The notes beneath the pieces are model-generated. The model worked only from the letters and a program-made list of their open reading frames with translations, was not told the DNA's origin and did not search any database. 64,000 nucleotides of DNA from an uncultured Thiothrix sp. GTDB lineage: Bacteria; Pseudomonadota; Gammaproteobacteria; Thiotrichales; Thiotrichaceae. The DNA is taken from the NCBI RefSeq assembly GCF_937873765.1, contig NZ_CALMZC010000020.1, positions 1 through 64,000 on the forward strand, read 5' to 3'. The position numbers were made by a program, and so were the translations under genes. Below, in pieces: positions 1 through 64,000 of this stretch; the stretch's first letter is position 1, and every line of letters begins with the position of its first letter.

Positions 1-40
1 CGCTTAAGTTACTACCGCTTTAGTGGCTCTTCAACTCCTC

Positions 41-49
41 TGGTGCATG
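41..49. promoter_or_regulatory. TGGTGCATG motif upstream of the first element gene
   Basis: The 9-mer TGGTGCATG lies 37 bases before the ATG at 87. The same 9-mer recurs at 1114-1122, at almost the same distance before the alpA-like gene. Shared sequence and position suggest a common operator or promoter element; this is inference from position only. Confidence 0.3.
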
Positions 50-86
50 ACCCTTAATTGAAGGGCTAGGCAGAGAAGGGAATGCA

Positions 87-1055
87 ATGTACCAGCGAAA
101 AGATTGTATTAGTTTAGTCGATGCAAAAAAGCAATTAAGTATTTTGACCCACACCTCTTTTCAAAAAAGAGAAATACTCAAGCACTGCTTAGATTTAAAT
201 ATAAAAACGGCAATTGCTTGGACTTATCCGCGTCCATTAAGAAAACTGTTAGCAAATAATCATAGGAGTAGCCCCATAAAAGTGGAGGGTAACCCTGTTA
301 TTTTTATGCTGAATGAGTATGTTCATAAGCTGTTAGAGGATGGTGTTAAAACAGTACCTTGCCGTTTATTTTCACTAGATGGTATTCAACCTAATGAGGT
401 TAACTATCATGAATTAAGCGTATCTTCGAGTAGAGATATAGCGATTGATCAATTTTTAGAAAGAGATATTAAGCTACCTCCGTTAGTAGTTATTGGTGCT
501 TCTGAAGATGAAAGTCGAATTGTACAACATCAGCAAAGAAAAATGATGCTGGAGCGGGCTTATAGCCAGTCCAATGAAGATAATAATATAGCTGTTTCTT
601 TCAAGGACTTACTGATCAGTTTTGCTGATTTTGAACGGCTGAAATCAAGCTTATCAGTTCAATCGGTTTCTGATCCTTCTCAAGCGACGGTAAATGTACC
701 TCACCACATAGAGCCAACCCTTATTCAAACACCAATAACCAATGAAGTACAAGCGGTAGTAGTTGGAGAGATGTCTGATTTAGCCAATCAAGATTTAGCC
801 AAGGTTAAAAAGGCTAATGACGGCAAATCGTTGTTATTAGTTAAGGCTTATTTCCAAGATGGTGGGCTTGAACCAACGGATGTTAATCATTTTATAAGAC
901 TGTGCGAGGCAAAACCGCCTCAAGGTTATGAAAACTTTAGAAGGGTAAAAAACAAAGTTGAATGGGGTGATATACATAGTAAGCAGAGTGTGCAAACAAG
1001 GTATATAAAGCAAGCCATTGATAAATATAAAAAAAGTGCTTCTGATCAATCATAA
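87..1055 (+). CDS. Hypothetical protein of the integrated element
   Basis: I do not recognise this 322-residue protein. It has no signal peptide or membrane segment. The first 200 residues are mixed alpha/beta with many charged residues. A flexible linker follows (about 195-245), then a compact C-terminal part rich in Lys and aromatic residues that could bind nucleic acid. The gene is A+T-rich compared with the core genes after 4.6 kb, which fits acquired DNA. It precedes an AlpA-like regulator and a primase/helicase pair in the same orientation. The ATG at 87 follows a purine-rich AGAGAAGGGAA, a plausible ribosome binding site. An element-specific regulatory or replication accessory role is possible, but nothing in the sequence shows it. 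Confidence 0.6.
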   Translation: MYQRKDCISLVDAKKQLSILTHTSFQKREILKHCLDLNIKTAIAWTYPRPLRKLLANNHRSSPIKVEGNPVIFMLNEYVHKLLEDGVKTVPCRLFSLDGIQPNEVNYHELSVSSSRDIAIDQFLERDIKLPPLVVIGASEDESRIVQHQQRKMMLERAYSQSNEDNNIAVSFKDLLISFADFERLKSSLSVQSVSDPSQATVNVPHHIEPTLIQTPITNEVQAVVVGEMSDLANQDLAKVKKANDGKSLLLVKAYFQDGGLEPTDVNHFIRLCEAKPPQGYENFRRVKNKVEWGDIHSKQSVQTRYIKQAIDKYKKSASDQS

Positions 1056-1113
1056 GTGCTTTTTTCTGCGTTTTTTGTTGTTTTATGCGAGTTTACTTTC
1101 AGCTCTAAAAAAG

Positions 1114-1122
1114 TGGTGCATG
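1114..1122. promoter_or_regulatory. Second TGGTGCATG motif, upstream of the AlpA-like gene
   Basis: Exact repeat of the motif at 41-49, placed 40 bases before the ATG at 1163. GTGCATG has a partly palindromic core (TGCA). It is a candidate binding site for the AlpA-like protein or another element regulator. Confidence 0.3.
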
Positions 1123-1162
1123 CTTAAACCTGATAAATCAACTACCGACAGGTACGAAACAG

Positions 1163-1363
1163 ATGACTAACAAAACTCGCTTACTGACTTACACAGAACT
1201 ACGCAAAGAAAAGATCAAGATGGCACGTAGCACTTTATGGATGCTGGAGAAAGAAGGGAAGTTTCCTTTGCGTCGCGTACATGGTGGGCGCGTGTATTGG
1301 ATGGAATCTGAGGTTGACGAATGGTTAGCCAATTTGCCAACCAAGCAAGATCAAGCAGCCTAA
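1163..1363 (+). CDS. AlpA-family excisionase/transcriptional regulator
   Basis: This 66-residue protein has the AlpA/MerR-like winged-helix pattern: an N-terminal helix-turn-helix (around LTYTELRKEK...STLWMLEKEG), then the wing (KFPLRRVHGGRVYWMESEVDEWL). The ending 'xWxxSEVxxWL' is the hallmark of AlpA and phage Cox/Xis-type proteins, which activate integrase genes or direct excision of prophages and satellites such as P4 and CP4-57. Its length is normal for the family. It sits upstream of a primase and helicase in the same orientation, an arrangement common in satellites. Two hairpins follow at 1379-1395 and 1403-1434, so it may be transcribed separately from the replication genes. Confidence 0.8.
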   Translation: MTNKTRLLTYTELRKEKIKMARSTLWMLEKEGKFPLRRVHGGRVYWMESEVDEWLANLPTKQDQAA

Positions 1364-1378
1364 TGCAACGAGCAGCAG

Positions 1379-1434
1379 TGGGGGCAATGCCCCCAAAAGC
1401 AAAAACCCCGCTAGGGCGCAATCCAGCAGGGTTT
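1379..1434 (+). terminator. Tandem hairpins after the AlpA-like gene
   Basis: The first hairpin is TGGGGGC-AAT-GCCCCCA (1379-1395). The second has arms AAACCCCGCT (1403-1412) and AGCAGGGTTT (1425-1434) with one mismatch, followed by ATTAATC. Together they form a likely terminator or attenuator between alpA and the primase gene. Confidence 0.55.
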
Positions 1435-1465
1435 ATTAATCTATCCACAAAGCGGCGCAGACACT

Positions 1466-2365
1466 ATGCATTATACACACTCACTGAATGAAATCACGGG
1501 CAGTTTTTATACGGCGATCTTGCAAACCTTTGGACATGCACCCGCCAAAATAGATCATACGGGAATTGGTAAATCTTGCCCGACTAAACGCTTCAGCAGC
1601 TCAGGCAAAAAAGGCGATCTCACTGGCTGGTATCAACTTGATGTTGATGCAACCCCGTCACCGTTTGGTGTATTTGGCGACTGGCGTACTGGAACTAAGC
1701 AGACTTGGCGCTATCAAGGCCAACTCACTAACACGCAAAAAGCGGACTTAATCGAAGGCCAAGCTTTACGCGCTAAACTTAAAGCTGCTGAGCAAGCCGA
1801 AAAAGCCCGCAAAATTGAACAGCAACGCGCTATCTGGCACTCAGCAGCCCCCGCAGAACCTAATCATTCTTACCTAGTTAAAAAGCAGGTAGGTGCTTAT
1901 GGTTTACGCCAATACCGCAGCGCTTTACTGATACCGTTACGCGATATTGCTGGAGTCATCCAAGGTGTCCAGTACATTTACCCCGATGGGACTAAACGCA
2001 CGCATGGTGGACTGATGGGGTTTTTTCATCACATCGGCAAAGTCAGTAAACCCGACGAAACTATCTATTTATGCGAAGGTTACGCCACCGGAGCTAGTAT
2101 TTTTGAGGCTACAGGTCAACCGGTTGCAATCGCTTTTGCTGCCATCAACTTAACACGTGTGGGTCTATTGATCCGCCACAAATACCTGAAAGCTAATCTT
2201 ATTATTGCCGCAGATAACGACATTAGACCACCGGATAGCAATCTAAAAAATACGGGTGTTGAAGCTGCAAGGGAAGCCGCAAAGGCTTGTCGAGCCAAAG
2301 TGATGATACCTAACACGACAACAAAAGCTGATTTTAATGACTTACTCACAGGGGTTCATGTATGA
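1466..2365 (+). CDS. Toprim-domain primase of the integrated element
   Basis: This 299-residue protein resembles the Toprim primase half of phage and plasmid replication proteins. The N-terminal ~90 residues look like the primase-associated zinc-binding or DNA-interaction region (…GIGKSCPTKRFSSSGKKGD…, then a GxFGDWRTG motif common in these proteins). A charged helical stretch follows (about 90-125), then a Toprim fold with the conserved Glu in LCEGYATG (about residue 203) and the acidic pair in IIAADNDIR (about residue 247). It would make RNA primers for element replication. Its stop overlaps the start of the helicase-like gene by 4 bases, so the two are translationally coupled. The iteron cluster lies just after the pair, which favours an autonomous replication module. 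Confidence 0.8.
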   Translation: MHYTHSLNEITGSFYTAILQTFGHAPAKIDHTGIGKSCPTKRFSSSGKKGDLTGWYQLDVDATPSPFGVFGDWRTGTKQTWRYQGQLTNTQKADLIEGQALRAKLKAAEQAEKARKIEQQRAIWHSAAPAEPNHSYLVKKQVGAYGLRQYRSALLIPLRDIAGVIQGVQYIYPDGTKRTHGGLMGFFHHIGKVSKPDETIYLCEGYATGASIFEATGQPVAIAFAAINLTRVGLLIRHKYLKANLIIAADNDIRPPDSNLKNTGVEAAREAAKACRAKVMIPNTTTKADFNDLLTGVHV

Positions 2366-4158
2366 GCACGGACGCACTAGACAATCTCACCACCCTCGAA
2401 GATTACAGCACCGCACCCGCCGACCCGATCAAGGAGGCGATTGCACGCTTAAGCCTTGATGTGGGGGCGGTATTTGAGCCAGAAGTATTGGCAGCACTGG
2501 CCGCTTTAGACATGGTTGACTATGCAAGGTATCGCCAAGAGATCAAGCGCTCTAAGTTAGTGGTGATGCGCGATTTTGATGAAGCGGTGAAAGCACAGCG
2601 TCCCCAAGGGAGTAGTGGTTACGATGATCATTCGATAGCTGCGCAAATAGTTGAGTTCGTGCAATCACGCGCTACTTTATTCCTAGATGCCGATAAAGAA
2701 GCCTATGCACGGATTCGAGTAGCAGAGCACTGGGAGACATGGGCTTTAGAATCCAGTGGTTTTAAAGAGTGGCTAGCGGCTGAGTTATACCGTGAAACCA
2801 GTATTTTACCTAAATCTGAACCTATTAAAGATGCCATTCTAGCCTTAGCTGGGATTGCCAAATACGGTACTGCTCACCAAGCGATTGAGCAAAAGCCGGT
2901 TTTCTTAAGATCGGGGATAACTGCACAAGGTAGCTATGCACTGGATTTGTGTAATGACAATTGGCAAGCGGTGATTATTGAGGCGGGCGACTGGCAGCTT
3001 GATAACCAGCAGACTGTGGCTTTTAAGCGTACCAAGACGATGCAAGCCTTACCTGTACCACTGGCGAAGGGGGCGGGTCAGGTTGATGATTTGTTCCAGT
3101 TGATTAATTGCCCTGAAGAATCCAGAAACATGCTACTCGCTTGGATGCTGGAATGCTGGCGTACCGATACCGCGTACCCTGTCGCTGAGATTGGCAACAC
3201 AGAGCAAGGCAGCGGTAAATCACGCGCCCAAAGTACACTAAAGCGCTTTATTGACCCTAGCGCGGTCAATCTACGGGGTAAACCTAAGGCTGTGGAAGAT
3301 ATTTATATAGCGGCTTGCAACTCACTGCTGATCAGTTATGAAAACCTCTCTCACCTGACAGATGAAATGCAGGATGCTTTTTGCGTACTCGCTACAGGGG
3401 GCGGCTTTGCTAAGCGCCAGTTATTCAAGGATGCTGAAGAAAGCACGCTGTCGGCTAAACGTCCGGTGATTATGAATGGGATTGGTACACTCGCAACCCG
3501 TCAAGATTTAGTCGACCGCTTAATTAATTTAGAACTCAATCCACTAAGACCCGAAGCACGTAAAACCGATTCGGAGCTAGATGCTTTATTAGCGGAGAAA
3601 GAAGCGAGCATTTTCACTGGTTTGTTGGATTTATTCGCTCAAGCCTTGGCGTTACTGCCCAGTATCGAGATTGAGCAGAAAGCGCGTATGGCTGACTTTT
3701 GCTTATTGGGGGCAGCAGTGTATGCAGCGCGTGGGGTTGAGAATCCAACGGCTGCTTTTATGCAGGATTATAAGCACATGCGCCAAGAAGCGATTTATCG
3801 GACGTTGGATAGCTCACCTGTAGCCTCGGCAGTGATAGCTTACTTAGATAAGCATCCGCTAGGTGCTGAGTTCATCACGGCGAAAAATGCGCTTGATGTA
3901 TTAGTGCAATCCCATACCGATGGTGAAGCTTGGCCACGATCTGCCAAAGGATTTACGGAAGCGATTAAACGCTTGTCACCCGCCTTTCGGCAAATTGGAA
4001 TTAAGGTGGAAGTCGGCAAGCAGCGCAATAAAAATGGCTACCCGGTCATCATTAAGCCCTTAGAGCCATTTAAAGCAGGCATGCCAGAAAACCTAAATAA
4101 GATCATTCATCCACCCGCGTTCCAGTCAAGTGCGCCCAAGGTGGCGGCTATCGCTTAA
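2362..4158 (+). CDS. Helicase-like ATPase of the integrated element
   Basis: This 598-residue protein is probably the replicative helicase partner of the Toprim primase. A P-loop is visible in the middle (NTEQGSGKS, about residues 275-283). It is followed by an acidic strand (LLISYENLSHL) resembling Walker B, and a downstream segment (ATGGGFAKRQLF…KRPVIMNGIG) typical of phage/plasmid superfamily-3-type or DUF-class helicases in integrative elements. The first 250 residues are helical and not recognisable to me. The C-terminal ~100 residues (…AKNALDVLVQS…PRSAKGFTEAIKRL) look like a winged-helix DNA-binding domain. It overlaps the primase gene by 4 bases and is followed by a terminator. The family assignment is moderate; the ATPase role is more certain than the helicase activity. 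Confidence 0.7.
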   Translation: MSTDALDNLTTLEDYSTAPADPIKEAIARLSLDVGAVFEPEVLAALAALDMVDYARYRQEIKRSKLVVMRDFDEAVKAQRPQGSSGYDDHSIAAQIVEFVQSRATLFLDADKEAYARIRVAEHWETWALESSGFKEWLAAELYRETSILPKSEPIKDAILALAGIAKYGTAHQAIEQKPVFLRSGITAQGSYALDLCNDNWQAVIIEAGDWQLDNQQTVAFKRTKTMQALPVPLAKGAGQVDDLFQLINCPEESRNMLLAWMLECWRTDTAYPVAEIGNTEQGSGKSRAQSTLKRFIDPSAVNLRGKPKAVEDIYIAACNSLLISYENLSHLTDEMQDAFCVLATGGGFAKRQLFKDAEESTLSAKRPVIMNGIGTLATRQDLVDRLINLELNPLRPEARKTDSELDALLAEKEASIFTGLLDLFAQALALLPSIEIEQKARMADFCLLGAAVYAARGVENPTAAFMQDYKHMRQEAIYRTLDSSPVASAVIAYLDKHPLGAEFITAKNALDVLVQSHTDGEAWPRSAKGFTEAIKRLSPAFRQIGIKVEVGKQRNKNGYPVIIKPLEPFKAGMPENLNKIIHPPAFQSSAPKVAAIA

Positions 4159-4188
4159 TAGCAAAATCACTTTCTCTTTTATGTGAAG

Positions 4189-4215
4189 GCCGGAGCAATC
4201 CGGCTTTTTCTTTTT
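4189..4215 (+). terminator. Rho-independent terminator after the helicase gene
   Basis: The stem GCCGGA-GCAA-TCCGGC (4189-4204) is followed directly by a T-rich tract. It ends the primase-helicase transcript before the iteron region. Confidence 0.85.
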
Positions 4216-4388
4216 CAATCCGGTGTACTTGGTGTACATGGTGTACTTGTATTCCTATAAAGGGGGGTAGGGGTCGCGCTGTGTGTCGAGGGTGATTTGC
4301 TTATTATTTAATCAATTCGGTGTACTTGGTGTACATGGTGTACTTGTATTCCTATAAAGGGGGGGTAGGGGTCGCGCTGTGTGTCGAG
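4216..4388. repeat. Two 75/76-bp direct repeats carrying iterons GGTGTAC(T/A)T
   Basis: The blocks at 4216-4290 and 4313-4388 are nearly identical; they differ by one base near the start and by a G-run of six versus seven. Each starts with three head-to-tail 9-mers, GGTGTACTT, GGTGTACAT, GGTGTACTT (4222-4248 and 4319-4345). A G-rich stretch and GTCGCGCTGTGTGTCGAG follow. This is iteron organisation, placed just after a primase/helicase pair and just before the tRNA junction. A replication origin or replication-control locus for the element is the best reading. It has not been tested. Confidence 0.75.
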
Positions 4389-4435
4389 TGCCTGAAATTT
4401 ATTTTCTGTACTTTCCTAGGGAGTCAAAACAGGAA

Positions 4436-4456
4436 AAGTACACCGCAAAGTACACC
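4436..4456. repeat. Two inverted copies of the iteron (AAGTACACC)
   Basis: AAGTACACC occurs at 4436-4444 and 4448-4456. It is the exact reverse complement of GGTGTACTT. With the six direct copies upstream this gives eight sites in about 235 bp, facing each other across an A+T-rich stretch. The arrangement resembles satellite-phage origins with opposed iteron sets. Confidence 0.65.
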
Positions 4457-4500
4457 GTAAACACAAAAACCTGAGAAAAAGTGTTAAATCCCAGAAAGCA

Positions 4501-4535
4501 AAAAGCCCTGTAAACTATTCATTCACAAGGCTTTT
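4501..4535 (-). terminator. Terminator of the tRNA-Thr gene
   Basis: Read on the minus strand, AAAAGCCTTGT pairs with ACAGGGCTTTT (11 bp including one G-T pair) around a 13-base loop, with the T-run at the end. It lies directly after the 3' CCA of the tRNA. Confidence 0.75.
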
Positions 4536-4539
4536 AAAT

Positions 4540-4615
<76 letters not shown>

Positions 4616-4628
4616 GTTGAAGTCGCGT

Positions 4629-4657
4629 ATACTATTCGATCTTTTTTCCTGATGCAA
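4629..4657 (-). promoter_or_regulatory. Sigma-70 promoter of tRNA-Thr
   Basis: On the minus strand TTGCAT (4652-4657) and TAGTAT (4629-4634) are 17 bases apart and about 13 bases ahead of the tRNA 5' end. It lies in the gap after trmJ. Confidence 0.6.
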
Positions 4658-4666
4658 GTATTTCGT

Positions 4667-5422
4667 TTATGAATTTGATCGACGGGCGAATTTTCTACCT
4701 TGAAAGGCTGCAAGCATACCACGTAGGATGTTCACTTCGCTTTGTGTTGGGTTAATCCTGCCAAATAAACGCCGTAAGCGGCGCATCAACAAGCGTGGAT
4801 TGTCCGGGTCAAGATAGTCCACTTCAACTAAAGCTGTTTCTAAATGAGTGAAAAAGTTTTCCATCGCAGCAGCAGTAGCCGGTTCCTCATCAAGCTCATG
4901 GTTAGCAGCAGAAGTTTGCGCAGTTCGGCGCACTGCCATCATGCATTCATAACAAAGGATTTGAATAGCAGCCGCAATATTCAAAGAAAAGAAGTCGAAA
5001 GCCATTGGAATATGCACTAGGGCTTGGCAATGCTCCAGTTCTTCATTAGTCAAACCGGTACGCTCACGCCCAAACACTAAAGCGATTTTCTGCTTAGGTA
5101 AATGCTCAGCAACCCAAATTCCGCACTCACATGCGTCCATTTGTGGCCACCTCAAACTCCGTTCTGAACGCGCACTGGTACCAATCACATAATGACAATC
5201 CGCAAGTGCTTCTTGCAAAGTCGTGCATAAACGCGCATTCGCTAAAATATCATCCGCGCCAGAAGCCAGTGCTTTGGTTTCAGGTGAGTTAAAGCGCGTA
5301 GGATTAACAAGGCGTAAATCGTGAATACCCATCGTTTTCATAGCGCGAGCCGCTGAGCCAACATTCCCTGGATGCGAAGTATGGATCATCACAATACAAA
5401 GTTGATCAAGTAAGCTTTTCAT
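4667..5422 (-). CDS. trmJ: tRNA (cytidine/uridine-2'-O-)-methyltransferase TrmJ
   Basis: This is a SPOUT-class (TrmH/SpoU family) enzyme that 2'-O-methylates nucleotide 32 in the anticodon loop of several tRNAs, using S-adenosylmethionine. Visible family motifs are motif 1 (HTSHPGNVGSAARAMKTMG, near residue 12), motif 2 (ALVFGRERTGLTNEEL, about 115-130) and motif 3 (LNIAAAIQILCYE, about 148-160), which make the SPOUT knot. The C-terminal ~70 residues end in the TrmJ-type helical extension (RLRRLFGRINPTQSEVNILRGML). The length of 251 residues is normal. I chose the ATG at 5422; a GTG one codon earlier is also open. It is immediately downstream of smpB with no gap, so the two are probably cotranscribed. 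Confidence 0.93.
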   Translation of the reverse strand: MKSLLDQLCIVMIHTSHPGNVGSAARAMKTMGIHDLRLVNPTRFNSPETKALASGADDILANARLCTTLQEALADCHYVIGTSARSERSLRWPQMDACECGIWVAEHLPKQKIALVFGRERTGLTNEELEHCQALVHIPMAFDFFSLNIAAAIQILCYECMMAVRRTAQTSAANHELDEEPATAAAMENFFTHLETALVEVDYLDPDNPRLLMRRLRRLFGRINPTQSEVNILRGMLAAFQGRKFARRSNS

Positions 5423-5424
5423 CA

Positions 5425-5901
5425 CTATTTCTTCATGACACGAGCTTTTTCACGATTCCAGTCACGCTCTTTCTCAGTTGAGCGCTTATCATGCATTTGC
5501 TTACCTTTGCCTAAGCCAATTTCGAGCTTGACTCGATTATTTTTCCAGTACATCGCGGTTGGCACGACTGTATAGCCTTTGCGATCAATATCTGCTTGCA
5601 AGCGACTGATTTGATGAGCATGTAGCAGCAGCTTGCGAGTGCGTTTGGACTCAGGAATCACATGCGTCGATGCAGAAAGTAAGGGCGTAATCAGGGCGTT
5701 GAATAAATAGGCTTCGCCCTTATTAAACTGAATAAAGCCTTCTTTGAGCTGGACTCGTCCGTCGCGGATGCTTTTCACTTCCCAGCCTTGCAAGACTAAA
5801 CCAGCCTCGTAAGTATCTTCAATGTAATACTCGAAGCGCGCAGTTTTATTCAGTGCAATGGTTTTATCACCGGGAGCAGATTTTTTCTTTTGCTTAGTCA
5901 T
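5425..5901 (-). CDS. smpB: SsrA (tmRNA)-binding protein SmpB
   Basis: The 158-residue protein has the full SmpB pattern: an N-terminal [29 protein letters not shown] beta-barrel start, [16 protein letters not shown], and the basic C-terminal tail [27 protein letters not shown]. The tail folds into a helix in the ribosomal mRNA channel. SmpB carries tmRNA to stalled ribosomes for trans-translation. It starts divergently from ratA, an arrangement conserved in gammaproteobacteria. No ssrA gene is visible in the flanking intergenic DNA. Confidence 0.97.
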
Positions 5902-6004
5902 TTGAATTACAATAGTGGCGAATCTGCCAGATAATAGCGCGTTCTATCACGAATATGAACGTTTGCGAGTGTTTGATCTCAAACCCTAAGGAAAGGAAGG
6001 TTGC

Positions 6005-6436
6005 ATGGCGCATATTAGCCGAAGCGCTCTAGTCCCGTACTCAGCCGAACAAATGTTTGTGCTGGTGGATGCGATTCGTGATTATCCTCAATTTTTACCT
6101 TGGTGTCGTAGTTCCCACGAGCTGAGCCGCGATCTAGACGAAGTGAAAGCTTCGATTGAAATTGCTAAAGGCGCAGTCAATAAAAGCTTTACGACCCTCA
6201 ATCGCATGCAGAAAAATAAAGTGATTGAAATGAGCTTGGTGGATGGACCATTCCGGCATTTACATGGCTTTTGGCGTTTTGATGAGCTAAGGCCGAGTGC
6301 TTGTAAAGTCTCGTTGGACTTGGACTTTGAGTTTTCGAATAGGTTGGTGAGTCTAGCCATTGGGCCGATATTTAACCAAGTTGCAAATACTTTAGTCGAT
6401 TCCTTTGTAGCACGGGCAAAACAAGTTTATGGTTAA
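6005..6436 (+). CDS. ratA: RatA, COQ10/START-like protein
   Basis: The 143-residue SRPBCC (START-like) protein begins with the signature HISRSALVPYSAEQMFVLVDAIRDYPQFLPWCRSS. The family is the bacterial counterpart of Coq10, a ubiquinone-binding protein that supports respiration. The E. coli member was also reported as a toxin that blocks ribosome subunit joining. The gene is divergent from smpB and overlaps the downstream rnfH-like gene by 8 bases; the smpB/ratA/ratB block is typical of the class. The ATG at 6005 follows AAGGAAGG. Confidence 0.93.
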   Translation: MAHISRSALVPYSAEQMFVLVDAIRDYPQFLPWCRSSHELSRDLDEVKASIEIAKGAVNKSFTTLNRMQKNKVIEMSLVDGPFRHLHGFWRFDELRPSACKVSLDLDFEFSNRLVSLAIGPIFNQVANTLVDSFVARAKQVYG

Positions 6437-6746
6437 TAAAAATTTAATTCCTATCGAGGTGATTTATCCACTTGCGCATGAGCAACTGTTATTTAAGGCG
6501 AAGGTTCCAGCAGGTACTACTCTTAGAGAGGGCATTTTAGCTAGCGGTATTTTGAAGCATTATCCTGAACTAGTCTTGGATACAGCGGATGTTGGCATCT
6601 TTGGCAAATTAGCCACGCTAGAGACGGCCTTGCGTGCTAAAGATCGGATTGAAATCTACCGCCCTTTACTCGCCGACCCTAAAGAAGTCCGCAAACAGCG
6701 TGCAGCTGAGGGCAAAAAAATGAAAAAGGGGAGTAGTGAAGAATAA
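6429..6746 (+). CDS. RnfH/RatB family ubiquitin-like protein
   Basis: The 105-residue protein has a beta-grasp fold of the RnfH (PF03658) family: IPIEVIYPLAHEQLLFKAKVPAGTTLREGI at the start, then VGIFGKLA and DRIEIYRPLLADPKEVRKQRA, the family signature. The C-terminal ~18 residues are strongly basic. Function is not established; the association with ratA is conserved and gave the older name RatB. It shares a transcript with ratA by overlap, and a hairpin follows at 6753-6777. Confidence 0.9.
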   Translation: MVNKNLIPIEVIYPLAHEQLLFKAKVPAGTTLREGILASGILKHYPELVLDTADVGIFGKLATLETALRAKDRIEIYRPLLADPKEVRKQRAAEGKKMKKGSSEE

Positions 6747-6752
6747 GCGCTA

Positions 6753-6777
6753 AGCCCCTTCCAATGTCGAAGGGGCT
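6753..6777. terminator. Bidirectional hairpin between the rnfH-like gene and bamE
   Basis: AGCCCCTTC (6753-6761) and GAAGGGGCT (6769-6777) form a perfect 9-bp stem with a 7-base loop between two convergent genes. There is no long T-run, so it may act as a bidirectional transcript end. Confidence 0.6.
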
Positions 6778-6784
6778 ATAGGGC

Positions 6785-7099
6785 TTAACTAGCCGGTTTA
6801 TCTTGCTTAATATCGGTAACTTGTCCGGCTTGATTGAAAAATACAGTTAGCCCACTCCGTTTGGCCTCTTTATTGCCTTCTTTTAAATAAAATACATAGT
6901 CCCAGCGATTTTGGCGGAAATCGTCAGTCAGTAGCGGAGTCCCTAAAATGTCTTGGACTTGAGCTTGGTTCATGCCCGGACGTAATTGGGACAGTTCTTC
7001 TTGGGTAATTAAATTGCCTTGTTGAATATTCATACGATACAGACCACAGCCTGAAACTAAGAGTGCAACAAGAGTCAGTGTGATGAGAGGTTTTTTCAT
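6785..7099 (-). CDS. bamE: Outer-membrane assembly lipoprotein BamE
   Basis: The 104-residue protein starts with a lipoprotein signal (KKPLITLTLVALLVSGCGLYRM; lipobox Cys about residue 18). The BamE/SmpA fold follows: IQQGNLITQEELSQLRPGMNQAQVQDILGTPLLTDDF and RWDYVFYL, the conserved core. BamE belongs to the BAM complex that inserts beta-barrel proteins in the outer membrane. It is divergent from fur, the usual gammaproteobacterial order. Confidence 0.95.
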   Translation of the reverse strand: MKKPLITLTLVALLVSGCGLYRMNIQQGNLITQEELSQLRPGMNQAQVQDILGTPLLTDDFRQNRWDYVFYLKEGNKEAKRSGLTVFFNQAGQVTDIKQDKPAS

Positions 7100-7167
7100 G
7101 GTAGTGTTGGTCTTATACTAGAGAAAAGCGAAGATCATGATAGATCATTCAGCGTGGAGAGTGCAGA

Positions 7168-7575
7168 GTGGAAGGAAAAGATATTAAGCGAGCTGGTCTA
7201 AAAATCACTCAGCCTCGGGTGAAAATCCTCGAATTGTTGGAAAACTCAGCGGATCGCCATCTCAGTGCTGAAGATATCTATAAAAGCTTGTTAGCTAATG
7301 GTGACGATATTGGCTTGGCTACGGTTTATCGAGTATTAACCCAATTCGAGACTGCAGGTTTAGTCACGCGCCATCACTTTGAAAGTGGACAAGCGGTATT
7401 TGAGTTGTCTTCAGATGAACACCATGATCATATGGTCTGTGTACGCACTGGGCGCGTGGTCGAATTTTGTGATGAGGTGATTGAGCAGCGCCAACAAGCC
7501 ATTGCCCGCGAGCATGGTTTTGAAATTACTGGGCATTCTTTGATTTTATATGGGCGGTTTGTCGAAAAAACTTAA
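7168..7575 (+). CDS. fur: Ferric uptake regulator Fur
   Basis: The 135-residue winged-helix repressor carries the metal sites of Fur: LKITQPRVKILELLE and DIGLATVYRVLTQFE in the DNA-binding half, then HHDHMVC in the dimerisation half. Only the first Cys of the structural CxxC is kept (CVRTG instead of CLDCG). The same is true in the Pseudomonas aeruginosa type of Fur, so it is not evidence of decay. Fe2+-loaded Fur represses iron acquisition genes. The start is the GTG at 7168, after GGAGAGTGCAGA; no better ATG is in frame. It is divergent from bamE. Confidence 0.95.
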   Translation: MEGKDIKRAGLKITQPRVKILELLENSADRHLSAEDIYKSLLANGDDIGLATVYRVLTQFETAGLVTRHHFESGQAVFELSSDEHHDHMVCVRTGRVVEFCDEVIEQRQQAIAREHGFEITGHSLILYGRFVEKT

Positions 7576-7603
7576 AAAATTCTTGAAAACCTGCCAGTAG
7601 TTT

Positions 7604-7631
7604 TTGCATTTACCGCTTAGGCCGGTATAAT
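7604..7631 (+). promoter_or_regulatory. Promoter of rpsU
   Basis: TTGCAT (7604-7609) and a perfect TATAAT (7626-7631) are 16 bases apart, about 75 bases before the rpsU start. Confidence 0.6.
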
Positions 7632-7704
7632 CGCGCATTTACTGAAAATGTCATCCCAGTAATGGCATTCATTTGTATACCTTAAATTTTGAGATTAGTT
7701 GTCC

Positions 7705-7920
7705 ATGCCAAGTGTAAGAGTAAGAGATTCAGAGCCATTTGAAATTGCGGTGCGCCGTTTTAAACGTACTTGTGAAAAAGCAGGGGTTGTTGCTGAAGTT
7801 CGCGCACGCGAATTTTACGAAAAACCAACTGCTATTCGTAAACGTGAACGTGCTGCTGCGGTTAAACGCAATCTGAAGCGTATTTCTCGTGACTTGAACC
7901 GTCGCGTAAGACTCTACTAA
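7705..7920 (+). CDS. rpsU: 30S ribosomal protein S21
   Basis: The protein is 71 residues when started at the ATG at 7705 ([21 protein letters not shown]…), the same length and start as E. coli S21. An in-frame TTG two codons earlier is less likely. The very basic C-terminus ends RRVRLY as in the family. S21 helps the 30S subunit select mRNAs. It heads an rpsU-yqeY pair; the usual dnaG-rpoD continuation is absent, and hemE follows instead. Confidence 0.97.
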
Positions 7921-7947
7921 TCACTGCTTTCACTCTGGCGATTTGCA

Positions 7948-8394
7948 ATGACTTTAAAAGAGCAACTTACTGAAGCTATGAAGCAGGCTATGCGTGCTCA
8001 AGATAAAGCACGTTTGGGTGTAATTCGTTTGGTTTTAGCAGCGATTAAGCAGCAGGAAGTTGATACCCGCCAAGAGCAAGACGATATTGCCGTATTAGCT
8101 GTGCTCGATAAAATGGTCAAGCAGCGGCGTGAATCCATTCGCCAATATACTGAAGCAGGGCGCTTAGAGTTGGCTGAGCAAGAGCAGTTTGAAATCAATG
8201 TGATTCAAGAGTACTTGCCAGAAGCTTTAAGTAATGAAGAATTAGCTGCTTTAGTGGCTGAAGCGGTCACTGCTACGGGTGCTGCTTCGGTAAAAGACAT
8301 GGGTAAAGTCATGGCTTGGGTTAAACCTAAAGCCCAAGGACGCGCTGACATGGGTAAGGTTAGCGGTCTGATCAAAGCTAGCTTAGGCGGTTGA
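7948..8394 (+). CDS. YqeY/GatB-domain protein
   Basis: The 148-residue all-helical protein of the YqeY family (PF09424) is related to the tRNA-binding tail of GatB. Visible signatures are LKEQLTEAMKQAMRAQDKARLGVIRLVLAAIKQQEVD at the N-terminus, and ASVKDMGKVMAWVKPKAQGRADMGKVSGLIK at the C-terminus. A role in tRNA-dependent amidation has been proposed for the fold but is unproven for free-standing YqeY. It lies 27 bases after rpsU and is probably cotranscribed. Confidence 0.93.
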   Translation: MTLKEQLTEAMKQAMRAQDKARLGVIRLVLAAIKQQEVDTRQEQDDIAVLAVLDKMVKQRRESIRQYTEAGRLELAEQEQFEINVIQEYLPEALSNEELAALVAEAVTATGAASVKDMGKVMAWVKPKAQGRADMGKVSGLIKASLGG

Positions 8395-8467
8395 TTTACT
8401 AATCAGCCGTTGGTGTTCGCCTGCATCTTCTGTATTTGTTCAAGCCTACTAGATTAGGAGTGTCTCT

Positions 8468-9547
8468 ATGAGTACTGCTAGCTCACTCAAAAATGACCGT
8501 TTTTTGCGTGCCTTACTGAAGCAGCCTGTGGATACCACTCCGATTTGGATTATGCGTCAAGCAGGTCGTTATTTGCCTGAGTATCGGGCAACCCGCAAGC
8601 GTGCTGGTAGCTTCATGGATTTGTGTAAAAATCCAGACCTTGCTTGTGAGGTAACACTCCAGCCTTTAGAGCGCTTTGACTTAGATGCAGCTATTCTGTT
8701 TTCCGATATTTTAACGATTCCCGATGCAATGGGTTTAGGTTTGTATTTTTCGGAAGGAGAAGGCCCCCGTTTTGAGCGTCCTGTACAAGATCGTGCGGTG
8801 ATTAATGCTTTACCGATTCCTGACCCTGAAGATGAATTGCGCTATGTCATGGATGCTGTGCGCACCATTCGCCGTGATTTACAAGGTCGTGTGCCCCTGA
8901 TTGGCTTTTCCGGTAGCCCTTGGACTTTAGCTACTTATATGGTGGAAGGTTCATCCAGCAAGGACTTTGCCAAAGTTAAGGGGATGCTCTATGGTGATCC
9001 ACGTAGCTTACATGTGCTCTTAGATAAATTAGCTAAAAGTGTGACCCGCTATTTGAATGCACAAATAGCAGCAGGCGCACAAGCGGTGATGATTTTCGAT
9101 ACTTGGGGTGGCAGTTTAACACCGAGTACTTATCGTGAGTTTTCTCTGGCTTATATGCAGCAGATTGTGGAAGATTTGCAGCGCGAAGCTGAAGGTCGTC
9201 GGGTGCCGGTCATTATGTTCACCAAAGGGGGCGCACAATGGTTAGAGTCCATGGCCGCCACCGGTTGTGATGCACTAGGTTTAGATTGGACAATCAATAT
9301 TGCTGAGGCAGCTCAGCGTGTGGGAGAGCGAGTAGCCTTACAAGGGAATATGGATCCTTGTGTACTTTATGCCTCACCTGCGGCCATTCGTGAGCAAGTT
9401 GCCAACATTATTCGTGATTTCCCGCATCCGACCGGTCATGTTTTTAACCTAGGTCACGGCATTCATCAGCATATTAATCCTGAACATGTCAAAGTCTTGG
9501 TAGATGCCGTCCATGAATTTGGCAAATTAGGCAAAGCTGCTACTTAA
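8468..9547 (+). CDS. hemE: Uroporphyrinogen decarboxylase
   Basis: The 359-residue TIM-barrel enzyme decarboxylates the four acetate side chains of uroporphyrinogen III to give coproporphyrinogen III in heme synthesis. Signatures are [19 protein letters not shown] (about 24-42), [18 protein letters not shown] (the Asp binding pyrrole nitrogens), [16 protein letters not shown] and [16 protein letters not shown] near the end. The length is normal. A strong ribosome site (AGGAG) precedes the ATG. Its stop overlaps the convergent gene at 9544 by 4 bases. Confidence 0.97.
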
Positions 9548-10146
9548 GGCATTGCCGCTAAGATTTCCTCTAAGCGCTTAGCGTCCGCCCGTTTAAGCGC
9601 TTTTCCGGTCATTGAGTTTAACGCAGATATACTCGCATGTCCGTCATCAGGGAAGATCATTAATTCCACCTCCACGTTATCCACATACAAGCGCAAGAGC
9701 GGGAAATAATCTTGCTTTTTACCTGCTTTGACTTTCCGTTCTTGGATTTGGAAAGGGATATTTTGTTCTTCTAAATGAAAAATCACATCTTCTGCTCGAT
9801 TCGCCGATAAGTGCAAAGTTACGGCTGAAAGTGGCCCTGAGGTTCCCTCTAATGCAGAACCGGTCAAATACGGCTGAAAGGGCTGTAAAAACTCCATAGC
9901 CTCCAAGGCAATTTCACGGTGCAGCTTTAAATTCGCTTGGTGTTCTGCTTGATCAAGCAATTGCACATAGTCCTGCAAAGCCTGTTCAACTTCTTCATTA
10001 CTCGGTTGATTTTTCGCTTGATTATCTGCACCTAAACGCTGAGCTGCTTTTTGTTTAGCGACTCGGTAATCACGATAGCCTTCTTCATAAAGTAAACGTG
10101 CCGTTTCATCGGCGACTAACTGCCGGAGATTTTTTTCAATATACAT
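9544..10146 (-). CDS. Conserved hypothetical protein, nucleotidyltransferase-like core
   Basis: The 200-residue cytoplasmic protein lies directly after mrcA with no gap (it begins one base from the mrcA stop), so translation is probably coupled. The first 95 residues are helical and highly charged. The second half contains [20 protein letters not shown], which resembles the GSxxxG turn that opens minimal nucleotidyltransferase folds, and later strands [12 protein letters not shown]. Members of this family are common in gammaproteobacteria with unhelpful annotations. I assign no function; the nucleotidyltransferase resemblance is a guess from one motif. Confidence 0.6.
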
Positions 10147-12819
10147 TTAGAAAATTTGTTCAGGAATTTCAACCACTTCACGTTTACGAGCTGGTGCTGG
10201 GCGTGCTGCTGGTTGGCGAGCAGCAGGCTGAGCATCGGGTTCAGTAGCGGTACTAGTAAATTCAAATTTTTCAGTTTGAGCTTGGTCTGATTGAGGGACC
10301 TCATCTGCGGGTTGTGAGACTAAGGCTTCATCAATAATATCAATATCCATAGTAGTGTCATCAGCCAGTAAGCCAGTTTTAGCATCAATTTTAACTAATT
10401 GCAGTTTGTCTAGCTTCTCAAATTTCTTTTCTGGCACAGTTTTTAGGACTTTCTGCATAAAGCTAATCCACATCGGTACAGCCACCTTACCTGATGTTTC
10501 ACCTTCACCTAATTCAGCCATATCATCAAAGCCAGCCCAAGCGACGGCTACATAAATGGGATTGAATCCGCAAAACCAAGAGTCACGCTCATCACTCGTA
10601 GTACCTGTTTTGCCAGCTATATCGCTACGACGTAAGGTTTTGCTCACAGCCGCCGCAGTACCGAATTGAGTGACACCTTGCATCATAGTGACGATTTGAT
10701 ATTGAGTACGTGAGTCAATAATTCGTGTGGCAGCGGGAGCAATTTTGCCAGGTTCGGTTTCAAACTCTTCACTAGCAGTACTGCTGGCATCACTGGTTTC
10801 TTTATTCTCAGGTTGAGTATTTTTATCTTTATCCCCTGTGGCGTCAGTGTTTTGAGTTAAAATTTCAGCTTCTTTCTTAGGCTTTCTAATTGGACACAAT
10901 TTAATATCATCTCCACAGACTTGGCGGGTTTCATTAGTCGCATCAAATAAGACTTGTCCATTACTGTCTTGAATTCGATTAATAAAATGTGCATCTATTT
11001 TAAACCCCCCATTGGCAAAAGCAGAGTAAGCAGTAGCCATTTGCACTGGTGTCGTCAATCCAGTTCCTAAAGCTAAGGTTAGATTCGGCGGTAAGTCCTT
11101 TTGCGGAAACCCGAAGCGAGTCGCATAATTAATAGTATAAGGAATTCCAGTATCTCTTAATAAGCGAATTGAAACTAAATTGCGTGATTTTGCCAAAGCT
11201 TCACTTAAAGTAGTGGGGCCAATATAAGAGCCACCAAAGTTTTTGGGTTGCCAATTGCTACCAGGAATACTAATAGGTGCATCGTTCACTACACTAGTGG
11301 GTGCAAATCCACGGGAAAGTGCGGCTGAATAAATAATCGGTTTAAAACTAGAGCCGGGTTGTCGCATTGCTTGAGTGGCACGATTAAATTTACTGTGATA
11401 GAAGTCATAGCCACCCATCACTGCGCGAATTGCACCATTGTGTGGATCCATGAGCACTAAAGCTCCACCCACTGTTGGAATTTGAGTGAGTTGCCAATTA
11501 ACTCGATTAGTTGTAGATATGGAGCTATGGTTATCTGTAATTTCTTTGCTTTCAAGCTTTAGATTAGACTTATTTTGTGGTCGTACTCGAATAATATCTC
11601 CTGCCAGCAGCACATCTGAGACACGGCGCGGAGAGGATCCACGGCGATTAGCACTAATGAATTTACTAGCCCATTTCACAGCATCGATTTGTAAAGTAAT
11701 GATGTTTTCATCCATTAACAAGACTGATGCTGAGTTTTTAGAGCTGTTTAATACTAAGCCTGCTTGTAAGTCGCCAACCGCTTGATAGCTCGAAAGTTTA
11801 TCCAATAGTTCATCTTGACTCGTGTAATCCTCAAGATTGATATGATCTTCCGCACCACGATAACCATGGCGGCGATCATAATCTTCTAAAGTTTTACGTA
11901 AAGCATCCGTGGCATAAAGCTGAGCTTGTGAATCAAGTGTAGTATAAACATCATATCCTTGGGTATAAGCTTTATCTTGATATTTTTCGACAATAGCAGC
12001 ACGTACCATTTCTGCTAAATACGGCGCATAGGTTTCAATATCTGTCTTATGAACGGATGCTGTATTAGGTTCTTTAATGGCTAGTTTAAATTCATCTGGC
12101 GTAATAAAGCCCTGTTCAGCCATCCGCTGTAAAATATAATTACGCCGTATCATCGCACGCGGCTCATTCACAATTGGATTATAGCGAGAGGGTGCTTTTG
12201 GTAAGCCGGCAATCATAGCCATTTCTGCGAGACTTAAATCTTTTAATGTTTTGCCGTAATAGGTTTCAGCCGCTGCAGCAATCCCATAGGAGCGATTACC
12301 TAAAAAGATTTTATTTAAATAAAGCTCTAGAATTTCTTCTTTTGTCAGTGTCTGTTCTAAACGAATCGCCAATAAAGTTTCTTTAAATTTACGCGCAAAG
12401 GTTTTGTCATTGTCAAGAAAAGCATTACGGGCTAATTGCATAGTGATGGTGCTAGCGCCTTGGGATTTGTGTCCAGTGGCTACTACATTGTATAGAGCAC
12501 GCGCGACTCCTTTGGGATCAATGCCTTGGTGTTCATAATACCGAGCATCTTCAATGGCAATGAAGGCTTGACGTAGGCGCTCAGGTATTTCATTAAAATT
12601 CACTGGGCGACTACGCTTCTCACCATATTCTGCGATTAAGCGCTCATCACGTGAGTAGATGCGTAGCGGTACTTGGATATCGATTTTGCGGAGTTCTTCA
12701 CTGTTTGGTAGCTGTGGTGAGTAAATGAAATACAAACCCGCTAAGATCGCCAGTGCTACCGTACTAAGGCTAAGCATAGAGCTCAGTAAGAAAGTGATTA
12801 AATGAATAAAAAAACGCAT
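10147..12819 (-). CDS. mrcA: Penicillin-binding protein 1A
   Basis: The 890-residue bifunctional class A PBP has a membrane anchor at residues 5-30. The GT51 glycosyltransferase domain shows IEDARYYEHQGIDPKGVARA and GASTITMQLARN. The transpeptidase domain has the active-site Ser in QPGSSFKPIIYSAAL, the SRN motif and the KTGTT motif. Between the GT and TP domains is the OB-like insert typical of PBP1A. An acidic low-complexity stretch (QNTDATGDKDKNTQPENKETS) and a Pro/Ala-rich tail (TEPDAQPAARQPAARPAPARKR) are lineage-specific. It polymerises and crosslinks peptidoglycan. It is divergent from pilM, the classic mrcA/pilMNOPQ arrangement. Confidence 0.96.
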   Translation of the reverse strand: MRFFIHLITFLLSSMLSLSTVALAILAGLYFIYSPQLPNSEELRKIDIQVPLRIYSRDERLIAEYGEKRSRPVNFNEIPERLRQAFIAIEDARYYEHQGIDPKGVARALYNVVATGHKSQGASTITMQLARNAFLDNDKTFARKFKETLLAIRLEQTLTKEEILELYLNKIFLGNRSYGIAAAAETYYGKTLKDLSLAEMAMIAGLPKAPSRYNPIVNEPRAMIRRNYILQRMAEQGFITPDEFKLAIKEPNTASVHKTDIETYAPYLAEMVRAAIVEKYQDKAYTQGYDVYTTLDSQAQLYATDALRKTLEDYDRRHGYRGAEDHINLEDYTSQDELLDKLSSYQAVGDLQAGLVLNSSKNSASVLLMDENIITLQIDAVKWASKFISANRRGSSPRRVSDVLLAGDIIRVRPQNKSNLKLESKEITDNHSSISTTNRVNWQLTQIPTVGGALVLMDPHNGAIRAVMGGYDFYHSKFNRATQAMRQPGSSFKPIIYSAALSRGFAPTSVVNDAPISIPGSNWQPKNFGGSYIGPTTLSEALAKSRNLVSIRLLRDTGIPYTINYATRFGFPQKDLPPNLTLALGTGLTTPVQMATAYSAFANGGFKIDAHFINRIQDSNGQVLFDATNETRQVCGDDIKLCPIRKPKKEAEILTQNTDATGDKDKNTQPENKETSDASSTASEEFETEPGKIAPAATRIIDSRTQYQIVTMMQGVTQFGTAAAVSKTLRRSDIAGKTGTTSDERDSWFCGFNPIYVAVAWAGFDDMAELGEGETSGKVAVPMWISFMQKVLKTVPEKKFEKLDKLQLVKIDAKTGLLADDTTMDIDIIDEALVSQPADEVPQSDQAQTEKFEFTSTATEPDAQPAARQPAARPAPARKREVVEIPEQIF

Positions 12820-13041
12820 AGTGCCCGTATTAGCCTGAATCTATTTTTTTAGTAATTAAGCGCTGTCAAACGGTAAACTTCTTAAGACTTAGACGAGGAG
12901 AGAGCCATAGATAAGGTACTGAAAGCAGTGTTGCTAGGCTGCGATTCGTCTTCCCCGTTCATCTGAAACCGACGCGCTGTAAAGATAGTCAGAGTAGACT
13001 ATTTTTAGATACAACGCTACCATGCTATGAAACTTGAATAA

Positions 13042-13069
13042 TAAAAATAAAAATAAAAATAAAAATAAA
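13042..13069. repeat. Hexanucleotide (TAAAAA)n tract in the pil leader
   Basis: Four perfect TAAAAA units (13042-13065) plus a partial fifth and a degenerate TATAAA follow one another. The tract ends about 17 bases before the GTG start of pilM. Slipped-strand change in unit number would alter the spacing of leader elements. It is outside the coding frame. Confidence 0.8.
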
Positions 13070-13086
13070 TATAAATGTGAGTCGCC

Positions 13087-14139
13087 GTGTTTTCATTTTA
13101 TAGCCGTAAACCCAACCTACTTGGTATCGATATTAGTTCCTCTGCGATTAAGCTAGTGGAAATGTCCAAAAAGGGTCGTGAATATCGAATCGAAAGTTAT
13201 GCAGTCGCACCTTTGCCGGACGGGGTCTCCAATGAAAAAGATATCATTGAGCCTGAACCGATTGGTGAGGCGATTCGGCGTGCCTTACGAGAAAGTCGTA
13301 CTCGCTTAAAGCATTGTGCTCTGGCTATTCCTACCTCGATGGCGATCAATAAAATTATTACCTTGTCAGCTTCGATCCCACCAGCAGAGGTGGAAGCGCA
13401 GATTGCTTTGGAGGCTGATCAGCATATTCCTTATGCTATGGAGGAGGTGAGCTATGACTTTGAAGTCTTAGGTCCCTCTATAAATAATCCAGACATGATC
13501 GATATTCTCTTAGCAGGTACGCGTTCTGAGAATGTTGAGGTACGGGTGGCTGCAGCGGAAATGGCGGGATTAACGGTCGATATTGTGGATACAGAAACGC
13601 ATGCTTTAGAAAAAGTGTTACGTAAACTCACGAATGAGTTAGAACAATATGACTCCGTAGCCGTCGTCGATTTCGGCGCAACCATGACCAGTATCACTGT
13701 CTTCGAGCAAGGGCGTTTAACCTTCTCCCGCGAACAATCCTTTGGCGGTCGTCAGCTAACCGAGCAAATCATGCAACGCTATGGTTTAACTTGGCAGGAA
13801 GCTGGCTTAGCAAAAAAAGAGGGTAACTTGCCTGAGAACTATATTTCGGAAGTGCTAGATCCGTTTAAAGATAATATGGTGCGTCAGTTACATCGCTTCT
13901 TGCAGTTTTACTATGCTTCTAGCCAACGTGAAAGTGTCAGTCAAATTCTGATTTCGGGTGGCTGTGCGCGGATTCCGGGGATTGATGAGCAAATTCAAGC
14001 CGGTATTGGCACACCTGTAAAAGTCGTTAATCCCTTCACACAAGTCGGTCTTGGTTCTAAGGTCAGTCCTGTGCGGTTTACTAACGATATGCAAGCTCTG
14101 TTGATTGCCGCAGGCTTGTCCTTACGGGGGTTAGACTAA
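13087..14139 (+). CDS. pilM: Type IV pilus inner-membrane platform protein PilM
   Basis: The 350-residue actin-like ATPase-fold protein sits on the cytoplasmic side of the type IV pilus alignment complex and binds the PilN N-terminus. It shows LLGIDISSSAIKLVEMSKKG, the phosphate-1 loop region VAVVDFGATMTSITVFEQGRL and the adenosine motif ILISGGCARIPGIDEQI. The start is GTG at 13087; the upstream in-frame codon is a stop, so no longer form is possible. A minimal ATG-TGA (13075-13080) sits just upstream. The ribosome site is weak. The pilN start overlaps the stop in TAATG. Confidence 0.96.
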   Translation: MFSFYSRKPNLLGIDISSSAIKLVEMSKKGREYRIESYAVAPLPDGVSNEKDIIEPEPIGEAIRRALRESRTRLKHCALAIPTSMAINKIITLSASIPPAEVEAQIALEADQHIPYAMEEVSYDFEVLGPSINNPDMIDILLAGTRSENVEVRVAAAEMAGLTVDIVDTETHALEKVLRKLTNELEQYDSVAVVDFGATMTSITVFEQGRLTFSREQSFGGRQLTEQIMQRYGLTWQEAGLAKKEGNLPENYISEVLDPFKDNMVRQLHRFLQFYYASSQRESVSQILISGGCARIPGIDEQIQAGIGTPVKVVNPFTQVGLGSKVSPVRFTNDMQALLIAAGLSLRGLD

Positions 14140-14723
14140 TGGCTGGTTTAAACTTATTACCTTGGCGTGATAAAGAACGCGAACTGAAGAAGAAGCAGTT
14201 CTTTGCTTTATTAGGTGCTTCAGTGGCTCTAGCAGGTTTAATAGTTTTCGCAGGCCATACTTATATGCGTAACGCAGTGAGTTACCAAGAATCACGGAAT
14301 CAACTATTAACCGATGAGATCGCGAATCTAGATAAACAAATTGAGCAAATTAAAAAGCTTGATGCTACTAAGCAAGCTTTACTAGATCGCATGCAAATCA
14401 TTGAAACTTTACAAAGTACTCGTCCGGCGATTGTGCACTTATTTGATGAGATGGCAACAGCCCTGCCTCAAGGTATGTATTTAGAGGCACTCAGGCAAAG
14501 TGATACGGTAGTGCACATCGAGGGTAAGGCCGAATCAAACGCACGCGTTTCTACTTATATGGACAGTTTAGATGCTTCCCAATGGTTGAACTCCTCCAAC
14601 CTAAATATTATTTCTGTAGCCCGTCAAGATGGGCGACCAACGCCACTGCGCGATTTTAAACTCGATGTCCAACAATTATTAAAACAGGACGAGGAGAAGA
14701 AAAATGAATCTGCAGGAGGTTAA
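14139..14723 (+). CDS. pilN: Type IV pilus assembly protein PilN
   Basis: The 194-residue protein has the conserved N-terminal INLLPWR-like motif (AGLNLLPWRDKER) that docks in PilM, one transmembrane helix (about 23-43), a coiled coil (about 50-90) and a periplasmic ferredoxin-like domain. PilN dimerises with PilO to connect the cytoplasmic PilM to the lipoprotein PilP. It overlaps pilO by 20 bases. Confidence 0.95.
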   Translation: MAGLNLLPWRDKERELKKKQFFALLGASVALAGLIVFAGHTYMRNAVSYQESRNQLLTDEIANLDKQIEQIKKLDATKQALLDRMQIIETLQSTRPAIVHLFDEMATALPQGMYLEALRQSDTVVHIEGKAESNARVSTYMDSLDASQWLNSSNLNIISVARQDGRPTPLRDFKLDVQQLLKQDEEKKNESAGG

Positions 14724-15387
14724 CAATCTCGCGGATGATCCGGGTAGTGTGCCTTGGCCTCTCAAGGCTATTGTAGTGGCAGCTTTAATGGCAGTGATTT
14801 TATTCTTGGGTTACAAATTAGTCATTACTGGAAGTATTGAAGAACTAGAAGATTTGCAGCGTAAAGAAACAGAGTTACGAGCTACTTTTGAAACTAAACA
14901 AAAACGTGCTAGCCAGTTAGTTGCCTATGAAAAACAGCTAGAGGAAATGCAGCATTCCTTCGGTACTTTAATGCAGCAATTGCCTAGTGGTACTGAAATT
15001 CCAGCATTGATCTTGGATATTTCTGAGAAGGGGGTTTCTAATGGGTTGGAAATTGAGCTATTCGAGCCTTTAGCAGAGGTTTTGAAAGAGTTCTATGCAG
15101 AAAAGCCGATTAAACTTATCGCTATGGGTACTTATCAGCAGTTGGCTACCTTTGTGAGTGATATTTCTGGACTACCTAGAATTGTAACTATTCATAATAT
15201 TAATCTGTTACCCGAGCTTAATAGAAGTGCTATGCCTCAGCCAAGCAACTCAGCTGAACAAGAAGGGCCACGCCGCTTAAGAATGGATGCATTGATTAAA
15301 ACTTATCGTTATTTAGAGGATAGTGATCTAAAAACTAGCCCGACTGATAAAGCAGCAACCGTTCCAGCATCTGCTCCAAAAAAATAA
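14704..15387 (+). CDS. pilO: Type IV pilus assembly protein PilO
   Basis: The 227-residue partner of PilN has a transmembrane helix at about residues 19-40, a coiled coil (LEDLQRKETELRATFETKQKRASQLVAYEKQLEEM) and a periplasmic ferredoxin-like core (EKPIKLIAMGTYQQLATFVSDISGLPRIVTIHNINL). The C-terminal 30 residues are variable and rich in Ser/Pro/Ala. The start lies inside the end of pilN and is served by AGGACGAGGAG. Confidence 0.95.
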   Translation: MNLQEVNNLADDPGSVPWPLKAIVVAALMAVILFLGYKLVITGSIEELEDLQRKETELRATFETKQKRASQLVAYEKQLEEMQHSFGTLMQQLPSGTEIPALILDISEKGVSNGLEIELFEPLAEVLKEFYAEKPIKLIAMGTYQQLATFVSDISGLPRIVTIHNINLLPELNRSAMPQPSNSAEQEGPRRLRMDALIKTYRYLEDSDLKTSPTDKAATVPASAPKK

Positions 15388-15416
15388 TGAATTAAGCGAG
15401 CCTGCAGAGAATAATC

Positions 15417-15947
15417 ATGATTAAAAATAATTTCAGAATGTCAAGCTTACCGATAGTAGTGAGTGCTTTACTACTAACAGGTTGTGGCGACAATATGTCT
15501 GATCTTCATGTTTATATGAATGAAGTTAAGGCGCGCCCACCAGCACCTATTGAGCCAATTCCAGCGATCAAACCTTATGTACGCTTTATTTACCCCGGCC
15601 ATGATGCAGATCCTTTTGATAGCACAGTTTTAGAAGCGAAGACTGTTGCAGAAATTCCTGAATCTGTGTTGATTGATAAAAATCGAGTACCCGAGTTTTT
15701 AGAAAGTTTCCCACTCGATAGTTTACGCATGGTGGGGACGGTCTTTAAAGAAAAAGAACTCTGGGCACTGATTAAGATTCCTGACGGTGCAGTACATCGA
15801 GTAAAGACAGGTAATTATATTGGTAAAAATCATGGGAAAATTATAAGTATTAAAGACGTAGGGCTTTCATTATCTGAAGTGATAGATAATGGTTTTGGTG
15901 GCTATAAAGAGCATGATAATGAATTGGCTATTTCTACTTTAAATTAG
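15417..15947 (+). CDS. pilP: Type IV pilus lipoprotein PilP
   Basis: The 176-residue protein begins with a lipoprotein signal ending LLLTGCGDN (lipidated Cys about residue 23). The Pro-rich linker RPPAPIEPIPAIKP leads to the HR-type beta-sandwich with ESFPLDSLRMVGTVFKEKELWALIKIPDGAVHRVKTGNYIGKNHGKI, the family core. PilP links PilNO to the secretin PilQ. It sits in the usual place between pilO and pilQ. Confidence 0.95.
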   Translation: MIKNNFRMSSLPIVVSALLLTGCGDNMSDLHVYMNEVKARPPAPIEPIPAIKPYVRFIYPGHDADPFDSTVLEAKTVAEIPESVLIDKNRVPEFLESFPLDSLRMVGTVFKEKELWALIKIPDGAVHRVKTGNYIGKNHGKIISIKDVGLSLSEVIDNGFGGYKEHDNELAISTLN

Positions 15948-15980
15948 CCCTGATAATTTTATTGATTAAGGTTAGCTATA

Positions 15981-18359
15981 ATGAAAATAATAAAGCAAAC
16001 CACTGCACGTAATGTCGTATTGTTATCGTGTCTATCGTGGGCAGCAGTTGCTGCAGCTGCTAATAATCAGTTGGAAAATATTAGCGTTAATGAAGCAGCG
16101 GCAGGTAAAGTGGAGGTTTTATTAAACTTTTCCTCTCCTGTGGCCATTCCCAAGGGTTTTGTAATGGACAATCCGCCACGACTTGTGTTTGATTTTCCGG
16201 GCGTCGAAATTGCCCCGAATGCGCGGCATAATAAGACCAAGCGTGGTGTCATTAATGCAGTACAAGCGGCTGGTTCCAAAGATCAAGCGCGTCTCGTGTT
16301 TAACTTGGATTCTTTAGTCGATTACACGGTTGAAAGCAGTGGCAATGATATGGTGCTGCTCTTCTCACCAAGTCAAGGGGCTAAAACGGTAGCTAGCCGT
16401 CCAGTAGGCTCTACTCAGATAGCTCCACCTGCTGCGCTAAAAGCTGAAGAATCTTATAGTTGGTATAATAAACCTGGTCAACAACCTGTACCGCCTGCGG
16501 TTGAACCGAAAAAAATTAACCCCGCTGCACAGATGATTACTCAGGTAGTTCCTCCTGTTAAACTTGAGGAAGTTCCACCACCGCCTAAAGTCACTCAGCC
16601 TTTGGTGTATAAACCTAGTGTACAAGTGCCACCTGCACAACCTAAAAAGGCAGTTAAACCACCTGTTGTTACTGCATTAGCTGAGACCCAATCTATTTAC
16701 GGTTTACGCTCTGTTGATTTTCGGCGTGAACCCGATGGGGGGGGGCGAGTCATTATCACTTTGCCAGACAGTGAAACCAAGATTACCGATGACAAAATAG
16801 CGAATACTTTAAATCTAACCTTAGAAGACATAGATGTGCCTATGGGCTGGCAAAAGCGTCTGGATGTGGTTGATTTCGCAACACCAGTTTCTACCATTCA
16901 GATTTCTCAGCGTGATATGAATGGGCGCGTGAGTATCATGGCTAGCGAGGATTTCACGTATCGCACTGAGCGTGATAAGAATATCTATACGGTTTATATC
17001 GACAAAATCAAAGCGCCTAAAAAAGAAAAAATTGGTGATAAAAAGAAGAAAACCTTCACGGGTGAAAAACTGTCGCTGAACTTCCAAGATATTGAAGTAC
17101 GTTCAGTCTTGCAGTTATTGGCAGACTTCACTAATAAAAATATTGTGGTCAGTGATAGCGTTGATGGCAATATCACTGTACGCCTCAAAGACGTGCCTTG
17201 GGATCAGGCTTTAGATATTGTTCTAGAGTCGAAAAATCTAGGAATGCGTGAAAATGGTAACGTTATTTGGGTAGCACCGAATGCTGAGTTAGATGCCAAA
17301 GATGCTCAAGAAATTGAAATTGCTAAACGCAAAATTGAGCTTGAGCCTCTGGTCACTGAGTATATTCCGGTGAATTTTGCTAAAGCGGCGGATTTAGCGA
17401 CTCTAATTAAAAGTAAAACAGTCTCAGAAGGTGATGCTAGCCATTCGCTGTTATCCACTCGTGGTAGTGTATCTTCCGATGATCGGACGAATACGCTCTT
17501 AATCCAAGATACTGCCACACAAGTGGCTGAAATTCGTGACTTGATTAAAGTACTCGACGTGCCAGTTCAACAAGTAGCGATTGAGTCACGGATCGTAATT
17601 GCGAATGACTCGTTTGGTAAGCAGTTAGGGGCACGGTTTGGCGTCACACCGCATTGGTCGAATAGTGGTTCTAGTGGGATTGCAGGTGCGGGTTTAGGTT
17701 CTTCAACAGATAGCTATTACAACTCACTAGCGAGTAGCACTGTAGGAACAGCAGGACAAGTCAAGCTCCCCGGTCTGACAGATCGTTTGAGCGTGAACTT
17801 ACCAACCTCAGCCGCAGCGGGTAAGTTTGGTTTCTCCATCCTTACTTCTGACTTCCTGCTAGATTTAGAGTTATCGGCACTGCAAGCGGAAAGTAAGGGG
17901 GAGATTATTGCAACCCCACGAGTAGTCACCTCGAATCAAACTAAAGCAGTGATTGAGCAAGGTGTGGAAATTCCGTATCAAGAGGCAAGTTCTGCGGGTA
18001 ACACCAGCACTTCCTTTAAGAAAGCTGTGTTGAGCTTGGAGGTTACGCCACAAATTACGCCAGATGAACACATTTCCATGGATTTGAAAGTGAATCAAGA
18101 TACAGTGGGAGCGGTGTATAACAATATTCCAAGTATTGATACCCGTGAAATTCAAACCAAAGTCTTGGTAGAGAATGGTCAAACGGTGGTTTTAGGCGGG
18201 GTTCATGAAGAAAACCGCATTAAGGGTTCGACCAAAGTGCCTGTCCTAGGGGATTTACCGATGGTTGGTCAAGTGTTCCGCAATACCAATCGTAGTGATA
18301 CCAAGCGCGAACTATTAATCTTTGTTACGCCAAAAATTATCGACAGTAAATCTAAGTAA
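15981..18359 (+). CDS. pilQ: Type IV pilus secretin PilQ
   Basis: The 792-residue outer-membrane secretin has a signal peptide (cleavage about residue 27) and an AMIN domain (about 30-125). A Pro/Val/Lys-rich linker (130-235) and a second AMIN domain (240-345) follow. Next is the STN/N0 domain (KLSLNFQDIEVRSVLQLLADFT), an N1 domain and the C-terminal secretin barrel with VPVLGDLPMVGQVFRNTN and ELLIFVTPKII. It forms the channel through which the pilus exits. Two AMIN domains agree with peptidoglycan anchoring in gammaproteobacterial PilQ. It ends the pilMNOPQ operon. Confidence 0.96.
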   Translation: MKIIKQTTARNVVLLSCLSWAAVAAAANNQLENISVNEAAAGKVEVLLNFSSPVAIPKGFVMDNPPRLVFDFPGVEIAPNARHNKTKRGVINAVQAAGSKDQARLVFNLDSLVDYTVESSGNDMVLLFSPSQGAKTVASRPVGSTQIAPPAALKAEESYSWYNKPGQQPVPPAVEPKKINPAAQMITQVVPPVKLEEVPPPPKVTQPLVYKPSVQVPPAQPKKAVKPPVVTALAETQSIYGLRSVDFRREPDGGGRVIITLPDSETKITDDKIANTLNLTLEDIDVPMGWQKRLDVVDFATPVSTIQISQRDMNGRVSIMASEDFTYRTERDKNIYTVYIDKIKAPKKEKIGDKKKKTFTGEKLSLNFQDIEVRSVLQLLADFTNKNIVVSDSVDGNITVRLKDVPWDQALDIVLESKNLGMRENGNVIWVAPNAELDAKDAQEIEIAKRKIELEPLVTEYIPVNFAKAADLATLIKSKTVSEGDASHSLLSTRGSVSSDDRTNTLLIQDTATQVAEIRDLIKVLDVPVQQVAIESRIVIANDSFGKQLGARFGVTPHWSNSGSSGIAGAGLGSSTDSYYNSLASSTVGTAGQVKLPGLTDRLSVNLPTSAAAGKFGFSILTSDFLLDLELSALQAESKGEIIATPRVVTSNQTKAVIEQGVEIPYQEASSAGNTSTSFKKAVLSLEVTPQITPDEHISMDLKVNQDTVGAVYNNIPSIDTREIQTKVLVENGQTVVLGGVHEENRIKGSTKVPVLGDLPMVGQVFRNTNRSDTKRELLIFVTPKIIDSKSK

Positions 18360-18371
18360 TTGCTAGTTTTA

Positions 18372-18402
18372 GGAATCAAGCCACACGATTTGGCTTGATT
18401 CC
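18372..18402. terminator. Hairpin between pilQ and aroK
   Basis: GGAATCAAGCC (18372-18382) pairs perfectly with GGCTTGATTCC (18392-18402) around a 9-base loop. No T-run follows, so this may be attenuation or mRNA 3'-end protection rather than full termination. Confidence 0.55.
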
Positions 18403-18429
18403 CTTGCGCACTGCTGGCATAACTCCACC

Positions 18430-18972
18430 ATGCAAGACAACATCATCTTAGTTGGCCTCATGGGGGCAGGCAAATCGACTATTGGTCGGCAATTAGCGCG
18501 GCGTTTTAATTTGGAGTTTTATGACTCAGATAAAGTGATTGAGACGCGCACTGGAGTGCCGATTCCAACGATTTTTGAAATGGAAGGCGAACAAGGCTTT
18601 CGGGATCGCGAGGAGCAGGTTATTGCTGAGCTGGCTCAATTACACGGCATCGTCTTAGCGACTGGCGGCGGAAGTGTACTGCGAGCTACTAATCGAGCCG
18701 CTTTAAAAACGGGTGGCAAGGTTGTTTATCTACGCGCTTCAGCCGAACATTTGTATAGCCGTATTCACCACGACAAAAATCGCCCGTTGATGCAAACTGA
18801 CAATCCTTTGCAAACTCTTCGGAATCTTTTACAAGCCCGTGAAGCTTATTACTTAGAAGTGGCTGATTTGATTGTGCCCACTGGCAAGCAGAAAGTGGCA
18901 CATATCGTGAACCTCATCGCACAAAAATTGAATCAGCTCCAGGATATCACTTATGCAAACGCTCAATCTTGA
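18430..18972 (+). CDS. aroK: Shikimate kinase
   Basis: The 180-residue P-loop kinase phosphorylates shikimate with ATP in chorismate synthesis. It shows Walker [16 protein letters not shown] (8-22), DSDKVIE (shikimate-binding Asp), FRDREEQV and the GGGS motif [10 protein letters not shown]. The LID Arg lies in [10 protein letters not shown]. It overlaps aroB by 20 bases, so the two enzymes are translationally coupled. No good ribosome site precedes the ATG. Confidence 0.96.
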
Positions 18973-20029
18973 TCTTGGTGATCGCAGTTATCCTATTTAT
19001 ATTGGTCAAGGCTTGTTACAGCAGCCCGAGTTATTAACAGCACATGTGCAAGGCAGAAGCTGTGTGACCGTTTCCAATGAAACGATTGCACCTTTGTATT
19101 TGGAAGCGATTAATGCAGCCCTAAAGTCTTATAAGCAATCTGCGGTGATTTTGCCGGATGGTGAAGCTTATAAAAATTTAGATACGCTCAATCAGATTTA
19201 TACTCATTTATTGGAAGTTAAAGCTGATCGGAAAACAACGCTTATTGCCTTGGGCGGTGGTGTGGTGGGCGATATGACGGGCTTTGCTGCCGCTAGTTAT
19301 CAGCGTGGGGTCAATTTCATTCAAGTACCTACCACTCTCTTGGCAATGGTCGATTCTTCAGTCGGTGGTAAAACGGGTGTGAATCATGCCTTAGGCAAGA
19401 ATATGATCGGTGCATTTCATCAGCCGCAAGCCGTCATTATTGATACCCATACCTTAAGCACTTTAGCAGATCGAGAACTGAGTGCTGGTATCGCTGAGGT
19501 CATTAAGTATGGTTTGATTCGTGATCCAGCGTTCCTCACTTGGCTGGACGCGAATATGGCTGCTTTATTAGCACGTGAACCAGAGGCTTTAAGCTATGCA
19601 ATCTATCGTTCTTGTCAACATAAAGCCGAAGTGGTGGCCTCGGATGAGCGTGAATCTGGTCAGCGCGCTTTATTGAATTTAGGTCATACCTTTGGACATG
19701 CGATTGAAGCAGCGATGGGGTATGGGCAATGGTTGCATGGTGAGGCGGTAGCAACCGGTATGGTCATGGCTGCTGAACTGTCAGCACAAATGGCTTGGCT
19801 AGGACCCGCCGATGTCTCTTATATTCGCCAACTATTAGAACGGGCGCATTTACCTGTTGACCCACCTCCTACTATGACCGGTGATGACTTTATGCGCTAT
19901 ATGTCAGTGGATAAAAAAGTGCTGGACGGTAGCTTGCGTTTGATCCTCATGAAATCTTTAGGTGAGTCGATAGTCACTGCTGATTTTGATGCAGATGCAC
20001 TCAAACGAGTTTTACATCGAGAGCTATAA
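18953..20029 (+). CDS. aroB: 3-dehydroquinate synthase
   Basis: The 358-residue NAD+- and Zn-dependent enzyme converts DAHP to 3-dehydroquinate. It shows [17 protein letters not shown], the dinucleotide-binding [21 protein letters not shown] and [20 protein letters not shown]. Metal ligands are in [10 protein letters not shown] and in [12 protein letters not shown] and [14 protein letters not shown]. The length is normal. The aroK-aroB-dgt order is common in gammaproteobacteria. Confidence 0.97.
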
Positions 20030-20041
20030 GGATAAAACAAA

Positions 20042-21190
20042 ATGACTGCTTCCTATTCCGCGCAACCTGAACTTACCCGTGGGCGGTGTTTTCCAGAAGC
20101 AGCTCCAGCCTACCGTTCAGAGTTTCAGCGTGATCGTGATCGCGTGATTCACTCCAAAGCCTTTCGCAGGTTAGAATACAAAACACAAGTGTTTGTGAAT
20201 CATGAAGGTGACTTGTATCGAACACGCCTGACCCATTCGATTGAAGTTGCACAAATTGCACGTACAGTAGCGCGTAGTATGGGCTTAAATGAGGATTTGA
20301 CCGAAGCAATTGCCTTAGCCCATGATTTAGGGCATACCCCGTTTGGACATGCTGGACAAGATGAACTCAATGTTTGTATGCAAGCTTATGGTGGTTTTGA
20401 GCATAATTTGCAATCTTTACGGGTAGTTGATTGTCTAGAAGACAGTTATGCTGAGTTTGCGGGTTTGAATCTGACCTTTGAGACGCGGGAGGGTATTATC
20501 AAGCATTGTGCCGTCAAACATGCGCAGCAGTTAGGTGAGGTAGGTGAGCGCTTTTTGCAGAAAACCCAAGCTTCCTTAGAGGCGCAACTCACTAATTTAG
20601 CTGATGAGATTGCCTATAATAACCACGATATTGAAGATGGATTGCGCTCTGGGCTGATTAGTTTAGAACAAATGCAGCAGGTGCCGGTGTTTGTGCAACA
20701 ATATGAATTGGTTTTGAAAAAATATCCGCAGTTAGAAGGTCGCAGTTTAGTGCGCGAAACGCTGCGTCGTTTAATCAGCACGATGGTGGTGGACTTGATT
20801 GAAACGAGTCAGGTAGCAATTGCTGTATCCGGTGTACAAACTTTAGAAGAAGTGCGTCAGCAGGCTCAACCTTTGATTCAATATAGCGCTGCGATGTGGG
20901 CTGCGAAAAATGAGCTAAAGCGTTTTTTGCGGGAAAATCTCTATTTTCATCCGACGGTCTATCGTATGTCGTGGCGAGCGCAAAGAGTAGTTCGGGAGCT
21001 ATTTCAAGCTTATTTGCAGGACTCGCGTCTTTTACCCCCCAAATACCAAGTATTTGCGAAACAGTATGAGCAGACTGCTGGTGAAGCAGGGCGCGCGCGC
21101 GCGATTGCTGATTATATTGCAGGAATGACAGACCGCTATGCACTTAAACAGTATGGCGAGCTATTTGATATGGATAGGGTGAAATTCTGA
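20042..21190 (+). CDS. dgt: dGTPase-like HD-domain phosphohydrolase
   Basis: The 382-residue protein belongs to the deoxyguanosinetriphosphate triphosphohydrolase-like family (COG0232). It shows DRVIHSKAFRRLEYKTQVF, the first His of the HD domain in RTRLTHSIEVAQIAR, the HD pair in ALAHDLGHTPFGHAG and the last Asp in NLADEIAYNNHDIEDGL. The family hydrolyses dNTPs to nucleosides and triphosphate; the exact substrate of this subgroup is not fixed by sequence. A strong double terminator follows. Confidence 0.92.
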   Translation: MTASYSAQPELTRGRCFPEAAPAYRSEFQRDRDRVIHSKAFRRLEYKTQVFVNHEGDLYRTRLTHSIEVAQIARTVARSMGLNEDLTEAIALAHDLGHTPFGHAGQDELNVCMQAYGGFEHNLQSLRVVDCLEDSYAEFAGLNLTFETREGIIKHCAVKHAQQLGEVGERFLQKTQASLEAQLTNLADEIAYNNHDIEDGLRSGLISLEQMQQVPVFVQQYELVLKKYPQLEGRSLVRETLRRLISTMVVDLIETSQVAIAVSGVQTLEEVRQQAQPLIQYSAAMWAAKNELKRFLRENLYFHPTVYRMSWRAQRVVRELFQAYLQDSRLLPPKYQVFAKQYEQTAGEAGRARAIADYIAGMTDRYALKQYGELFDMDRVKF

Positions 21191-21201
21191 AAAAAATCAC
21201 T

Positions 21202-21227
21202 AAAGTGTAAACCGCAGCTTACACTTT
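21202..21227. terminator. First hairpin after dgt
   Basis: AAAGTGTAA (21202-21210) and TTACACTTT (21219-21227) form a perfect 9-bp stem with an 8-base loop, 12 bases after the dgt stop. Confidence 0.6.
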
Positions 21228-21275
21228 ATCTTGTAGTATTTAATCTCTCTCTACATATCGACCCTAAGTCGTTGG

Positions 21276-21311
21276 CCTGGATTATGGCAACATAATCCAG
21301 GTGTTTTCTTC
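21276..21311 (+). terminator. Strong terminator in the dgt-ybaK gap
   Basis: CCTGGATTATG-GCAA-CATAATCCAGG is a perfect 11-bp stem with a GCAA tetraloop (21276-21301), followed by TGTTTTCTT. With the preceding hairpin it closes the aro/dgt transcript. The rest of the 208-base gap shows no other gene. Confidence 0.8.
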
Positions 21312-21398
21312 CATCTACTTTCAATCTCAATAATTTAACATTCTCTGTGCAAATGCAGCATAATACGCCGCACGACGAAAAGTTTGACTTAATCTTCC

Positions 21399-21872
21399 AT
21401 GACACCTGCCATTCTCACGGTTCGCAAAGCCGGTTTGCCTTTCCAAACGCATGAATACTCGCATGACCCTGCAGTCAGCTCTTATGGCTTAGAGGCAGCG
21501 ATTGCTTTACAGGTTGATGCCTCACGTGTGTTTAAAACCTTGGTGGTGGCTTTAGAAGGTGACATGAAAAAAATGGCGATAGGCATCGTCCCTGTGACGC
21601 AGCAGCTTGATGTTAAAGCCTTAGCCAAAGCAGTGGGAGCAAAAAAAGCTGAAATGGCTGATCCCAAACAAGCAGAGCGGATTACGGGCTATTTGGTAGG
21701 CGGTATTAGTCCTTTAGGGCAAAAGCGTAAATTACCTACGGTGCTGGATGAGTCCGCTTTAAACTTTGAGACGATTTTTGTCAGTGCTGGTCGACGCGGC
21801 TTAGAAATTGAATTGTGCCCCACGACTTTAATGGAACTCTGTCAAGCCGATGCGGTCGCTATTTGTCGGTGA
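21399..21872 (+). CDS. ybaK: Cys-tRNA(Pro) deacylase, YbaK family
   Basis: The 157-residue protein of the YbaK/EbsC editing-domain family hydrolyses Cys mischarged on tRNA-Pro. It shows HDPAVSSYGLEAAIALQVDASRVFKTLVV, the catalytic Lys region (KKMAIGIVPVTQQLDVKALAKAVGAKKAEMADPKQAERITGYLVGGISPLGQKRKLPTVLDES) and GRRGLEIELCPTTL. The length matches E. coli YbaK. The ATG at 21399 starts a monocistronic gene. Confidence 0.94.
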   Translation: MTPAILTVRKAGLPFQTHEYSHDPAVSSYGLEAAIALQVDASRVFKTLVVALEGDMKKMAIGIVPVTQQLDVKALAKAVGAKKAEMADPKQAERITGYLVGGISPLGQKRKLPTVLDESALNFETIFVSAGRRGLEIELCPTTLMELCQADAVAICR

Positions 21873-21948
21873 AAAAAATTCTGTACAATGCGGCACCACT
21901 GATTAATTAATAAACTATTCAAACATTTGAGGATTGGAAGGAACTACT

Positions 21949-22863
21949 ATGCTGGAGCAGAGCAAACATAAAATTCGCAAAGCCGTTATTCCCGTAGCGG
22001 GCTTAGGTACACGTATGCTACCTGCGACTAAAGCTATCCCTAAAGAAATGCTTCCAGTGGTAGATAAGCCATTGATTCAATATATCGTGAATGAATGTGT
22101 TGAGGCTGGGATTCGTGAAATTGTGTTAGTCACTCACAATAGTAAAAATTCGATTGAGAATCATTTTGATACAAGTTTCGAGCTGGAAACTATGCTGGAA
22201 AAACGTGTCAAGCGGCAGTTATTGGATGAAGTGCGCTCCATTTGCCCGAAAAATGTCACGATTATGCATGTGCGCCAAGGTGAGGCTAAAGGTTTAGGCC
22301 ATGCGATTATGTGTGCACATCCTGTGGTTGGGCATTCACCAGTGGCTGTGTTATTGCCCGATGTGTTGATTGATGATGCTGCGTGTAATCTAAAAACAGA
22401 TAATTTAGCTGAAATGCTGCGCCTCTATGACGAAACGGGTATTAGTCAAATCATGGTTGAGCCAGTACCTATGGATAAGGTTTCCTCTTATGGCGTAGTG
22501 GATATTAACGGGCATACCTTAGAGCCGGGTTGTTCAGTGGCGATGAGTGCGATTGTTGAAAAGCCTGATATGGACAGTGCGCCTTCTAATCTTGCGGTAG
22601 TCGGACGCTATGTTTTATCTCCCCATATTTGGGATTGGTTGAAGCGTACTCCCTTGGGAGCAGGCGATGAGATTCAACTGACTGATACAATTGCGCTCTT
22701 GATGCGTGAGTATCAAGTGAATGCTTTCCATTTAAGCGGCAAAAGTCATGACTGTGGTTCAAAGCTCGGGTATATGATGGCGAATGTTGAGTATGGTTTG
22801 CGTCATCCGAGTATTGCTAAAGACTTTGCTAAATATCTGAAAGAACAGGTAAAATCTTTATAA
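21949..22863 (+). CDS. galU: UTP-glucose-1-phosphate uridylyltransferase
   Basis: The 304-residue sugar nucleotidyltransferase makes UDP-glucose. It shows [36 protein letters not shown] with the catalytic GLGTRxLPxTK, then [26 protein letters not shown] and [23 protein letters not shown] start it at the ATG at 21949, served by GGAAGGA; an in-frame TTG 15 bases earlier overlaps that site and is unlikely. UDP-glucose would feed surface polysaccharide synthesis. Confidence 0.96.
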
Positions 22864-22864
22864 A

Positions 22865-23710
22865 TCATCCGTAAGTTTCAAGGAGTGACTGGATAAATTC
22901 AGCACTCTCATGCGGGTTAACCTCAGTATTGCGGATCAAACGATCAAAGTGGCGGGTTAAGGCGCGAATTTCCTCTAAAGTATTGATTACTATATACATA
23001 TCGCCTACATAAATCACCGACCGTTGTGAGCCGAAAATGGTTAGAGGCGCTGAGAAGATTTTGCGACCATCATAAAGAAATAAACGATAAGTTGGATAAA
23101 GATCATCTAACAAGCGCTGAATATGCTCTAATTGTTGCCGCCGTAAATGCTTAGGTAGTTTCTCCCAAATCCCCACCCCTTGCGCGAGCATTTTCAGGCG
23201 CTGCAAAGGTAAGCAAACTTCCATTTCAGATTCATCAATTCGGTTATACGCAAGCTGTGAGTTGGTTTCGAGTTTACGCACGGCTAGGGGAACTTGGGTC
23301 GCTTGGCGCTCGTAATCAATCACGGCTTCAATCATTAAAGAGTCAGGCAGATTTGCGGGAACATAGCGGATTTTGTAACCAATCGCATCACGATGCCATT
23401 GGCCTAGCTTGGTATGTTGACCATTAATGACCTGCTCGATTTCCATTGCTGAAGATACTGCAGAGCTTACATGTTCATCCTGTGATAGCCCCAGTAGCCA
23501 ATCAATACTGACACTATAGGTTGAAGCGATACTGCACAAAGTTTCGGCTCGTGGTAGCCGCAACAATTGATCAGACATTAATTGGGCAAGGGCAGAGCGG
23601 TTGACGCCAATGGATTCTGCAAACTGGGCTTTGTTTAAGCCTGAGCGCTGCAGTAAGATCTGTAGACGTTTTTGAAAAGTCTCTCCCATTTCACGCTTCG
23701 CAACTAACAT
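22865..23710 (-). CDS. XRE-family transcriptional regulator with large C-terminal domain
   Basis: The 281-residue protein has an N-terminal Cro/CI helix-turn-helix (ETFQKRLQILLQRSGLNKAQFAESIGVNRSALAQLMS, about 9-46). It continues with a 200-residue domain I do not recognise (…DAIGYKIRYVPANLPDSLMIEAVIDYERQ…LFLYDGRKIFSAPLTIFGSQRSVIYVGDMYIVINT). The second part may sense a ligand or lipid. It ends one base after galU (convergent) and is divergent from a fatty acid desaturase. The 153-base divergent gap carries a GTTATT/AATAAC palindrome, so control of the desaturase is likely but inferred. Confidence 0.75.
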   Translation of the reverse strand: MLVAKREMGETFQKRLQILLQRSGLNKAQFAESIGVNRSALAQLMSDQLLRLPRAETLCSIASTYSVSIDWLLGLSQDEHVSSAVSSAMEIEQVINGQHTKLGQWHRDAIGYKIRYVPANLPDSLMIEAVIDYERQATQVPLAVRKLETNSQLAYNRIDESEMEVCLPLQRLKMLAQGVGIWEKLPKHLRRQQLEHIQRLLDDLYPTYRLFLYDGRKIFSAPLTIFGSQRSVIYVGDMYIVINTLEEIRALTRHFDRLIRNTEVNPHESAEFIQSLLETYG

Positions 23711-23770
23711 ATGATCTCTATGTTGTTTATTCTTAACAGTAGTTGAATTTAGTGAACGAATCTTAGTTTA

Positions 23771-23786
23771 GTTATTTATTAATAAC
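23771..23786. promoter_or_regulatory. Palindrome in the XRE/desaturase divergent promoter
   Basis: GTTATT-TATT-AATAAC (23771-23786) is a perfect 6-bp inverted repeat in the gap between the two divergent genes. It is a candidate operator for the XRE regulator. Confidence 0.35.
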
Positions 23787-23863
23787 AAATGTGTACCAGT
23801 GTTTCGTAGGCAAGTTAGGTATTAAACCTTAGAATTTTTCTGGATATTCTAGGGGTAAGCACA

Positions 23864-24748
23864 ATGCGAGCGGAATCTAAAAAAATAGAATACCTAACCT
23901 TAAGCCTATTGTTGGCTTGTTATTTTCTGTGGGGTATGTTGATTATTCTGCATGCCTCACTGCCTGTTTGGTTGTTAGTTCCTTTGTTAACGGTCATACT
24001 GAGTTTTCATGGTTCCTTGCAGCATGAAGTCATTCATTATCATCCCACACCCTCACAACGTTTGAATGAAGCCTTAGCTTCACCACCACTCGCTTTATAC
24101 CTACCCTTTATTATTTACCGCGATACGCATCGTCAACATCACATCTTAGAACATCTAACTTATCCCAGTATTGATCCTGAGTCGTGTTATCTGAATAGAG
24201 AAGATTGGGCAAGGATGCCTGCTTGGCAGTGGCGTTTGTATAGGTGGAACAATACCTTGCTAGGTCGCCTTCTGATTGGCCCTGCACTGGGGGTCAGTTG
24301 TTTTCTAAAAGTAGAATTCAAAAAGCTGCGTGCAGGTGATCAATACACTATTCATGCTTGGTTGGCTTATTTGCCGTGGCTAGCCTTAGTATTAGCTTGG
24401 TTAGTTTATTGGCATTTTCCACTTTGGTTATATGCAATTATCTGTTATTTCTCCATTTCTTTGACCGCGATTCGTATTTTTGCTGAGCATCAAGCCGTCA
24501 ACACACCAACAGAGCGTACTATTGTGATTGAGGCAAATGGCTTTTTGAGCTATGTATTTCTGCAAAATAATCTGCATTCAGTCCATCACAAATATCCAGG
24601 TTTGCCTTGGTATGAGTTGCGCAAAACCTATCAGCAGGAAAAGGAAAGTATTCTGCAAGAGAATGGTCACTATGTATTCAAAAGTTACTTAGAATTATTT
24701 AAGCACTATGCATGGAAGCCTAAAGAAGATGTAGCACATCCTTTATAA
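23864..24748 (+). CDS. Membrane fatty acid desaturase
   Basis: The 294-residue di-iron membrane enzyme has about four to six transmembrane segments. It shows the three His boxes of the membrane desaturase/hydroxylase superfamily: HGSLQHEVIH (about 45-54), DTHRQHHILEH (about 87-97) and HSVHHKYPGLPWYEL (about 231-245). Such enzymes insert double bonds or hydroxyl groups in acyl chains or terpenoids with O2. The substrate is not determinable here. It is divergent from the XRE regulator, and its last 29 bases overlap the convergent PhnD-like gene. Confidence 0.85.
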   Translation: MRAESKKIEYLTLSLLLACYFLWGMLIILHASLPVWLLVPLLTVILSFHGSLQHEVIHYHPTPSQRLNEALASPPLALYLPFIIYRDTHRQHHILEHLTYPSIDPESCYLNREDWARMPAWQWRLYRWNNTLLGRLLIGPALGVSCFLKVEFKKLRAGDQYTIHAWLAYLPWLALVLAWLVYWHFPLWLYAIICYFSISLTAIRIFAEHQAVNTPTERTIVIEANGFLSYVFLQNNLHSVHHKYPGLPWYELRKTYQQEKESILQENGHYVFKSYLELFKHYAWKPKEDVAHPL

Positions 24749-25535
24749 AGCCTGTACTTAGCCTGTAGCTTTGGCGCATGCAGTCGTAATCTTGATCCAG
24801 TGCCGTCACTAAACTGCTTAAGCCTGCAGATTTAATTTCAATCGGAACTTGCGCTAATAAAGTGAGCTGTAATAAGGCTTGCCGAATCATAGTGCTGATT
24901 TCTATACCAACAGTGTTATGTATAACTAAGGGTGGAGTCGGTGCAGGACTTATCTGCGCAATAGACCGAAGTTGACTTAGTATCTCCTGCATTTCCGGTT
25001 TGTTAGATTGCAGCCAATAATCAAATACGGTGCAATCAATCGCTGCTACATCCGCTTCACCTGCAGCAAGCATACGCAGAGAATTAGAGTGCGAGCCACT
25101 CGTGGTCATACTGGCAAACTGTGGCGGATTAGAGAGTTTAGCCCAATGCGCCCATAAAGCATGATGGCCCGAATACGAGTCTGGATCATTAATCACCAGA
25201 CGTTTATTGACTAGTTCCGCAATTGACTGAATTCCGCTGTCCTGATGCACCACTAAGTATGAGAAATACAGTGGCTCGTGATGCCCTGCAAAAATCGGTT
25301 TAGCCAGCACTTGATAACGAACTTGGCGATCTTGTTGCAGGGTATAGAGCAGACCACAGATCCAACCCATTTGAATCTGACCCTTCGCGAGCTTTTCGCT
25401 AGCTTCTAGCCACGGCATGCTTTGATCAAAGCTCACCTGAATGCCCGTTTGCGCGGTTAAATAATCAGCCAATTGTGCGCAAATCGGGTAAGTATTTTCA
25501 GCTAAACAGGAAATCAGGGTGAGCGCTGTTTGCAT
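24720..25535 (-). CDS. PhnD-like periplasmic-binding-fold protein
   Basis: The 271-residue protein is of the PhnD/phosphonate-binding fold (PF12974). It shows LTAQTGIQVSFDQS, a GQIQMGWICGLLYTLQQDRQ motif (the family's GxxxxxxxxxxxY segment), YFSYLVVHQDSGIQSIAELVNKRLVINDPDSYSGHHALWAHW and AAGEADVAAIDCTVFDYW. No signal peptide is visible at the N-terminus (MQTALTLISCLAENTYP), so it may be cytoplasmic. It starts three bases from the end of the dimethylglycine-dehydrogenase-like gene and shares its operon. It may be an orphan sensor or ligand-binding protein for the pathway; the ligand is unknown. Confidence 0.75.
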   Translation of the reverse strand: MQTALTLISCLAENTYPICAQLADYLTAQTGIQVSFDQSMPWLEASEKLAKGQIQMGWICGLLYTLQQDRQVRYQVLAKPIFAGHHEPLYFSYLVVHQDSGIQSIAELVNKRLVINDPDSYSGHHALWAHWAKLSNPPQFASMTTSGSHSNSLRMLAAGEADVAAIDCTVFDYWLQSNKPEMQEILSQLRSIAQISPAPTPPLVIHNTVGIEISTMIRQALLQLTLLAQVPIEIKSAGLSSLVTALDQDYDCMRQSYRLSTGFIKDVLHLL

Positions 25536-25538
25536 TGT

Positions 25539-27956
25539 TTAAGCTCGTAAATAACTTAAGTGTGGATCGAATAAAGCCTCAGTTATCACGGTGGCAGGGC
25601 GCTTTTTACCTAATAGCTCAATCTCTACTTGTGTACCAGCTTGAATCAAATCTGGTGGTAAGAAGCCTATCGCCACTGATTTTTGCGCCCAATGTGCATA
25701 ACCACCCGACGTCACCGCACCCACAATTTTGCCATGATGCCAAATCGGTTCATCCGCATGGACATCAGCATCAGTATCCTCAAGGATGAAGGTGGTAAGT
25801 TTACGTTTTACACCTTGAGCCTTCTCTGCCAAGGCTGCAGCTTTGCCAATAAAATCGGCAGGTTTGTTATAGGCGACAAAGCGACTTAAGCCCGTTTCGA
25901 GTGGGGTATAATCCGGTTTAAATTCCCGTAGCCATGAGCCAAAACTTTTTTCTAAGCGCAAGCTCATCATTGCACGCATCCCGAAGGGTTTAAGATTGAA
26001 CTCTTGGCCTGCTTCAGCGAGGGCTGCATATAAAGCGAGCTGTTGGCTGTTATCCACATAGATTTCATAGCCTTGATCGCCGGTATAACTCACTCGTTGT
26101 ACAATAGCATCCGTTAAGCCAACTTCACCTTGGCGTACACTCATAAACGGGAAAGCTGTGGTACTGAGGTCAATATTGGTGACTTTGCTTAAAAGCGCGC
26201 GCGCTTTAGGCCCTGCGATTTGGAAGCCGATCCGTTGCAGGGAAATATTGCGCAGCTCCACACCGGATTCGAGTAAGTGCTGTTCAAACCAACGCTGATG
26301 ATAAGCTTGTGCGCCATAGGAGGCCGTGAGTTGGAACTGGTTTTCCGCTAAGCAGCTAATCGTAAAATCGCCAATAATCCGCCCTTTGGGACTCAACAGC
26401 GGCGACAAACTCAAGCGCCCGATTTCCGGAATACGCCCCGCCATTATCCCATCTAACCATTCACGTGCTTTGCTGCCAGTGACAAGAAATTTACTGAAAT
26501 TATGAATTTCGTTTATGCCCACATGGTTGCGTACATGACGGCATTCTTCGCCGATGGTATCGAAAGCATTAGAGCGCACGAAGGTTGGGGTTTCATAGCG
26601 TGGTTCGGCTTCACGAGCGAAATAGTTCACATGCTCTAAGCCATGGCCTTGGCCGAAGACTGCACCTTGTTCTTTCCACAGGCTATACATCGGCGTGGTA
26701 TGCAAAGGACGTCCAGCAGGGCGCTCTTCATTCGGGAAGGAAATCGAGAAGCGTTTTTGGTAGTTTTCAGTGACTTTTTTGCGGGTATAAGCACGAGTGG
26801 CGAATTTGCCAAAGCGCGCCACATCCATCGCAAACACATCACGTGAAGGCTCACCTTCAACCATCCATTCCGCTAGTGTTAAGCCGACACCTCCTCCTTG
26901 GCTGAAACCCGCCATCACTGCACAAGCTGACCAGAAATTGCGTAACCCACCCACAGGCCCCACCAAGGGATTGCCATCGGGAGCGAAAGTAAAGGGGCCA
27001 TTGATAATGGTTTTAATCCCTGCCGTACCCAAAACAGGATAACGGTTACATGCAAATTCTAACGATTCACTAATCCGATCTAATTGATTAGGGAGTAATT
27101 CATGGCCGAAATCCCAAGAGGTCACATCGACTGCCCAAGGATCGCAACGTTGCTCATAGAAGCCAATGACTAAGCCACGTCCCTCCTGACGTAGATAACT
27201 TTCGCCCGCTGGATCCATCACGTGTGGCAATTCGGAGCCATGGTTATATACTTCGGGAATTTCATCGGTGACTAGATATTGATGCTCCATCGGATGCAGA
27301 GGTAGCTCAATCCCGACCATGCGCCCGACTTCACGTGCCCATAAACCTGCTGCATTCACCACATGCTCAGCAATCAAGTTGCCCTTATTCGTGACCACTT
27401 CCCAACTGCCATCAGGGCGTGGATTTAAGGCTTCAACTTTGGTATGCAGATAAATCTCTGCCCCTCGTTTTTTCGCCGCAATCGCATAAGCATGCGTTGT
27501 GCCATAAGGGTCAAGGTGACCGTCTAGTGGATCGTATAAGCCCCCAATGACACCATCGGTATTGGTAATGGGCGAAAGTTGACGAATTTCTTCAGGGCCA
27601 ATAATCTCAGTGTGTAAGCCCATGTATTGATGCTTAGCGCGCTCCGCTTTCAAGTAGTCCATACGCTCAGGCGTGGTCGCTAGGGTAATCCCACCCACAT
27701 GATGCAATCCGCAAGCTTGCCCAGAAATCTGCTCCAGTTCGCGATACAAATTAATCGTATAGCCTTGCAAAGCGGCCATATTGGTATCGGCATTTAGGGT
27801 ATGAAAACCGCCCGCCGCGTGCCAAGTCGAGCCAGAGGTTAATTCGGAGCGCTCGATTAGAGCAAGATCTGTCCAGCCTAATTTAGTCAGATGGTATAAA
27901 ACACTCGCGCCCACAACACCACCGCCAATCACAGCGACTCTAACATGTGATTTCAT
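25539..27956 (-). CDS. Dimethylglycine/sarcosine dehydrogenase-like FAD-GcvT protein
   Basis: The 805-residue two-domain enzyme carries in its N-terminal half the DAO Rossmann motif VAVIGGGVVGASVLYHLTKLGW (7-28). It also has SGSTWHAAGGFHT, whose His binds FAD covalently in dimethylglycine and sarcosine dehydrogenases. The C-terminal half (about 420-805) is a GcvT/aminomethyltransferase domain that passes the released C1 unit to tetrahydrofolate (NHVGINEIHNFSKFLVTG…, FGMRAMMSLRLEKSFGSW, YKPADFIGKAAAL-like segment). The likely reaction is oxidative N-demethylation of a secondary or tertiary N-methylamine. It sits between an MttB-family gene and a PhnD-like gene in one operon. The precise substrate is open. 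Confidence 0.88.
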   Translation of the reverse strand: MKSHVRVAVIGGGVVGASVLYHLTKLGWTDLALIERSELTSGSTWHAAGGFHTLNADTNMAALQGYTINLYRELEQISGQACGLHHVGGITLATTPERMDYLKAERAKHQYMGLHTEIIGPEEIRQLSPITNTDGVIGGLYDPLDGHLDPYGTTHAYAIAAKKRGAEIYLHTKVEALNPRPDGSWEVVTNKGNLIAEHVVNAAGLWAREVGRMVGIELPLHPMEHQYLVTDEIPEVYNHGSELPHVMDPAGESYLRQEGRGLVIGFYEQRCDPWAVDVTSWDFGHELLPNQLDRISESLEFACNRYPVLGTAGIKTIINGPFTFAPDGNPLVGPVGGLRNFWSACAVMAGFSQGGGVGLTLAEWMVEGEPSRDVFAMDVARFGKFATRAYTRKKVTENYQKRFSISFPNEERPAGRPLHTTPMYSLWKEQGAVFGQGHGLEHVNYFAREAEPRYETPTFVRSNAFDTIGEECRHVRNHVGINEIHNFSKFLVTGSKAREWLDGIMAGRIPEIGRLSLSPLLSPKGRIIGDFTISCLAENQFQLTASYGAQAYHQRWFEQHLLESGVELRNISLQRIGFQIAGPKARALLSKVTNIDLSTTAFPFMSVRQGEVGLTDAIVQRVSYTGDQGYEIYVDNSQQLALYAALAEAGQEFNLKPFGMRAMMSLRLEKSFGSWLREFKPDYTPLETGLSRFVAYNKPADFIGKAAALAEKAQGVKRKLTTFILEDTDADVHADEPIWHHGKIVGAVTSGGYAHWAQKSVAIGFLPPDLIQAGTQVEIELLGKKRPATVITEALFDPHLSYLRA

Positions 27957-27968
27957 AAAGCATCCTTC

Positions 27969-29543
27969 TTAAAAGTCTGTTGCCACGCCACCTTCACTTT
28001 TACGCCGTGCGACAAAAGCGTCTAACTCTTCGCGAATCGCAGCGTCTAAGGGTGGTGGTTCATAATGTTGCAGAATCTGTTTATACAACTGGTGTGCATG
28101 CTCGTAAGTGGTCGGGCTGCCTGCTTCTTGCCAAGTCTCGAAGTTACGCCAATCGGACACTAGCGGTGCATAGAAGGCCTCTTTGTAACGTGCCATCGTG
28201 TGAGCTGTACCAAAATAGTGACCGCCGGGGCCAACATCTTTGACGGCTTCAAGTGCCAGTGTCGCCTCATCCACCGTGACACCTTGTAGATAGACAGCCA
28301 TCATTTGCAGTAAATCAGCATCAATGATGAGCTTTTCAAACGAGGCACATAGACCACCCTCTAACCAACCCGCGCCATGCATTAAGAAATTCGCACCACC
28401 CATAATCGCGCCCCACAAAGCCATGGTGGATTCATAAGCGGCTTGGGCATCCACAGTATTCGAAGCACAGACATTGGAGGAGCGGAAGGGAATTTGATAA
28501 TGGCGAGCTAATTGACCGCTGATTTGCGCGGCCAACACATATTCGGGTGTACCAAAGGCTGGAGCACCGGATTTCATATCGACATTCGAGGTGAAGCCCC
28601 CATAAACCGCTGGCGCACCACGGCGTACCATTTGTGTGAAAGCAATACCTGCTAAGGCTTCCGCATTTTGCTGAGCAATCGCGCCTGCTAAGGTGACGGG
28701 AGCCATCGCGCCTGCCAAGGTAAACGGCGTGAGCATAACGACTTGATTCCGCGCCGACATTTCCATAATGCCTTGCAGCATGGGTTGGTCAAGGCGCAGG
28801 GGCGAGCTGGAATTGATAATGGTAAATAAACTGGGTTCTTGCTCGAGGTGCTCATGACTAATCCCACGGGCAATCCGGGCAATTTCAATCCCGTCACGAT
28901 TCCGCTGCCGTCCTAGCGAATACGCATGAAATACTTTATCGGTTAAGGTCACACAATCAGCTAAACAATCCAAATGGCGCACCGAAGCATGAATATCCAC
29001 TGGCTCTACCGGATAGCCGCCTGTGAATTGCAGAATGTTAAAACTCTGCATCAAGCGTAGAAAGTTTTGATAATCGGCATGATTACCCGCACGGCGACCC
29101 CCATCCATGCTACTGGCATTCGGTGCACTGGCGACCGTGCCGAAACTGGTAAAGTTTTTACCGATTTGTAAATGATGAGCTGGATTACGGGCATGTAGCG
29201 TAAAACTTTCAGGTACGCTGGCAAGGTAATGCATGATCAGATGGCGATCAAAATGAACCCGATGACTACCTTCGGTGACTTTTGCACCGCATTGCTTCAT
29301 CAAAGCGCGTGCATCCTCATCTAAAATATCCATGCCAACTTCTTCGAGAATACGCATGGAGGCATGATGAATCTGCTCGATTTGTTCTTCGTAGATAATT
29401 TCGATGGGTTTGTAAGGATTTTTGAGGATTTGCCACGGTAACTGCTGGAGTTGCGAGCTAGTGCTGGTTTCTGGTCGCTTGCTGCGGCGTGGGCGAGCTT
29501 TAACAGAAGCAGTTTCGGCAGAAACGGCGGATTCTTGGCTCAT
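27969..29543 (-). CDS. Trimethylamine/glycine betaine methyltransferase family protein (MttB superfamily)
   Basis: The 524-residue MttB-family (COG5598) TIM-barrel protein shows HASMRILEEVGMDILDEDARALMKQCGAKV, LHARNPAHHLQIGKNFTSFGTVASAPNASSMDGGRRAG and ASNTVDAQAAYESTMALWGAIMGGANFLMHGAGWLEGGLCASFEKLIID. There is no in-frame amber codon, so it is the non-pyrrolysine type, like the glycine betaine methyltransferase MtgB rather than true MttB. A basic tail (KARPRRSKRP) precedes the fold. I start at the ATG at 29543 with GGAGAG before it; a GTG nine bases upstream is also open. No corrinoid (MttC-type) protein is nearby, so its methyl acceptor is unclear. Confidence 0.88.
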   Translation of the reverse strand: MSQESAVSAETASVKARPRRSKRPETSTSSQLQQLPWQILKNPYKPIEIIYEEQIEQIHHASMRILEEVGMDILDEDARALMKQCGAKVTEGSHRVHFDRHLIMHYLASVPESFTLHARNPAHHLQIGKNFTSFGTVASAPNASSMDGGRRAGNHADYQNFLRLMQSFNILQFTGGYPVEPVDIHASVRHLDCLADCVTLTDKVFHAYSLGRQRNRDGIEIARIARGISHEHLEQEPSLFTIINSSSPLRLDQPMLQGIMEMSARNQVVMLTPFTLAGAMAPVTLAGAIAQQNAEALAGIAFTQMVRRGAPAVYGGFTSNVDMKSGAPAFGTPEYVLAAQISGQLARHYQIPFRSSNVCASNTVDAQAAYESTMALWGAIMGGANFLMHGAGWLEGGLCASFEKLIIDADLLQMMAVYLQGVTVDEATLALEAVKDVGPGGHYFGTAHTMARYKEAFYAPLVSDWRNFETWQEAGSPTTYEHAHQLYKQILQHYEPPPLDAAIREELDAFVARRKSEGGVATDF

Positions 29544-29606
29544 AAAATACACTCTCCACTAGAAAAGGTTGAGCGCCAATCAGAGTGAGATGGTGACGGT
29601 GCTGCT

Positions 29607-30227
29607 TCACTCCGAGTTGTTCGGCAGTGTCTTTGCTAAATACTGCTGGAAACGGGTTTCATCGATTTTTTCGCCGGTGAATACCCAAAAATACTCCCGA
29701 TAAAGCCTTAAGCGCTGCGCTAAATCTTCGCCTAGGTCTAAGGCGTAATAGCCCACTTGGGTAAAATAAAAAACACGGGCGCGAATCATCGCTTCTGCGT
29801 GCCCACAGCCATGCTCTGCAAACATTTTTTGGAAAGCGCGCAACCGTTTTTGATCTTCTTCATGTACCAATTGACCGATTTTGGAGTCATGTGCTCCCCA
29901 ATTGCGCATCGCAGTGTCTAAAGCTGGATCGAAGAGGTTTTCATTAGTCCAACAATCAGCTATCGCTAACATGCGATCCGTAAAATCATCACTACTTGCA
30001 CAGGCAGCTAATAATTCACCGGTGTTTTTTTGCTGCCAGACAGCTATTAAAGCCTGCAATAACTCGTCGCGATTTTTAAAGTGCCAATAAAAGCTACCCC
30101 GCGTGATTCCCAGATTCTCGGCTAGAGTTAGGACGCGTACCCGCTCCACGCCTTCTTGAGTGAATACGGTGTACGCAGCCCTAATCCAGTCTTGACGTTC
30201 AAGGTTAGCGCGGTTTTCATCGCTCAT
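29607..30227 (-). CDS. TetR/AcrR-family regulator
   Basis: The 206-residue repressor has an N-terminal TetR helix-turn-helix (DWIRAAYTVFTQEGVERVRVLTLAENLGITRGSFYWHFKNRDELLQALI, about 10-60). Its helical ligand domain has WGAHDSKIGQLV. I use the ATG at 30227 preceded by AGAGAGAAAGGC; an upstream ATG at 30260 lies within the inverted repeat and is unlikely. It heads the mttB-type operon, 54 bases before it, and is divergent from the FAD oxidoreductase. The promoter between them is overlapped by an 8-bp inverted repeat, so it probably controls both. Confidence 0.85.
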   Translation of the reverse strand: MSDENRANLERQDWIRAAYTVFTQEGVERVRVLTLAENLGITRGSFYWHFKNRDELLQALIAVWQQKNTGELLAACASSDDFTDRMLAIADCWTNENLFDPALDTAMRNWGAHDSKIGQLVHEEDQKRLRAFQKMFAEHGCGHAEAMIRARVFYFTQVGYYALDLGEDLAQRLRLYREYFWVFTGEKIDETRFQQYLAKTLPNNSE

Positions 30228-30254
30228 GCCTTTCTCTCTACTCTCTCTATTGCT

Positions 30255-30299
30255 TAACATACACTATTGTATTGACAACTCCAAACACTAATGTATGTT
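30255..30299. promoter_or_regulatory. TetR operator over the FAD-oxidoreductase promoter
   Basis: AACATACA (30255-30262) and TGTATGTT (30292-30299) are a perfect 8-bp inverted repeat. They bracket a sigma-70 promoter, TTGACA (30272-30277) and TATGTT (30294-30299) with 16-base spacing, reading toward 30369. A second small inverted repeat (ATACA-CTAT-TGTAT) lies at the left side. The arrangement fits repression by the adjacent TetR protein. Confidence 0.6.
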
Positions 30300-30368
30300 G
30301 AAGCAAAAATAGTTTAGAACCGAAGATTGACTCAGCCGCCACCAAGATTTGGCAAGGAGATTAGCAGC

Positions 30369-31673
30369 ATGAGCAAACAATATGACGCGATTATTATCGG
30401 TGCTGGCATCATAGGCGCAGCGATTGGTTTAGAGCTCGCGCGTCGCGGCTGGAAAACCCTGAATGTGGACAAATTAGGGGCGGCTGGTTTTGGTTCCACG
30501 TCCAATTCTAGTGCTATCATTCGTACCTACTATTCAACCCTAGATGGTACGGCCATGGCTTATGAAGGTTACCATTATTGGCGGGATTGGGCGAAATATA
30601 TAGGTGTAGAGGACGAATCCGGCCTTGCCCAATTTCATGAATGTGGCTGTTTAGTGATGAAAGTAGAACACAATGGCTATTTAGAAAAAGCCATGCAACT
30701 TTCTAAGGACTTAGGGATTCCTTATCGTGAAATTAGCCCGGAGGAATTGCAGGCGTTTATTCCGGGCTATGATGCGCGTTTGTATTACCCACCAAAACGC
30801 CCCGACCAAGAGGGTTTTGCTGAGCCGACCACTGGCACTCTGCGTGGGGCAGTGCATTGGCCGCAAGGTGGTTATGTGAACGATCCGCAATTGGCAGCGC
30901 ATAATTTGCAACGGGCGACTGAAGCAGCCGGTGGAGCTTTCCGTTTCAATGCTGAAGTAGTGGATATTCGCCAAGCGAATGGGCGTGTTTGTGGTATTAC
31001 CTTAAAAAATGGCGAACAGATTGATGCACCCGTGGTTGTGAATGTAGGTGGTCCACACTCATCGAAAATTAATGCTTTAGTCGGTTTGGCAGATAAGATG
31101 AAAATGAGCACTCGTGCGCTTCGCCAAGAGATCCCGCATGTACCGCCACCGCTGCATTATGATTATGTGAAACTAGGTAAGGTAACTTCAGATAGTGATG
31201 TCGCTGTTTATAGTCGCCCTGCGAGTGGTGGGATGATGCTGTTGGGTAGTGAAGACCCAGAGTGTGATCCAAAAGAGTGGGTTGACCCTGATACCATGAA
31301 TCGTGATCTAAGTGAACATGCGGTCACGCATATTATGCGGATGGCGCAGCGCTATCCGGAGTTAGGTATTCCTAACCAAGTACGCGGCACGGTAGAGGCT
31401 TATGATGTCACTGAGGATTGGATTCCCATTTACGATAAAACTGATTTGCCCGGCTATTATATTGCGATTGGCACGAGCGGTAATCAGTTCAAGAATACCG
31501 CTGTGGCGGGCAAGATGATGGCAACGCTAATTACTGCCTGTGAAGCAGGGCAAGATCACGACCAAGACCCTGTGCAGTATACGATGGAATATCTGGGGCG
31601 TACTTTGAGTATTGGCTTCTATTCCCGCAATCGGGCGATTAATCAGGAGAGTAGTTTTTCGGTGTTGGGGTAG
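30369..31673 (+). CDS. FAD-dependent oxidoreductase (DAO/SoxB type)
   Basis: The 434-residue D-amino-acid-oxidase-fold protein shows YDAIIIGAGIIGAAIGLELARRGW (4-27), SNSSAIIRTYYS and, near the end, GYYIAIGTSGNQFKNTAVAGKMM. It resembles sarcosine oxidase beta-type and glycine-betaine-cluster oxidoreductases. It would oxidise an N-methyl or primary amine in the same pathway as the divergent MttB/DMGDH operon. I chose the ATG at 30369, after AAGGAG. The last 64 bases (31610-31673) are repeated at 37401-37464, where the same C-terminal peptide is encoded; see the repeat entries. Confidence 0.88.
   Translation: MSKQYDAIIIGAGIIGAAIGLELARRGWKTLNVDKLGAAGFGSTSNSSAIIRTYYSTLDGTAMAYEGYHYWRDWAKYIGVEDESGLAQFHECGCLVMKVEHNGYLEKAMQLSKDLGIPYREISPEELQAFIPGYDARLYYPPKRPDQEGFAEPTTGTLRGAVHWPQGGYVNDPQLAAHNLQRATEAAGGAFRFNAEVVDIRQANGRVCGITLKNGEQIDAPVVVNVGGPHSSKINALVGLADKMKMSTRALRQEIPHVPPPLHYDYVKLGKVTSDSDVAVYSRPASGGMMLLGSEDPECDPKEWVDPDTMNRDLSEHAVTHIMRMAQRYPELGIPNQVRGTVEAYDVTEDWIPIYDKTDLPGYYIAIGTSGNQFKNTAVAGKMMATLITACEAGQDHDQDPVQYTMEYLGRTLSIGFYSRNRAINQESSFSVLG
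31610..31673 (+). repeat. Direct repeat, inner copy: 3' end of the FAD oxidoreductase gene
   Basis: This copy is the final 64 bases of the FAD oxidoreductase gene, encoding IGFYSRNRAINQESSFSVLG and the TAG stop. It matches 37401-37464 at 60 of 64 positions. It contains TCCCG-CAAT-CGGG, a short inverted repeat like a recombinase core. It bounds the left side of a 5.8-kb insert. Confidence 0.9.
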
Positions 31674-31720
31674 TGCAGCCTTCGCCTGTACTTTTATCCA
31701 GCAGGGTTCGTTAAGCGAGG

Positions 31721-31741
31721 GCAAATCAGGGGGGGATTTGC
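31721..31741. other. Hairpin at the left edge of the insert
   Basis: GCAAATC (31721-31727) and GATTTGC (31735-31741) form a perfect 7-bp stem with an AGGGGGG loop, between the FAD oxidoreductase stop and the antitoxin gene. It could end the upstream transcript or be part of the insert end. Confidence 0.5.
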
Positions 31742-31797
31742 TACAGTGTGAAGTCGGCTCATATGTTAGTTTAGTGATTTTTGAGGGAATAACGCTC

Positions 31798-32031
31798 ATG
31801 TTACAAACCATTGAGGCTATGCTCGAACCAAATGGAGTTATTCATTGGCTGGAAAAGGTGAATATTAGCCGGCCGACGAAAATTCTGGTGACATTTCTCG
31901 CTCCTACCAATGCACAAGAAATTGATAATATTGAAGATTTGTTCGGCATCCTAACGGCATCGCAGGGCGTTAGTCTGGAAGCAATGGATCTAGCCATTCG
32001 TGAACGCGTTAGCCAGCATGATTTCGATTGA
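31798..32031 (+). CDS. Antitoxin-like protein of a PIN toxin pair
   Basis: The 77-residue protein (MLQTIEAMLEPNGVIHWLEK…RPTKILVTFLAP…) resembles the small antitoxins placed upstream of PIN toxins in cyanobacteria and Thiothrix-like bacteria. It has an N-terminal 'TIEAxxxxxGxIxxLE' strand pair and a helical acidic tail that would block the toxin. GAGGGAAT precedes the ATG at 31798. Its stop lies 14 bases inside the toxin gene, the usual toxin-antitoxin overlap. Family assignment is by pattern and neighbour. Confidence 0.65.
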   Translation: MLQTIEAMLEPNGVIHWLEKVNISRPTKILVTFLAPTNAQEIDNIEDLFGILTASQGVSLEAMDLAIRERVSQHDFD

Positions 32032-32428
32032 TACCAATGTCTGCGTTCGTATTTTGATCAATGATGCTTCTGAGCCAGAACAGAGTCTGCTTGCGCGTGC
32101 CTTGGCAAAGACGGCAGGGAGCGTGTTTGTCAGTCAGATTGTGCAGGTTGAAACGGTTTAGGTGTTGGAAAGTGCTTATGGTTTTGAAAAATCGCAGGTC
32201 TTGGCTGTGCTACAAGCCATGCTTGCCAATAAATCGTGGGTACTGCAACACGCGGACTGTTTTGTGGCGGCACTGGAGCAGTTTGCCAGCAGTAATGCAG
32301 GTTTTGCGGATTGTCTGATCCTCGCGGCAAGTCAGCAGGAAAACTTGGCACTTTGGACATTTGATCGCAAGTTGGGGAAATTGCAAGGAGTACAGCGTTT
32401 AACCGCAGAGATGTTGAAAGGCGAGTAA
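32018..32428 (+). pseudogene. VapC-like PIN-domain toxin interrupted by an amber codon
   Basis: From the ATG at 32018 the frame encodes MISIDTNVCVRILIND…VSQIVQVETV. It then meets TAG at codon 48 (32159-32161) and continues in frame as VLESAYGF…FADCLILAASQ…LWTFDRKLGKLQGV to 32428. The conserved PIN acidic residues (Asp5, the Glu of VETV, the Asp of FADC and the Asp of FDRKL) are all present. Homologous toxins have a Trp at the stop position (ETVWVLE), so a single TGG-to-TAG change explains the break. Reinitiation at the GTG at 32162 would give only the C-terminal half. The toxin is probably dead unless the amber is suppressed. An assembly error is possible. Confidence 0.8.
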
Positions 32429-32441
32429 GCATTCTGGGACA

Positions 32442-35400
32442 TTACCCGCCCACATACGGCTCTACCCAGCCGTCTTCGCCGGGGGCTGGCAAATCTGGGC
32501 AAGTTTTCTGGTAGGGCAATGCATCACCGATGAAGCGTTGCCATTCGGCAAGGCTGAAATTGCGGTTGACGATGGAGCAGGCTTTTTTTGCCCAGCTTTC
32601 GGGGTCTGCATCCCAAAGCCGCAAGGTGGTGTCATCACTGCCACTGACCACGAATTTGCCATCCGGGCTGAATGCCACGTCATTAACCCCACTTTCATGC
32701 CCACGCCACGGTTCGCCGATAAATCGTCCGGTTACAGCATCCCATAAACGCAATGTGTTACCGCCGCCACTGATTATATATTCACCACTCGGAATAAATG
32801 AAATGCTATATACACCATCATTATTTCCATACCAAGGTTTACCTACGAATGCTTTGGTTTTAATATCCCATTTTTGTAGAGTGTTACTATCAATACCCTC
32901 ACCAAGTGCTGCAACAGTGCTAATTATTATATATTTGCCGTCAGGACTAAATGCGGCATCCTTCACAATTCCCTTGAGGTCTATTACATCAATAATTTTC
33001 CCTGTTTTTATATCCCATAGACGCAAAGTTCTGTCTGCTCCACCAGCACTGATCACATGATTTCCATCAGGACTAAATGCAACAGATTGAATTCTGTCTT
33101 CATGTCCACGCCAAGATTTCCCTATAATTTTTTGTTCTGATATATTCCATAAAGATAAAGTTTTATTCCAGTTTGCTCCGATTATAAATTTACTATCAGG
33201 ACTAAAAGCCAATGCGGAAATAGCACCGTAACTTGATTCTCTACTATCTTCCATCGGTAATTCGCTTAGAGGATCTCCTGTTATGCTATCCCATAGGCGT
33301 AAAGCATTATTCATGTCCCCGCTAGCTATATACTTACCATCAGGACTAACGGCTAAGGTAAGAACATAACTCGTACTGATCTGTTGTGCCTTACCGATAG
33401 TTTGATCTCTTAACATATCCCATAATCGCAAAGTTCCATCTTCGCTGCCACTGATCACATATTTCCCATCGTTGCTAAACACAACTGATCTAACACTCTT
33501 TTCATGACCAATCCATGATTTGCTTACAAGATGCTCATTTTCTAAGTCCCATGTTTTTAGAGACCAATCTGTTCCTCCACTTACTAAATGCTTGCCATCT
33601 GGACTAAATGCTAACGCTGAAACAGCACCTTCATGTCCACGCAGTGGTCTACTAATGGCTTTTCCTGTAAAAACATCCCATAACTGGATTATTCCACCAG
33701 AACTCCCACTGACCAGAGATTTTCTATTTGGACTAAATGCCAATGCTGAAATTTCACCCTCGTAATTAAATAAAGCTTCAGCAATAATTTTACCTTTTTC
33801 AATATCTAATATTTGTAATAATTTGTTCTCCTGGGCATTAACCATGTACCTGCCATCTGAACTAAATGATGTGTGACGACCATTTTTATCTCCTTGCCAT
33901 ATTTTTTTTATAGATTTCCCTGTTTCAACGCTCCATTTTTGTATTGAGTAATCAGATCCTTCACTAATCACATACTTGCCATCTTGTGTGAATTTCACAT
34001 ATCTAAAAAATTCTTTATGCAACCCCCAAGGTTTACCGATTTGTTTACCAGTTTCAACGTCCCATAATCGTAAATTTCCATCAGCACTTCCACTAATTAT
34101 TTGTTTTCCATTTGGACTAAATTCTACATCAAATATTATATTTTCATGCCCCAAAAGATGATGAATCGGCATTCCTGTTTCTACAAGCCACACTATCAAA
34201 GTATGATTTACGCCCCCACTAACAACTAGCTTGCCATCTGGACTAAAGGCTGTTGTTGAGACACCTTTTAAAATAGATCCATTCTTGTGCCCATGCCATG
34301 GTTGCCCTATAGCCTTACCTGTTTTAGCATCCCATAATTTTAATGTGTCATCTCTACTTGCACTGATTACAAACTTACCCTCGGGGTTAAAGGCAACATC
34401 CATAATATCTCCATTGTGTCCATACCATGTTTTTTCCAGGTTTTTAGCTAAGGTTAAACAATGGTGCAAAGCTGCTTTTGCTTCAATAGAAGTATTATTT
34501 TCATGAAATGCTTGAACAGCTAATAACATTCCATGAGTGAGATAACCATTTGCGAATGATGGTGAGTTTATTGCTGTTTCAGCCTGTGCTGCAAGTTTAC
34601 CAATAAATGCGGTTTTTGCTTGAAAATTGGCTTCTACCCGTTGCTGATTTGCTTCTTGTTCTTTCTGGATTGCAATTTGCTGTTGACGCTTTGCTTCTTG
34701 TTCTTTCTGGATTGCAATTTGCTGTTGACGCTTTGCTTCTTGGTTTTGCTGAACGGCTATTTCACGTTGTTGCACAGCCTCATTACGTTGCCAATAAGTA
34801 GCTAAAAAAACCAATAACAATATAAAAATAAAAGCAATTAAACCATTCCTCTTAATGCGTTTTTCACGCTGAGCTTTGGCTTGCTCATTTTGTTGTTGTT
34901 TGATGCCAGCAACAATAAACGCCCGTTCGTCTTGCCCAATCAGTAAGGAATCGGGGTGTTTATCCAATACCCGCTGCGCCTCTGCCAACCGTTTTTCCCG
35001 TAACAGACTACCGCTGACGTTGTTTTTCCATGCAGTAATACTGTCTTCCAAACGCAGTCGCCAGCTTTTAATTTCGCGGTTACTTTCCAACCAACCCCGC
35101 AGCCGTTGCCAGTCGCGGATCAGGGCTTCGTGCGCTACGGTGATGGTGGCTTGCCCGTGGTCGTCGTGGTCTTGGGTCAGCAGGCGTTCGTGCGTGACCA
35201 GTTGTGTCAGCAGTGCGTCGAGGGCTGCGGTGTATTGCGGTTGGCGGGTGTGGAGTTCTTGCAGGGTGACGGTGCGGCGTGTGTCTTCCTGCCCCTCATT
35301 GACCTGCACCAGTTCGACCATCAGCCATTCCATCAGGCGTTGCTGTTGGGGTTCGAGTTGCTGGTAAAACGCATCGGCTTTTTCGTTCAGCACGCCGCGC

Positions 35401-36941
35401 AAACCGCCGCCGTGTTGCCCGCCCAGTTGCTGGTACATCGCCAGCGTCAGTTCACGGCTGCGTTCCTGTCGGGCGGACTGCCAGAGCTTTTCCAGCACGT
35501 ATTGCAACAGCGGCAAGCTGCCCTTGGCGTACAGGGTCTGATCAACCAGTTCATCTTCCAGTGCCTGTTCGCAGCGCATTCCTACCAGTGCCAGCGGGCG
35601 GGCAATGGCTTCGCGCAACTCAGCCGCAGCAGGAGCAACCAGCAGCAGCGCGTGGTGTTGCAGACGTTGCCCCAGCCCGGCGTATGCCTGTTCGGTGCAA
35701 TGCCCCAGAAAATCCGCCCGCAAGGTCAGCACCAGATGCAGCGGATTGTCGCCGTCCAAGGCTTCCAGCAGGCAGGCGATAAACGCCGTCCGTGCCGCCT
35801 CATCACGGCATTCGGTGAACACTTCCTCAAACTGGTCAACCACCAGCAGCAGCCGTTTGTCTGCCGCGACCAGCTTCAACACTTCGCGTTGCAAATCCGT
35901 ACCTGTTGCCACTGTGCCAACCTGCGCATCAGGAAAACCGCGCACCAGCGTGTCCCGCACATTCTGCAACGGCTGGGCAGTCGGACGTATCACCAACACC
36001 TGCCAATCACTTTCCGGTAATTGCGGCAACAGCCCCGCCAGCACCAGCGACGATTTGCCACTGCCCGAAGCCCCCAGTAGCGGCACAAACCGGCTGGCAC
36101 TGAGCCGGTCAAGCAATTGCTGGATCATGCCGTCACGCCCGAAGAAGAATTCCCGGTCGGCTTGTGTGAAGGTGAGCAAGCCTTTGTATGGCGGATGCTC
36201 AGGCGGATAAGGCGATTTCACGCTAACTTCGCCGTGGTATTGCGTGAGGGTAAAGGGCGTATCGCCCCGGAACAATATTTGCTGGGGCAGATTTTTGCGG
36301 TGAGCTTCAAGGTAGTCAACAAACTCCAACACGCGGATTTCTGGCCTGTCCTGATCCGGTGTCAGTGCTTCGCAGAGTATTTCAGTCAACAGGCTTTGCC
36401 CTTTTCTGGCAAGGGCTTCTTCATCGGCGGTGGAAGCTGCCACAATACAAAAACTTTTTTTCTCAGAGGTTTTGAATTTCAATACCTCACCACTGTGGCA
36501 ACAATCCAGCCAAACACAGACATTTTTAACGGTACTGTTTTCCACCAACTCGATGATAAACGACAAGGGAACGGCTAATGGCTCGTCGGTAGCGGATAAA
36601 TACGAAGCCATGCCATGATGGGATACGCCATGCCCAGAAAAATAGAAGACTGCCAGTTCCACCTCTTCGCTGGCTTGCGGATTCAGTATTTTGCGCAATT
36701 CCTCCCGTAAGGTTTGTGCGTTCACCTTGCCTGAACTGCCCACCTTCCCATCCGCCAACGGCAAGGGGTACAACATGTCAAAACCACCGTAGGTGGACAG
36801 CACATCATAAACCCGTTGGGCATCATTAATTGGCGCAGAAAGATTGCCTAACTTGGTGTGTGGTTCATATTGGCTGACACCAACAATCAGAGCGATACGG
36901 CGGGGCATAAGGGTTTTCTCTGCGGCAGTAAACGCGTCCAT
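32442..36941 (-). CDS. Caspase-STAND NTPase-WD40 protein
   Basis: This giant protein has about 1,499 residues from the ATG at 36941; an ATG at 36908 giving MPRRIALIVG is equally plausible. Domains in order: a peptidase C14 caspase (about 12-235) with catalytic His in YFSGHG and Cys in LDCCHSGE; an nSTAND1-type NTPase (about 250-700) with Walker A LGASGSGKSS and Walker B LLLVVDQFEE; and a transmembrane helix (GLIAFIFILLLVFLATYW). A coiled coil with a perfect 14-residue tandem repeat follows, then 14 WD40 repeats (two seven-blade propellers). Such proteins are regulated death effectors in bacterial conflict systems, with WD40 as sensor, STAND as switch and caspase as effector. The trigger is unknown. 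The 5' half of the gene is much richer in G+C than the WD40 half. Confidence 0.93.
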   Translation of the reverse strand: MDAFTAAEKTLMPRRIALIVGVSQYEPHTKLGNLSAPINDAQRVYDVLSTYGGFDMLYPLPLADGKVGSSGKVNAQTLREELRKILNPQASEEVELAVFYFSGHGVSHHGMASYLSATDEPLAVPLSFIIELVENSTVKNVCVWLDCCHSGEVLKFKTSEKKSFCIVAASTADEEALARKGQSLLTEILCEALTPDQDRPEIRVLEFVDYLEAHRKNLPQQILFRGDTPFTLTQYHGEVSVKSPYPPEHPPYKGLLTFTQADREFFFGRDGMIQQLLDRLSASRFVPLLGASGSGKSSLVLAGLLPQLPESDWQVLVIRPTAQPLQNVRDTLVRGFPDAQVGTVATGTDLQREVLKLVAADKRLLLVVDQFEEVFTECRDEAARTAFIACLLEALDGDNPLHLVLTLRADFLGHCTEQAYAGLGQRLQHHALLLVAPAAAELREAIARPLALVGMRCEQALEDELVDQTLYAKGSLPLLQYVLEKLWQSARQERSRELTLAMYQQLGGQHGGGLRGVLNEKADAFYQQLEPQQQRLMEWLMVELVQVNEGQEDTRRTVTLQELHTRQPQYTAALDALLTQLVTHERLLTQDHDDHGQATITVAHEALIRDWQRLRGWLESNREIKSWRLRLEDSITAWKNNVSGSLLREKRLAEAQRVLDKHPDSLLIGQDERAFIVAGIKQQQNEQAKAQREKRIKRNGLIAFIFILLLVFLATYWQRNEAVQQREIAVQQNQEAKRQQQIAIQKEQEAKRQQQIAIQKEQEANQQRVEANFQAKTAFIGKLAAQAETAINSPSFANGYLTHGMLLAVQAFHENNTSIEAKAALHHCLTLAKNLEKTWYGHNGDIMDVAFNPEGKFVISASRDDTLKLWDAKTGKAIGQPWHGHKNGSILKGVSTTAFSPDGKLVVSGGVNHTLIVWLVETGMPIHHLLGHENIIFDVEFSPNGKQIISGSADGNLRLWDVETGKQIGKPWGLHKEFFRYVKFTQDGKYVISEGSDYSIQKWSVETGKSIKKIWQGDKNGRHTSFSSDGRYMVNAQENKLLQILDIEKGKIIAEALFNYEGEISALAFSPNRKSLVSGSSGGIIQLWDVFTGKAISRPLRGHEGAVSALAFSPDGKHLVSGGTDWSLKTWDLENEHLVSKSWIGHEKSVRSVVFSNDGKYVISGSEDGTLRLWDMLRDQTIGKAQQISTSYVLTLAVSPDGKYIASGDMNNALRLWDSITGDPLSELPMEDSRESSYGAISALAFSPDSKFIIGANWNKTLSLWNISEQKIIGKSWRGHEDRIQSVAFSPDGNHVISAGGADRTLRLWDIKTGKIIDVIDLKGIVKDAAFSPDGKYIIISTVAALGEGIDSNTLQKWDIKTKAFVGKPWYGNNDGVYSISFIPSGEYIISGGGNTLRLWDAVTGRFIGEPWRGHESGVNDVAFSPDGKFVVSGSDDTTLRLWDADPESWAKKACSIVNRNFSLAEWQRFIGDALPYQKTCPDLPAPGEDGWVEPYVGG
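34648..34731. repeat. 42-bp perfect tandem repeat in the coiled-coil linker
   Basis: Two identical 42-base units (34648-34689 and 34690-34731) and the first 12 bases of a third encode duplicated heptads (EQEAKRQQQIAIQK) in the linker between membrane helix and WD40 propellers. The period is a multiple of three and of seven residues, so copy change keeps frame and coiled-coil register. Confidence 0.95.
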
Positions 36942-36980
36942 GATAGTATGAAAACCCCACAATCACCAAAGGTATAGGCG

Positions 36981-37334
36981 ATGGCAACCCTCAAGGCAAT
37001 AGAACTAGAAAACGGACAAAGGGTTTATATGCAAGTCGATGAAAACATCCACTTTGCTAACACCCCAGCCGACACACAAGACAGCGGTTTTGAACACAAA
37101 GGCGTGAAAGAACAGGCAGCCAAAGCCGTGGACAAGCTCGGTGATCTGATCCGCGCCATGTCTGACACTGCCGCCAAAGCCGTGCAGAATTCCACTTTGG
37201 GCAATGTAGAAAAGGTAACACTGGAGTTTGGAGTTACTCTCGGCGGGGAAGCTGGTATTCCCTTCATCACCAGTGGCAAAGCCGAAGGCTCAGTGAATGT
37301 CACGGTGGAGTTTGCACAGAAAAAGACGGATTAA
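36981..37334 (+). CDS. Trypco1-like small protein divergent from the caspase gene
   Basis: This 117-residue soluble protein starts with an N-terminal strand pair (MATLKAIELENGQRVYMQVDE), then a linker and a helix (VKEQAAKAVDKLGDLIRAMSDTAAKAVQ). It ends in VEKVTLEFGVTLGGEAGIPFITSGKAEGSVNVTVEFA. That ending matches the trypsin-co-occurring domain 1 (Trypco1, CU044_2847 family), which has a 'eFGlkl..eaG…a…nvtv' core. The domain was described computationally next to trypsin, caspase and STAND conflict genes. The start lies 39 bases from the caspase ATG at 36941, after AAAGGT. Co-regulation is likely. The family call is by eye. Confidence 0.75.
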   Translation: MATLKAIELENGQRVYMQVDENIHFANTPADTQDSGFEHKGVKEQAAKAVDKLGDLIRAMSDTAAKAVQNSTLGNVEKVTLEFGVTLGGEAGIPFITSGKAEGSVNVTVEFAQKKTD

Positions 37335-37400
37335 TTCAAGTAACGCTTAATCCTGATAATGTCCTAAAGAAAAATATACCTTCTCATCAGTATCTATGAA

Positions 37401-37464
37401 TATTGGCTTCTATTCCCGTAATCGGGAGATTAATCAGGAGAGTAGTTTTTCGGTGTTAGGTTAG
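37401..37464 (+). repeat. Direct repeat, outer copy: orphan 3' end of a FAD oxidoreductase gene
   Basis: This copy encodes IGFYSRNREINQESSFSVLG and TAG in one frame with no gene upstream. It matches 31610-31673 at 60 of 64 bases. Three of the four changes are synonymous and one is Ala to Glu. It contains the inverted repeat TCCCG-TAAT-CGGGA (37414-37427). The stop codon overlaps the TAA of the convergent ABC ATPase gene, as expected of an original gene junction. Confidence 0.9.
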
Positions 37465-39551
37465 TTAGCCGCCTCTACCTGAAACACCTGCTCGACTTTT
37501 CTCAACTCAGCTATTGGAATATGACACATAATCGCATGCCCCGTATCGGTGTGTTGCAGTGCTGGTAGTTGGGTTTCACAAATCGCGCACATTTTACGTG
37601 GGCAGCGGGTTTGGAAGGGGCAACCTGAGGGGGGATTCACTGGCGAAGGCAATTCACCTTCAAGCACAATATGGCGCTTTTTCACCGAAGTATCTGCAAT
37701 GGGCACAGCAGAGAGCAGGGCTTCAGTATAAGGATGATAAGGCGGATTAAAAATCTCGTCCGTCGTGCCTTGTTCCATAATATGCCCGAGGTACATGACT
37801 ACAATTCGATCCGATACATAGCGCACGACTGATAGATCATGGCTTATGAATAATAAGGTGGTTTTTAGATTGCGTTGAATATCGGTGAGCAAGCCAGTCA
37901 CTGCCGCTTGCACCGACACATCTAAGGCTGATACCGGCTCATCAGCCACTACCACCGAAGGTCGACCTGCAAAAGCCCGCGCAATCCCAATGCGTTGCTT
38001 TTGCCCACCAGATAATTGGCGTGGACGGCGCAAGGCAAAATCACGTGGCAATTTGACTAAATCCAGCAACTCCATCACGCGCTGATTAATTTTGTCGGGA
38101 TCGGATTCAATATCGAACTTCTTAATCACCCGTGCAATTTGTGAACCCACTGTATGGCTAGGATTGAGGGTATCAAAGGGGTTCTGGAAGACCATCTGCA
38201 ACAGTGCGACTGTTTGTGCTTTACGCTGCTGCACTGGCGTATGGCTTAACTCTAAACCATTTAAAATCACTTCACCTTCAGTCGCTTCCTCTAAGCCCAT
38301 AAGAACCTTAGCGAAAGTCGATTTTCCGCAACCTGATTCACCCACAATAGCGACGGTTTCCGCCTCATGGGCGACGAGGTTAATATCTTCATTCGCTTTC
38401 ACATATTGAACTTTTTTACCCTTAATCATCGCTATGAGCGAGCTGTCTTTCAGCTCGTAATACTTTTTCATGTGCTTGACTTCGAGCACGGTTTTACCAA
38501 TCTCAACCTTGTCACCACTCAAGCCAATGGGGCGATAATTGGCCCAGTCAATGTCCTCGAAACGTACACAACGCACGTCGTGACGTTGCTCGTCAGACAC
38601 CGGACGCATACTAATTCCACCTTTAGTATCACAACGACCTGCTTGAAAAAAATCACAGCGTGGACTGAAATAGCAACCTTGTGGACGATTTTGTGGCAAA
38701 GGTAATTGCCCACGAATCGGCACTAAAGGACGAGAGTTTTTATTGGTTCCGGGCAAAGGGATCGAGGCAAACAAACCACGCGTATAAGGATGGCGCATTT
38801 CATTGAAAACGCTTTGCACTGCACCCGCCTCTACCGCTTCACCCGAGTACATGACGGTAATGCGGTCACAAGTCTCTAGAATCAGACCAAGATTGTGTGA
38901 GATATAAATCATCGAGGTGCCGAACTGCTTAGAAATATCCTTAATAAGCTGCACAATTCCTGCTTCAACCGTTACATCCAGCGCCGTCGTTGGCTCATCC
39001 AAGAGTAATAAAGCGGGTTTAGAGAGCAAGGCCATCGCAATGACCACCCGCTGCTGCTGCCCACCAGAAATCTGATGCGGATAAGCATCCATAATCCGCT
39101 GCGGGTCAGGTAAACGCACAGCAGCAAGCATATCGAGGGAACGCTGCTTGGCTTCAGCTTCGGTGACACTCTCATGATAAAGCGGCACTTCCATGAGTTG
39201 CTCGCCAATCTTCATCGACGGGTTGAGCGAAGCCATTGGCTCTTGATAGACCATACTGATTTGCGAGCCGCGAATGCTGCGCAATTCATCCTCGCCCATG
39301 GTTTGCAAATCGCGGCCATTGAAGAGGATTTGCCCGCTTTTCACGCGCCCGTTTTTGCCCATGTACTGCATAATAGCAAGCGCGACGGTGGACTTACCGC
39401 AACCCGATTCACCGACAATTCCCATCGACTCACCGGGCATCAAGGTGAGATTGAAATCAATCACCGCCGGAATTTCGCCCGCTCGTGTGTAATAGGAAAT
39501 ATTGACGTTTTTGCACTCCAGAACTGGAGTCACTGCTGTAGTAGGCAACAT
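37461..39551 (-). CDS. ABC transporter ATP-binding protein, fused DppD-DppF type
   Basis: The 696-residue protein holds two complete ABC ATPase domains in tandem (dipeptide/oligopeptide/nickel family). Half one has Walker A GESGCGKSTVALAIM, signature SGGQQQRV and Walker B LLLLDEPTTALDV. Half two has GESGCGKSTFAKVLM, SGGQKQRIGIARA and VVADEPVSALDV. Each half ends with the Cys-rich iron-sulfur-type oligopeptide extension (CYFSPRCDFFQAGRCD and CPFQTRCPRKMCAIC). It drives the permeases encoded upstream (39563-41402) with the binding protein at 41529. The operon faces the methylamine genes, so a betaine- or amine-like solute is possible, but dipeptide uptake is equally possible. Confidence 0.93.
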   Translation of the reverse strand: MLPTTAVTPVLECKNVNISYYTRAGEIPAVIDFNLTLMPGESMGIVGESGCGKSTVALAIMQYMGKNGRVKSGQILFNGRDLQTMGEDELRSIRGSQISMVYQEPMASLNPSMKIGEQLMEVPLYHESVTEAEAKQRSLDMLAAVRLPDPQRIMDAYPHQISGGQQQRVVIAMALLSKPALLLLDEPTTALDVTVEAGIVQLIKDISKQFGTSMIYISHNLGLILETCDRITVMYSGEAVEAGAVQSVFNEMRHPYTRGLFASIPLPGTNKNSRPLVPIRGQLPLPQNRPQGCYFSPRCDFFQAGRCDTKGGISMRPVSDEQRHDVRCVRFEDIDWANYRPIGLSGDKVEIGKTVLEVKHMKKYYELKDSSLIAMIKGKKVQYVKANEDINLVAHEAETVAIVGESGCGKSTFAKVLMGLEEATEGEVILNGLELSHTPVQQRKAQTVALLQMVFQNPFDTLNPSHTVGSQIARVIKKFDIESDPDKINQRVMELLDLVKLPRDFALRRPRQLSGGQKQRIGIARAFAGRPSVVVADEPVSALDVSVQAAVTGLLTDIQRNLKTTLLFISHDLSVVRYVSDRIVVMYLGHIMEQGTTDEIFNPPYHPYTEALLSAVPIADTSVKKRHIVLEGELPSPVNPPSGCPFQTRCPRKMCAICETQLPALQHTDTGHAIMCHIPIAELRKVEQVFQVEAAN

Positions 39552-39562
39552 GCTTGCGCTCC

Positions 39563-40459
39563 TTAATCCCGTAGTGAAATTTCGCGTAACCCATCGGCTA
39601 GCAAGTTAAAGCCTAGAATTAACGAGGCTAAGGCAGCAGCCGGTAAATACATCGAATGCCCCGCGAAAGCCCCTAAAGGTACAGCTTCTTTGAGCATTAA
39701 ACCCCAATCGGGATCGGGTGGTGGCAACCCCAAACCTAAGAAACCTAAAGTAGCAATCGCCACCACCGTATAACCCAAACGCAAACAAGCATCGACAATC
39801 AACGGCCCGCGCGCATTTGGCAATAGCTCAACCAGCATAATGTACCAAGGCGATTCCCCACGGGTTTGTGCGGCAAAAATATAATCGCGCGTTTTTAAAT
39901 CAAGCACCAGACCGCGCACAATCCGCATGATTTGCGGGGCTGAAGCAAAAGTGACTGCCACAACCACCGTCCAACCACTTGCCCCCAAAGTCGCCACAAT
40001 AATGATGCAGAGAATAATAAAGGGGAAAGACAGGAAAATATTAGCAATGAAAGAGACGATCTCATCCGCCCAACCGCCTTTATAACCCGCCAGTACCCCC
40101 ATTAACATACCAACAACATAAGCAACAAAAGTGGCGAAGGTTGCCCAAATTAAAACCTTTTGTGCACCCCAAATAATCCGCGACAAAATATCACGACCTT
40201 TATGATCCGTACCAAGCCAGAATATGCCGCCATCCGGAGCAGTTGCACCGATTTTTTGGAAAGGAGCCATAATTGCATTCGGATCATACAAGGGCAAAAA
40301 CGGCGCTAAAATCGCCATCATCACCCAGAATAAAATAAGTAATAAGCCGATCATCCCTACCGGTGATTCACGCATTAAAGCCAAGGCTTGAAAGAAGCGC
40401 TTGAGCCTAGATTCGCGTTTGGCAGGCAATGCAGTATCAAATTTCACAGCATCAGTCAT
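39563..40459 (-). CDS. ABC transporter permease, DppC type
   Basis: The 298-residue membrane protein is of the oligopeptide permease C family. A cytoplasmic N-terminus is followed by the first membrane helix (about 33-55). The OppC_N segment and WLGTDHKGRDILSRIIWGAQ motif come next, and then the permease core with EAA-loop AAQTRGESPWYIMLVELLPNARGPL. It pairs with the upstream DppB-type permease. Its gene is 11 bases from its neighbours on both sides. Confidence 0.93.
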   Translation of the reverse strand: MTDAVKFDTALPAKRESRLKRFFQALALMRESPVGMIGLLLILFWVMMAILAPFLPLYDPNAIMAPFQKIGATAPDGGIFWLGTDHKGRDILSRIIWGAQKVLIWATFATFVAYVVGMLMGVLAGYKGGWADEIVSFIANIFLSFPFIILCIIIVATLGASGWTVVVAVTFASAPQIMRIVRGLVLDLKTRDYIFAAQTRGESPWYIMLVELLPNARGPLIVDACLRLGYTVVAIATLGFLGLGLPPPDPDWGLMLKEAVPLGAFAGHSMYLPAAALASLILGFNLLADGLREISLRD

Positions 40460-40469
40460 GGCGAGGCTC

Positions 40470-41402
40470 CTAACTAAAGCGAATCCGTGGATTCAATAAG
40501 GTGTAACCAATATCGGAGATAAACTGCGAGAACACCGCAATAAACACCGCCACCATCACGCAAGCTTCAATCACATAAATATCACCAAATAAAGCCGCAT
40601 CGACTAATAAAGAACCAAAGCCTTTGTAAGCAAAAAATACCTCGACGACCACTAAGCCAGACAACAACCAGTTCAATTGCAAAACAATCACAGTGAACGG
40701 TGCAATTAAGGCATTACGCAAGGCATGCCGCATAATCACCCGCTTATATGGCAAACCCTTCAGAATCGCGGTACGGATATATTGCGAGGTCATCACCTCT
40801 GCCATGGAAGCACGCGTCATGCGCGTGACATAACCGAAGTCATAAATCACTAAGACCATCACTGGCAAAATCATCTCTTGCCAACTAAAGCCCCCCGTCA
40901 TGCTGGAGGTTCCCGGTAAAAGTTGCCATGTGTAGACAAATAAGCCGGTTAAAAAAGTAGCCGTGACAAACTCTGGAATCGAGGTCGTCAAGACTGAAAA
41001 AATTGAAATGATTCGATCCAACCACGAGCCTTCTTTCATCCCTGCTAGTACGCCTAGTGTGAGGGAAAGAGGGATCATGATCAGAAAAAAGATGAGCGCC
41101 AAAATACCCGTATTTTTCAGCCGATCAGCCAATAATTCAGAAACTGGCACTTTATATTGCAAGGAATCACCAAAGTCACCGTGCAACGCCCCACCCACCC
41201 ATTGGGTATAACGACTTAAGAACGGCTCATCATAACCATTTTGACTCAACCAAATTTCACGTTGCTCAATGGAAGAATAAGGCCCTAGTACCTTACCAGC
41301 GACAGCCATTTTATCGGCTTCAAAAAGGGAAAAGAGAATAAACGACACGACCAACATGATCAGCAGCATCGCTACTAGCCGTTTCGCAGCTAATACGATC
41401 AT
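40470..41402 (-). CDS. ABC transporter permease, DppB type
   Basis: The 310-residue DppB/OppB family permease has six predicted membrane helices. The first is at residues 5-28; a long periplasmic loop includes SQNGYDEPFLSRYTQWVGGALHGDFGDSLQYKVPV. The EAA loop is YVTRMTRASMAEVMTSQYIRTAILKGLPYKRVIMRHALRNALI. It lies between the binding-protein gene (across a hairpin at 41491) and the DppC gene. Confidence 0.93.
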   Translation of the reverse strand: MIVLAAKRLVAMLLIMLVVSFILFSLFEADKMAVAGKVLGPYSSIEQREIWLSQNGYDEPFLSRYTQWVGGALHGDFGDSLQYKVPVSELLADRLKNTGILALIFFLIMIPLSLTLGVLAGMKEGSWLDRIISIFSVLTTSIPEFVTATFLTGLFVYTWQLLPGTSSMTGGFSWQEMILPVMVLVIYDFGYVTRMTRASMAEVMTSQYIRTAILKGLPYKRVIMRHALRNALIAPFTVIVLQLNWLLSGLVVVEVFFAYKGFGSLLVDAALFGDIYVIEACVMVAVFIAVFSQFISDIGYTLLNPRIRFS

Positions 41403-41490
41403 AAGCTAACACTCCTCTACCAGCCTGCTGCTCTCCCTCTGCTAGGTCATGCAGTTAGACTTCCTGTGGTTTTTGGTGGTAAGACCAAAA

Positions 41491-41508
41491 GCCCGCTAAA
41501 AAGCGGGC
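41491..41508 (-). terminator. Attenuator hairpin between binding-protein and permease genes
   Basis: AGCGGGC and GCCCGCT form a perfect 7-bp stem with a 4-base loop. On the minus strand a TTTT run follows. It lies after the binding-protein stop and ahead of the permease genes, a common arrangement that gives more binding protein than permease. Confidence 0.65.
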
Positions 41509-41528
41509 CTTCAGTTAGCGACTACGAC

Positions 41529-43250
41529 TTAAGCGTCTAGCCATACCTTGTTATATGGGGTACTAAATTGATGATACTGCGTTGGATGCGCCTTCAAACC
41601 CTTCACTTTATTGGAAGCGACAAAGAAATTAGACTGCCACAAGGGCTGCACAATCACCGCATCCTCTTGCAGAATCCGCTGCACATCCTTCATTGCCTCT
41701 TTACGCTTAGCAACATCAATTAGCGCTTCCGCTTTATTCAAAGCTGCCTCAAACTCAGGATTATTATAGTTGGTTTCATTCCAAGGCACGCCCGCACGAT
41801 AGGCAACACTCATCACCATCGTACCCAAGGGACGATGCGTCCATGCCGTGATTCCAAATGGAGTTTTATCCCAAATTTCCCAATACTTCGCCGCTGGCAT
41901 CAAATTAATATTGATCTTAATTCCAGCCGGAGCACATTGTTCTTTGAGGATTTCACAAGCCTGTTGCTGCCACGGGCCGTTGGTATTACCGCAATCTAAA
42001 GTCAACTCTACGCCATCTTTATAACCCGCTTCCTCTAACAGCTTCTTAGCCTTTTCATAGTCCTGCTTGAGCTTAGGTAGCTCAGCATATTCCGGATGAA
42101 TCGGACTAACATGGTGATGCTCACCCACTAAGCCGCCTTTGCCTTGATAAATAGTGGAAATATATTTATCCGCATCGACACAAGCTTGTACAGCTTGACG
42201 CAATTTTTTGTTGTCATACGGTTTTTCACTAATCCGCATGCGAATACAACCCGTTTGTGCAGTCTGCGCTGGATAAATGGTCGAATTCGGCACACTTTCC
42301 GCTAAAGCGTAGGAAGCAATATCAAACTCATAAATCAGATCAACTTGGCCTGAAGCGAAGGCAGCTAGTTGCGCTGTGGAAGCAGGGCCGTGGTCGATAT
42401 AATGAATTTCATCAAGATACACCTCGCCGCCCCAATAAGGTTGGTCAGAACGTTTGAGAATAGCGATTTCACCGACTTTGTACTTATCTAATTTATAAGG
42501 CCCCGTCCCAATCGGATTCTTAATCATATCCTTGCCATCTTTCTCGAAATTACGATGCACAATGGCGGTTGGATAGTTATAGAGATTCTCTGGAATAGAC
42601 AGTTGTGGAGAACTCATTTTAAGCTTAACGGTGTAGTCATCTACTTTAGTGACCGCACCTTCAATCATCTGCTTGGTCATTTTTGGCTTGCCGTCTTTAT
42701 CCTTCTCGCCGGTATCGACATCTTTCACCATGGCAGAGAATAGACCGACATTGGAAGAACCAGTTTTTGGATCTAACCAGCGCGTGAAATTAAAGACCAC
42801 ATCATCCGCATTGAATTGATCACCATTGCTCCATTTCACATCTTTGCGTAACTTAAACACCCATTCAGTCAAATCCGCATTCGCTTCCCAACTTTCTGCT
42901 AGCATTGGACGCGTAACATTATCAGGACCAGTAATGGTTAAATACTCTAAGAATTGCCGCGCTACATTGGATTTTTCTGTCCAATCAAATAAAGCTGGAT
43001 CGGTGATTTCTTGTACCGGCATGGAGATTTTTAAGATCCCGCCTTTTTTGGGGGTCTCTTCGGCTGCCATGGCGGATGGCATCAATTTTTCACCCAGAAT
43101 AGTTCCCGCCACTGTGTAGGCCGCCGCTGCTGACATTCCTAATAAAGTGGTAGTACGCAAAAATTCACGGCGTGAAATTTTCTTATTATCAAGGTCAGCG
43201 ATAAGCGTGGGAATCATGGGGTGCTTATCAGCTTCCGGAAATTTAGACAT
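41529..43250 (-). CDS. ABC transporter substrate-binding protein, peptide-binding family 5
   Basis: The 573-residue SBP_bac_5 protein has a Tat signal ([22 protein letters not shown], about residues 28-50). The start of the mature fold is [23 protein letters not shown], and [36 protein letters not shown] is the family signature. The Tat signal implies folding before export. I start at the ATG at 43250 (GGAG 6-9 bases before); the ATG 12 bases upstream is also open. Binding proteins of this family bind peptides but also amines, opines or nickel. It leads the transporter operon. Confidence 0.93.
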
Positions 43251-43508
43251 AACATGCTCCAATTCAGCTTTGAGTGAATTTAATTGAAAAACGGCAGAGC
43301 AGAGAAGAGAGATGGTCTCGATGCTACTCCTTTAAAATTACAAGTTCAAGAAAGCAAAAACTGCAGCATTTTTCTTAGTGCGGCGCACAAAAATTCCTAA
43401 ATTCTTTGCCAAAGACCGATTTCTTTAATGCTATTTACTACTAGTAAAACGACTAAAAACTTATATAGTGAGTACCGTAGATCATCCATTGGGCATGAGG
43501 AGCAAGCA

Positions 43509-44933
43509 ATGGCAAATGACCGACATTATTTAGGCGGCCAATGGCTGAGCGGTGAAGCAAATGTATTGCAAGTGGATAATCCAGCCACTGAAGCCATACT
43601 GACTGAGTTTAATCTCGTTAGTAAAGCGCAAATCCTATCCGCCGTTAAATTAGCTAAACAGGCACAAAAAGCTTGGGCCAAACTAGCCAGTTATGAGCGG
43701 GCTACTTATCTACACAAACTGGCCGATCAGCTTCTACTGAATGCAGAGAAGATTGGAGCGGTACTCGCGCAAGAGTCTGGCAAAAGTCTAGCGGATGCAG
43801 AAGCGGAAGTTCGCTATGGTGCAGAAATCACTCGTTATCATGCCGAGTGGAGTCGCAAAATTGAAGGTGAAATTATTCCAAGCGACTCTCCCACTGAGCA
43901 ACTGCTGCTGATGCGCGAACCCATAGGGGTAGTGGTTTGCTTAATTCCGTTTAACTATCCGATTTATACACTGCTACGCAAACTCGCCCCAGCTTTAATC
44001 ACCGGTAACACTGTGATAATCCGTCCGAGCAATCACACTCCTTGTTCAGCCCTCGCTTTGGCAACAGCGCTGGAGCAAGCCGGATTGCCAGTCGGTGTAG
44101 TACAGATAGCCGTGATGGATCATGCGGTCTGTGAAACCCTGTGTCGTCAACCGGAAGTCGGTATGATCTCGCTAACCGGTAGTGTAGAAGCGGGGCGGCA
44201 GGTATTGGATTATAGCAAGACGCATATTGCCAAGGTTTCCTTAGAATTAGGTGGAAAAACTCCAGCGATTGTGGCGGATGATGCCGATTTAAAAGCGGTG
44301 GCTACTGCCATTGTGAATTCAAAAACGACTCACTGCGGACAACTGTGCACCGCTGTCGAGCGCGTCTATGCTCAGAGCAGTATCTATCCTCAGATGGTCG
44401 TTTTACTCCGGCAAGCTTTAGCAGCGCGTCAATTTGCGAATCGCTTCAAGCATCCAAACGCTATGGGGCCTTTAATTAGTAAACAGGCACAAACGCGTAC
44501 CCATGCTTTAGTTCAAGAGGCCATTCAAGCGGGTGCAAGCTGTGAAGTGGGGGGGTATTTACCAGAAGGTAAGGGCTATTTCTATCCCGCTACGTTGCTC
44601 ACGAATGTCAAGCACAGTATGCGAGTGATAAAAGAGGAAACTTTCGCGCCCGTTCTTTGCATCCTGCCCTATCAAGATTTAGATGAAGCACTTGAACTTG
44701 CCAATGATCATCAATATGGATTGTCCTCGGTGCTATTCACCCAGCGCTATAAAGACGTGATGCGTGTCGCCACGAGTATTGAAGCGGGTGAGCTCTATAT
44801 TAATCGCACCCCAGCCGATCCTTACCAAGGTTTTCATGCGGGTTGGAAACAATCGGGTTTAGGTGGAGACGATGGTAAGCATGGTATGTTGGAATTCACC
44901 CAAACCCGCATGGTGGCTTTGAATTTTGCTTAG
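43509..44933 (+). CDS. Aldehyde dehydrogenase (lactaldehyde/glycolaldehyde type)
   Basis: The 474-residue NAD(P)-dependent aldehyde dehydrogenase shows the Rossmann LIPFNYPIYTLLRKLAPALITGNTVIIRPS, the catalytic Glu in SLELGGKTPAIV and Cys in HCGQLCTAVERV. The ending GWKQSGLGGDDGKHGMLEFTQTRMV resembles E. coli AldA. I start at the ATG at 43509 after GAGGAG; an upstream ATG at 43428 lacks a ribosome site. It is divergent from the transporter operon and probably oxidises an aldehyde released from the imported solute. Confidence 0.92.
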   Translation: MANDRHYLGGQWLSGEANVLQVDNPATEAILTEFNLVSKAQILSAVKLAKQAQKAWAKLASYERATYLHKLADQLLLNAEKIGAVLAQESGKSLADAEAEVRYGAEITRYHAEWSRKIEGEIIPSDSPTEQLLLMREPIGVVVCLIPFNYPIYTLLRKLAPALITGNTVIIRPSNHTPCSALALATALEQAGLPVGVVQIAVMDHAVCETLCRQPEVGMISLTGSVEAGRQVLDYSKTHIAKVSLELGGKTPAIVADDADLKAVATAIVNSKTTHCGQLCTAVERVYAQSSIYPQMVVLLRQALAARQFANRFKHPNAMGPLISKQAQTRTHALVQEAIQAGASCEVGGYLPEGKGYFYPATLLTNVKHSMRVIKEETFAPVLCILPYQDLDEALELANDHQYGLSSVLFTQRYKDVMRVATSIEAGELYINRTPADPYQGFHAGWKQSGLGGDDGKHGMLEFTQTRMVALNFA

Positions 44934-45053
44934 CTTAAGCGAAAACAAAAATCGTGCCTAAAATATTTAAAATCTGCATTTTTTTACAGCTTTAAGTAAA
45001 ATACTTAATATCAATAAAGTAATGCTACTTTGGATTATGCCTATTAAATACAT

Positions 45054-45518
45054 CTAGGAGTTATTGCTAGGAAATAGCAATATTTCACCCATTCCTTTAA
45101 TAACTACCCCACGTGATGATCCTACTGTGCCATTTAACTTAATTGGAATCTTGTATAGTTTTGAAAGATCAAGTGCTGAGATCGTCCAACACATTGTTAA
45201 GCTATCCCCAGATCTTACTGGCAAAAGAAAATCAAATTCAAAATGAGTACCTACCATAGGGCATAGTTTTGAAAAATGAGAGGCTACCATTGAGGTAAAC
45301 AAACTCATGATGTGAGGACCACTAGCAATGATGCCACCAAAGCGTGAAGCGTTTGCATATATCTCGTCATGATGTAAAGGATTTTCATCCTGCAAAAGCA
45401 TCGCAAATTTTGAAATATCTTCTTTAGAAATAGCGACTAATGACTCAAACGAATAGCCAGAATAAATGGCTACCCCATTAAAAGTAGCTGCATGATTTGA
45501 TAGGCTCTTATCTATCAT
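45054..45518 (-). CDS. MaoC-like hot-dog domain protein
   Basis: The 154-residue protein is of the MaoC/hydratase type. It has ISKEDISKFAMLLQDENPLHHDEIYANASRFGGIIASGPHIMSLFTSMV, where the Asp/His of 'DxNPxHxD' are the usual hydratase residues. It continues with FEFDFLLPVRSGDSLTMCWTI. It would hydrate a 2-enoyl-CoA or related thioester. I start at the ATG at 45518 with GGAGGAG upstream; a longer 174-residue version from 45578 has no ribosome site. It is isolated between the aldehyde dehydrogenase and the enolase-superfamily gene and is richer in A+T than both. Confidence 0.75.
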   Translation of the reverse strand: MIDKSLSNHAATFNGVAIYSGYSFESLVAISKEDISKFAMLLQDENPLHHDEIYANASRFGGIIASGPHIMSLFTSMVASHFSKLCPMVGTHFEFDFLLPVRSGDSLTMCWTISALDLSKLYKIPIKLNGTVGSSRGVVIKGMGEILLFPSNNS

Positions 45519-45664
45519 TTTAGTATTTACTCCTCCAACATTTGAAGCATTGTCTTGGTTAATTATTAAATATAACATAGTCTAACAAATAGAGGATGTA
45601 GGATTCAGAGTCATTATATTCTGCATGAATAGTATTTCATTAATCCCCGCTAATAGAAGGAAAG

Positions 45665-45781
45665 ATGGATAAGCACCCATTTTCTAAGTATAGAGGTTCG
45701 TATATGCTATTAGTTTACATAGTGCAGTTTTCTATCAATTGGATTGTGCAACCCTACATCTCAAAAGATGAGCTGTTCTAG
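45665..45781 (+). CDS. Possible 38-residue small membrane protein
   Basis: A short open frame follows AGAAGGAAAG: MDKHPFSKYRGSYMLLVYIVQFSINWIVQ… with one hydrophobic helix and a charged end (SKDELF). It lies in the 268-base gap between the MaoC-like and the enolase-superfamily genes, where nothing else is visible. It could be a small membrane protein, a leader peptide or chance. The support is a good ribosome site plus one membrane segment only. Confidence 0.25.
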   Translation: MDKHPFSKYRGSYMLLVYIVQFSINWIVQPYISKDELF

Positions 45782-45846
45782 GTGAGCGATCTAATCAAGC
45801 GGTTTTGCTCTTTACAAAAATAGTAGTGCTTATCACAGGTTAGCTG

Positions 45847-47064
45847 ATGAAAATAACAGAATTAAATACCTATATTGTCGCCACTCCTTACCCCCATATC
45901 GGCGGTATGTATTGGATGGTGGTACGCTTAAAAACGGCTTGTGGGATTGAAGGCGTGGGTGAGATTTACTCTGCGACCTTCCATCCCAGAGCACAAATAC
46001 CGATGATTGAAGATGTGTTTCAGCGCTATTTGTATGGGCATAATCCGCATCATATTGAGCGTTTCTATCGGCAATGCTATTCCAGCGGTTTTACCCAACG
46101 TCCTGATTTGAGCATGATGGGGATTATGAGCGGTCTGGAAATGGCCTGCTGGGACATGATTGGCAAAGCCGCAAATCAGCCTGTTTATGAATTGATCGGT
46201 GGCAAAATACACGAAAAACTGCGCTGCTATACGTATCTTTATCCAAAAAATGCAGCGGGTGAATACGATTATAGCGACCCGTACTTAGCGGCAGAATCGG
46301 CTGCTGAGAATCTGCAAAAAGGCTTCACTGCAGTGAAGTTTGATCCAGCAGGGCCTTATAGCGCCTATTCAGGACATCATCTTTCCTTGGAGATAATGGA
46401 ACGCTGCGAGCTATTCTGCAAATTGATTCGCGAAGCGGTGGGTGATCAATGCGATTTGCTATTGGGCACACACGGGCAAATGACACCAGCCTCTGCAATC
46501 CGGCTTGCTAAACGCCTAGAGGCTTATGACCCACTTTGGTTTGAAGAACCCGTCCCCCCCGGGCAGCCCGAAGCGATGGCCGAAGTCGCACGCAAAACCA
46601 GTATTCCAATTGCGACGGGTGAACGCTTAACTAGCAAATATGAATTTGCAGCCCTCTTACAAGCCGGTGGTGCAAGCATTTTACAGATGAACTTAGGGCG
46701 AGTCGGGGGCATTTTAGAGGGCAAAAAAATTGCCAGTTTAGCCGAAGTTTATTACGCACAAATTGCGCCACATCTTTATAACGGCCCGGTAGGCGCTGCA
46801 GCCAGTATTCAATTAGGAACAGCTACCCCTAACTTTTTAATTCAAGAAAGTATCGAAACTTGGGGTGGTTTCTATGCCGAGATTCTACACAAGCCTATTG
46901 CTTGGCAAGATGGCTATATTATTCCCCCCACGACACCCGGCCTAGGTATTGAAGTGAACTGGGAAGTCGTCGAAGCCCATAGCCCTTATACCGGCGAGCG
47001 CCTGCATCTGCAAATGCACCCTACCCCTTATGACGTGAAAGATCATGCTCCAGCCAAAGGTTGA
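45847..47064 (+). CDS. Enolase-superfamily dehydratase (mandelate racemase/muconate lactonizing type)
   Basis: The 405-residue protein has the N-terminal capping domain (KITELNTYIVATPYPHIGGMYWMVVRLKT) and the barrel with the catalytic Lys region FTAVKFDPAGPY. Metal-ligand strands follow (LLLGTHGQMTPASAI, WFEEPVPPGQPEAMAEVA, IATGERLTSKYEFAALL), and the His of AQIAPHLYNGPV completes the site. The pattern matches the gluconate/galactonate dehydratase branch, but the exact acid sugar or betaine substrate cannot be read. It overlaps the GMC oxidoreductase gene by 20 bases, so the two act together. Confidence 0.85.
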   Translation: MKITELNTYIVATPYPHIGGMYWMVVRLKTACGIEGVGEIYSATFHPRAQIPMIEDVFQRYLYGHNPHHIERFYRQCYSSGFTQRPDLSMMGIMSGLEMACWDMIGKAANQPVYELIGGKIHEKLRCYTYLYPKNAAGEYDYSDPYLAAESAAENLQKGFTAVKFDPAGPYSAYSGHHLSLEIMERCELFCKLIREAVGDQCDLLLGTHGQMTPASAIRLAKRLEAYDPLWFEEPVPPGQPEAMAEVARKTSIPIATGERLTSKYEFAALLQAGGASILQMNLGRVGGILEGKKIASLAEVYYAQIAPHLYNGPVGAAASIQLGTATPNFLIQESIETWGGFYAEILHKPIAWQDGYIIPPTTPGLGIEVNWEVVEAHSPYTGERLHLQMHPTPYDVKDHAPAKG

Positions 47065-48673
47065 ATACGATTACATTATTATCGGTGCAGGTTCAGCGGG
47101 GTGTATTTTAGCAGAGCGCTTGAGTGCATCAGGTGAGTTTAGTGTGCTATTGCTGGAAGCGGGCGGTACAGACAATCATCCGTGGTTCAAGCTGCCGATG
47201 GGCTATGGCAAATTGTATTATAACCCGAGCTATAACTGGATGTACTACACCATGCCTCAAGCTGCACTAGAAAACCGCAAGCTCTACGTACCACGTGGCA
47301 AAGTACGCGGTGGTTCGGGTGCGATTAATGCGATGATCTATGTGCGCGGTGCGGCACGCGATTTTGATGATTGGGCGGCTGCGACAGGTGATACTGGCTG
47401 GTCGTATGACTCCGTTTTACCTTATTTCAAGAAGCTCGAAACCCATTGGAATCCCGATGCAAACTGGCATGGACATGCGGGTAAAATCCATATCAACTCT
47501 CTACGTTCTGGCATGCATCCTGTATGCAACCACTTTTTAGCAGCCTGTCACGAATTAGCTTATTCCGAAAACACGGATTTCAATGGCGGACAACTGGAAG
47601 GTTTCGGGGTTTATGATGTCAATATCGAAGATGGCATTCGTGATTCTAGCTCACGGGCTTATTTGCAACCCGCTTTAAAGCGGCGCAATTTAACCCTACT
47701 CACGCATACGCTGGTACAAGGTATTCGTTTTGATGCGTACAAAAAAGCGACTGCGGTGCAAGTTTTGCAAGGAGAGGCTCAGCGCCACTATTCAGCACGT
47801 CAGGAAATTTTGCTCTGTGCCGGTGCGATTGATAGTCCGAAATTATTAGAGCTGTCCGGTATTGGGAATGCTGCACATTTGCAAAACTTAGGCATTCCGG
47901 TGGTTAAACATTTACCGCAGGTTGGCGAGCGCTTACAAGATCATTTATGTGCTAGTTACTATTACAAAACTAAAGTACCGACCTTAAATGAAAGCTTCAA
48001 TTCGCTCGTTGGGCAAGCGCGCATGGGCTTACAATATCTACTCACTCGCTCTGGCCCTTTAGCCTTAAGTGTGAATCAAACAGGTGGCTTTTTTAAAAGC
48101 GACCCGACACTTTCTGCACCCAATATACAGCTTTATTTTAATCCGCTGTCTTACACCATTCCCAAAGATGGCAAGGTCGCTATTAAGACTGATCCCTATC
48201 CCGGGGTACTACTTGCGTTTGCGGCTTGTCGCCCGACGAGTCGTGGCAGTGTGCATGCTACGAGTAATGCTCCACAAGATCGCCCTGCGATTGACCCGAA
48301 TTATTTAAGCACTGAACAAGACCAGCAAGAGGCGATTGCAGGTAGCCAATTAATGCGCAAAATCACGCAAACAACAGCCTTAAAAGCAGTGATTACCGAA
48401 GAAACGATTCCGGGTCTGCACGTGCAAACTGAGGCGGAGATGCTGGAGTTTTTCCGCGCTAATGCTGGCTCGATTTATCATCTCTGTGGCAGTTGTGCGA
48501 TGGGCAAAAGCGAAACTGATTCGGTGGTGGACAGCCACTTGCGCGTACATGGTGTGCAAGGTTTGCGCATAGTGGATGCTTCGGTGTTTCCCAATGTGAC
48601 CTCAGGCAATACGAATGCGCCTGTGATGATGTTAGCAGAGCGGGCAGCGGATTTGATTTTACAAGCCCACTAA
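47045..48673 (+). CDS. GMC-family alcohol/choline dehydrogenase-like oxidoreductase
   Basis: The 542-residue FAD enzyme has an N-terminal DYIIIGAGSAGCILAERLS (9-27) and the GMC signature GKVRGGSGAINAMIYVRGAARDFDDWA (about 82-108). The second GMC signature is ILLCAGAIDSPKLLELSGIG, and the active-site region is HLCGSCAMGKSETDSVVD…VFPNVTSGNTNAPVMMLAER. This resembles choline dehydrogenase BetA and similar alcohol oxidases. Here the partner is a sugar-acid-type dehydratase, so an alcohol of a sugar or polyol is as likely as choline. Confidence 0.9.
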   Translation: MLQPKVEYDYIIIGAGSAGCILAERLSASGEFSVLLLEAGGTDNHPWFKLPMGYGKLYYNPSYNWMYYTMPQAALENRKLYVPRGKVRGGSGAINAMIYVRGAARDFDDWAAATGDTGWSYDSVLPYFKKLETHWNPDANWHGHAGKIHINSLRSGMHPVCNHFLAACHELAYSENTDFNGGQLEGFGVYDVNIEDGIRDSSSRAYLQPALKRRNLTLLTHTLVQGIRFDAYKKATAVQVLQGEAQRHYSARQEILLCAGAIDSPKLLELSGIGNAAHLQNLGIPVVKHLPQVGERLQDHLCASYYYKTKVPTLNESFNSLVGQARMGLQYLLTRSGPLALSVNQTGGFFKSDPTLSAPNIQLYFNPLSYTIPKDGKVAIKTDPYPGVLLAFAACRPTSRGSVHATSNAPQDRPAIDPNYLSTEQDQQEAIAGSQLMRKITQTTALKAVITEETIPGLHVQTEAEMLEFFRANAGSIYHLCGSCAMGKSETDSVVDSHLRVHGVQGLRIVDASVFPNVTSGNTNAPVMMLAERAADLILQAH

Positions 48674-48680
48674 GCACTGA

Positions 48681-49904
48681 CTATTTTTCAACCCCAGACA
48701 AATCAATACAATCAGAGCTAACGGTCTGATTGCTGATATAAGCATCTGCTGCTACTCCAGCATTACGTACTTGCGCTTGTAATTGCATAGCCTGCTCGGT
48801 ATTTAAGCCATGTCCCACAATAATCGCGACTTGCTCATTGCTGTAGGGTGCTCCACTGGCTACTGTATTGAGCAGCTTAAATTTATAATTCGGATAGCTA
48901 GCCCGAAATTTTTGTAAGCGTGCCAGTGCTTCTGCACGGTTGTCATAGCCAGACCCCACAATCACATTCCGTGTGCCGGCTAGGCAAGGCTGGAAATAGC
49001 TGTATAGGTTAGGGGTAATCGCTGGCAAGCTGCCACCTTTGCTGGGTGTAATCGAGTTAATATCAAATGAACTAGGTAGGGGTAGTTGCTCAACAGGTGG
49101 AAGCTTAGATTGTTGAACATTAGGAATTTGCTGAACACTCAGGCTGTTCAAATCCTTGCTAGCATCTAAGTTATTCATGGGGAGATTATTTGAGCTAGGC
49201 GCCGAATAAGGTGGATCTGAGACTGTCTTCAACCAGAGATTAATGCCCAAACCTAGCACCGCTAAAACCCCTGCTGCACCTAATAACCACAATAAAGGCT
49301 TGCGCTGCGTATTAACAGGCATCTTATTCAGATTAGCTATCTCTGCTGACTGCTCAGTAGCTTTCTCTGTAGTTTTCTCTGAGACCTTTACTGGTTGAGC
49401 TTCAGGTACTTGGGTATCAGCCGCAACTACTGAGGCCGTGTTGCCATACTGATTTTTAATCCCTCGAATCAATTGTTCAATATGGTAATTCAAGTCACGC
49501 CCTGAGCGGATTTCAGCCGCATTCCGAAACGCTAAAGGCTGCAAACTCGGCGGCAACTCAGCCTCCAATGGCATACGCGCCTGCTCTAGCAGCACAGGAA
49601 CCACAGGAATTTGCCGTTTCAAAGCTGCTTCAATTTCAATGCGTACAAAATCGGCGGGGTCGTCAAGGCGTCTTAGCCCCTGCGAATTTTTAACATTTAG
49701 CCACTCATTCCCCATCAGGGCTAACATTAACTCAGATTTAGCAACGGCTTGATTTAAGTAGTCGCGAAAATCGACTCCCAAAGGAATAGCATCGACATCA
49801 ATAAACACTGAATCAGAGCCAAATACCGCTTCTAAGCGTTCAGCGAGCATACCTGCAATATAACCAGAATCATCGCGTCGATAGGATATGAAAATGCGGG
49901 GCAT
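48681..49904 (-). CDS. TIR domain-transmembrane-SPOR-like protein
   Basis: The 407-residue protein begins with a TIR domain (1-150): PRIFISYRRDDSGYIAGMLAERLEAVFG, FIDVDAIPLGVDFRDYL, and FVRIEIEAALKRQIPVVPVLL, where the Glu after 'FVRI' is at the place of the catalytic Glu of TIR NADases. A linker (155-200) leads to one membrane helix (KPLLWLLGAAGVLAVLGLGINLWL). A Ser/Pro/Asn-rich stretch follows, then a C-terminal region (about 305-400) with repeated 'RNVIVGSGYDNRAEALARLQKFRASYPNYKFKLLNT', which looks like a SPOR-type repeat. The order puts TIR in the cytoplasm and the SPOR-like part in the periplasm. It is a single gene; no partner is adjacent. Confidence 0.82.
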   Translation of the reverse strand: MPRIFISYRRDDSGYIAGMLAERLEAVFGSDSVFIDVDAIPLGVDFRDYLNQAVAKSELMLALMGNEWLNVKNSQGLRRLDDPADFVRIEIEAALKRQIPVVPVLLEQARMPLEAELPPSLQPLAFRNAAEIRSGRDLNYHIEQLIRGIKNQYGNTASVVAADTQVPEAQPVKVSEKTTEKATEQSAEIANLNKMPVNTQRKPLLWLLGAAGVLAVLGLGINLWLKTVSDPPYSAPSSNNLPMNNLDASKDLNSLSVQQIPNVQQSKLPPVEQLPLPSSFDINSITPSKGGSLPAITPNLYSYFQPCLAGTRNVIVGSGYDNRAEALARLQKFRASYPNYKFKLLNTVASGAPYSNEQVAIIVGHGLNTEQAMQLQAQVRNAGVAADAYISNQTVSSDCIDLSGVEK

Positions 49905-50276
49905 GATTGAGCCTTTGTTGATTGTAGTTAAGCTTAGCTAACGATTAATTTCTAAGGACGATCAACTTGAGCATAGTATATTTTCAAGAGGCTTAAGTGA
50001 ATGCGCAGGAAAAAGTATCGGGAAAGCATCTAGCAGTAGATAAGCGTAAACCTAGCTTATTTCTTATTGAAAACAAATATTTTTTACGCTTAGTGCTATT
50101 CTGCTGTATAACTATAGGCAGCCTGATCATAAGGAACCCGACTTAGTGCTCAATACTCACTTGATCATGGGACAACACCTCGCGCGCAGTATTCGCGGGC
50201 GGCCAGTGAGTCCACCTTTCACAAAATAAGCTCTCGCTTAGTTGTCACGAAATCTTATACTTGTGGAGACTTGATC

Positions 50277-51356
50277 ATGTCTGATTTATTTGAAAACCCG
50301 ATGGGTTTGATGGGGTTTGAGTTTGTCGAATTCGCCTCACCCACTCCGAATGTCTTAGAGCCTTTATTTGAAAAAATGGGCTTTAGCCTCGTTGCTCAGC
50401 ATCGTTCCAAAGATGTACTGCTGTATCGCCAAGGTGATATTAATTTCATCATTAATCGCGAACCTAAAAGCTTAGCGGCTTATTTTGCCGCCGAACATGG
50501 CTCCAGTGCTTGTGGCTTAGCTTTCCGTGTTAAAGATGCGCATAAAGCTTACAAGCGTGCTTTGGAGTTGGGTGCACAACCGCTTGACATTCCCACTGGC
50601 CCGATGGAATTACGCTTGCCCGCAATCAAAGGCATTGGTGGCGCACCGCTGTATTTAATCGACCGCTTTGAAGAGGGTAAGTCGATTTATGATATTGATT
50701 TTGAATGGCTAGAAGGGGTGGAACGTCATCCACAAGGCTATGGTTTTAAAGTTGTTGATCACCTCACGCATAATGTGTATCGCGGGCGCATGGCATTTTG
50801 GGGTGCGTATTATGAGAAATTATTCAACTTCCGTGATATTCGTTATTTCGATATTAAAGGCGAATACACCGGACTGACTTCGCGTGCGATGACTGCACCG
50901 GATGGCTTAATCCGTATTCCCTTAAATGAAGAAGCCGGGCATGGTGGTACAGGGCAGATTGAAGAGTTCTTGATGCAATTTAATGGCGAAGGGATTCAAC
51001 ATATAGCGCTGCTATCGGATGATTTATTAGCGAGTGTTGATTGTTTGCGCCAAGCCGGTGTGCCGCTGATGAATGCGCCGAATGATAGCTATTATGAGAT
51101 GCTGGAAGAGCGCTTGCCGAATCATGGCGAGCCAGTGAATGAGTTAAAACTGCGCGGGATCTTGCTGGACGGTTCGACCGCCAATGGGCAGCCGCGCTTA
51201 TTGCTACAAATCTTCTCCCAGACTTTATTAGGGCCGGTGTTTTTTGAGTTTATCCAGCGCAAAGATGATCAAGGTTTTGGTGAGGGCAATTTCAAAGCCT
51301 TGTTTGAATCCCTAGAGCGTGATCAGATTCGGCGGGGGAGTTTGGCGGGTGTGTAA
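50277..51356 (+). CDS. hppD: 4-hydroxyphenylpyruvate dioxygenase
   Basis: The 359-residue Fe(II) enzyme converts 4-hydroxyphenylpyruvate to homogentisate in tyrosine catabolism. It has two VOC domains: an N-terminal [24 protein letters not shown] and a C-terminal catalytic half with iron ligands in [42 protein letters not shown] and [27 protein letters not shown] start at ATG 50277 after TGTGGAGA. No other homogentisate-pathway gene is adjacent. The 366-base leader (49905-50270) contains three TGATCAT sites and no other clear gene. Confidence 0.93.
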
Positions 51357-51483
51357 TAGTTTCCACGCGTTTTGTAGCTTAGCTTGAGTTCTGATTGAGA
51401 AAAAAAGGAAGCGGTGAGAGTCGAGGCAGGTGCATTGCTGGGATATTCATTTGAATACCCCAAGCAAGACCGAATCTAAGCGC

Positions 51484-52062
51484 TTATTTCTTCACGCCTT
51501 CTAAAGATAGAATCAATTCTACTTCTTTAGATGCAGGTCCTAAATCATAGCTAATGCCATAATCAGCGAGCGCAAATTTGGCAGTCCCTTCAAACCCACG
51601 ACGGAAACCACCCCAAGGGTCTTTACCTGCACCGATTTCGTGTACTTTAACTTCTAGAGGTTTAGTGACACCTTTTAAGGTTAAATCACCCGTCAAAGTA
51701 CCAGTGCCATCGCCGTTGGGTTTGTAAGCAGTGCTGACGAATTTAGCTTCTGGGAATGTCTCGACCTCAAAGAAGTCTTTGCTACGAATATGCTTGTCCC
51801 GCTCTGCATGATTGCTATCCACGCTAGTGGTTTTTACCGTCACTTCAACTTTGGCGGCTTCTGGTTTAGCTTCGTCATAGCTGAAAGTGCCTGCGAAGTC
51901 GTTGAAACGGCCATACAACCAACTATATCCTAAATGCTGAATACGGAAATTAATGAAGGCATGCATATTTTCGCTGTCAATGGTGTAGTCATCGGCTTGT
52001 GCAATCGCGGCACTGCCGAATAAACCTAAAGCTAATACTGAGCTGGCTAATAAACGTTTCAT
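51484..52062 (-). CDS. YceI-family periplasmic protein
   Basis: The 192-residue protein has a Sec signal peptide (KRLLASSVLALGLFGSAAIAQA, cleavage about residue 23) and the lipocalin-like YceI fold (YTIDSENMHAFINFRIQHLGYSWLYGRFNDFAGTFSYD…, GTLTGDLTLKGVTKPLEVKVHE). Members bind isoprenoid quinones or lipids. It is downstream of and cotranscribed with a cytochrome b561 (11-base gap), the usual pairing. The intergenic run on its 3' side (51357-51483) has no visible gene. Confidence 0.92.
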   Translation of the reverse strand: MKRLLASSVLALGLFGSAAIAQADDYTIDSENMHAFINFRIQHLGYSWLYGRFNDFAGTFSYDEAKPEAAKVEVTVKTTSVDSNHAERDKHIRSKDFFEVETFPEAKFVSTAYKPNGDGTGTLTGDLTLKGVTKPLEVKVHEIGAGKDPWGGFRRGFEGTAKFALADYGISYDLGPASKEVELILSLEGVKK

Positions 52063-52072
52063 GATAGTTATC

Positions 52073-52630
52073 CTAAGCTTTTGATGAACGGCCTAACATA
52101 CGTGTTAGGGTGTTATCTTTCCAATAAACATGGTGAAAAATGGCTGCTAGTGCATGCACAGCGACTAACAACATGAATAAACTGGCCGCAATTTCATGAA
52201 CTTCACCGGCCATTTCGCCGCGCTGCTCATTGCTTGCTAACAGGGCTGGCAATTCAAACAGTCCAAAAACCTCGATGCCTTTACCTTTAGCGGTAGAAAT
52301 CAAATAACCGCTAATAATCAGCACCAGTAATAAACCATATAAAGCCAAATGGCCTAATTTGGCTAAGGTATGAGTAAAAGCAGGTGCGCCTTGAATAGTG
52401 GCAGGTTTGGGGTTACTAAAATTCCACACAAGGCGAAATAGCAGGGCAAAACCTAAGGCAATCCCGATACTTTTATGCCAATAGGGCAAGGTGTGATAAA
52501 GTGGATCGTAATAAGTAAGCTCGACCATATAGTCGCCGACAAAATACAAAGCTATGAGTAGCAGTGCCATGACCCAATGCAGGCTGATAGAAACCCATCC
52601 GTATGCGTCTATGGTATTCCGTGTTTGCAT
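52073..52630 (-). CDS. Cytochrome b561
   Basis: The 185-residue four-helix membrane cytochrome has heme-ligand His residues in WVSISLHWVMALLLIALY (about 18), YWHKSIGIALGF (about 52), FTHTLAKLGHLALYGLLL (about 94) and LLVAVHALAAIFHHVYWK (about 160). It probably transfers electrons between the quinone pool and a YceI-type periplasmic partner encoded next to it. Confidence 0.92.
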   Translation of the reverse strand: MQTRNTIDAYGWVSISLHWVMALLLIALYFVGDYMVELTYYDPLYHTLPYWHKSIGIALGFALLFRLVWNFSNPKPATIQGAPAFTHTLAKLGHLALYGLLLVLIISGYLISTAKGKGIEVFGLFELPALLASNEQRGEMAGEVHEIAASLFMLLVAVHALAAIFHHVYWKDNTLTRMLGRSSKA

Positions 52631-52863
52631 CGCAATTCCTTGAGTGCGCTTGTTTTAATCTTGAGCACTACTCTAGGTTATTCTTCATTGTTACGGAAGC
52701 TGCTTTAATTTTAATTATTTTCAACTTTTAGTTAATAAATGCGTTTTTCAAACTAAGAAAACGCATGAGTTTGTTATTTTGATCGAAAATATAAATTTTT
52801 TTGATGCTAGAAAAAACTTAACCCTTTTTTAACAAAAAGCTTTGTTGTACGATGTACGCGTTA

Positions 52864-52926
52864 GGAGGAGAGGCTCCCGTTCATCGGGCACAAACCCCGT
52901 CAGCACTGCTCGACGGGGGACGTGCC
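52864..52926 (+). ncRNA. Structured leader RNA candidate ahead of the GAF regulator
   Basis: This stretch can form several hairpins: GGAG/CTCC, CCCG/CGGG and a long composite stem. The outer arm of the long stem is GGCAC/GTGCC and the inner arm CCCCGTC/GACGGGG, with a 10-base loop. It lies about 97 bases before the ATG at 53023. I do not recognise a known riboswitch class. The rest of the 392-base gap (52631-53022) shows only A+T-rich promoter-like DNA. Confidence 0.35.
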
Positions 52927-53022
52927 GTATATCATAACCAGCCAGCATAGCGAAATTAATCCTATTCAATCATCTTAAGGTTAAGGGATCTTGTGTAGCC
53001 AATCCTGTAGAAGGAGCTTGGA

Positions 53023-54204
53023 ATGATACCGGTCAGAGCCAGTGACTATTTAATGCAGCGTCGTCGTGTCACAGAAACACAATGGGCGCGCTTTATTACT
53101 GGCAGTGCTAAGGTGCGTGAGCAATTAGTGCGCCCGGAAATCTATGCTTCTTGGCAACGGTGTGCTGCTCATCTCAATCCTAGCCAACACACTCAAGTTC
53201 CCCTTGATGAAAACTATCTAGTCCAACAGCGTTGGCAAGAGTCACCTTTACGTGCTGCTGCACAGCGTGAGCGCGAACAAATCATGCAACTAGCTCGTGA
53301 AGGCTCCTTGGTGACGACTTTAGCCGATGTGCAAGGTCATTTACTCTGGACTTTTGCAAGCCCGCATATGCAAGCCCGTGCAGAAGCCGTGAATTTTATA
53401 GCCGGTGGTCATTGGCGGGAAGATGCTGCCGGTACGAATGCGGTGGGTTTAAGTTTGAAATTAGGAGCTGCTACCACCGTGTTTTCTTCCGAGCATTATT
53501 TACCTTTTTTACATGATTGGGTGGGCTATGCTTCACCTATTGTGCATCCACAAACAGCTCAGATTGTGGGCGTTTTAAATATTTCTAGTACTTGGAATCA
53601 TCACACGCCTTTAGGTCAAGCGGCAGTGTGTGAGTTAGCGCGGGCTATTGCGGAGCATTTACCGATCTGGCAGCCTCGCGCCGAGTTAGAATTACATGCA
53701 CTCGGTATACCGCAAGTAATTTTTCGCGGTCAAGTTCAGCGTCTATCCCAGCGGCAATTAGAGATTTTGTGTTTACTTGCCCTTAATCCACAGGGCTTAA
53801 CGCTGGACTCTTTCCATGCGGCTTTATATGGCGATATGCCCATTACGATTTCGACGCTCAAAGCAGAGCTTTCACATTTACGACGCCTATTGGATGGGCA
53901 AATCGGCTCGCGTCCTTATCGTTTATTGATGCCGACTTGGGCGGACTTTATTGATGTCTGGGAGCGCTTACGTTCTGGGCGGGTAACTGAGGCGGTAGAG
54001 TTATATCGCGGGCCTTTTCTGCCCCATTCAACTTCACCGGAGTTAGAGGAATGGCGTTATTGTGTGGATGCGGTCATGACTCGTGCGGTAGATGCTTGTG
54101 GAGATTTTTCAGTGCTATTGGAAAAAATGCGCTTAGGTTCGCGTGGTAGTGTATTAGTACGTGATCGCTTAGCTGAGTTATTGCCCGAGCGTTCTTCATC
54201 TTGA
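53023..54204 (+). CDS. GAF-domain transcriptional regulator (AcoR-like sensor half with C-terminal winged helix)
   Basis: The 393-residue protein's N-terminal 210 residues match the sensor of AcoR-type activators: VRPEIYASWQRCAAHLNP, LVTTLADVQGHLLWTFASP, EDAAGTNAVGLSLKLGAATTVFSSEHYLPFLHDWVGYASPIVHPQ, LNISSTW, the GAF core. The sigma-54 AAA+ and Fis domains of true AcoR are absent. Instead a C-terminal domain (about 240-390) has a winged helix (SQRQLEILCLLALNPQGLTLDSFHAALYG…ISTLKAELSHLRRLLDG) and a helical tail resembling BTAD/OmpR-type regulators. Good ribosome site AAGGAG. Its targets are unknown; cytochrome b561/YceI are divergent neighbours. Confidence 0.8.
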   Translation: MIPVRASDYLMQRRRVTETQWARFITGSAKVREQLVRPEIYASWQRCAAHLNPSQHTQVPLDENYLVQQRWQESPLRAAAQREREQIMQLAREGSLVTTLADVQGHLLWTFASPHMQARAEAVNFIAGGHWREDAAGTNAVGLSLKLGAATTVFSSEHYLPFLHDWVGYASPIVHPQTAQIVGVLNISSTWNHHTPLGQAAVCELARAIAEHLPIWQPRAELELHALGIPQVIFRGQVQRLSQRQLEILCLLALNPQGLTLDSFHAALYGDMPITISTLKAELSHLRRLLDGQIGSRPYRLLMPTWADFIDVWERLRSGRVTEAVELYRGPFLPHSTSPELEEWRYCVDAVMTRAVDACGDFSVLLEKMRLGSRGSVLVRDRLAELLPERSSS

Positions 54205-54328
54205 GAAGTGGTGTTCCGCTATCACTTTTAGCAGATTGCTTTGTAGCCTAGAGCAAGTTATATAAAGCCTAAAGGTTTTTACTAAACAATAAGTTGGTAA
54301 CTCAAATCTGCTCGGTGGAGAGGAAAGC

Positions 54329-54946
54329 GTGAATTTAATCCGGAATATTCTAGCCTTAATTGGCTTACTCGCATTGCTGGCTATTGCTTTTGCCTATTTC
54401 AAGTATGGCCATATGTTGACACAAATGAGTTCGATGGCTGCTGAGCAGGAGGCTTTGGCGCAATTAGACCCTAAAGCTAAAGAGGTCTATTTGAATATGT
54501 GGAATAAGCTGAAAGAGACCGGAAATTCAGCGGACGCTACCATTGTAAAATATCCACTGGCTGAAGGGGTTAGCCCTGCAGATGCTGAGCAAAGCATGAA
54601 AATGGTCGCCAATGAACACAACATCAAAGCCGTTGGTGAGTTGCCTCTATCCGAGCAAGTCAAATTAGAAACTGGACAAGAGCAACGCTTCCTAAAAATT
54701 TTCCAATTCTGCAATCCTCAGACCGCCATGCGAATGGTCGATTACAGTGATGCTTATTCTGCTTATTTACCTTGCCGAATCGCAATGGTGCAAGACAAAC
54801 AAGGTAAATATAATTTGTATTCGCTGGATATGGATATGATGATCTATGGTGGTAAAACCTTGCCTCCTGAGTTATTAGCGGAGGCTAAAAAAGTACAAGA
54901 AATTATTACCGATATCATGAAGCGCGGTGCAGAGGGCGATTTCTAA
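54329..54946 (+). CDS. Hypothetical single-pass membrane protein
   Basis: The 205-residue protein of unknown function starts with one hydrophobic helix (NLIRNILALIGLLALLAIAFAYF, 2-24), as an anchor or uncleaved signal. A charged, helical soluble domain follows (MTQMSSMAAEQEALAQLDPKAKEVYLNMWNKLKETGNSADATIVKYPLAEGVS…) that ends in a MLYNLYSLDMDMMIYGGK-like segment. No known motif is visible. It is monocistronic, convergent with copA and separated from it by a hairpin. The start follows GGAGAGGAAAGC. Confidence 0.65.
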   Translation: MNLIRNILALIGLLALLAIAFAYFKYGHMLTQMSSMAAEQEALAQLDPKAKEVYLNMWNKLKETGNSADATIVKYPLAEGVSPADAEQSMKMVANEHNIKAVGELPLSEQVKLETGQEQRFLKIFQFCNPQTAMRMVDYSDAYSAYLPCRIAMVQDKQGKYNLYSLDMDMMIYGGKTLPPELLAEAKKVQEIITDIMKRGAEGDF

Positions 54947-54965
54947 ATCCTTCTGTATGATATCT

Positions 54966-54991
54966 ACCCTAGCACTCAGGAAAGCTGGGGT
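54966..54991. terminator. Hairpin between convergent genes
   Basis: ACCCTAGC (54966-54973) and GCTGGGGT (54984-54991) pair over 8 bp with one G-T pair and a 10-base loop, between the membrane-protein gene and copA. Confidence 0.5.
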
Positions 54992-55002
54992 AAGGTACAC
55001 GC

Positions 55003-57219
55003 TTAAACTTTAAGCCGTGCCAAGCGATTTGCATTCAAGACTACGGTCACTGAGGACAGAGCCATAGCTGCACCCGCTAGCATCGGGTCAAGCAAGATTC
55101 CAAAACTTGGATAAAGTATGCCCGCTGCAATTGGAATCCCGACGACATTGTAGGCAAAGGCAAAAAATAGATTCTGCCAAATGTTATGAGTTGTGGCTTT
55201 GGAGATACGAATCGCACGTTCAATGCCGCTTAAAGAGCTGCCGATTAAGGTGACATCGGCTGCGGCAATCGCTACATCCGTACCTGCACCAATCGCAAAA
55301 CCGACATCCGCTTGTGCTAGGGCAGGGGCATCATTAATGCCATCACCTACCATCGCTACCGTTTTACCTTGCTGCTGTAGCTGACTAATCACCGCTAATT
55401 TATCAGCCGGCAACACCTCGGCATAGACCTGCTGAATACCAAGCTGAGCCGCTAAATGTTCAGCAACCTCGCGTCGATCTCCGGTGAGCATGGCTAGCTC
55501 TAAACCCTGTTTCTGTAAGCTTTGTACGCTGCTTAAAGCATCCGTTTTGAGTGCATCTGCAATCGCGAACAGCGCAATAATTTCAGTGGGAGTGGCTAAA
55601 AATACCGGCGTTTGTGCAGCGAAATCCAAGATTTTTAACGTTTCCTGCCAAGCAGCTAGATTTAAATGTTGCTGTTGCATCAGGCGGGTATTGCCAATGA
55701 AATAACTTTGCTCAGCAATACTCGCTTGGACGCCGTGCCCCGTAATACTAGTAAAGTCTTTCAGCTTTAAATCTTTCAAATGAGCGGTTTTAGCCGCAGT
55801 GCGTAAGGCTTGACCTAAAGGATGCTCAGAACCTTTTTCTAAAGAAGCCGCAAGTTGTAAAACGGTATTGGCCTCATAAGTCTCTGCGGGATAAATAGCA
55901 TTTAGGATTGGCTTACCTGCGGTTAAAGTGCCGGTTTTATCCAAGACAATCGTATCAAGTTTAGCGGCTTGTTGGAGTGAATCGCCATTACGAATCAGAA
56001 TGCCATTTTGAGCCGCTTTACCAATACCAGCAATAATTGCAATCGGTGTCGCCAAGCCTAAGGCACAAGGGCAAGCAATCACTAATACGGTCATGGCGGT
56101 GACTAGGGCATAACTTAAGGCGGGTTCTGGGCCAAGCCAGAGCCAACATAGAAAGGTAATGACAGCAATCGACACTACGACAGGCACAAATACAGAGGCG
56201 ACTTGATCGGCCAAACGCGCCAGCGCAGGCTTAGAGCTTTGTGCTTGGCGAATCATATCGATGATTTTTGCAAGTACAGTATCAGCACCAATATGGCTGA
56301 CTTTCATTAAAAAGCTGCCCTCTCCATTTTGCGTCCCGCCTGTGACGAGTGATCCTTTGAGTTTAGCCACTGGCAGGGCTTCCCCTGTGAGCATGGCTTC
56401 ATTCACATGCGAGTTGCCCTCGATAATTTTGCCGTCTAAGGGAATGGTTTCACCACTACGCACGCGCAGTATTTCTTCTAAGCCGACTTCTTCTAAAGGA
56501 AGATCCAGTTCTTCACCGTTGCGCAGCACATGTGCGATTGGGGGTTGCAAATTCATTAAATGCTTGATGGCTGCGGTCGTTCGCCCCCGCGCCCGCATCT
56601 CTAAAGCATGGCCTAAATTGACCAAGGCAATCACGACTAAAGCCGCTTCAAAATAAGCATGTTGAGCGAGACTAGGAAAAGCACTAGGAAAGAACACGAC
56701 TAGCATGGAGTAGAACCAAGCTGTTCCAGTACCGAGTGCAATCAAGGTATCCATATTACTGGAGTAGTGTTTTAGTTGTTGCCAAGCTCCACGGAAGAAA
56801 TGGCCTCCTGAATAAATCAAAACTCCTAAGGTAATGATACCCATCAACAACCAAAACCAGCGCCCTGAACCCTGCAGATGCGGTAAAGCATGTAAGAGCA
56901 TATCGCCAATCATCAGAAAACTACCGGGAATAGCGGCGACCCAAACCCGTTTCCAAAGCTTGCGATAATAAACGGCTTCAGCGGCTTCTTTTTCCAGTTC
57001 AGCTTGCCGACCCTGCATCAGGGCTGCGTCATATCCAGCCTGTTTAACCGCTATGAGTAAAGCCTCAGGTTGGACTTTGCCTGTGACCAAAGCCGTTCGC
57101 TCGGCTAGGTTGACGTTTGCTGATTCGACACCAGCTACCTGTTTTAAGGCAGCTTCTACTGAGCTTACACAACCGGCACACATCATGCCGGCAATCGAAA
57201 GGCGTAGGGGGGCAGTCAT
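55003..57219 (-). CDS. copA: Copper-exporting P1B-type ATPase CopA
   Basis: The 738-residue P-type ATPase has one N-terminal heavy-metal domain (GMMCAGCVSSVEAAL, Cys-x-x-Cys at about 14-17). Membrane helices follow, with the Cu+ site CPCALGLATP, the phosphorylation motif DKTGTLTAG and the hinge GDGINDAPALAQADVGFAIG. It exports Cu+ from the cytoplasm. It directly follows copZ on the minus strand with a one-base overlap. No CueR-like regulator is next to it, and I saw no clear CueR operator. Confidence 0.95.
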   Translation of the reverse strand: MTAPLRLSIAGMMCAGCVSSVEAALKQVAGVESANVNLAERTALVTGKVQPEALLIAVKQAGYDAALMQGRQAELEKEAAEAVYYRKLWKRVWVAAIPGSFLMIGDMLLHALPHLQGSGRWFWLLMGIITLGVLIYSGGHFFRGAWQQLKHYSSNMDTLIALGTGTAWFYSMLVVFFPSAFPSLAQHAYFEAALVVIALVNLGHALEMRARGRTTAAIKHLMNLQPPIAHVLRNGEELDLPLEEVGLEEILRVRSGETIPLDGKIIEGNSHVNEAMLTGEALPVAKLKGSLVTGGTQNGEGSFLMKVSHIGADTVLAKIIDMIRQAQSSKPALARLADQVASVFVPVVVSIAVITFLCWLWLGPEPALSYALVTAMTVLVIACPCALGLATPIAIIAGIGKAAQNGILIRNGDSLQQAAKLDTIVLDKTGTLTAGKPILNAIYPAETYEANTVLQLAASLEKGSEHPLGQALRTAAKTAHLKDLKLKDFTSITGHGVQASIAEQSYFIGNTRLMQQQHLNLAAWQETLKILDFAAQTPVFLATPTEIIALFAIADALKTDALSSVQSLQKQGLELAMLTGDRREVAEHLAAQLGIQQVYAEVLPADKLAVISQLQQQGKTVAMVGDGINDAPALAQADVGFAIGAGTDVAIAAADVTLIGSSLSGIERAIRISKATTHNIWQNLFFAFAYNVVGIPIAAGILYPSFGILLDPMLAGAAMALSSVTVVLNANRLARLKV

Positions 57220-57416
57220 TAGTCAATCAATTCCGCCGGATAGCCTGCTTCTGTTAAGGTTTCAATAATCAGCTCTGCTTCAAGTTGACCGTGTACTTCA
57301 ACCGTTTTAGTCGCTAAATCGACTGATACTTGCTCAACTCCAGCTAAAGCGTCTAATTTGCTGTGCACGGCTGAGCTACAACCACCACATTTCATATTTT
57401 CTACTGTAAATTTCAT
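57219..57416 (-). CDS. copZ: CopZ-like copper chaperone
   Basis: The 65-residue HMA-domain protein (MKFTVENMKCGGCSSAVHSKLDALAGVEQVSVDLATKTVEV…) has Cys-Gly-Gly-Cys for metal binding. It would deliver Cu+ to CopA, whose gene overlaps its stop by one base. I start at the ATG at 57416, preceded by GGAGAG; a GTG 15 bases upstream is open but overlaps the ribosome site. Confidence 0.9.
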   Translation of the reverse strand: MKFTVENMKCGGCSSAVHSKLDALAGVEQVSVDLATKTVEVHGQLEAELIIETLTEAGYPAELID

Positions 57417-57604
57417 CTTAAATCTCTCCACAAGAACTACTTACACCTTAACAAATCACCCGTTGCCGAAGCGAAAGACCTTGCAAACTCTAGCATTCTG
57501 TAGACTAGTCACTCATGTTTTAAATCAAAATAGAGCCTAGCTCCAATCGAAACTTAAGCCTAAACACGCTATCCTAATTGAACTTGTTTTTAAGGACTTT
57601 GTGC

Positions 57605-59092
57605 ATGACTCAAGCATACAAAATCAAACTGGCCGCCATTGCTAAGGATGAAGGCTTTTACTTGCCCTTGTGGGTATATCATCATCTGCATTTTGGTTTT
57701 GATGTTATTGATATTCGAGTTAATGATACGACAGATAATTCTTTAGAAATTTTAAAAAAACTTAAAACAATCTATGGTGAACGGTTACGTTTTAGCCTTG
57801 CAGATCAGATAATGGCAGAGTGTCAAACTAAAGGTATTCATTTTCAAACCTATATTTATAAGCAAATTTATCAAGAGACATTATCGGAGGATTTTACACA
57901 TTTAATCTTTCTTGATATTGATGAATATTGGTGTTCAGCAGATTTTTCAAAAACAATAAAAGATTTTTTAACGCAAGTATCCAATTTTGATGTTTGTATG
58001 TTTCAATGGCTTATTGAGCTACCCAATTCTGAGCGAAACATGGAGGATTTTGCTTTTAAATTGATAATGAAAGGTCAAAAAAGTAACCATGTAAAAAGCT
58101 TGCTTGATCTCAAAGCAGAAGTTAAAGGAGTAAATATCCATAACTATATCATTGACAAAGGGGATTATATTTTGTCGGATAAAGGTAGGGTTGATTTTGC
58201 GGAAGCTAACAAAGATCGAGGTGTTTTGCCGGTAGATTTACATGAGCAGTCAAGATTAACTTTAAGTAATTACTTTGTTTTTCATTTTGTCTTCCGTTCT
58301 CAAGATGAATATATAGCCAGTTTATTACGTGGTAATAAACAAAGCGGTGGGAGTTTTTTCCTAAAAAGAAATAGAATTGGCTTTATTCCTACTTATGCAC
58401 GTAAGTATATTCTACGTTGGATTATTCCAGAAGATAGTTTAATGCCTTATAAGCGTGAATTTTTTAAAATTCTTAAGTTGCTTAAAACTGATCTAATTGA
58501 GGCTAGCTCATTTGTTTTAGTTAGAAAGCAGGCTGTATTAGATTATTTAAAAGATGATGTATTCCTTCAGCAAGTCAATGCAAATAAAATGCGTGGCATA
58601 GATGAAGGGATTTACCAGTCAAAAAAGATAAATTATTTTATCAAAGCTAAGGTTAGTAATATTTGCTTTGATGAGCAGCTAGGATGCTGTAAGTTTAGTT
58701 GTGAAGTCACTAGCGAGCAAGTCGCTTATGAACTCGTCATTACTCGAAGTTTTGCCAAAGAGCCAGTGATCGCAAAAATTCATCTACTTAGCATAGAGCA
58801 GCGATCTTCATACGACATTAAGAAATTTTATATTGAAATTGATATTAGTCAATTGACTGATGTCGTTTACAATAAGACGCCTCCTTTTTGCTTGGCTGCG
58901 CGAGTAAATAATGAATTGTTTTTACTAGAGATGTATCAATTTCGTGAATTAAGTACCTTAATTCTACCCAAAATTATGCAGATGCGTGGAGCTACATCTA
59001 AAAAAGAACTTAAACAGTCTAAAAGCATCTCTCTACAGATGCTCCAAGCTGAAAAGAAAAATTTCTGGCAGAAATTATTTAATAAGAGCTAA
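57605..59092 (+). CDS. Glycosyltransferase (GT2/GT92-like) with C-terminal beta domain
   Basis: The 495-residue protein opens with a glycosyltransferase fold: IKLAAIAKDEGFYLPLWVYHHLHFGFDVIDIRVNDTTDNSLEILKKL, then LIFLDIDEYWC with the DxD metal-binding motif (about residue 105). This matches the Glyco_tranf_2_4/GT92 family. The middle binds the acceptor. The last 140 residues (from about 350: KAKVSNICFDEQLGCCKFSCEVTSEQVAYELVI…) form a beta-rich domain of unknown role. It is A+T-rich relative to neighbours. I use the ATG at 57605 after AAGGA. A decayed second copy of the C-terminal domain follows at 59098. Confidence 0.75.
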   Translation: MTQAYKIKLAAIAKDEGFYLPLWVYHHLHFGFDVIDIRVNDTTDNSLEILKKLKTIYGERLRFSLADQIMAECQTKGIHFQTYIYKQIYQETLSEDFTHLIFLDIDEYWCSADFSKTIKDFLTQVSNFDVCMFQWLIELPNSERNMEDFAFKLIMKGQKSNHVKSLLDLKAEVKGVNIHNYIIDKGDYILSDKGRVDFAEANKDRGVLPVDLHEQSRLTLSNYFVFHFVFRSQDEYIASLLRGNKQSGGSFFLKRNRIGFIPTYARKYILRWIIPEDSLMPYKREFFKILKLLKTDLIEASSFVLVRKQAVLDYLKDDVFLQQVNANKMRGIDEGIYQSKKINYFIKAKVSNICFDEQLGCCKFSCEVTSEQVAYELVITRSFAKEPVIAKIHLLSIEQRSSYDIKKFYIEIDISQLTDVVYNKTPPFCLAARVNNELFLLEMYQFRELSTLILPKIMQMRGATSKKELKQSKSISLQMLQAEKKNFWQKLFNKS

Positions 59093-59097
59093 ACTGA

Positions 59098-59345
59098 ATT
59101 CAAAAATATCCTCAGCAGCTTAGTACAATAATTTCCCAAATTACTTTTGATGAATCTAGTTTAATCTACCGCTTTACTTGTGAAATCAGTAGTAAAACTG
59201 AGGATTACCAATTATATTTTATGCAAAGCTTCATGCAAATTGTCGTGCCAGCAAAAATAGTTATGTTTAATGAGCGATCTACTAATTTAGGAAGAATGCG
59301 TGTATTTAATGTAGAGATTGGTATCAACAATTTAGCTAGAGAGTA
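59098..59345 (+). pseudogene. Remnant of a second copy of the glycosyltransferase C-terminal domain
   Basis: In one frame this stretch encodes ISQITFDESSLIYRFTCEISS and on through IVVPAKIVMFNERS and RMRVFNVEIGINNL. It aligns with VSNICFDEQLGCCKFSCEVTS, AKIHLLSIEQRS and KKFYIEIDISQL in the gene just upstream. There is no start codon ahead and a TGA precedes it. It stops by running into the end of the convergent acetyltransferase gene. It is a diverged fragment of a lost paralogue, or of an extended repeat-domain tail. Confidence 0.65.
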
Positions 59346-60043
59346 TTTAAGGATTTTAGCTGCTTACCTTCAGAGTCAAAATTACTCACCATCAACCATG
59401 CTTCAAACTTGTGTTTTAGGCGTGGCCATTCGTTATCTAAAATTGCATACCAAGCAGTATCACGATTGCGGTTTTTGTACACAGCCGCTTGGCGGAATAC
59501 ACCTTCAAACTGGAAGCCTAAACGTTCAGCCGCTTGGCGTGAAGGCGCATTTAAGGCGTCGCATTTCCATTCATAGCGTCGATAACCCAAGTCTTCAAAC
59601 ACATAGCGCATCATTAAATACATAGTTTCGGTAGCTGCGCGAGTTTTTTGTAAAGCAGGTGAGAAGTTAATATGCCCCACTTCAATCACACCGTTGGCAG
59701 GATCAATCCGCAGATAACTCGCCATGCCCAATGCTTTACCGTCTGGATTTAAAATACTGTAGAAACAGGGGTCTTCACTGTGGGTATTTTTTTCTAGCCA
59801 AGTAGTAAAGCTTGGGAAATCTATGAAAGGGCCATAAGGTAGATAAGTCCAAATACGGTTTTCTTGGTCAGCAGTAAATGCAGTATATAAATCTTGAGCG
59901 TGCTGTAAACTCAAGGGTTCAAGTCGGCAATATTGACCGCTTAAGACTGGAAAGCTGGGTGCAGGTTTAGCTTGCCAATTCACAGAATAACCAATTGCTT
60001 GACCGAGTTCATTGTAGTCTTGGGGCTGAGTGTTAGGCTGCAT
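59336..60043 (-). CDS. GNAT-family N-acetyltransferase (RimJ/RimL type)
   Basis: The 235-residue protein shows the GNAT core: LSGQYCRLEPLSLQHAQDLYTAF, GKALGMASYLRIDPANGVIEVGHINFSPALQKTRAATETMYLMMRYVFEDLGYRRYEWKCDALNAPSRQAAERLGFQFEGVFRQAAVYKNRNRDT. The RxxA acetyl-CoA loop ('KTRAATE') and the conserved 'AAERLGF' helix are clear. It would acetylate a protein N-terminus or a small amine. The C-terminal ~15 residues overlap the remnant of the neighbouring glycosyltransferase paralogue, which suggests the tail was reset by a rearrangement. Confidence 0.88.
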   Translation of the reverse strand: MQPNTQPQDYNELGQAIGYSVNWQAKPAPSFPVLSGQYCRLEPLSLQHAQDLYTAFTADQENRIWTYLPYGPFIDFPSFTTWLEKNTHSEDPCFYSILNPDGKALGMASYLRIDPANGVIEVGHINFSPALQKTRAATETMYLMMRYVFEDLGYRRYEWKCDALNAPSRQAAERLGFQFEGVFRQAAVYKNRNRDTAWYAILDNEWPRLKHKFEAWLMVSNFDSEGKQLKSLNTL

Positions 60044-60055
60044 CAGGTACTCGCT

Positions 60056-61147
60056 TTATAAGCTGGGTTGTTGACGGGTGACAGAGTGAATACTAGCACT
60101 CCCTGAGGCTAAAGCATCAATATTCAATAGCTCGATTTTGCGTTCAGGATAGGCAGCTTGTAAGGCGCGGCGTGCTGCATTATCAGTTAGCACATCACCA
60201 AATTCTTGCATTAAAACAGCCTTATTGCACACATAAAAACCTAAATAACTGGAAGCAAAATCAGAGCCAATGAATTCAACACGTGCGCCTTTGGGTTTAT
60301 TTAAGGTAATTACCTCTAACCTTTGGCCATTTGCATCGGTGGCATGGTTAAGGATTTCTTGGTGACGCAAAGTAATAGCATGTTCTTTAAAAGCTGGGTT
60401 GGGTTCATGGCTAACCAAAACCTTACCCACTTGCACAAAACGGGCGTAATAGTCGGTGCGGCGCTCAGCTAAATTGCCGGTAGGATTACCCGGCAGCCAA
60501 ATCACTTTTTTTAACCCCATTAAGCGCTTTAAACGAGATTCAATTTGGACCTTGGTTAAATCACTGTTTCGCCCCTGATAATAAACACTGCTCTCGGTCA
60601 AAATGGCAGTGCCTGCACCATCTACCTCAAGGCTACTGCCATCCAGTTCAAAATCAGCCTCTACTAATTCAGCTTGTAGTTGCTTTGCCATAAACTCAGC
60701 TAGCTTAATATCGCGACTATATTCTGTTGGCGCATCCCAACCGCTGAAGTGCATATCAATTGCCTGTAATTTTCCTTCAGGATTGAGCAGTAAACTAGGT
60801 GTGGTATCGCGTATCCAGATATTATCTAGAGGTCTCTTCACATAGGTGACAGCCCCTGCATAGAATTCTTGAGCACGTTCAAATTCTCTCGGGCGCACTA
60901 ACAAAGAAACTGGCTCGTATTTAGCGATGGTTTGGGCAATTAGCACTAGGTTTTTGCGAATAGCAGGTAGAAATTTTTCCGGCCAAAAGCGCAGATTTGC
61001 CCCATGAGCCATCCAAGTGGAATGATGTTTGGTATATTCGGCGGGTAGGGTAAAGGTATTATCTTCAGCGGAGAGGGAAAGTAACAGCCAAGTTAAACTG
61101 CAAGCGAGACTAGTTTGGAGAAATTGGCGGCGATTGAATGTTTTCAC
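60056..61147 (-). CDS. Exported agmatine deiminase-like protein lacking catalytic Cys and His
   Basis: The 363-residue protein (from the GTG at 61147, one base after the moaE stop; a 377-residue form from an ATG at 61189 would overlap moaE) is of the PAD/agmatine deiminase fold. It has a twin-arginine signal (NRRQFLQTSLACSLTWLLLSL). The fold is clear from WIRDTTPSLLLNPEGKL, LDGSSLEVDGAGTAILTES and the terminal IHSVTRQQP. Active agmatine deiminases end in GGGxIHCITQQ and have a GHVD His motif. Here the Cys is Ser (ninth from the C-terminus) and GHVD is replaced by RRTD. It is probably a pseudoenzyme or has a new reaction. Family assignment is good; loss of activity is inferred. Confidence 0.75.
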   Translation of the reverse strand: MKTFNRRQFLQTSLACSLTWLLLSLSAEDNTFTLPAEYTKHHSTWMAHGANLRFWPEKFLPAIRKNLVLIAQTIAKYEPVSLLVRPREFERAQEFYAGAVTYVKRPLDNIWIRDTTPSLLLNPEGKLQAIDMHFSGWDAPTEYSRDIKLAEFMAKQLQAELVEADFELDGSSLEVDGAGTAILTESSVYYQGRNSDLTKVQIESRLKRLMGLKKVIWLPGNPTGNLAERRTDYYARFVQVGKVLVSHEPNPAFKEHAITLRHQEILNHATDANGQRLEVITLNKPKGARVEFIGSDFASSYLGFYVCNKAVLMQEFGDVLTDNAARRALQAAYPERKIELLNIDALASGSASIHSVTRQQPSL

Positions 61148-61148
61148 G

Positions 61149-61601
61149 TTAGCCTGCGGTATTTTTTTCGACCCAACGTTGGCTGCCATCGTTTAAAGTT
61201 TCCTGTTTCCAAAATGGAGCTTGATGTTTAAGATCCTCCATAATTTGGCGACAAGCTTCAAAACTTGCGCGCCGATGGTCTGACCATACAGCTACAAGTA
61301 CAATTGGCTCAGCCGGAATCAGTGTACCCACCCGATGGATCAGTAGAACGTGATTTAAGCCCCAATCAGTACAAGCCTTATCTACTAATTGCTGCAAATG
61401 TTTTTGTGTCATCGCAGGATAATGCTCCAAGCGCATCGCCTGCACTAGGTCGCCTGCATTAAAGTCGCGCATCGTGCCAACAAATATCGCGTTAGCGCCA
61501 CTTTGCTGCGCATTGAAACTCGGTTGTTGTTGAAAGACTTGAATGGCTTGCCAAGGATCAAATGCAGTGTCCGTGATAGTAATTTCAATCATCTTAGCCA
61601 C
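61149..61601 (-). CDS. moaE: Molybdopterin synthase catalytic subunit MoaE
   Basis: The 150-residue protein shows NAIFVGTMRDFNAGDLVQAMRLEHYPAMTQKHLQQLVDKA, VLLIHRVGTLIPAEPIVLVAVWSDHRRASFEACRQIMEDLKHQAPFWKQE, the MoaE signature with the catalytic Lys near 'HQAPFWKQE'. With MoaD it inserts two sulfurs into precursor Z to give molybdopterin. It overlaps moaD by 8 bases and is followed directly by the deiminase-like gene. Confidence 0.94.
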   Translation of the reverse strand: MAKMIEITITDTAFDPWQAIQVFQQQPSFNAQQSGANAIFVGTMRDFNAGDLVQAMRLEHYPAMTQKHLQQLVDKACTDWGLNHVLLIHRVGTLIPAEPIVLVAVWSDHRRASFEACRQIMEDLKHQAPFWKQETLNDGSQRWVEKNTAG

Positions 61602-61824
61602 CAGTCACGGGTGGAAAAAAGGCTACTTCATCACCATCAGCGAGTAAAGTGTCAGCATCACAGTATTCTTGGTTGCGTGCCACTAATACATTGGTCGGGA
61701 ATTCGGTCTGTGTAGTTTGTTGCCAGAGCTGCTGGGCGCTTAAACCTGCCTGCCAAGCGGTGTGTACTTGGCTTAGCCCAACCTGTTCTTTTAAGCTCGC
61801 AAAAAATAAAGTTTTGATACTCAT
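61594..61824 (-). CDS. moaD: Molybdopterin synthase sulfur-carrier subunit MoaD
   Basis: The 76-residue beta-grasp protein ends in the essential Gly-Gly (FFPPVTGG), whose thiocarboxylate donates sulfur to MoaE. It starts MSIKTLFFASLKEQVGLSQV at the ATG at 61824 with GGAGGTGTT before it; an in-frame start 33 bases upstream has no ribosome site. It overlaps moaE. The pair lies next to a tungstate transporter, which fits a tungsto- or molybdopterin enzyme supply. Confidence 0.92.
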   Translation of the reverse strand: MSIKTLFFASLKEQVGLSQVHTAWQAGLSAQQLWQQTTQTEFPTNVLVARNQEYCDADTLLADGDEVAFFPPVTGG

Positions 61825-61869
61825 AACACCTCCGTGATTAGTGGGACTATAACCCATTCTACTGAGGCT

Positions 61870-62493
61870 TCAGAGTTTTATCTGCTGATTAGTCACTGCT
61901 TGAAACCAATCTGGATCATGGCTAGCAACCATGAGCATTAAGCCTTGGTGTTTGAGATCTTCCAACATTTCCAGAGTTAATAAACGCGCGCTGTGATCCA
62001 TATTGGCCGTAGGTTCATCTAATAATAAAGCACTGGGTTTGCGCAATAAAGCACGTGCCATCGCTAAACGCTGAGCTTCACCACCTGAGAGTTGCTTGGC
62101 CTTATTGTTAAGCAATGCGCTTAAGCCAGCCCAAGCTGCTACCTCTTCAATTTGCTGAGTTTGCTCAAGACGCGATAAGCCACGGGTTAAGGCAAAGGCT
62201 AAATTATCCCAAACACTGCCTTCAAATAAGTAGGGCTGCTGATGCAAATAAAGAATTTGGCGCTGTAAGTGTGGTCGATAAGTTCGCCAAGTGTAGCGGC
62301 TTTGGTCAACTTGAATTTCACCACTATCGGGCTTATCCAAGCCTGCCAAAATGCGCATCAAGGTGGTTTTGCCTGCCCCATTTTTGCCAGTGAGCAGCAG
62401 GCACTGGCCGGTAGTTAGTGGCACTTCTAAATCTGTAAAGAGTAAACGCTTGCCATAATGCTTACTGAGATTCCGAAACAAGAGTTGCTTCAT
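61870..62493 (-). CDS. tupC: Tungstate ABC transporter ATP-binding protein
   Basis: The 207-residue ATPase shows Walker A LLTGKNGAGKTTLMRIL, signature SGGEAQRLAMARALL and Walker B ALLLDEPTANMDHSAR. It lies in one operon with a TupB-type permease (4-base overlap) and a TupA-type binding protein. The identity as tungstate, not sulfate or molybdate, comes from the binding protein sequence. It is next to moaD. Confidence 0.9.
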   Translation of the reverse strand: MKQLLFRNLSKHYGKRLLFTDLEVPLTTGQCLLLTGKNGAGKTTLMRILAGLDKPDSGEIQVDQSRYTWRTYRPHLQRQILYLHQQPYLFEGSVWDNLAFALTRGLSRLEQTQQIEEVAAWAGLSALLNNKAKQLSGGEAQRLAMARALLRKPSALLLDEPTANMDHSARLLTLEMLEDLKHQGLMLMVASHDPDWFQAVTNQQIKL

Positions 62494-63191
62494 GCTGCAA
62501 TGTGGCCTTTACCTTGGAAATAATGCAGTAAGAGATTCAAGATGAAGGCTAACAATAAAAGTACTAAGCCTAAAGCAATCCCTTGCGCGAATTCGCCCTT
62601 GCTAGTTTCTAAAGCAATCGCGGTAGGAATATTGCGGGTGTAATGCAGGATATTTCCACCGAGCATCATTGATGCGCCCACTTCGGCAATAATCCGGCCA
62701 AAAGAGGCTAGTAGGGCAGACATTAAGCCAAAACGCACTTCATACATCAGTGTCCAAATTGCGCGTATTTTGGAAGCGCCGAGCATCCGAGCAGTCTCCC
62801 AAGCGCGTCGATCCGCAGCCTGTAACGCTGTATGTGCCATCGCGACTAATAAAGGAAAAGCCAGCACAATTTGCCCAATAATCATGGCAGTTTGGGTGAA
62901 TAGCAAACGCCACTCACCTAAGGGGCCACTGCGTGAAAGGACTAAATATAAAGTTAAGCCTACTACGACCGCTGGAATAGCAAGAGCGGTGTTGGTCATA
63001 GCAATCAGTAAACGTCGTCCCGGAAAATTGCCAAAGGCTAGTAAGAAAGCCATGAGAATAGCAGGTGGAGTTGCGAGTGCAATCGCGATGAGGGAAACCC
63101 TGAAGGAAATCAAAATGATTTCCCACAGGTCAGGGTCGCCACTGATTAGCAGTTGGATAGCTTGCCAAGTGGCGCTACTGATTGAGGCCAT
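62490..63191 (-). CDS. tupB: Tungstate ABC transporter permease
   Basis: The 233-residue membrane protein has about five helices and the permease loop WETARMLGASKIRAIWTLMYEVRFGLMSALLASFGRIIAEVGASMMLGGNI, the EAA motif of molybdate/tungstate-type transporters. It starts 11 bases after the binding protein gene and overlaps tupC. Confidence 0.9.
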   Translation of the reverse strand: MASISSATWQAIQLLISGDPDLWEIILISFRVSLIAIALATPPAILMAFLLAFGNFPGRRLLIAMTNTALAIPAVVVGLTLYLVLSRSGPLGEWRLLFTQTAMIIGQIVLAFPLLVAMAHTALQAADRRAWETARMLGASKIRAIWTLMYEVRFGLMSALLASFGRIIAEVGASMMLGGNILHYTRNIPTAIALETSKGEFAQGIALGLVLLLLAFILNLLLHYFQGKGHIAA

Positions 63192-63202
63192 GAATAGATA
63201 TA

Positions 63203-64000
63203 TTAGTTAGTTTTGACGGGTTCATTGGCAGGTTTAGCTTCAGCCGCATCAGCACTCGGTGTGAATAAAGCTTGCCCGTTTATTTTATAATCACCAATCG
63301 CTTTTTGCCCTTCCACAGAAACCAGCCACTCAATCAATGCTTGCGCACCCGCATGATTGACATCGGGATAGCGTTTTTGGCTAACTGCAATTATGCCATA
63401 AGGATTCATTAGAGTTTTATCGCCTTCTAACACAATTTTGAGCGGTGATTTATCCATGGTGGCTAACCAAGTTCCACGGTCGGTGAGTGTATAGGCTTTT
63501 AATTCACCACTCATTTGCAGGACTTCGCCCATGCCTTGACCGGCTTCACGATACCACTCACCTTCAGGTTTTACACCGGCTTTTTCCCACAGTTTTTTCT
63601 CCATTTTGTGCGTGCCAGAGTCGTCACCACGCGAAACGAAGGGAGATTTAGTCTCAGCGATTTGCTTTAAAGCATCGGCCGTAGTTTTAGTATCTTGCAC
63701 TTTTGCGGGATCTTCTGCGGGGCCAACGAAAATGAAGTCGTTATACATGACGGAATAGCGCTTATCTCCGAAACCCGCTTCGACGAACTTATCTTCATCA
63801 GCACGCGCATGGACTAGCACGACATCCACATCACCATTTTCACCAAGCTTTAAGGCTTTACCTGTACCAACCGCTGTCACTTGTACTTCATAGCCGGTTT
63901 TCTTTTGGAAAGCTGGGAGTAATTCATTTAATAAACCAGAGTCTTGGGTGCTGGTGGTGGTTGCCATTTTGAGAATAGGGTTTATAGGCTTTTGCTCATC
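63203..64000 (-). CDS. tupA: Tungstate-binding protein TupA (5' end cut by the window)
   Basis: The reading frame runs to the window edge: DEQKPINPILK precedes MATTTSTQDSGLLNELLPAFQKKTGYEVQV. TupA mature proteins have 'LATTTSTxDSGLL' at this place, so the ATG at 63967 is internal and the signal peptide lies outside. The binding fold is clear from VGTGKALKLGENGDVDVVLVHARADEDKFVEAGFG, SPFVSRGDDSGTHKMEKKLW and GQGMGEVLQMSGELKAYTLTDRGTWLA. TupA binds WO4(2-) with very high affinity and feeds the TupBC pump. Confidence 0.9.
   Translation of the reverse strand, partial: DEQKPINPILKMATTTSTQDSGLLNELLPAFQKKTGYEVQVTAVGTGKALKLGENGDVDVVLVHARADEDKFVEAGFGDKRYSVMYNDFIFVGPAEDPAKVQDTKTTADALKQIAETKSPFVSRGDDSGTHKMEKKLWEKAGVKPEGEWYREAGQGMGEVLQMSGELKAYTLTDRGTWLATMDKSPLKIVLEGDKTLMNPYGIIAVSQKRYPDVNHAGAQALIEWLVSVEGQKAIGDYKINGQALFTPSADAAEAKPANEPVKTN

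Follow-up and report, generated by a model that had tools for sequence, protein, structure and literature searches.

An MttB–dimethylglycine dehydrogenase-like operon of a filamentous sulfur bacterium probably works with a corrinoid protein encoded elsewhere in the genome

We analysed a 64,000-nucleotide stretch of DNA (the window) from an uncultured Thiothrix sp. whose genome is close to Thiolinea (assembly GCF_937873765.1, contig NZ_CALMZC010000020.1) and find an operon that probably provides the demethylating arm of an aerobic betaine pathway dependent on cobalamin, in which an MttB-family methyltransferase would act on glycine betaine or a near relative with the corrinoid protein MtgC provided in trans, followed by a dimethylglycine dehydrogenase (DMGDH)-like enzyme. 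No new methyl acceptor is needed, because the same genome encodes a B12 carrier protein, along with its helpers, outside the window. The reading is built on observed gene content, linkage, phyletic co-occurrence, residue conservation and operator conservation. The 2025 description of the aerobic cobalamin-dependent betaine pathway drew mainly on marine bacteria (PMC12478193), and the present operon would extend that pathway to the Thiolinea group of filamentous sulfur bacteria.

Results

A compact operon with a divergent oxidase

The operon consists of four co-directional minus-strand genes, encoding in order a TetR regulator, MttB, a DMGDH-like FAD-GcvT protein and a PhnD-like protein, with intergenic gaps of 63 bp (TetR-MttB), 12 bp (MttB-DMGDH) and 3 bp (DMGDH-PhnD-like). 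The first-pass annotation had described a tight operon of these genes, and their positions, Pfam matches and common direction bear it out. A neighbour that it did not mention is a divergent FAD oxidase gene, which faces the TetR gene across an operator region common to both. The features are as follows.

22865–23710, minus strand: XRE-type regulator (HTH_3), possible module accessory
23864–24748, plus strand: PF00487 membrane desaturase-like protein (E 8e-29), possible accessory
24720–25535, minus strand: leaderless PhnD-like binding protein with no transporter partner (PF12974, E 2e-35)
25539–27956, minus strand: dimethylglycine-dehydrogenase-like FAD and GcvT protein, 805 aa (DAO, FAO_M, GCV_T, GCV_T_C)
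27969–29543, minus strand: MttB-family methyltransferase (non-pyrrolysine) of branch II (PF06253, E 6e-203, residues 22–522)
29607–30260, minus strand: TetR-family regulator (PF00440, TetR_N), probable start ATG about 30227
30258–30296, minus strand: two operator-like palindromes, 24 bp apart, between the TetR and divergent FAD oxidase genes
30369–31673, plus strand: divergent sarcosine-oxidase-like FAD oxidase (DAO; PF01266, E 3e-47), open reading frame (ORF) listed from TTG 30327

The start listed for MttB, a GTG at 29552, lies three codons upstream of the ATG; the frame runs for 527 aa without a stop and has no in-frame amber codon, and hence no pyrrolysine. The TetR start was placed at about 30227 because the ORF in locus L075 begins at MSDENR.

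The top PDB match of the FAD-GcvT protein is mitochondrial DMGDH (4PAB, E 1e-197). Like the mitochondrial enzyme (4PAB, 5L46), it shows the full-length domain order DAO, FAO_M, GCV_T and GCV_T_C and, in the alignment with 4PAB, keeps the covalent-FAD histidine motif WHAAG and the folate-site acid (Asp here, Glu in 4PAB). It differs from that enzyme in having two further homologues in this genome and a putative substrate; because the genome encodes several DMGDH-like proteins, the one in the operon need not act on dimethylglycine. The second DMGDH-like gene, on contig C5 (locus L155, 7582–11088), adjoins a gene for a GbdR-like regulator.

The two palindromes between the TetR and oxidase genes, ATACAWTAGTGTWTG, are the only copies in the genome when up to one mismatch is allowed, and the operator block is kept in Thiothrix eikelboomii and Thiolinea disciformis (loci L075 and L076), where the flanks have diverged. 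Such conserved, unique palindromes fit a dedicated local TetR switch, which would serve both the operon and the divergent oxidase.

A corrinoid protein and its helpers on another contig

The first-pass annotation found no corrinoid protein, activator or corrinoid methyltransferase nearby, and this holds: 0 of the 94 window ORFs tested match the genome's own MtgC, MtgD, RamA or DUF1638 protein, and a search for B12-binding domains on the window's contig found none. A check of the rest of the genome for an MtgC homologue, which that annotation had suggested, was successful. Contig C65 carries a complete cluster, mtgB-mtgC-DUF1638-metV-metF-mtgD-ramA, in which the PF06253 gene comes first and the Pfam matches are B12-binding with B12-binding_2, DUF1638, DUF5981, MTHFR, Pterin_bind and RACo. 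Its MtgC carries the B12 motif DxHxxG. The genome has one set of MtgC, MtgD, RamA, DUF1638 and MetF/MetV, and it is this one; MtgC, MtgD, RamA and DUF1638 within one genome are the marks of the MtgBCD pathway. The TetR operator was not found at the C65 cluster; we therefore rejected co-regulation of that cluster by the same TetR, and any co-regulation of mtgC with the operon is hypothetical.

Further genes of betaine metabolism lie on other contigs: SoxB, SoxA and SoxG on contig C15 (SoxB exceeds its NCBIfam cut-off), an OpuAC-type betaine/choline binding protein with a permease on contig C12, and a BHMT-type protein (MtgE in PMC12478193) on contig C16. The genome also encodes a MetH of 1284 aa. 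We also considered a GbcA-type monooxygenase as the real first step and rejected it, as GbcA was not found in the genome and the sole Ring_hydroxyl_A protein is AndAc-like and scores 115 bits against the GbcA cut-off of 670.

The window MttB belongs to a branch lacking Tyr94

The genome contains three PF06253 genes, in the window and on contigs C65 and C38, each with a different partner. The C38 paralogue (locus L010, 6508–10104) lies next to an OYE/TMADH-type oxidoreductase of 678 aa, a pairing that would suit the breakdown of proline betaine. In a tree of 68 rows, built from a quick search without bootstrap and including one biochemically characterised MtgB, the window MttB falls in branch II (56 rows, SH-aLRT 100). 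Branch I (SH-aLRT 95) holds the S. meliloti protein 4YYC together with the C65 and C38 paralogues, and Desulfitobacterium (D.) hafniense MtgB lies outside both, its exclusion from branch II having an SH-aLRT of 99–100. The first-pass annotation had named two findings that would jointly speak against its proposal, a corrinoid gene coexpressed elsewhere in the genome and a place for MttB inside a characterised MtgB clade; a corrinoid gene is present elsewhere, whereas the tree gives no such placement.

The window MttB matches PF06253 over its full length, and its AlphaFold model (mean pLDDT 72) has the TIM-barrel fold of MttB/MtgB, with 4YYC and 9YCE as best matches (TM about 0.8). A docking study predicts that Y94, N199, R309 and H345 of MtgB bind glycine betaine and that Y94 contacts the betaine methyls (PMC6855144). 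With D. hafniense MtgB (2QNE, 9YCE) the window protein shares family, fold and the N199, R309 and H345 positions, but it is 39% identical, carries Ala in place of Y94 and Gly in place of F353, and stands outside the MtgB clade. It likewise shares family and fold with its top structural match 4YYC, from the trimethylamine methyltransferase family, but is 41% identical to it, whereas 4YYC groups with the mtgC-linked C65 paralogue (70% identical). Methanogen MttB, of the MttB-MttC trimethylamine system (7XCL, 7XCN), is related by superfamily and fold but differs in its pyrrolysine and is 28% identical. Position 94 is Ala, Ser or Gly throughout branch II, which keeps the other three predicted betaine-binding residues, and mostly Tyr in branch I. 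The missing Y94 of the predicted pocket would count against glycine betaine as substrate, as would the possibility that the MttB of the C65 cluster is itself the glycine betaine enzyme.

Gene neighbourhoods point to betaine and to MtgC

Neighbours were called by homology and not by ORF length, because many long opposite-strand ORFs in GC-rich loci are artefacts. The pairing of MttB with DMGDH is found again across Gamma-, Beta- and Alphaproteobacteria, and the arrangement is therefore not due to chance. MttB is followed by DMGDH, SoxB and SoxA in six betaproteobacterial loci (L120, L134, L137, L138, L148 and L152) and by DMGDH alone in three from Alphaproteobacteria (L077, L101 and L140). In L164 choline-sulfatase and choline dehydrogenase genes, both above curated cut-offs, come after MttB, and in L077 a GbdR-like regulator, with a score below the curated cut-off, lies upstream. 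These neighbours support a betaine context for the branch. Many rhizobial relatives (66–68% identity) have MttB without any of them.

Members of the branch are also found beside corrinoid genes. L172 and L173 each have a branch II MttB directly 5′ of mtgC-DUF1638-metV-metF-mtgD-ramA, in L079 MttB of this branch shares a locus with MtgC, RamA, SoxA and SoxB, and in L086 RamA and MtgD are near a window-type MttB. L081 combines a window-type MttB and DMGDH with a C65-type MttB and MtgC. In L171 (around 8253 and 14678–15907) a branch II MttB shares its locus with hutI (imidazolonepropionase) as well as genes for a PhnD-like protein and an XRE regulator, which could hint at histidine betaine as substrate.

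It is possible, though we think it doubtful, that MttB passes methyl groups to MtgC in trans from some other betaine, for example a longer or bulkier carboxylated quaternary amine, with the DMGDH-like protein and the FAD oxidase removing methyls two and three. The small residues that branch II has instead of the Y94 of MtgB, 4YYC and the C65 and C38 proteins, alongside retained residues predicted to bind the carboxylate, favour such a substrate; so do the three MttB paralogues with their separate partners, the hutI gene in L171, and a dedicated, unique TetR operator suggestive of a separate inducer. Against it stand the neighbours in other bacteria, DMGDH, SoxBA, choline sulfatase, choline dehydrogenase and a GbdR-like regulator. 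A literature search for a homarine-type operon gave nothing useful.

The PhnD-like protein and possible accessory genes

The nearest solved relatives of the PhnD-like protein are ArrX and AioX, which are stand-alone binding proteins. The first-pass annotation was right to call it leaderless: there is no upstream in-frame start, the protein starts at the first predicted strand, and no signal peptide was found. In three Thiolinea/Thiothrix genomes it lacks a leader and begins at the stop codon of the DMGDH gene or immediately behind it. The operon has no permease or ATPase gene adjoining it, and we rejected a role as a periplasmic phosphonate-binding or transporter part on these grounds. Close homologues (E up to 1e-30) occur in only 2 of 369 genomes of the class, both from the genus of the window's organism, and more distant PF12974 proteins lie beside or near branch II MttBs in L169, L171 and L140. 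The AlphaFold model (pLDDT 50) was too poor for use. Our guess is an intracellular ligand sensor or carrier.

The desaturase-like gene overlaps the PhnD-like gene at its 3′ end. In L169, from another family of the class, the MttB, XRE, FAD oxidase and DMGDH genes stand in a row, the oxidase (53% identical to that of the window) between MttB and DMGDH (72%), with a divergent leaderless PF12974 gene beside MttB. Directly behind MttB in L169 is a full-length homologue of the XRE regulator (43% identical), L161 and L171 contain others, and homologues of the PF00487 protein are near MttB in L161, L140 and L177. Both may belong to the module, since their homologues are near branch II MttBs in other families. 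We regard it as rather unlikely that branch II MttB, the DMGDH-like protein, the FAD oxidase, the leaderless PhnD-like protein, the XRE regulator and the desaturase-like protein make up a module that recurs and fully demethylates the nitrogen of some betaine other than glycine betaine, in which the PhnD-like protein would be an intracellular ligand sensor or carrier.

MttB and MtgC occur in the same genomes

Among 369 genomes of the class, 21 show a strong MttB match (E up to 1e-60). Exactly those 21 also have a close C65-type MtgC (identity 66% or higher, E up to 3e-90; a threshold chosen after a gap in the scores was seen), against 0 of the 348 others, where the best match has 48% identity. 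These 21 genomes belong to 12 families (Fisher p 1e-34 by genome, uncorrected for relatedness), and five families (f1, f18, f143, f145 and f154) include some genomes with both proteins and others with neither. MtgC-like matches were found in 25 of 26 further genomes with a close MttB; identity is 76% or more in 24 of them and 45% in one. The genome that has no such match is a metagenome bin.

The suggestion in the first-pass annotation that the corrinoid partner lies elsewhere gains support from this 21/21 co-occurrence, together with the mtgC set on C65 and the same-branch MttBs within mtgC/ramA clusters of other bacteria; nothing that we found supports its alternative, that this branch hands methyl groups to another acceptor. 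That MttB uses a cobalamin protein other than MtgC, such as the cobalamin domain of the 1284-aa MetH, is highly improbable, as MetH-type matches occur in hundreds of genomes of the class without any MttB and close MtgC tracks MttB exactly. Least credible is direct transfer to a non-corrinoid acceptor, for example tetrahydrofolate on the GcvT domain of the operon partner: only the lack of a local corrinoid gene and the tight pairing with a folate-binding domain speak for it, and we reject it on the perfect co-occurrence and the branch II members inside mtgC/ramA clusters, to which the retained fold and predicted pocket residues of cobalamin-dependent MtgB add.

Discussion

The pathway that we favour, in which glycine betaine or a closely related compound is demethylated with MtgC in trans, can be set out as a sequence of steps whose methyl acceptor, substrate, order and regulation we infer. 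The window MttB, in the role of MtgB, would take one methyl group off its substrate, a carboxylated quaternary amine that is most likely glycine betaine, and pass this methyl to cob(I)alamin on the MtgC encoded on C65. MtgD would move the methyl from MtgC to tetrahydrofolate, MetF/MetV would then oxidise it, and RamA with the DUF1638 protein would re-reduce the cobalamin. The tertiary amine left over, dimethylglycine, would be demethylated by the DMGDH-like protein, its GcvT domain yielding methylene-tetrahydrofolate. The resulting secondary amine, sarcosine, would be handled either by SoxBAG (C15) or by the divergent FAD oxidase, which would be under the control of the local TetR together with the operon.

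In Ruegeria, mtgC and mtgD mutants lose growth on betaine, and in Ruegeria pomeroyi mtgB, mtgC and mtgD are not in one cluster (PMC12478193). Our genome resembles this MtgBCD(E) system in its MtgC, MtgD, MetF, RamA and DUF1638 genes, its several PF06253 paralogues, DMGDH and SoxBDAG as downstream enzymes, and the dispersal of its mtg genes. It differs in that the window MttB shares an operon with DMGDH and a leaderless PhnD-like protein, has a local TetR and belongs to a branch without Y94. MetH is kept here, whereas it is absent from most, though not all, of the MtgBCD genomes described in that study. Dispersed mtg genes in Ruegeria are thus already known, as is the proposal that additional PF06253 paralogues act on other methylated compounds (PMC12478193). 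What the present analysis adds is the group of organisms, the exact matching of MttB and MtgC across genomes, a branch that lacks Y94 and accessory genes that recur.

That MttB and MtgC occur so exactly together offers a straightforward test at the genome level, and mttB genes without a corrinoid neighbour can be read with their partner in trans. The branch lacking Y94 offers a concrete target for finding what else such enzymes demethylate. Two further features of the neighbourhoods were seen: M24 Xaa-Pro peptidase/creatinase-type proteins recur beside MttB genes of Alphaproteobacteria (L178, L179, L081 and L170), and on S. meliloti pSymA an isochorismatase-family gene follows.
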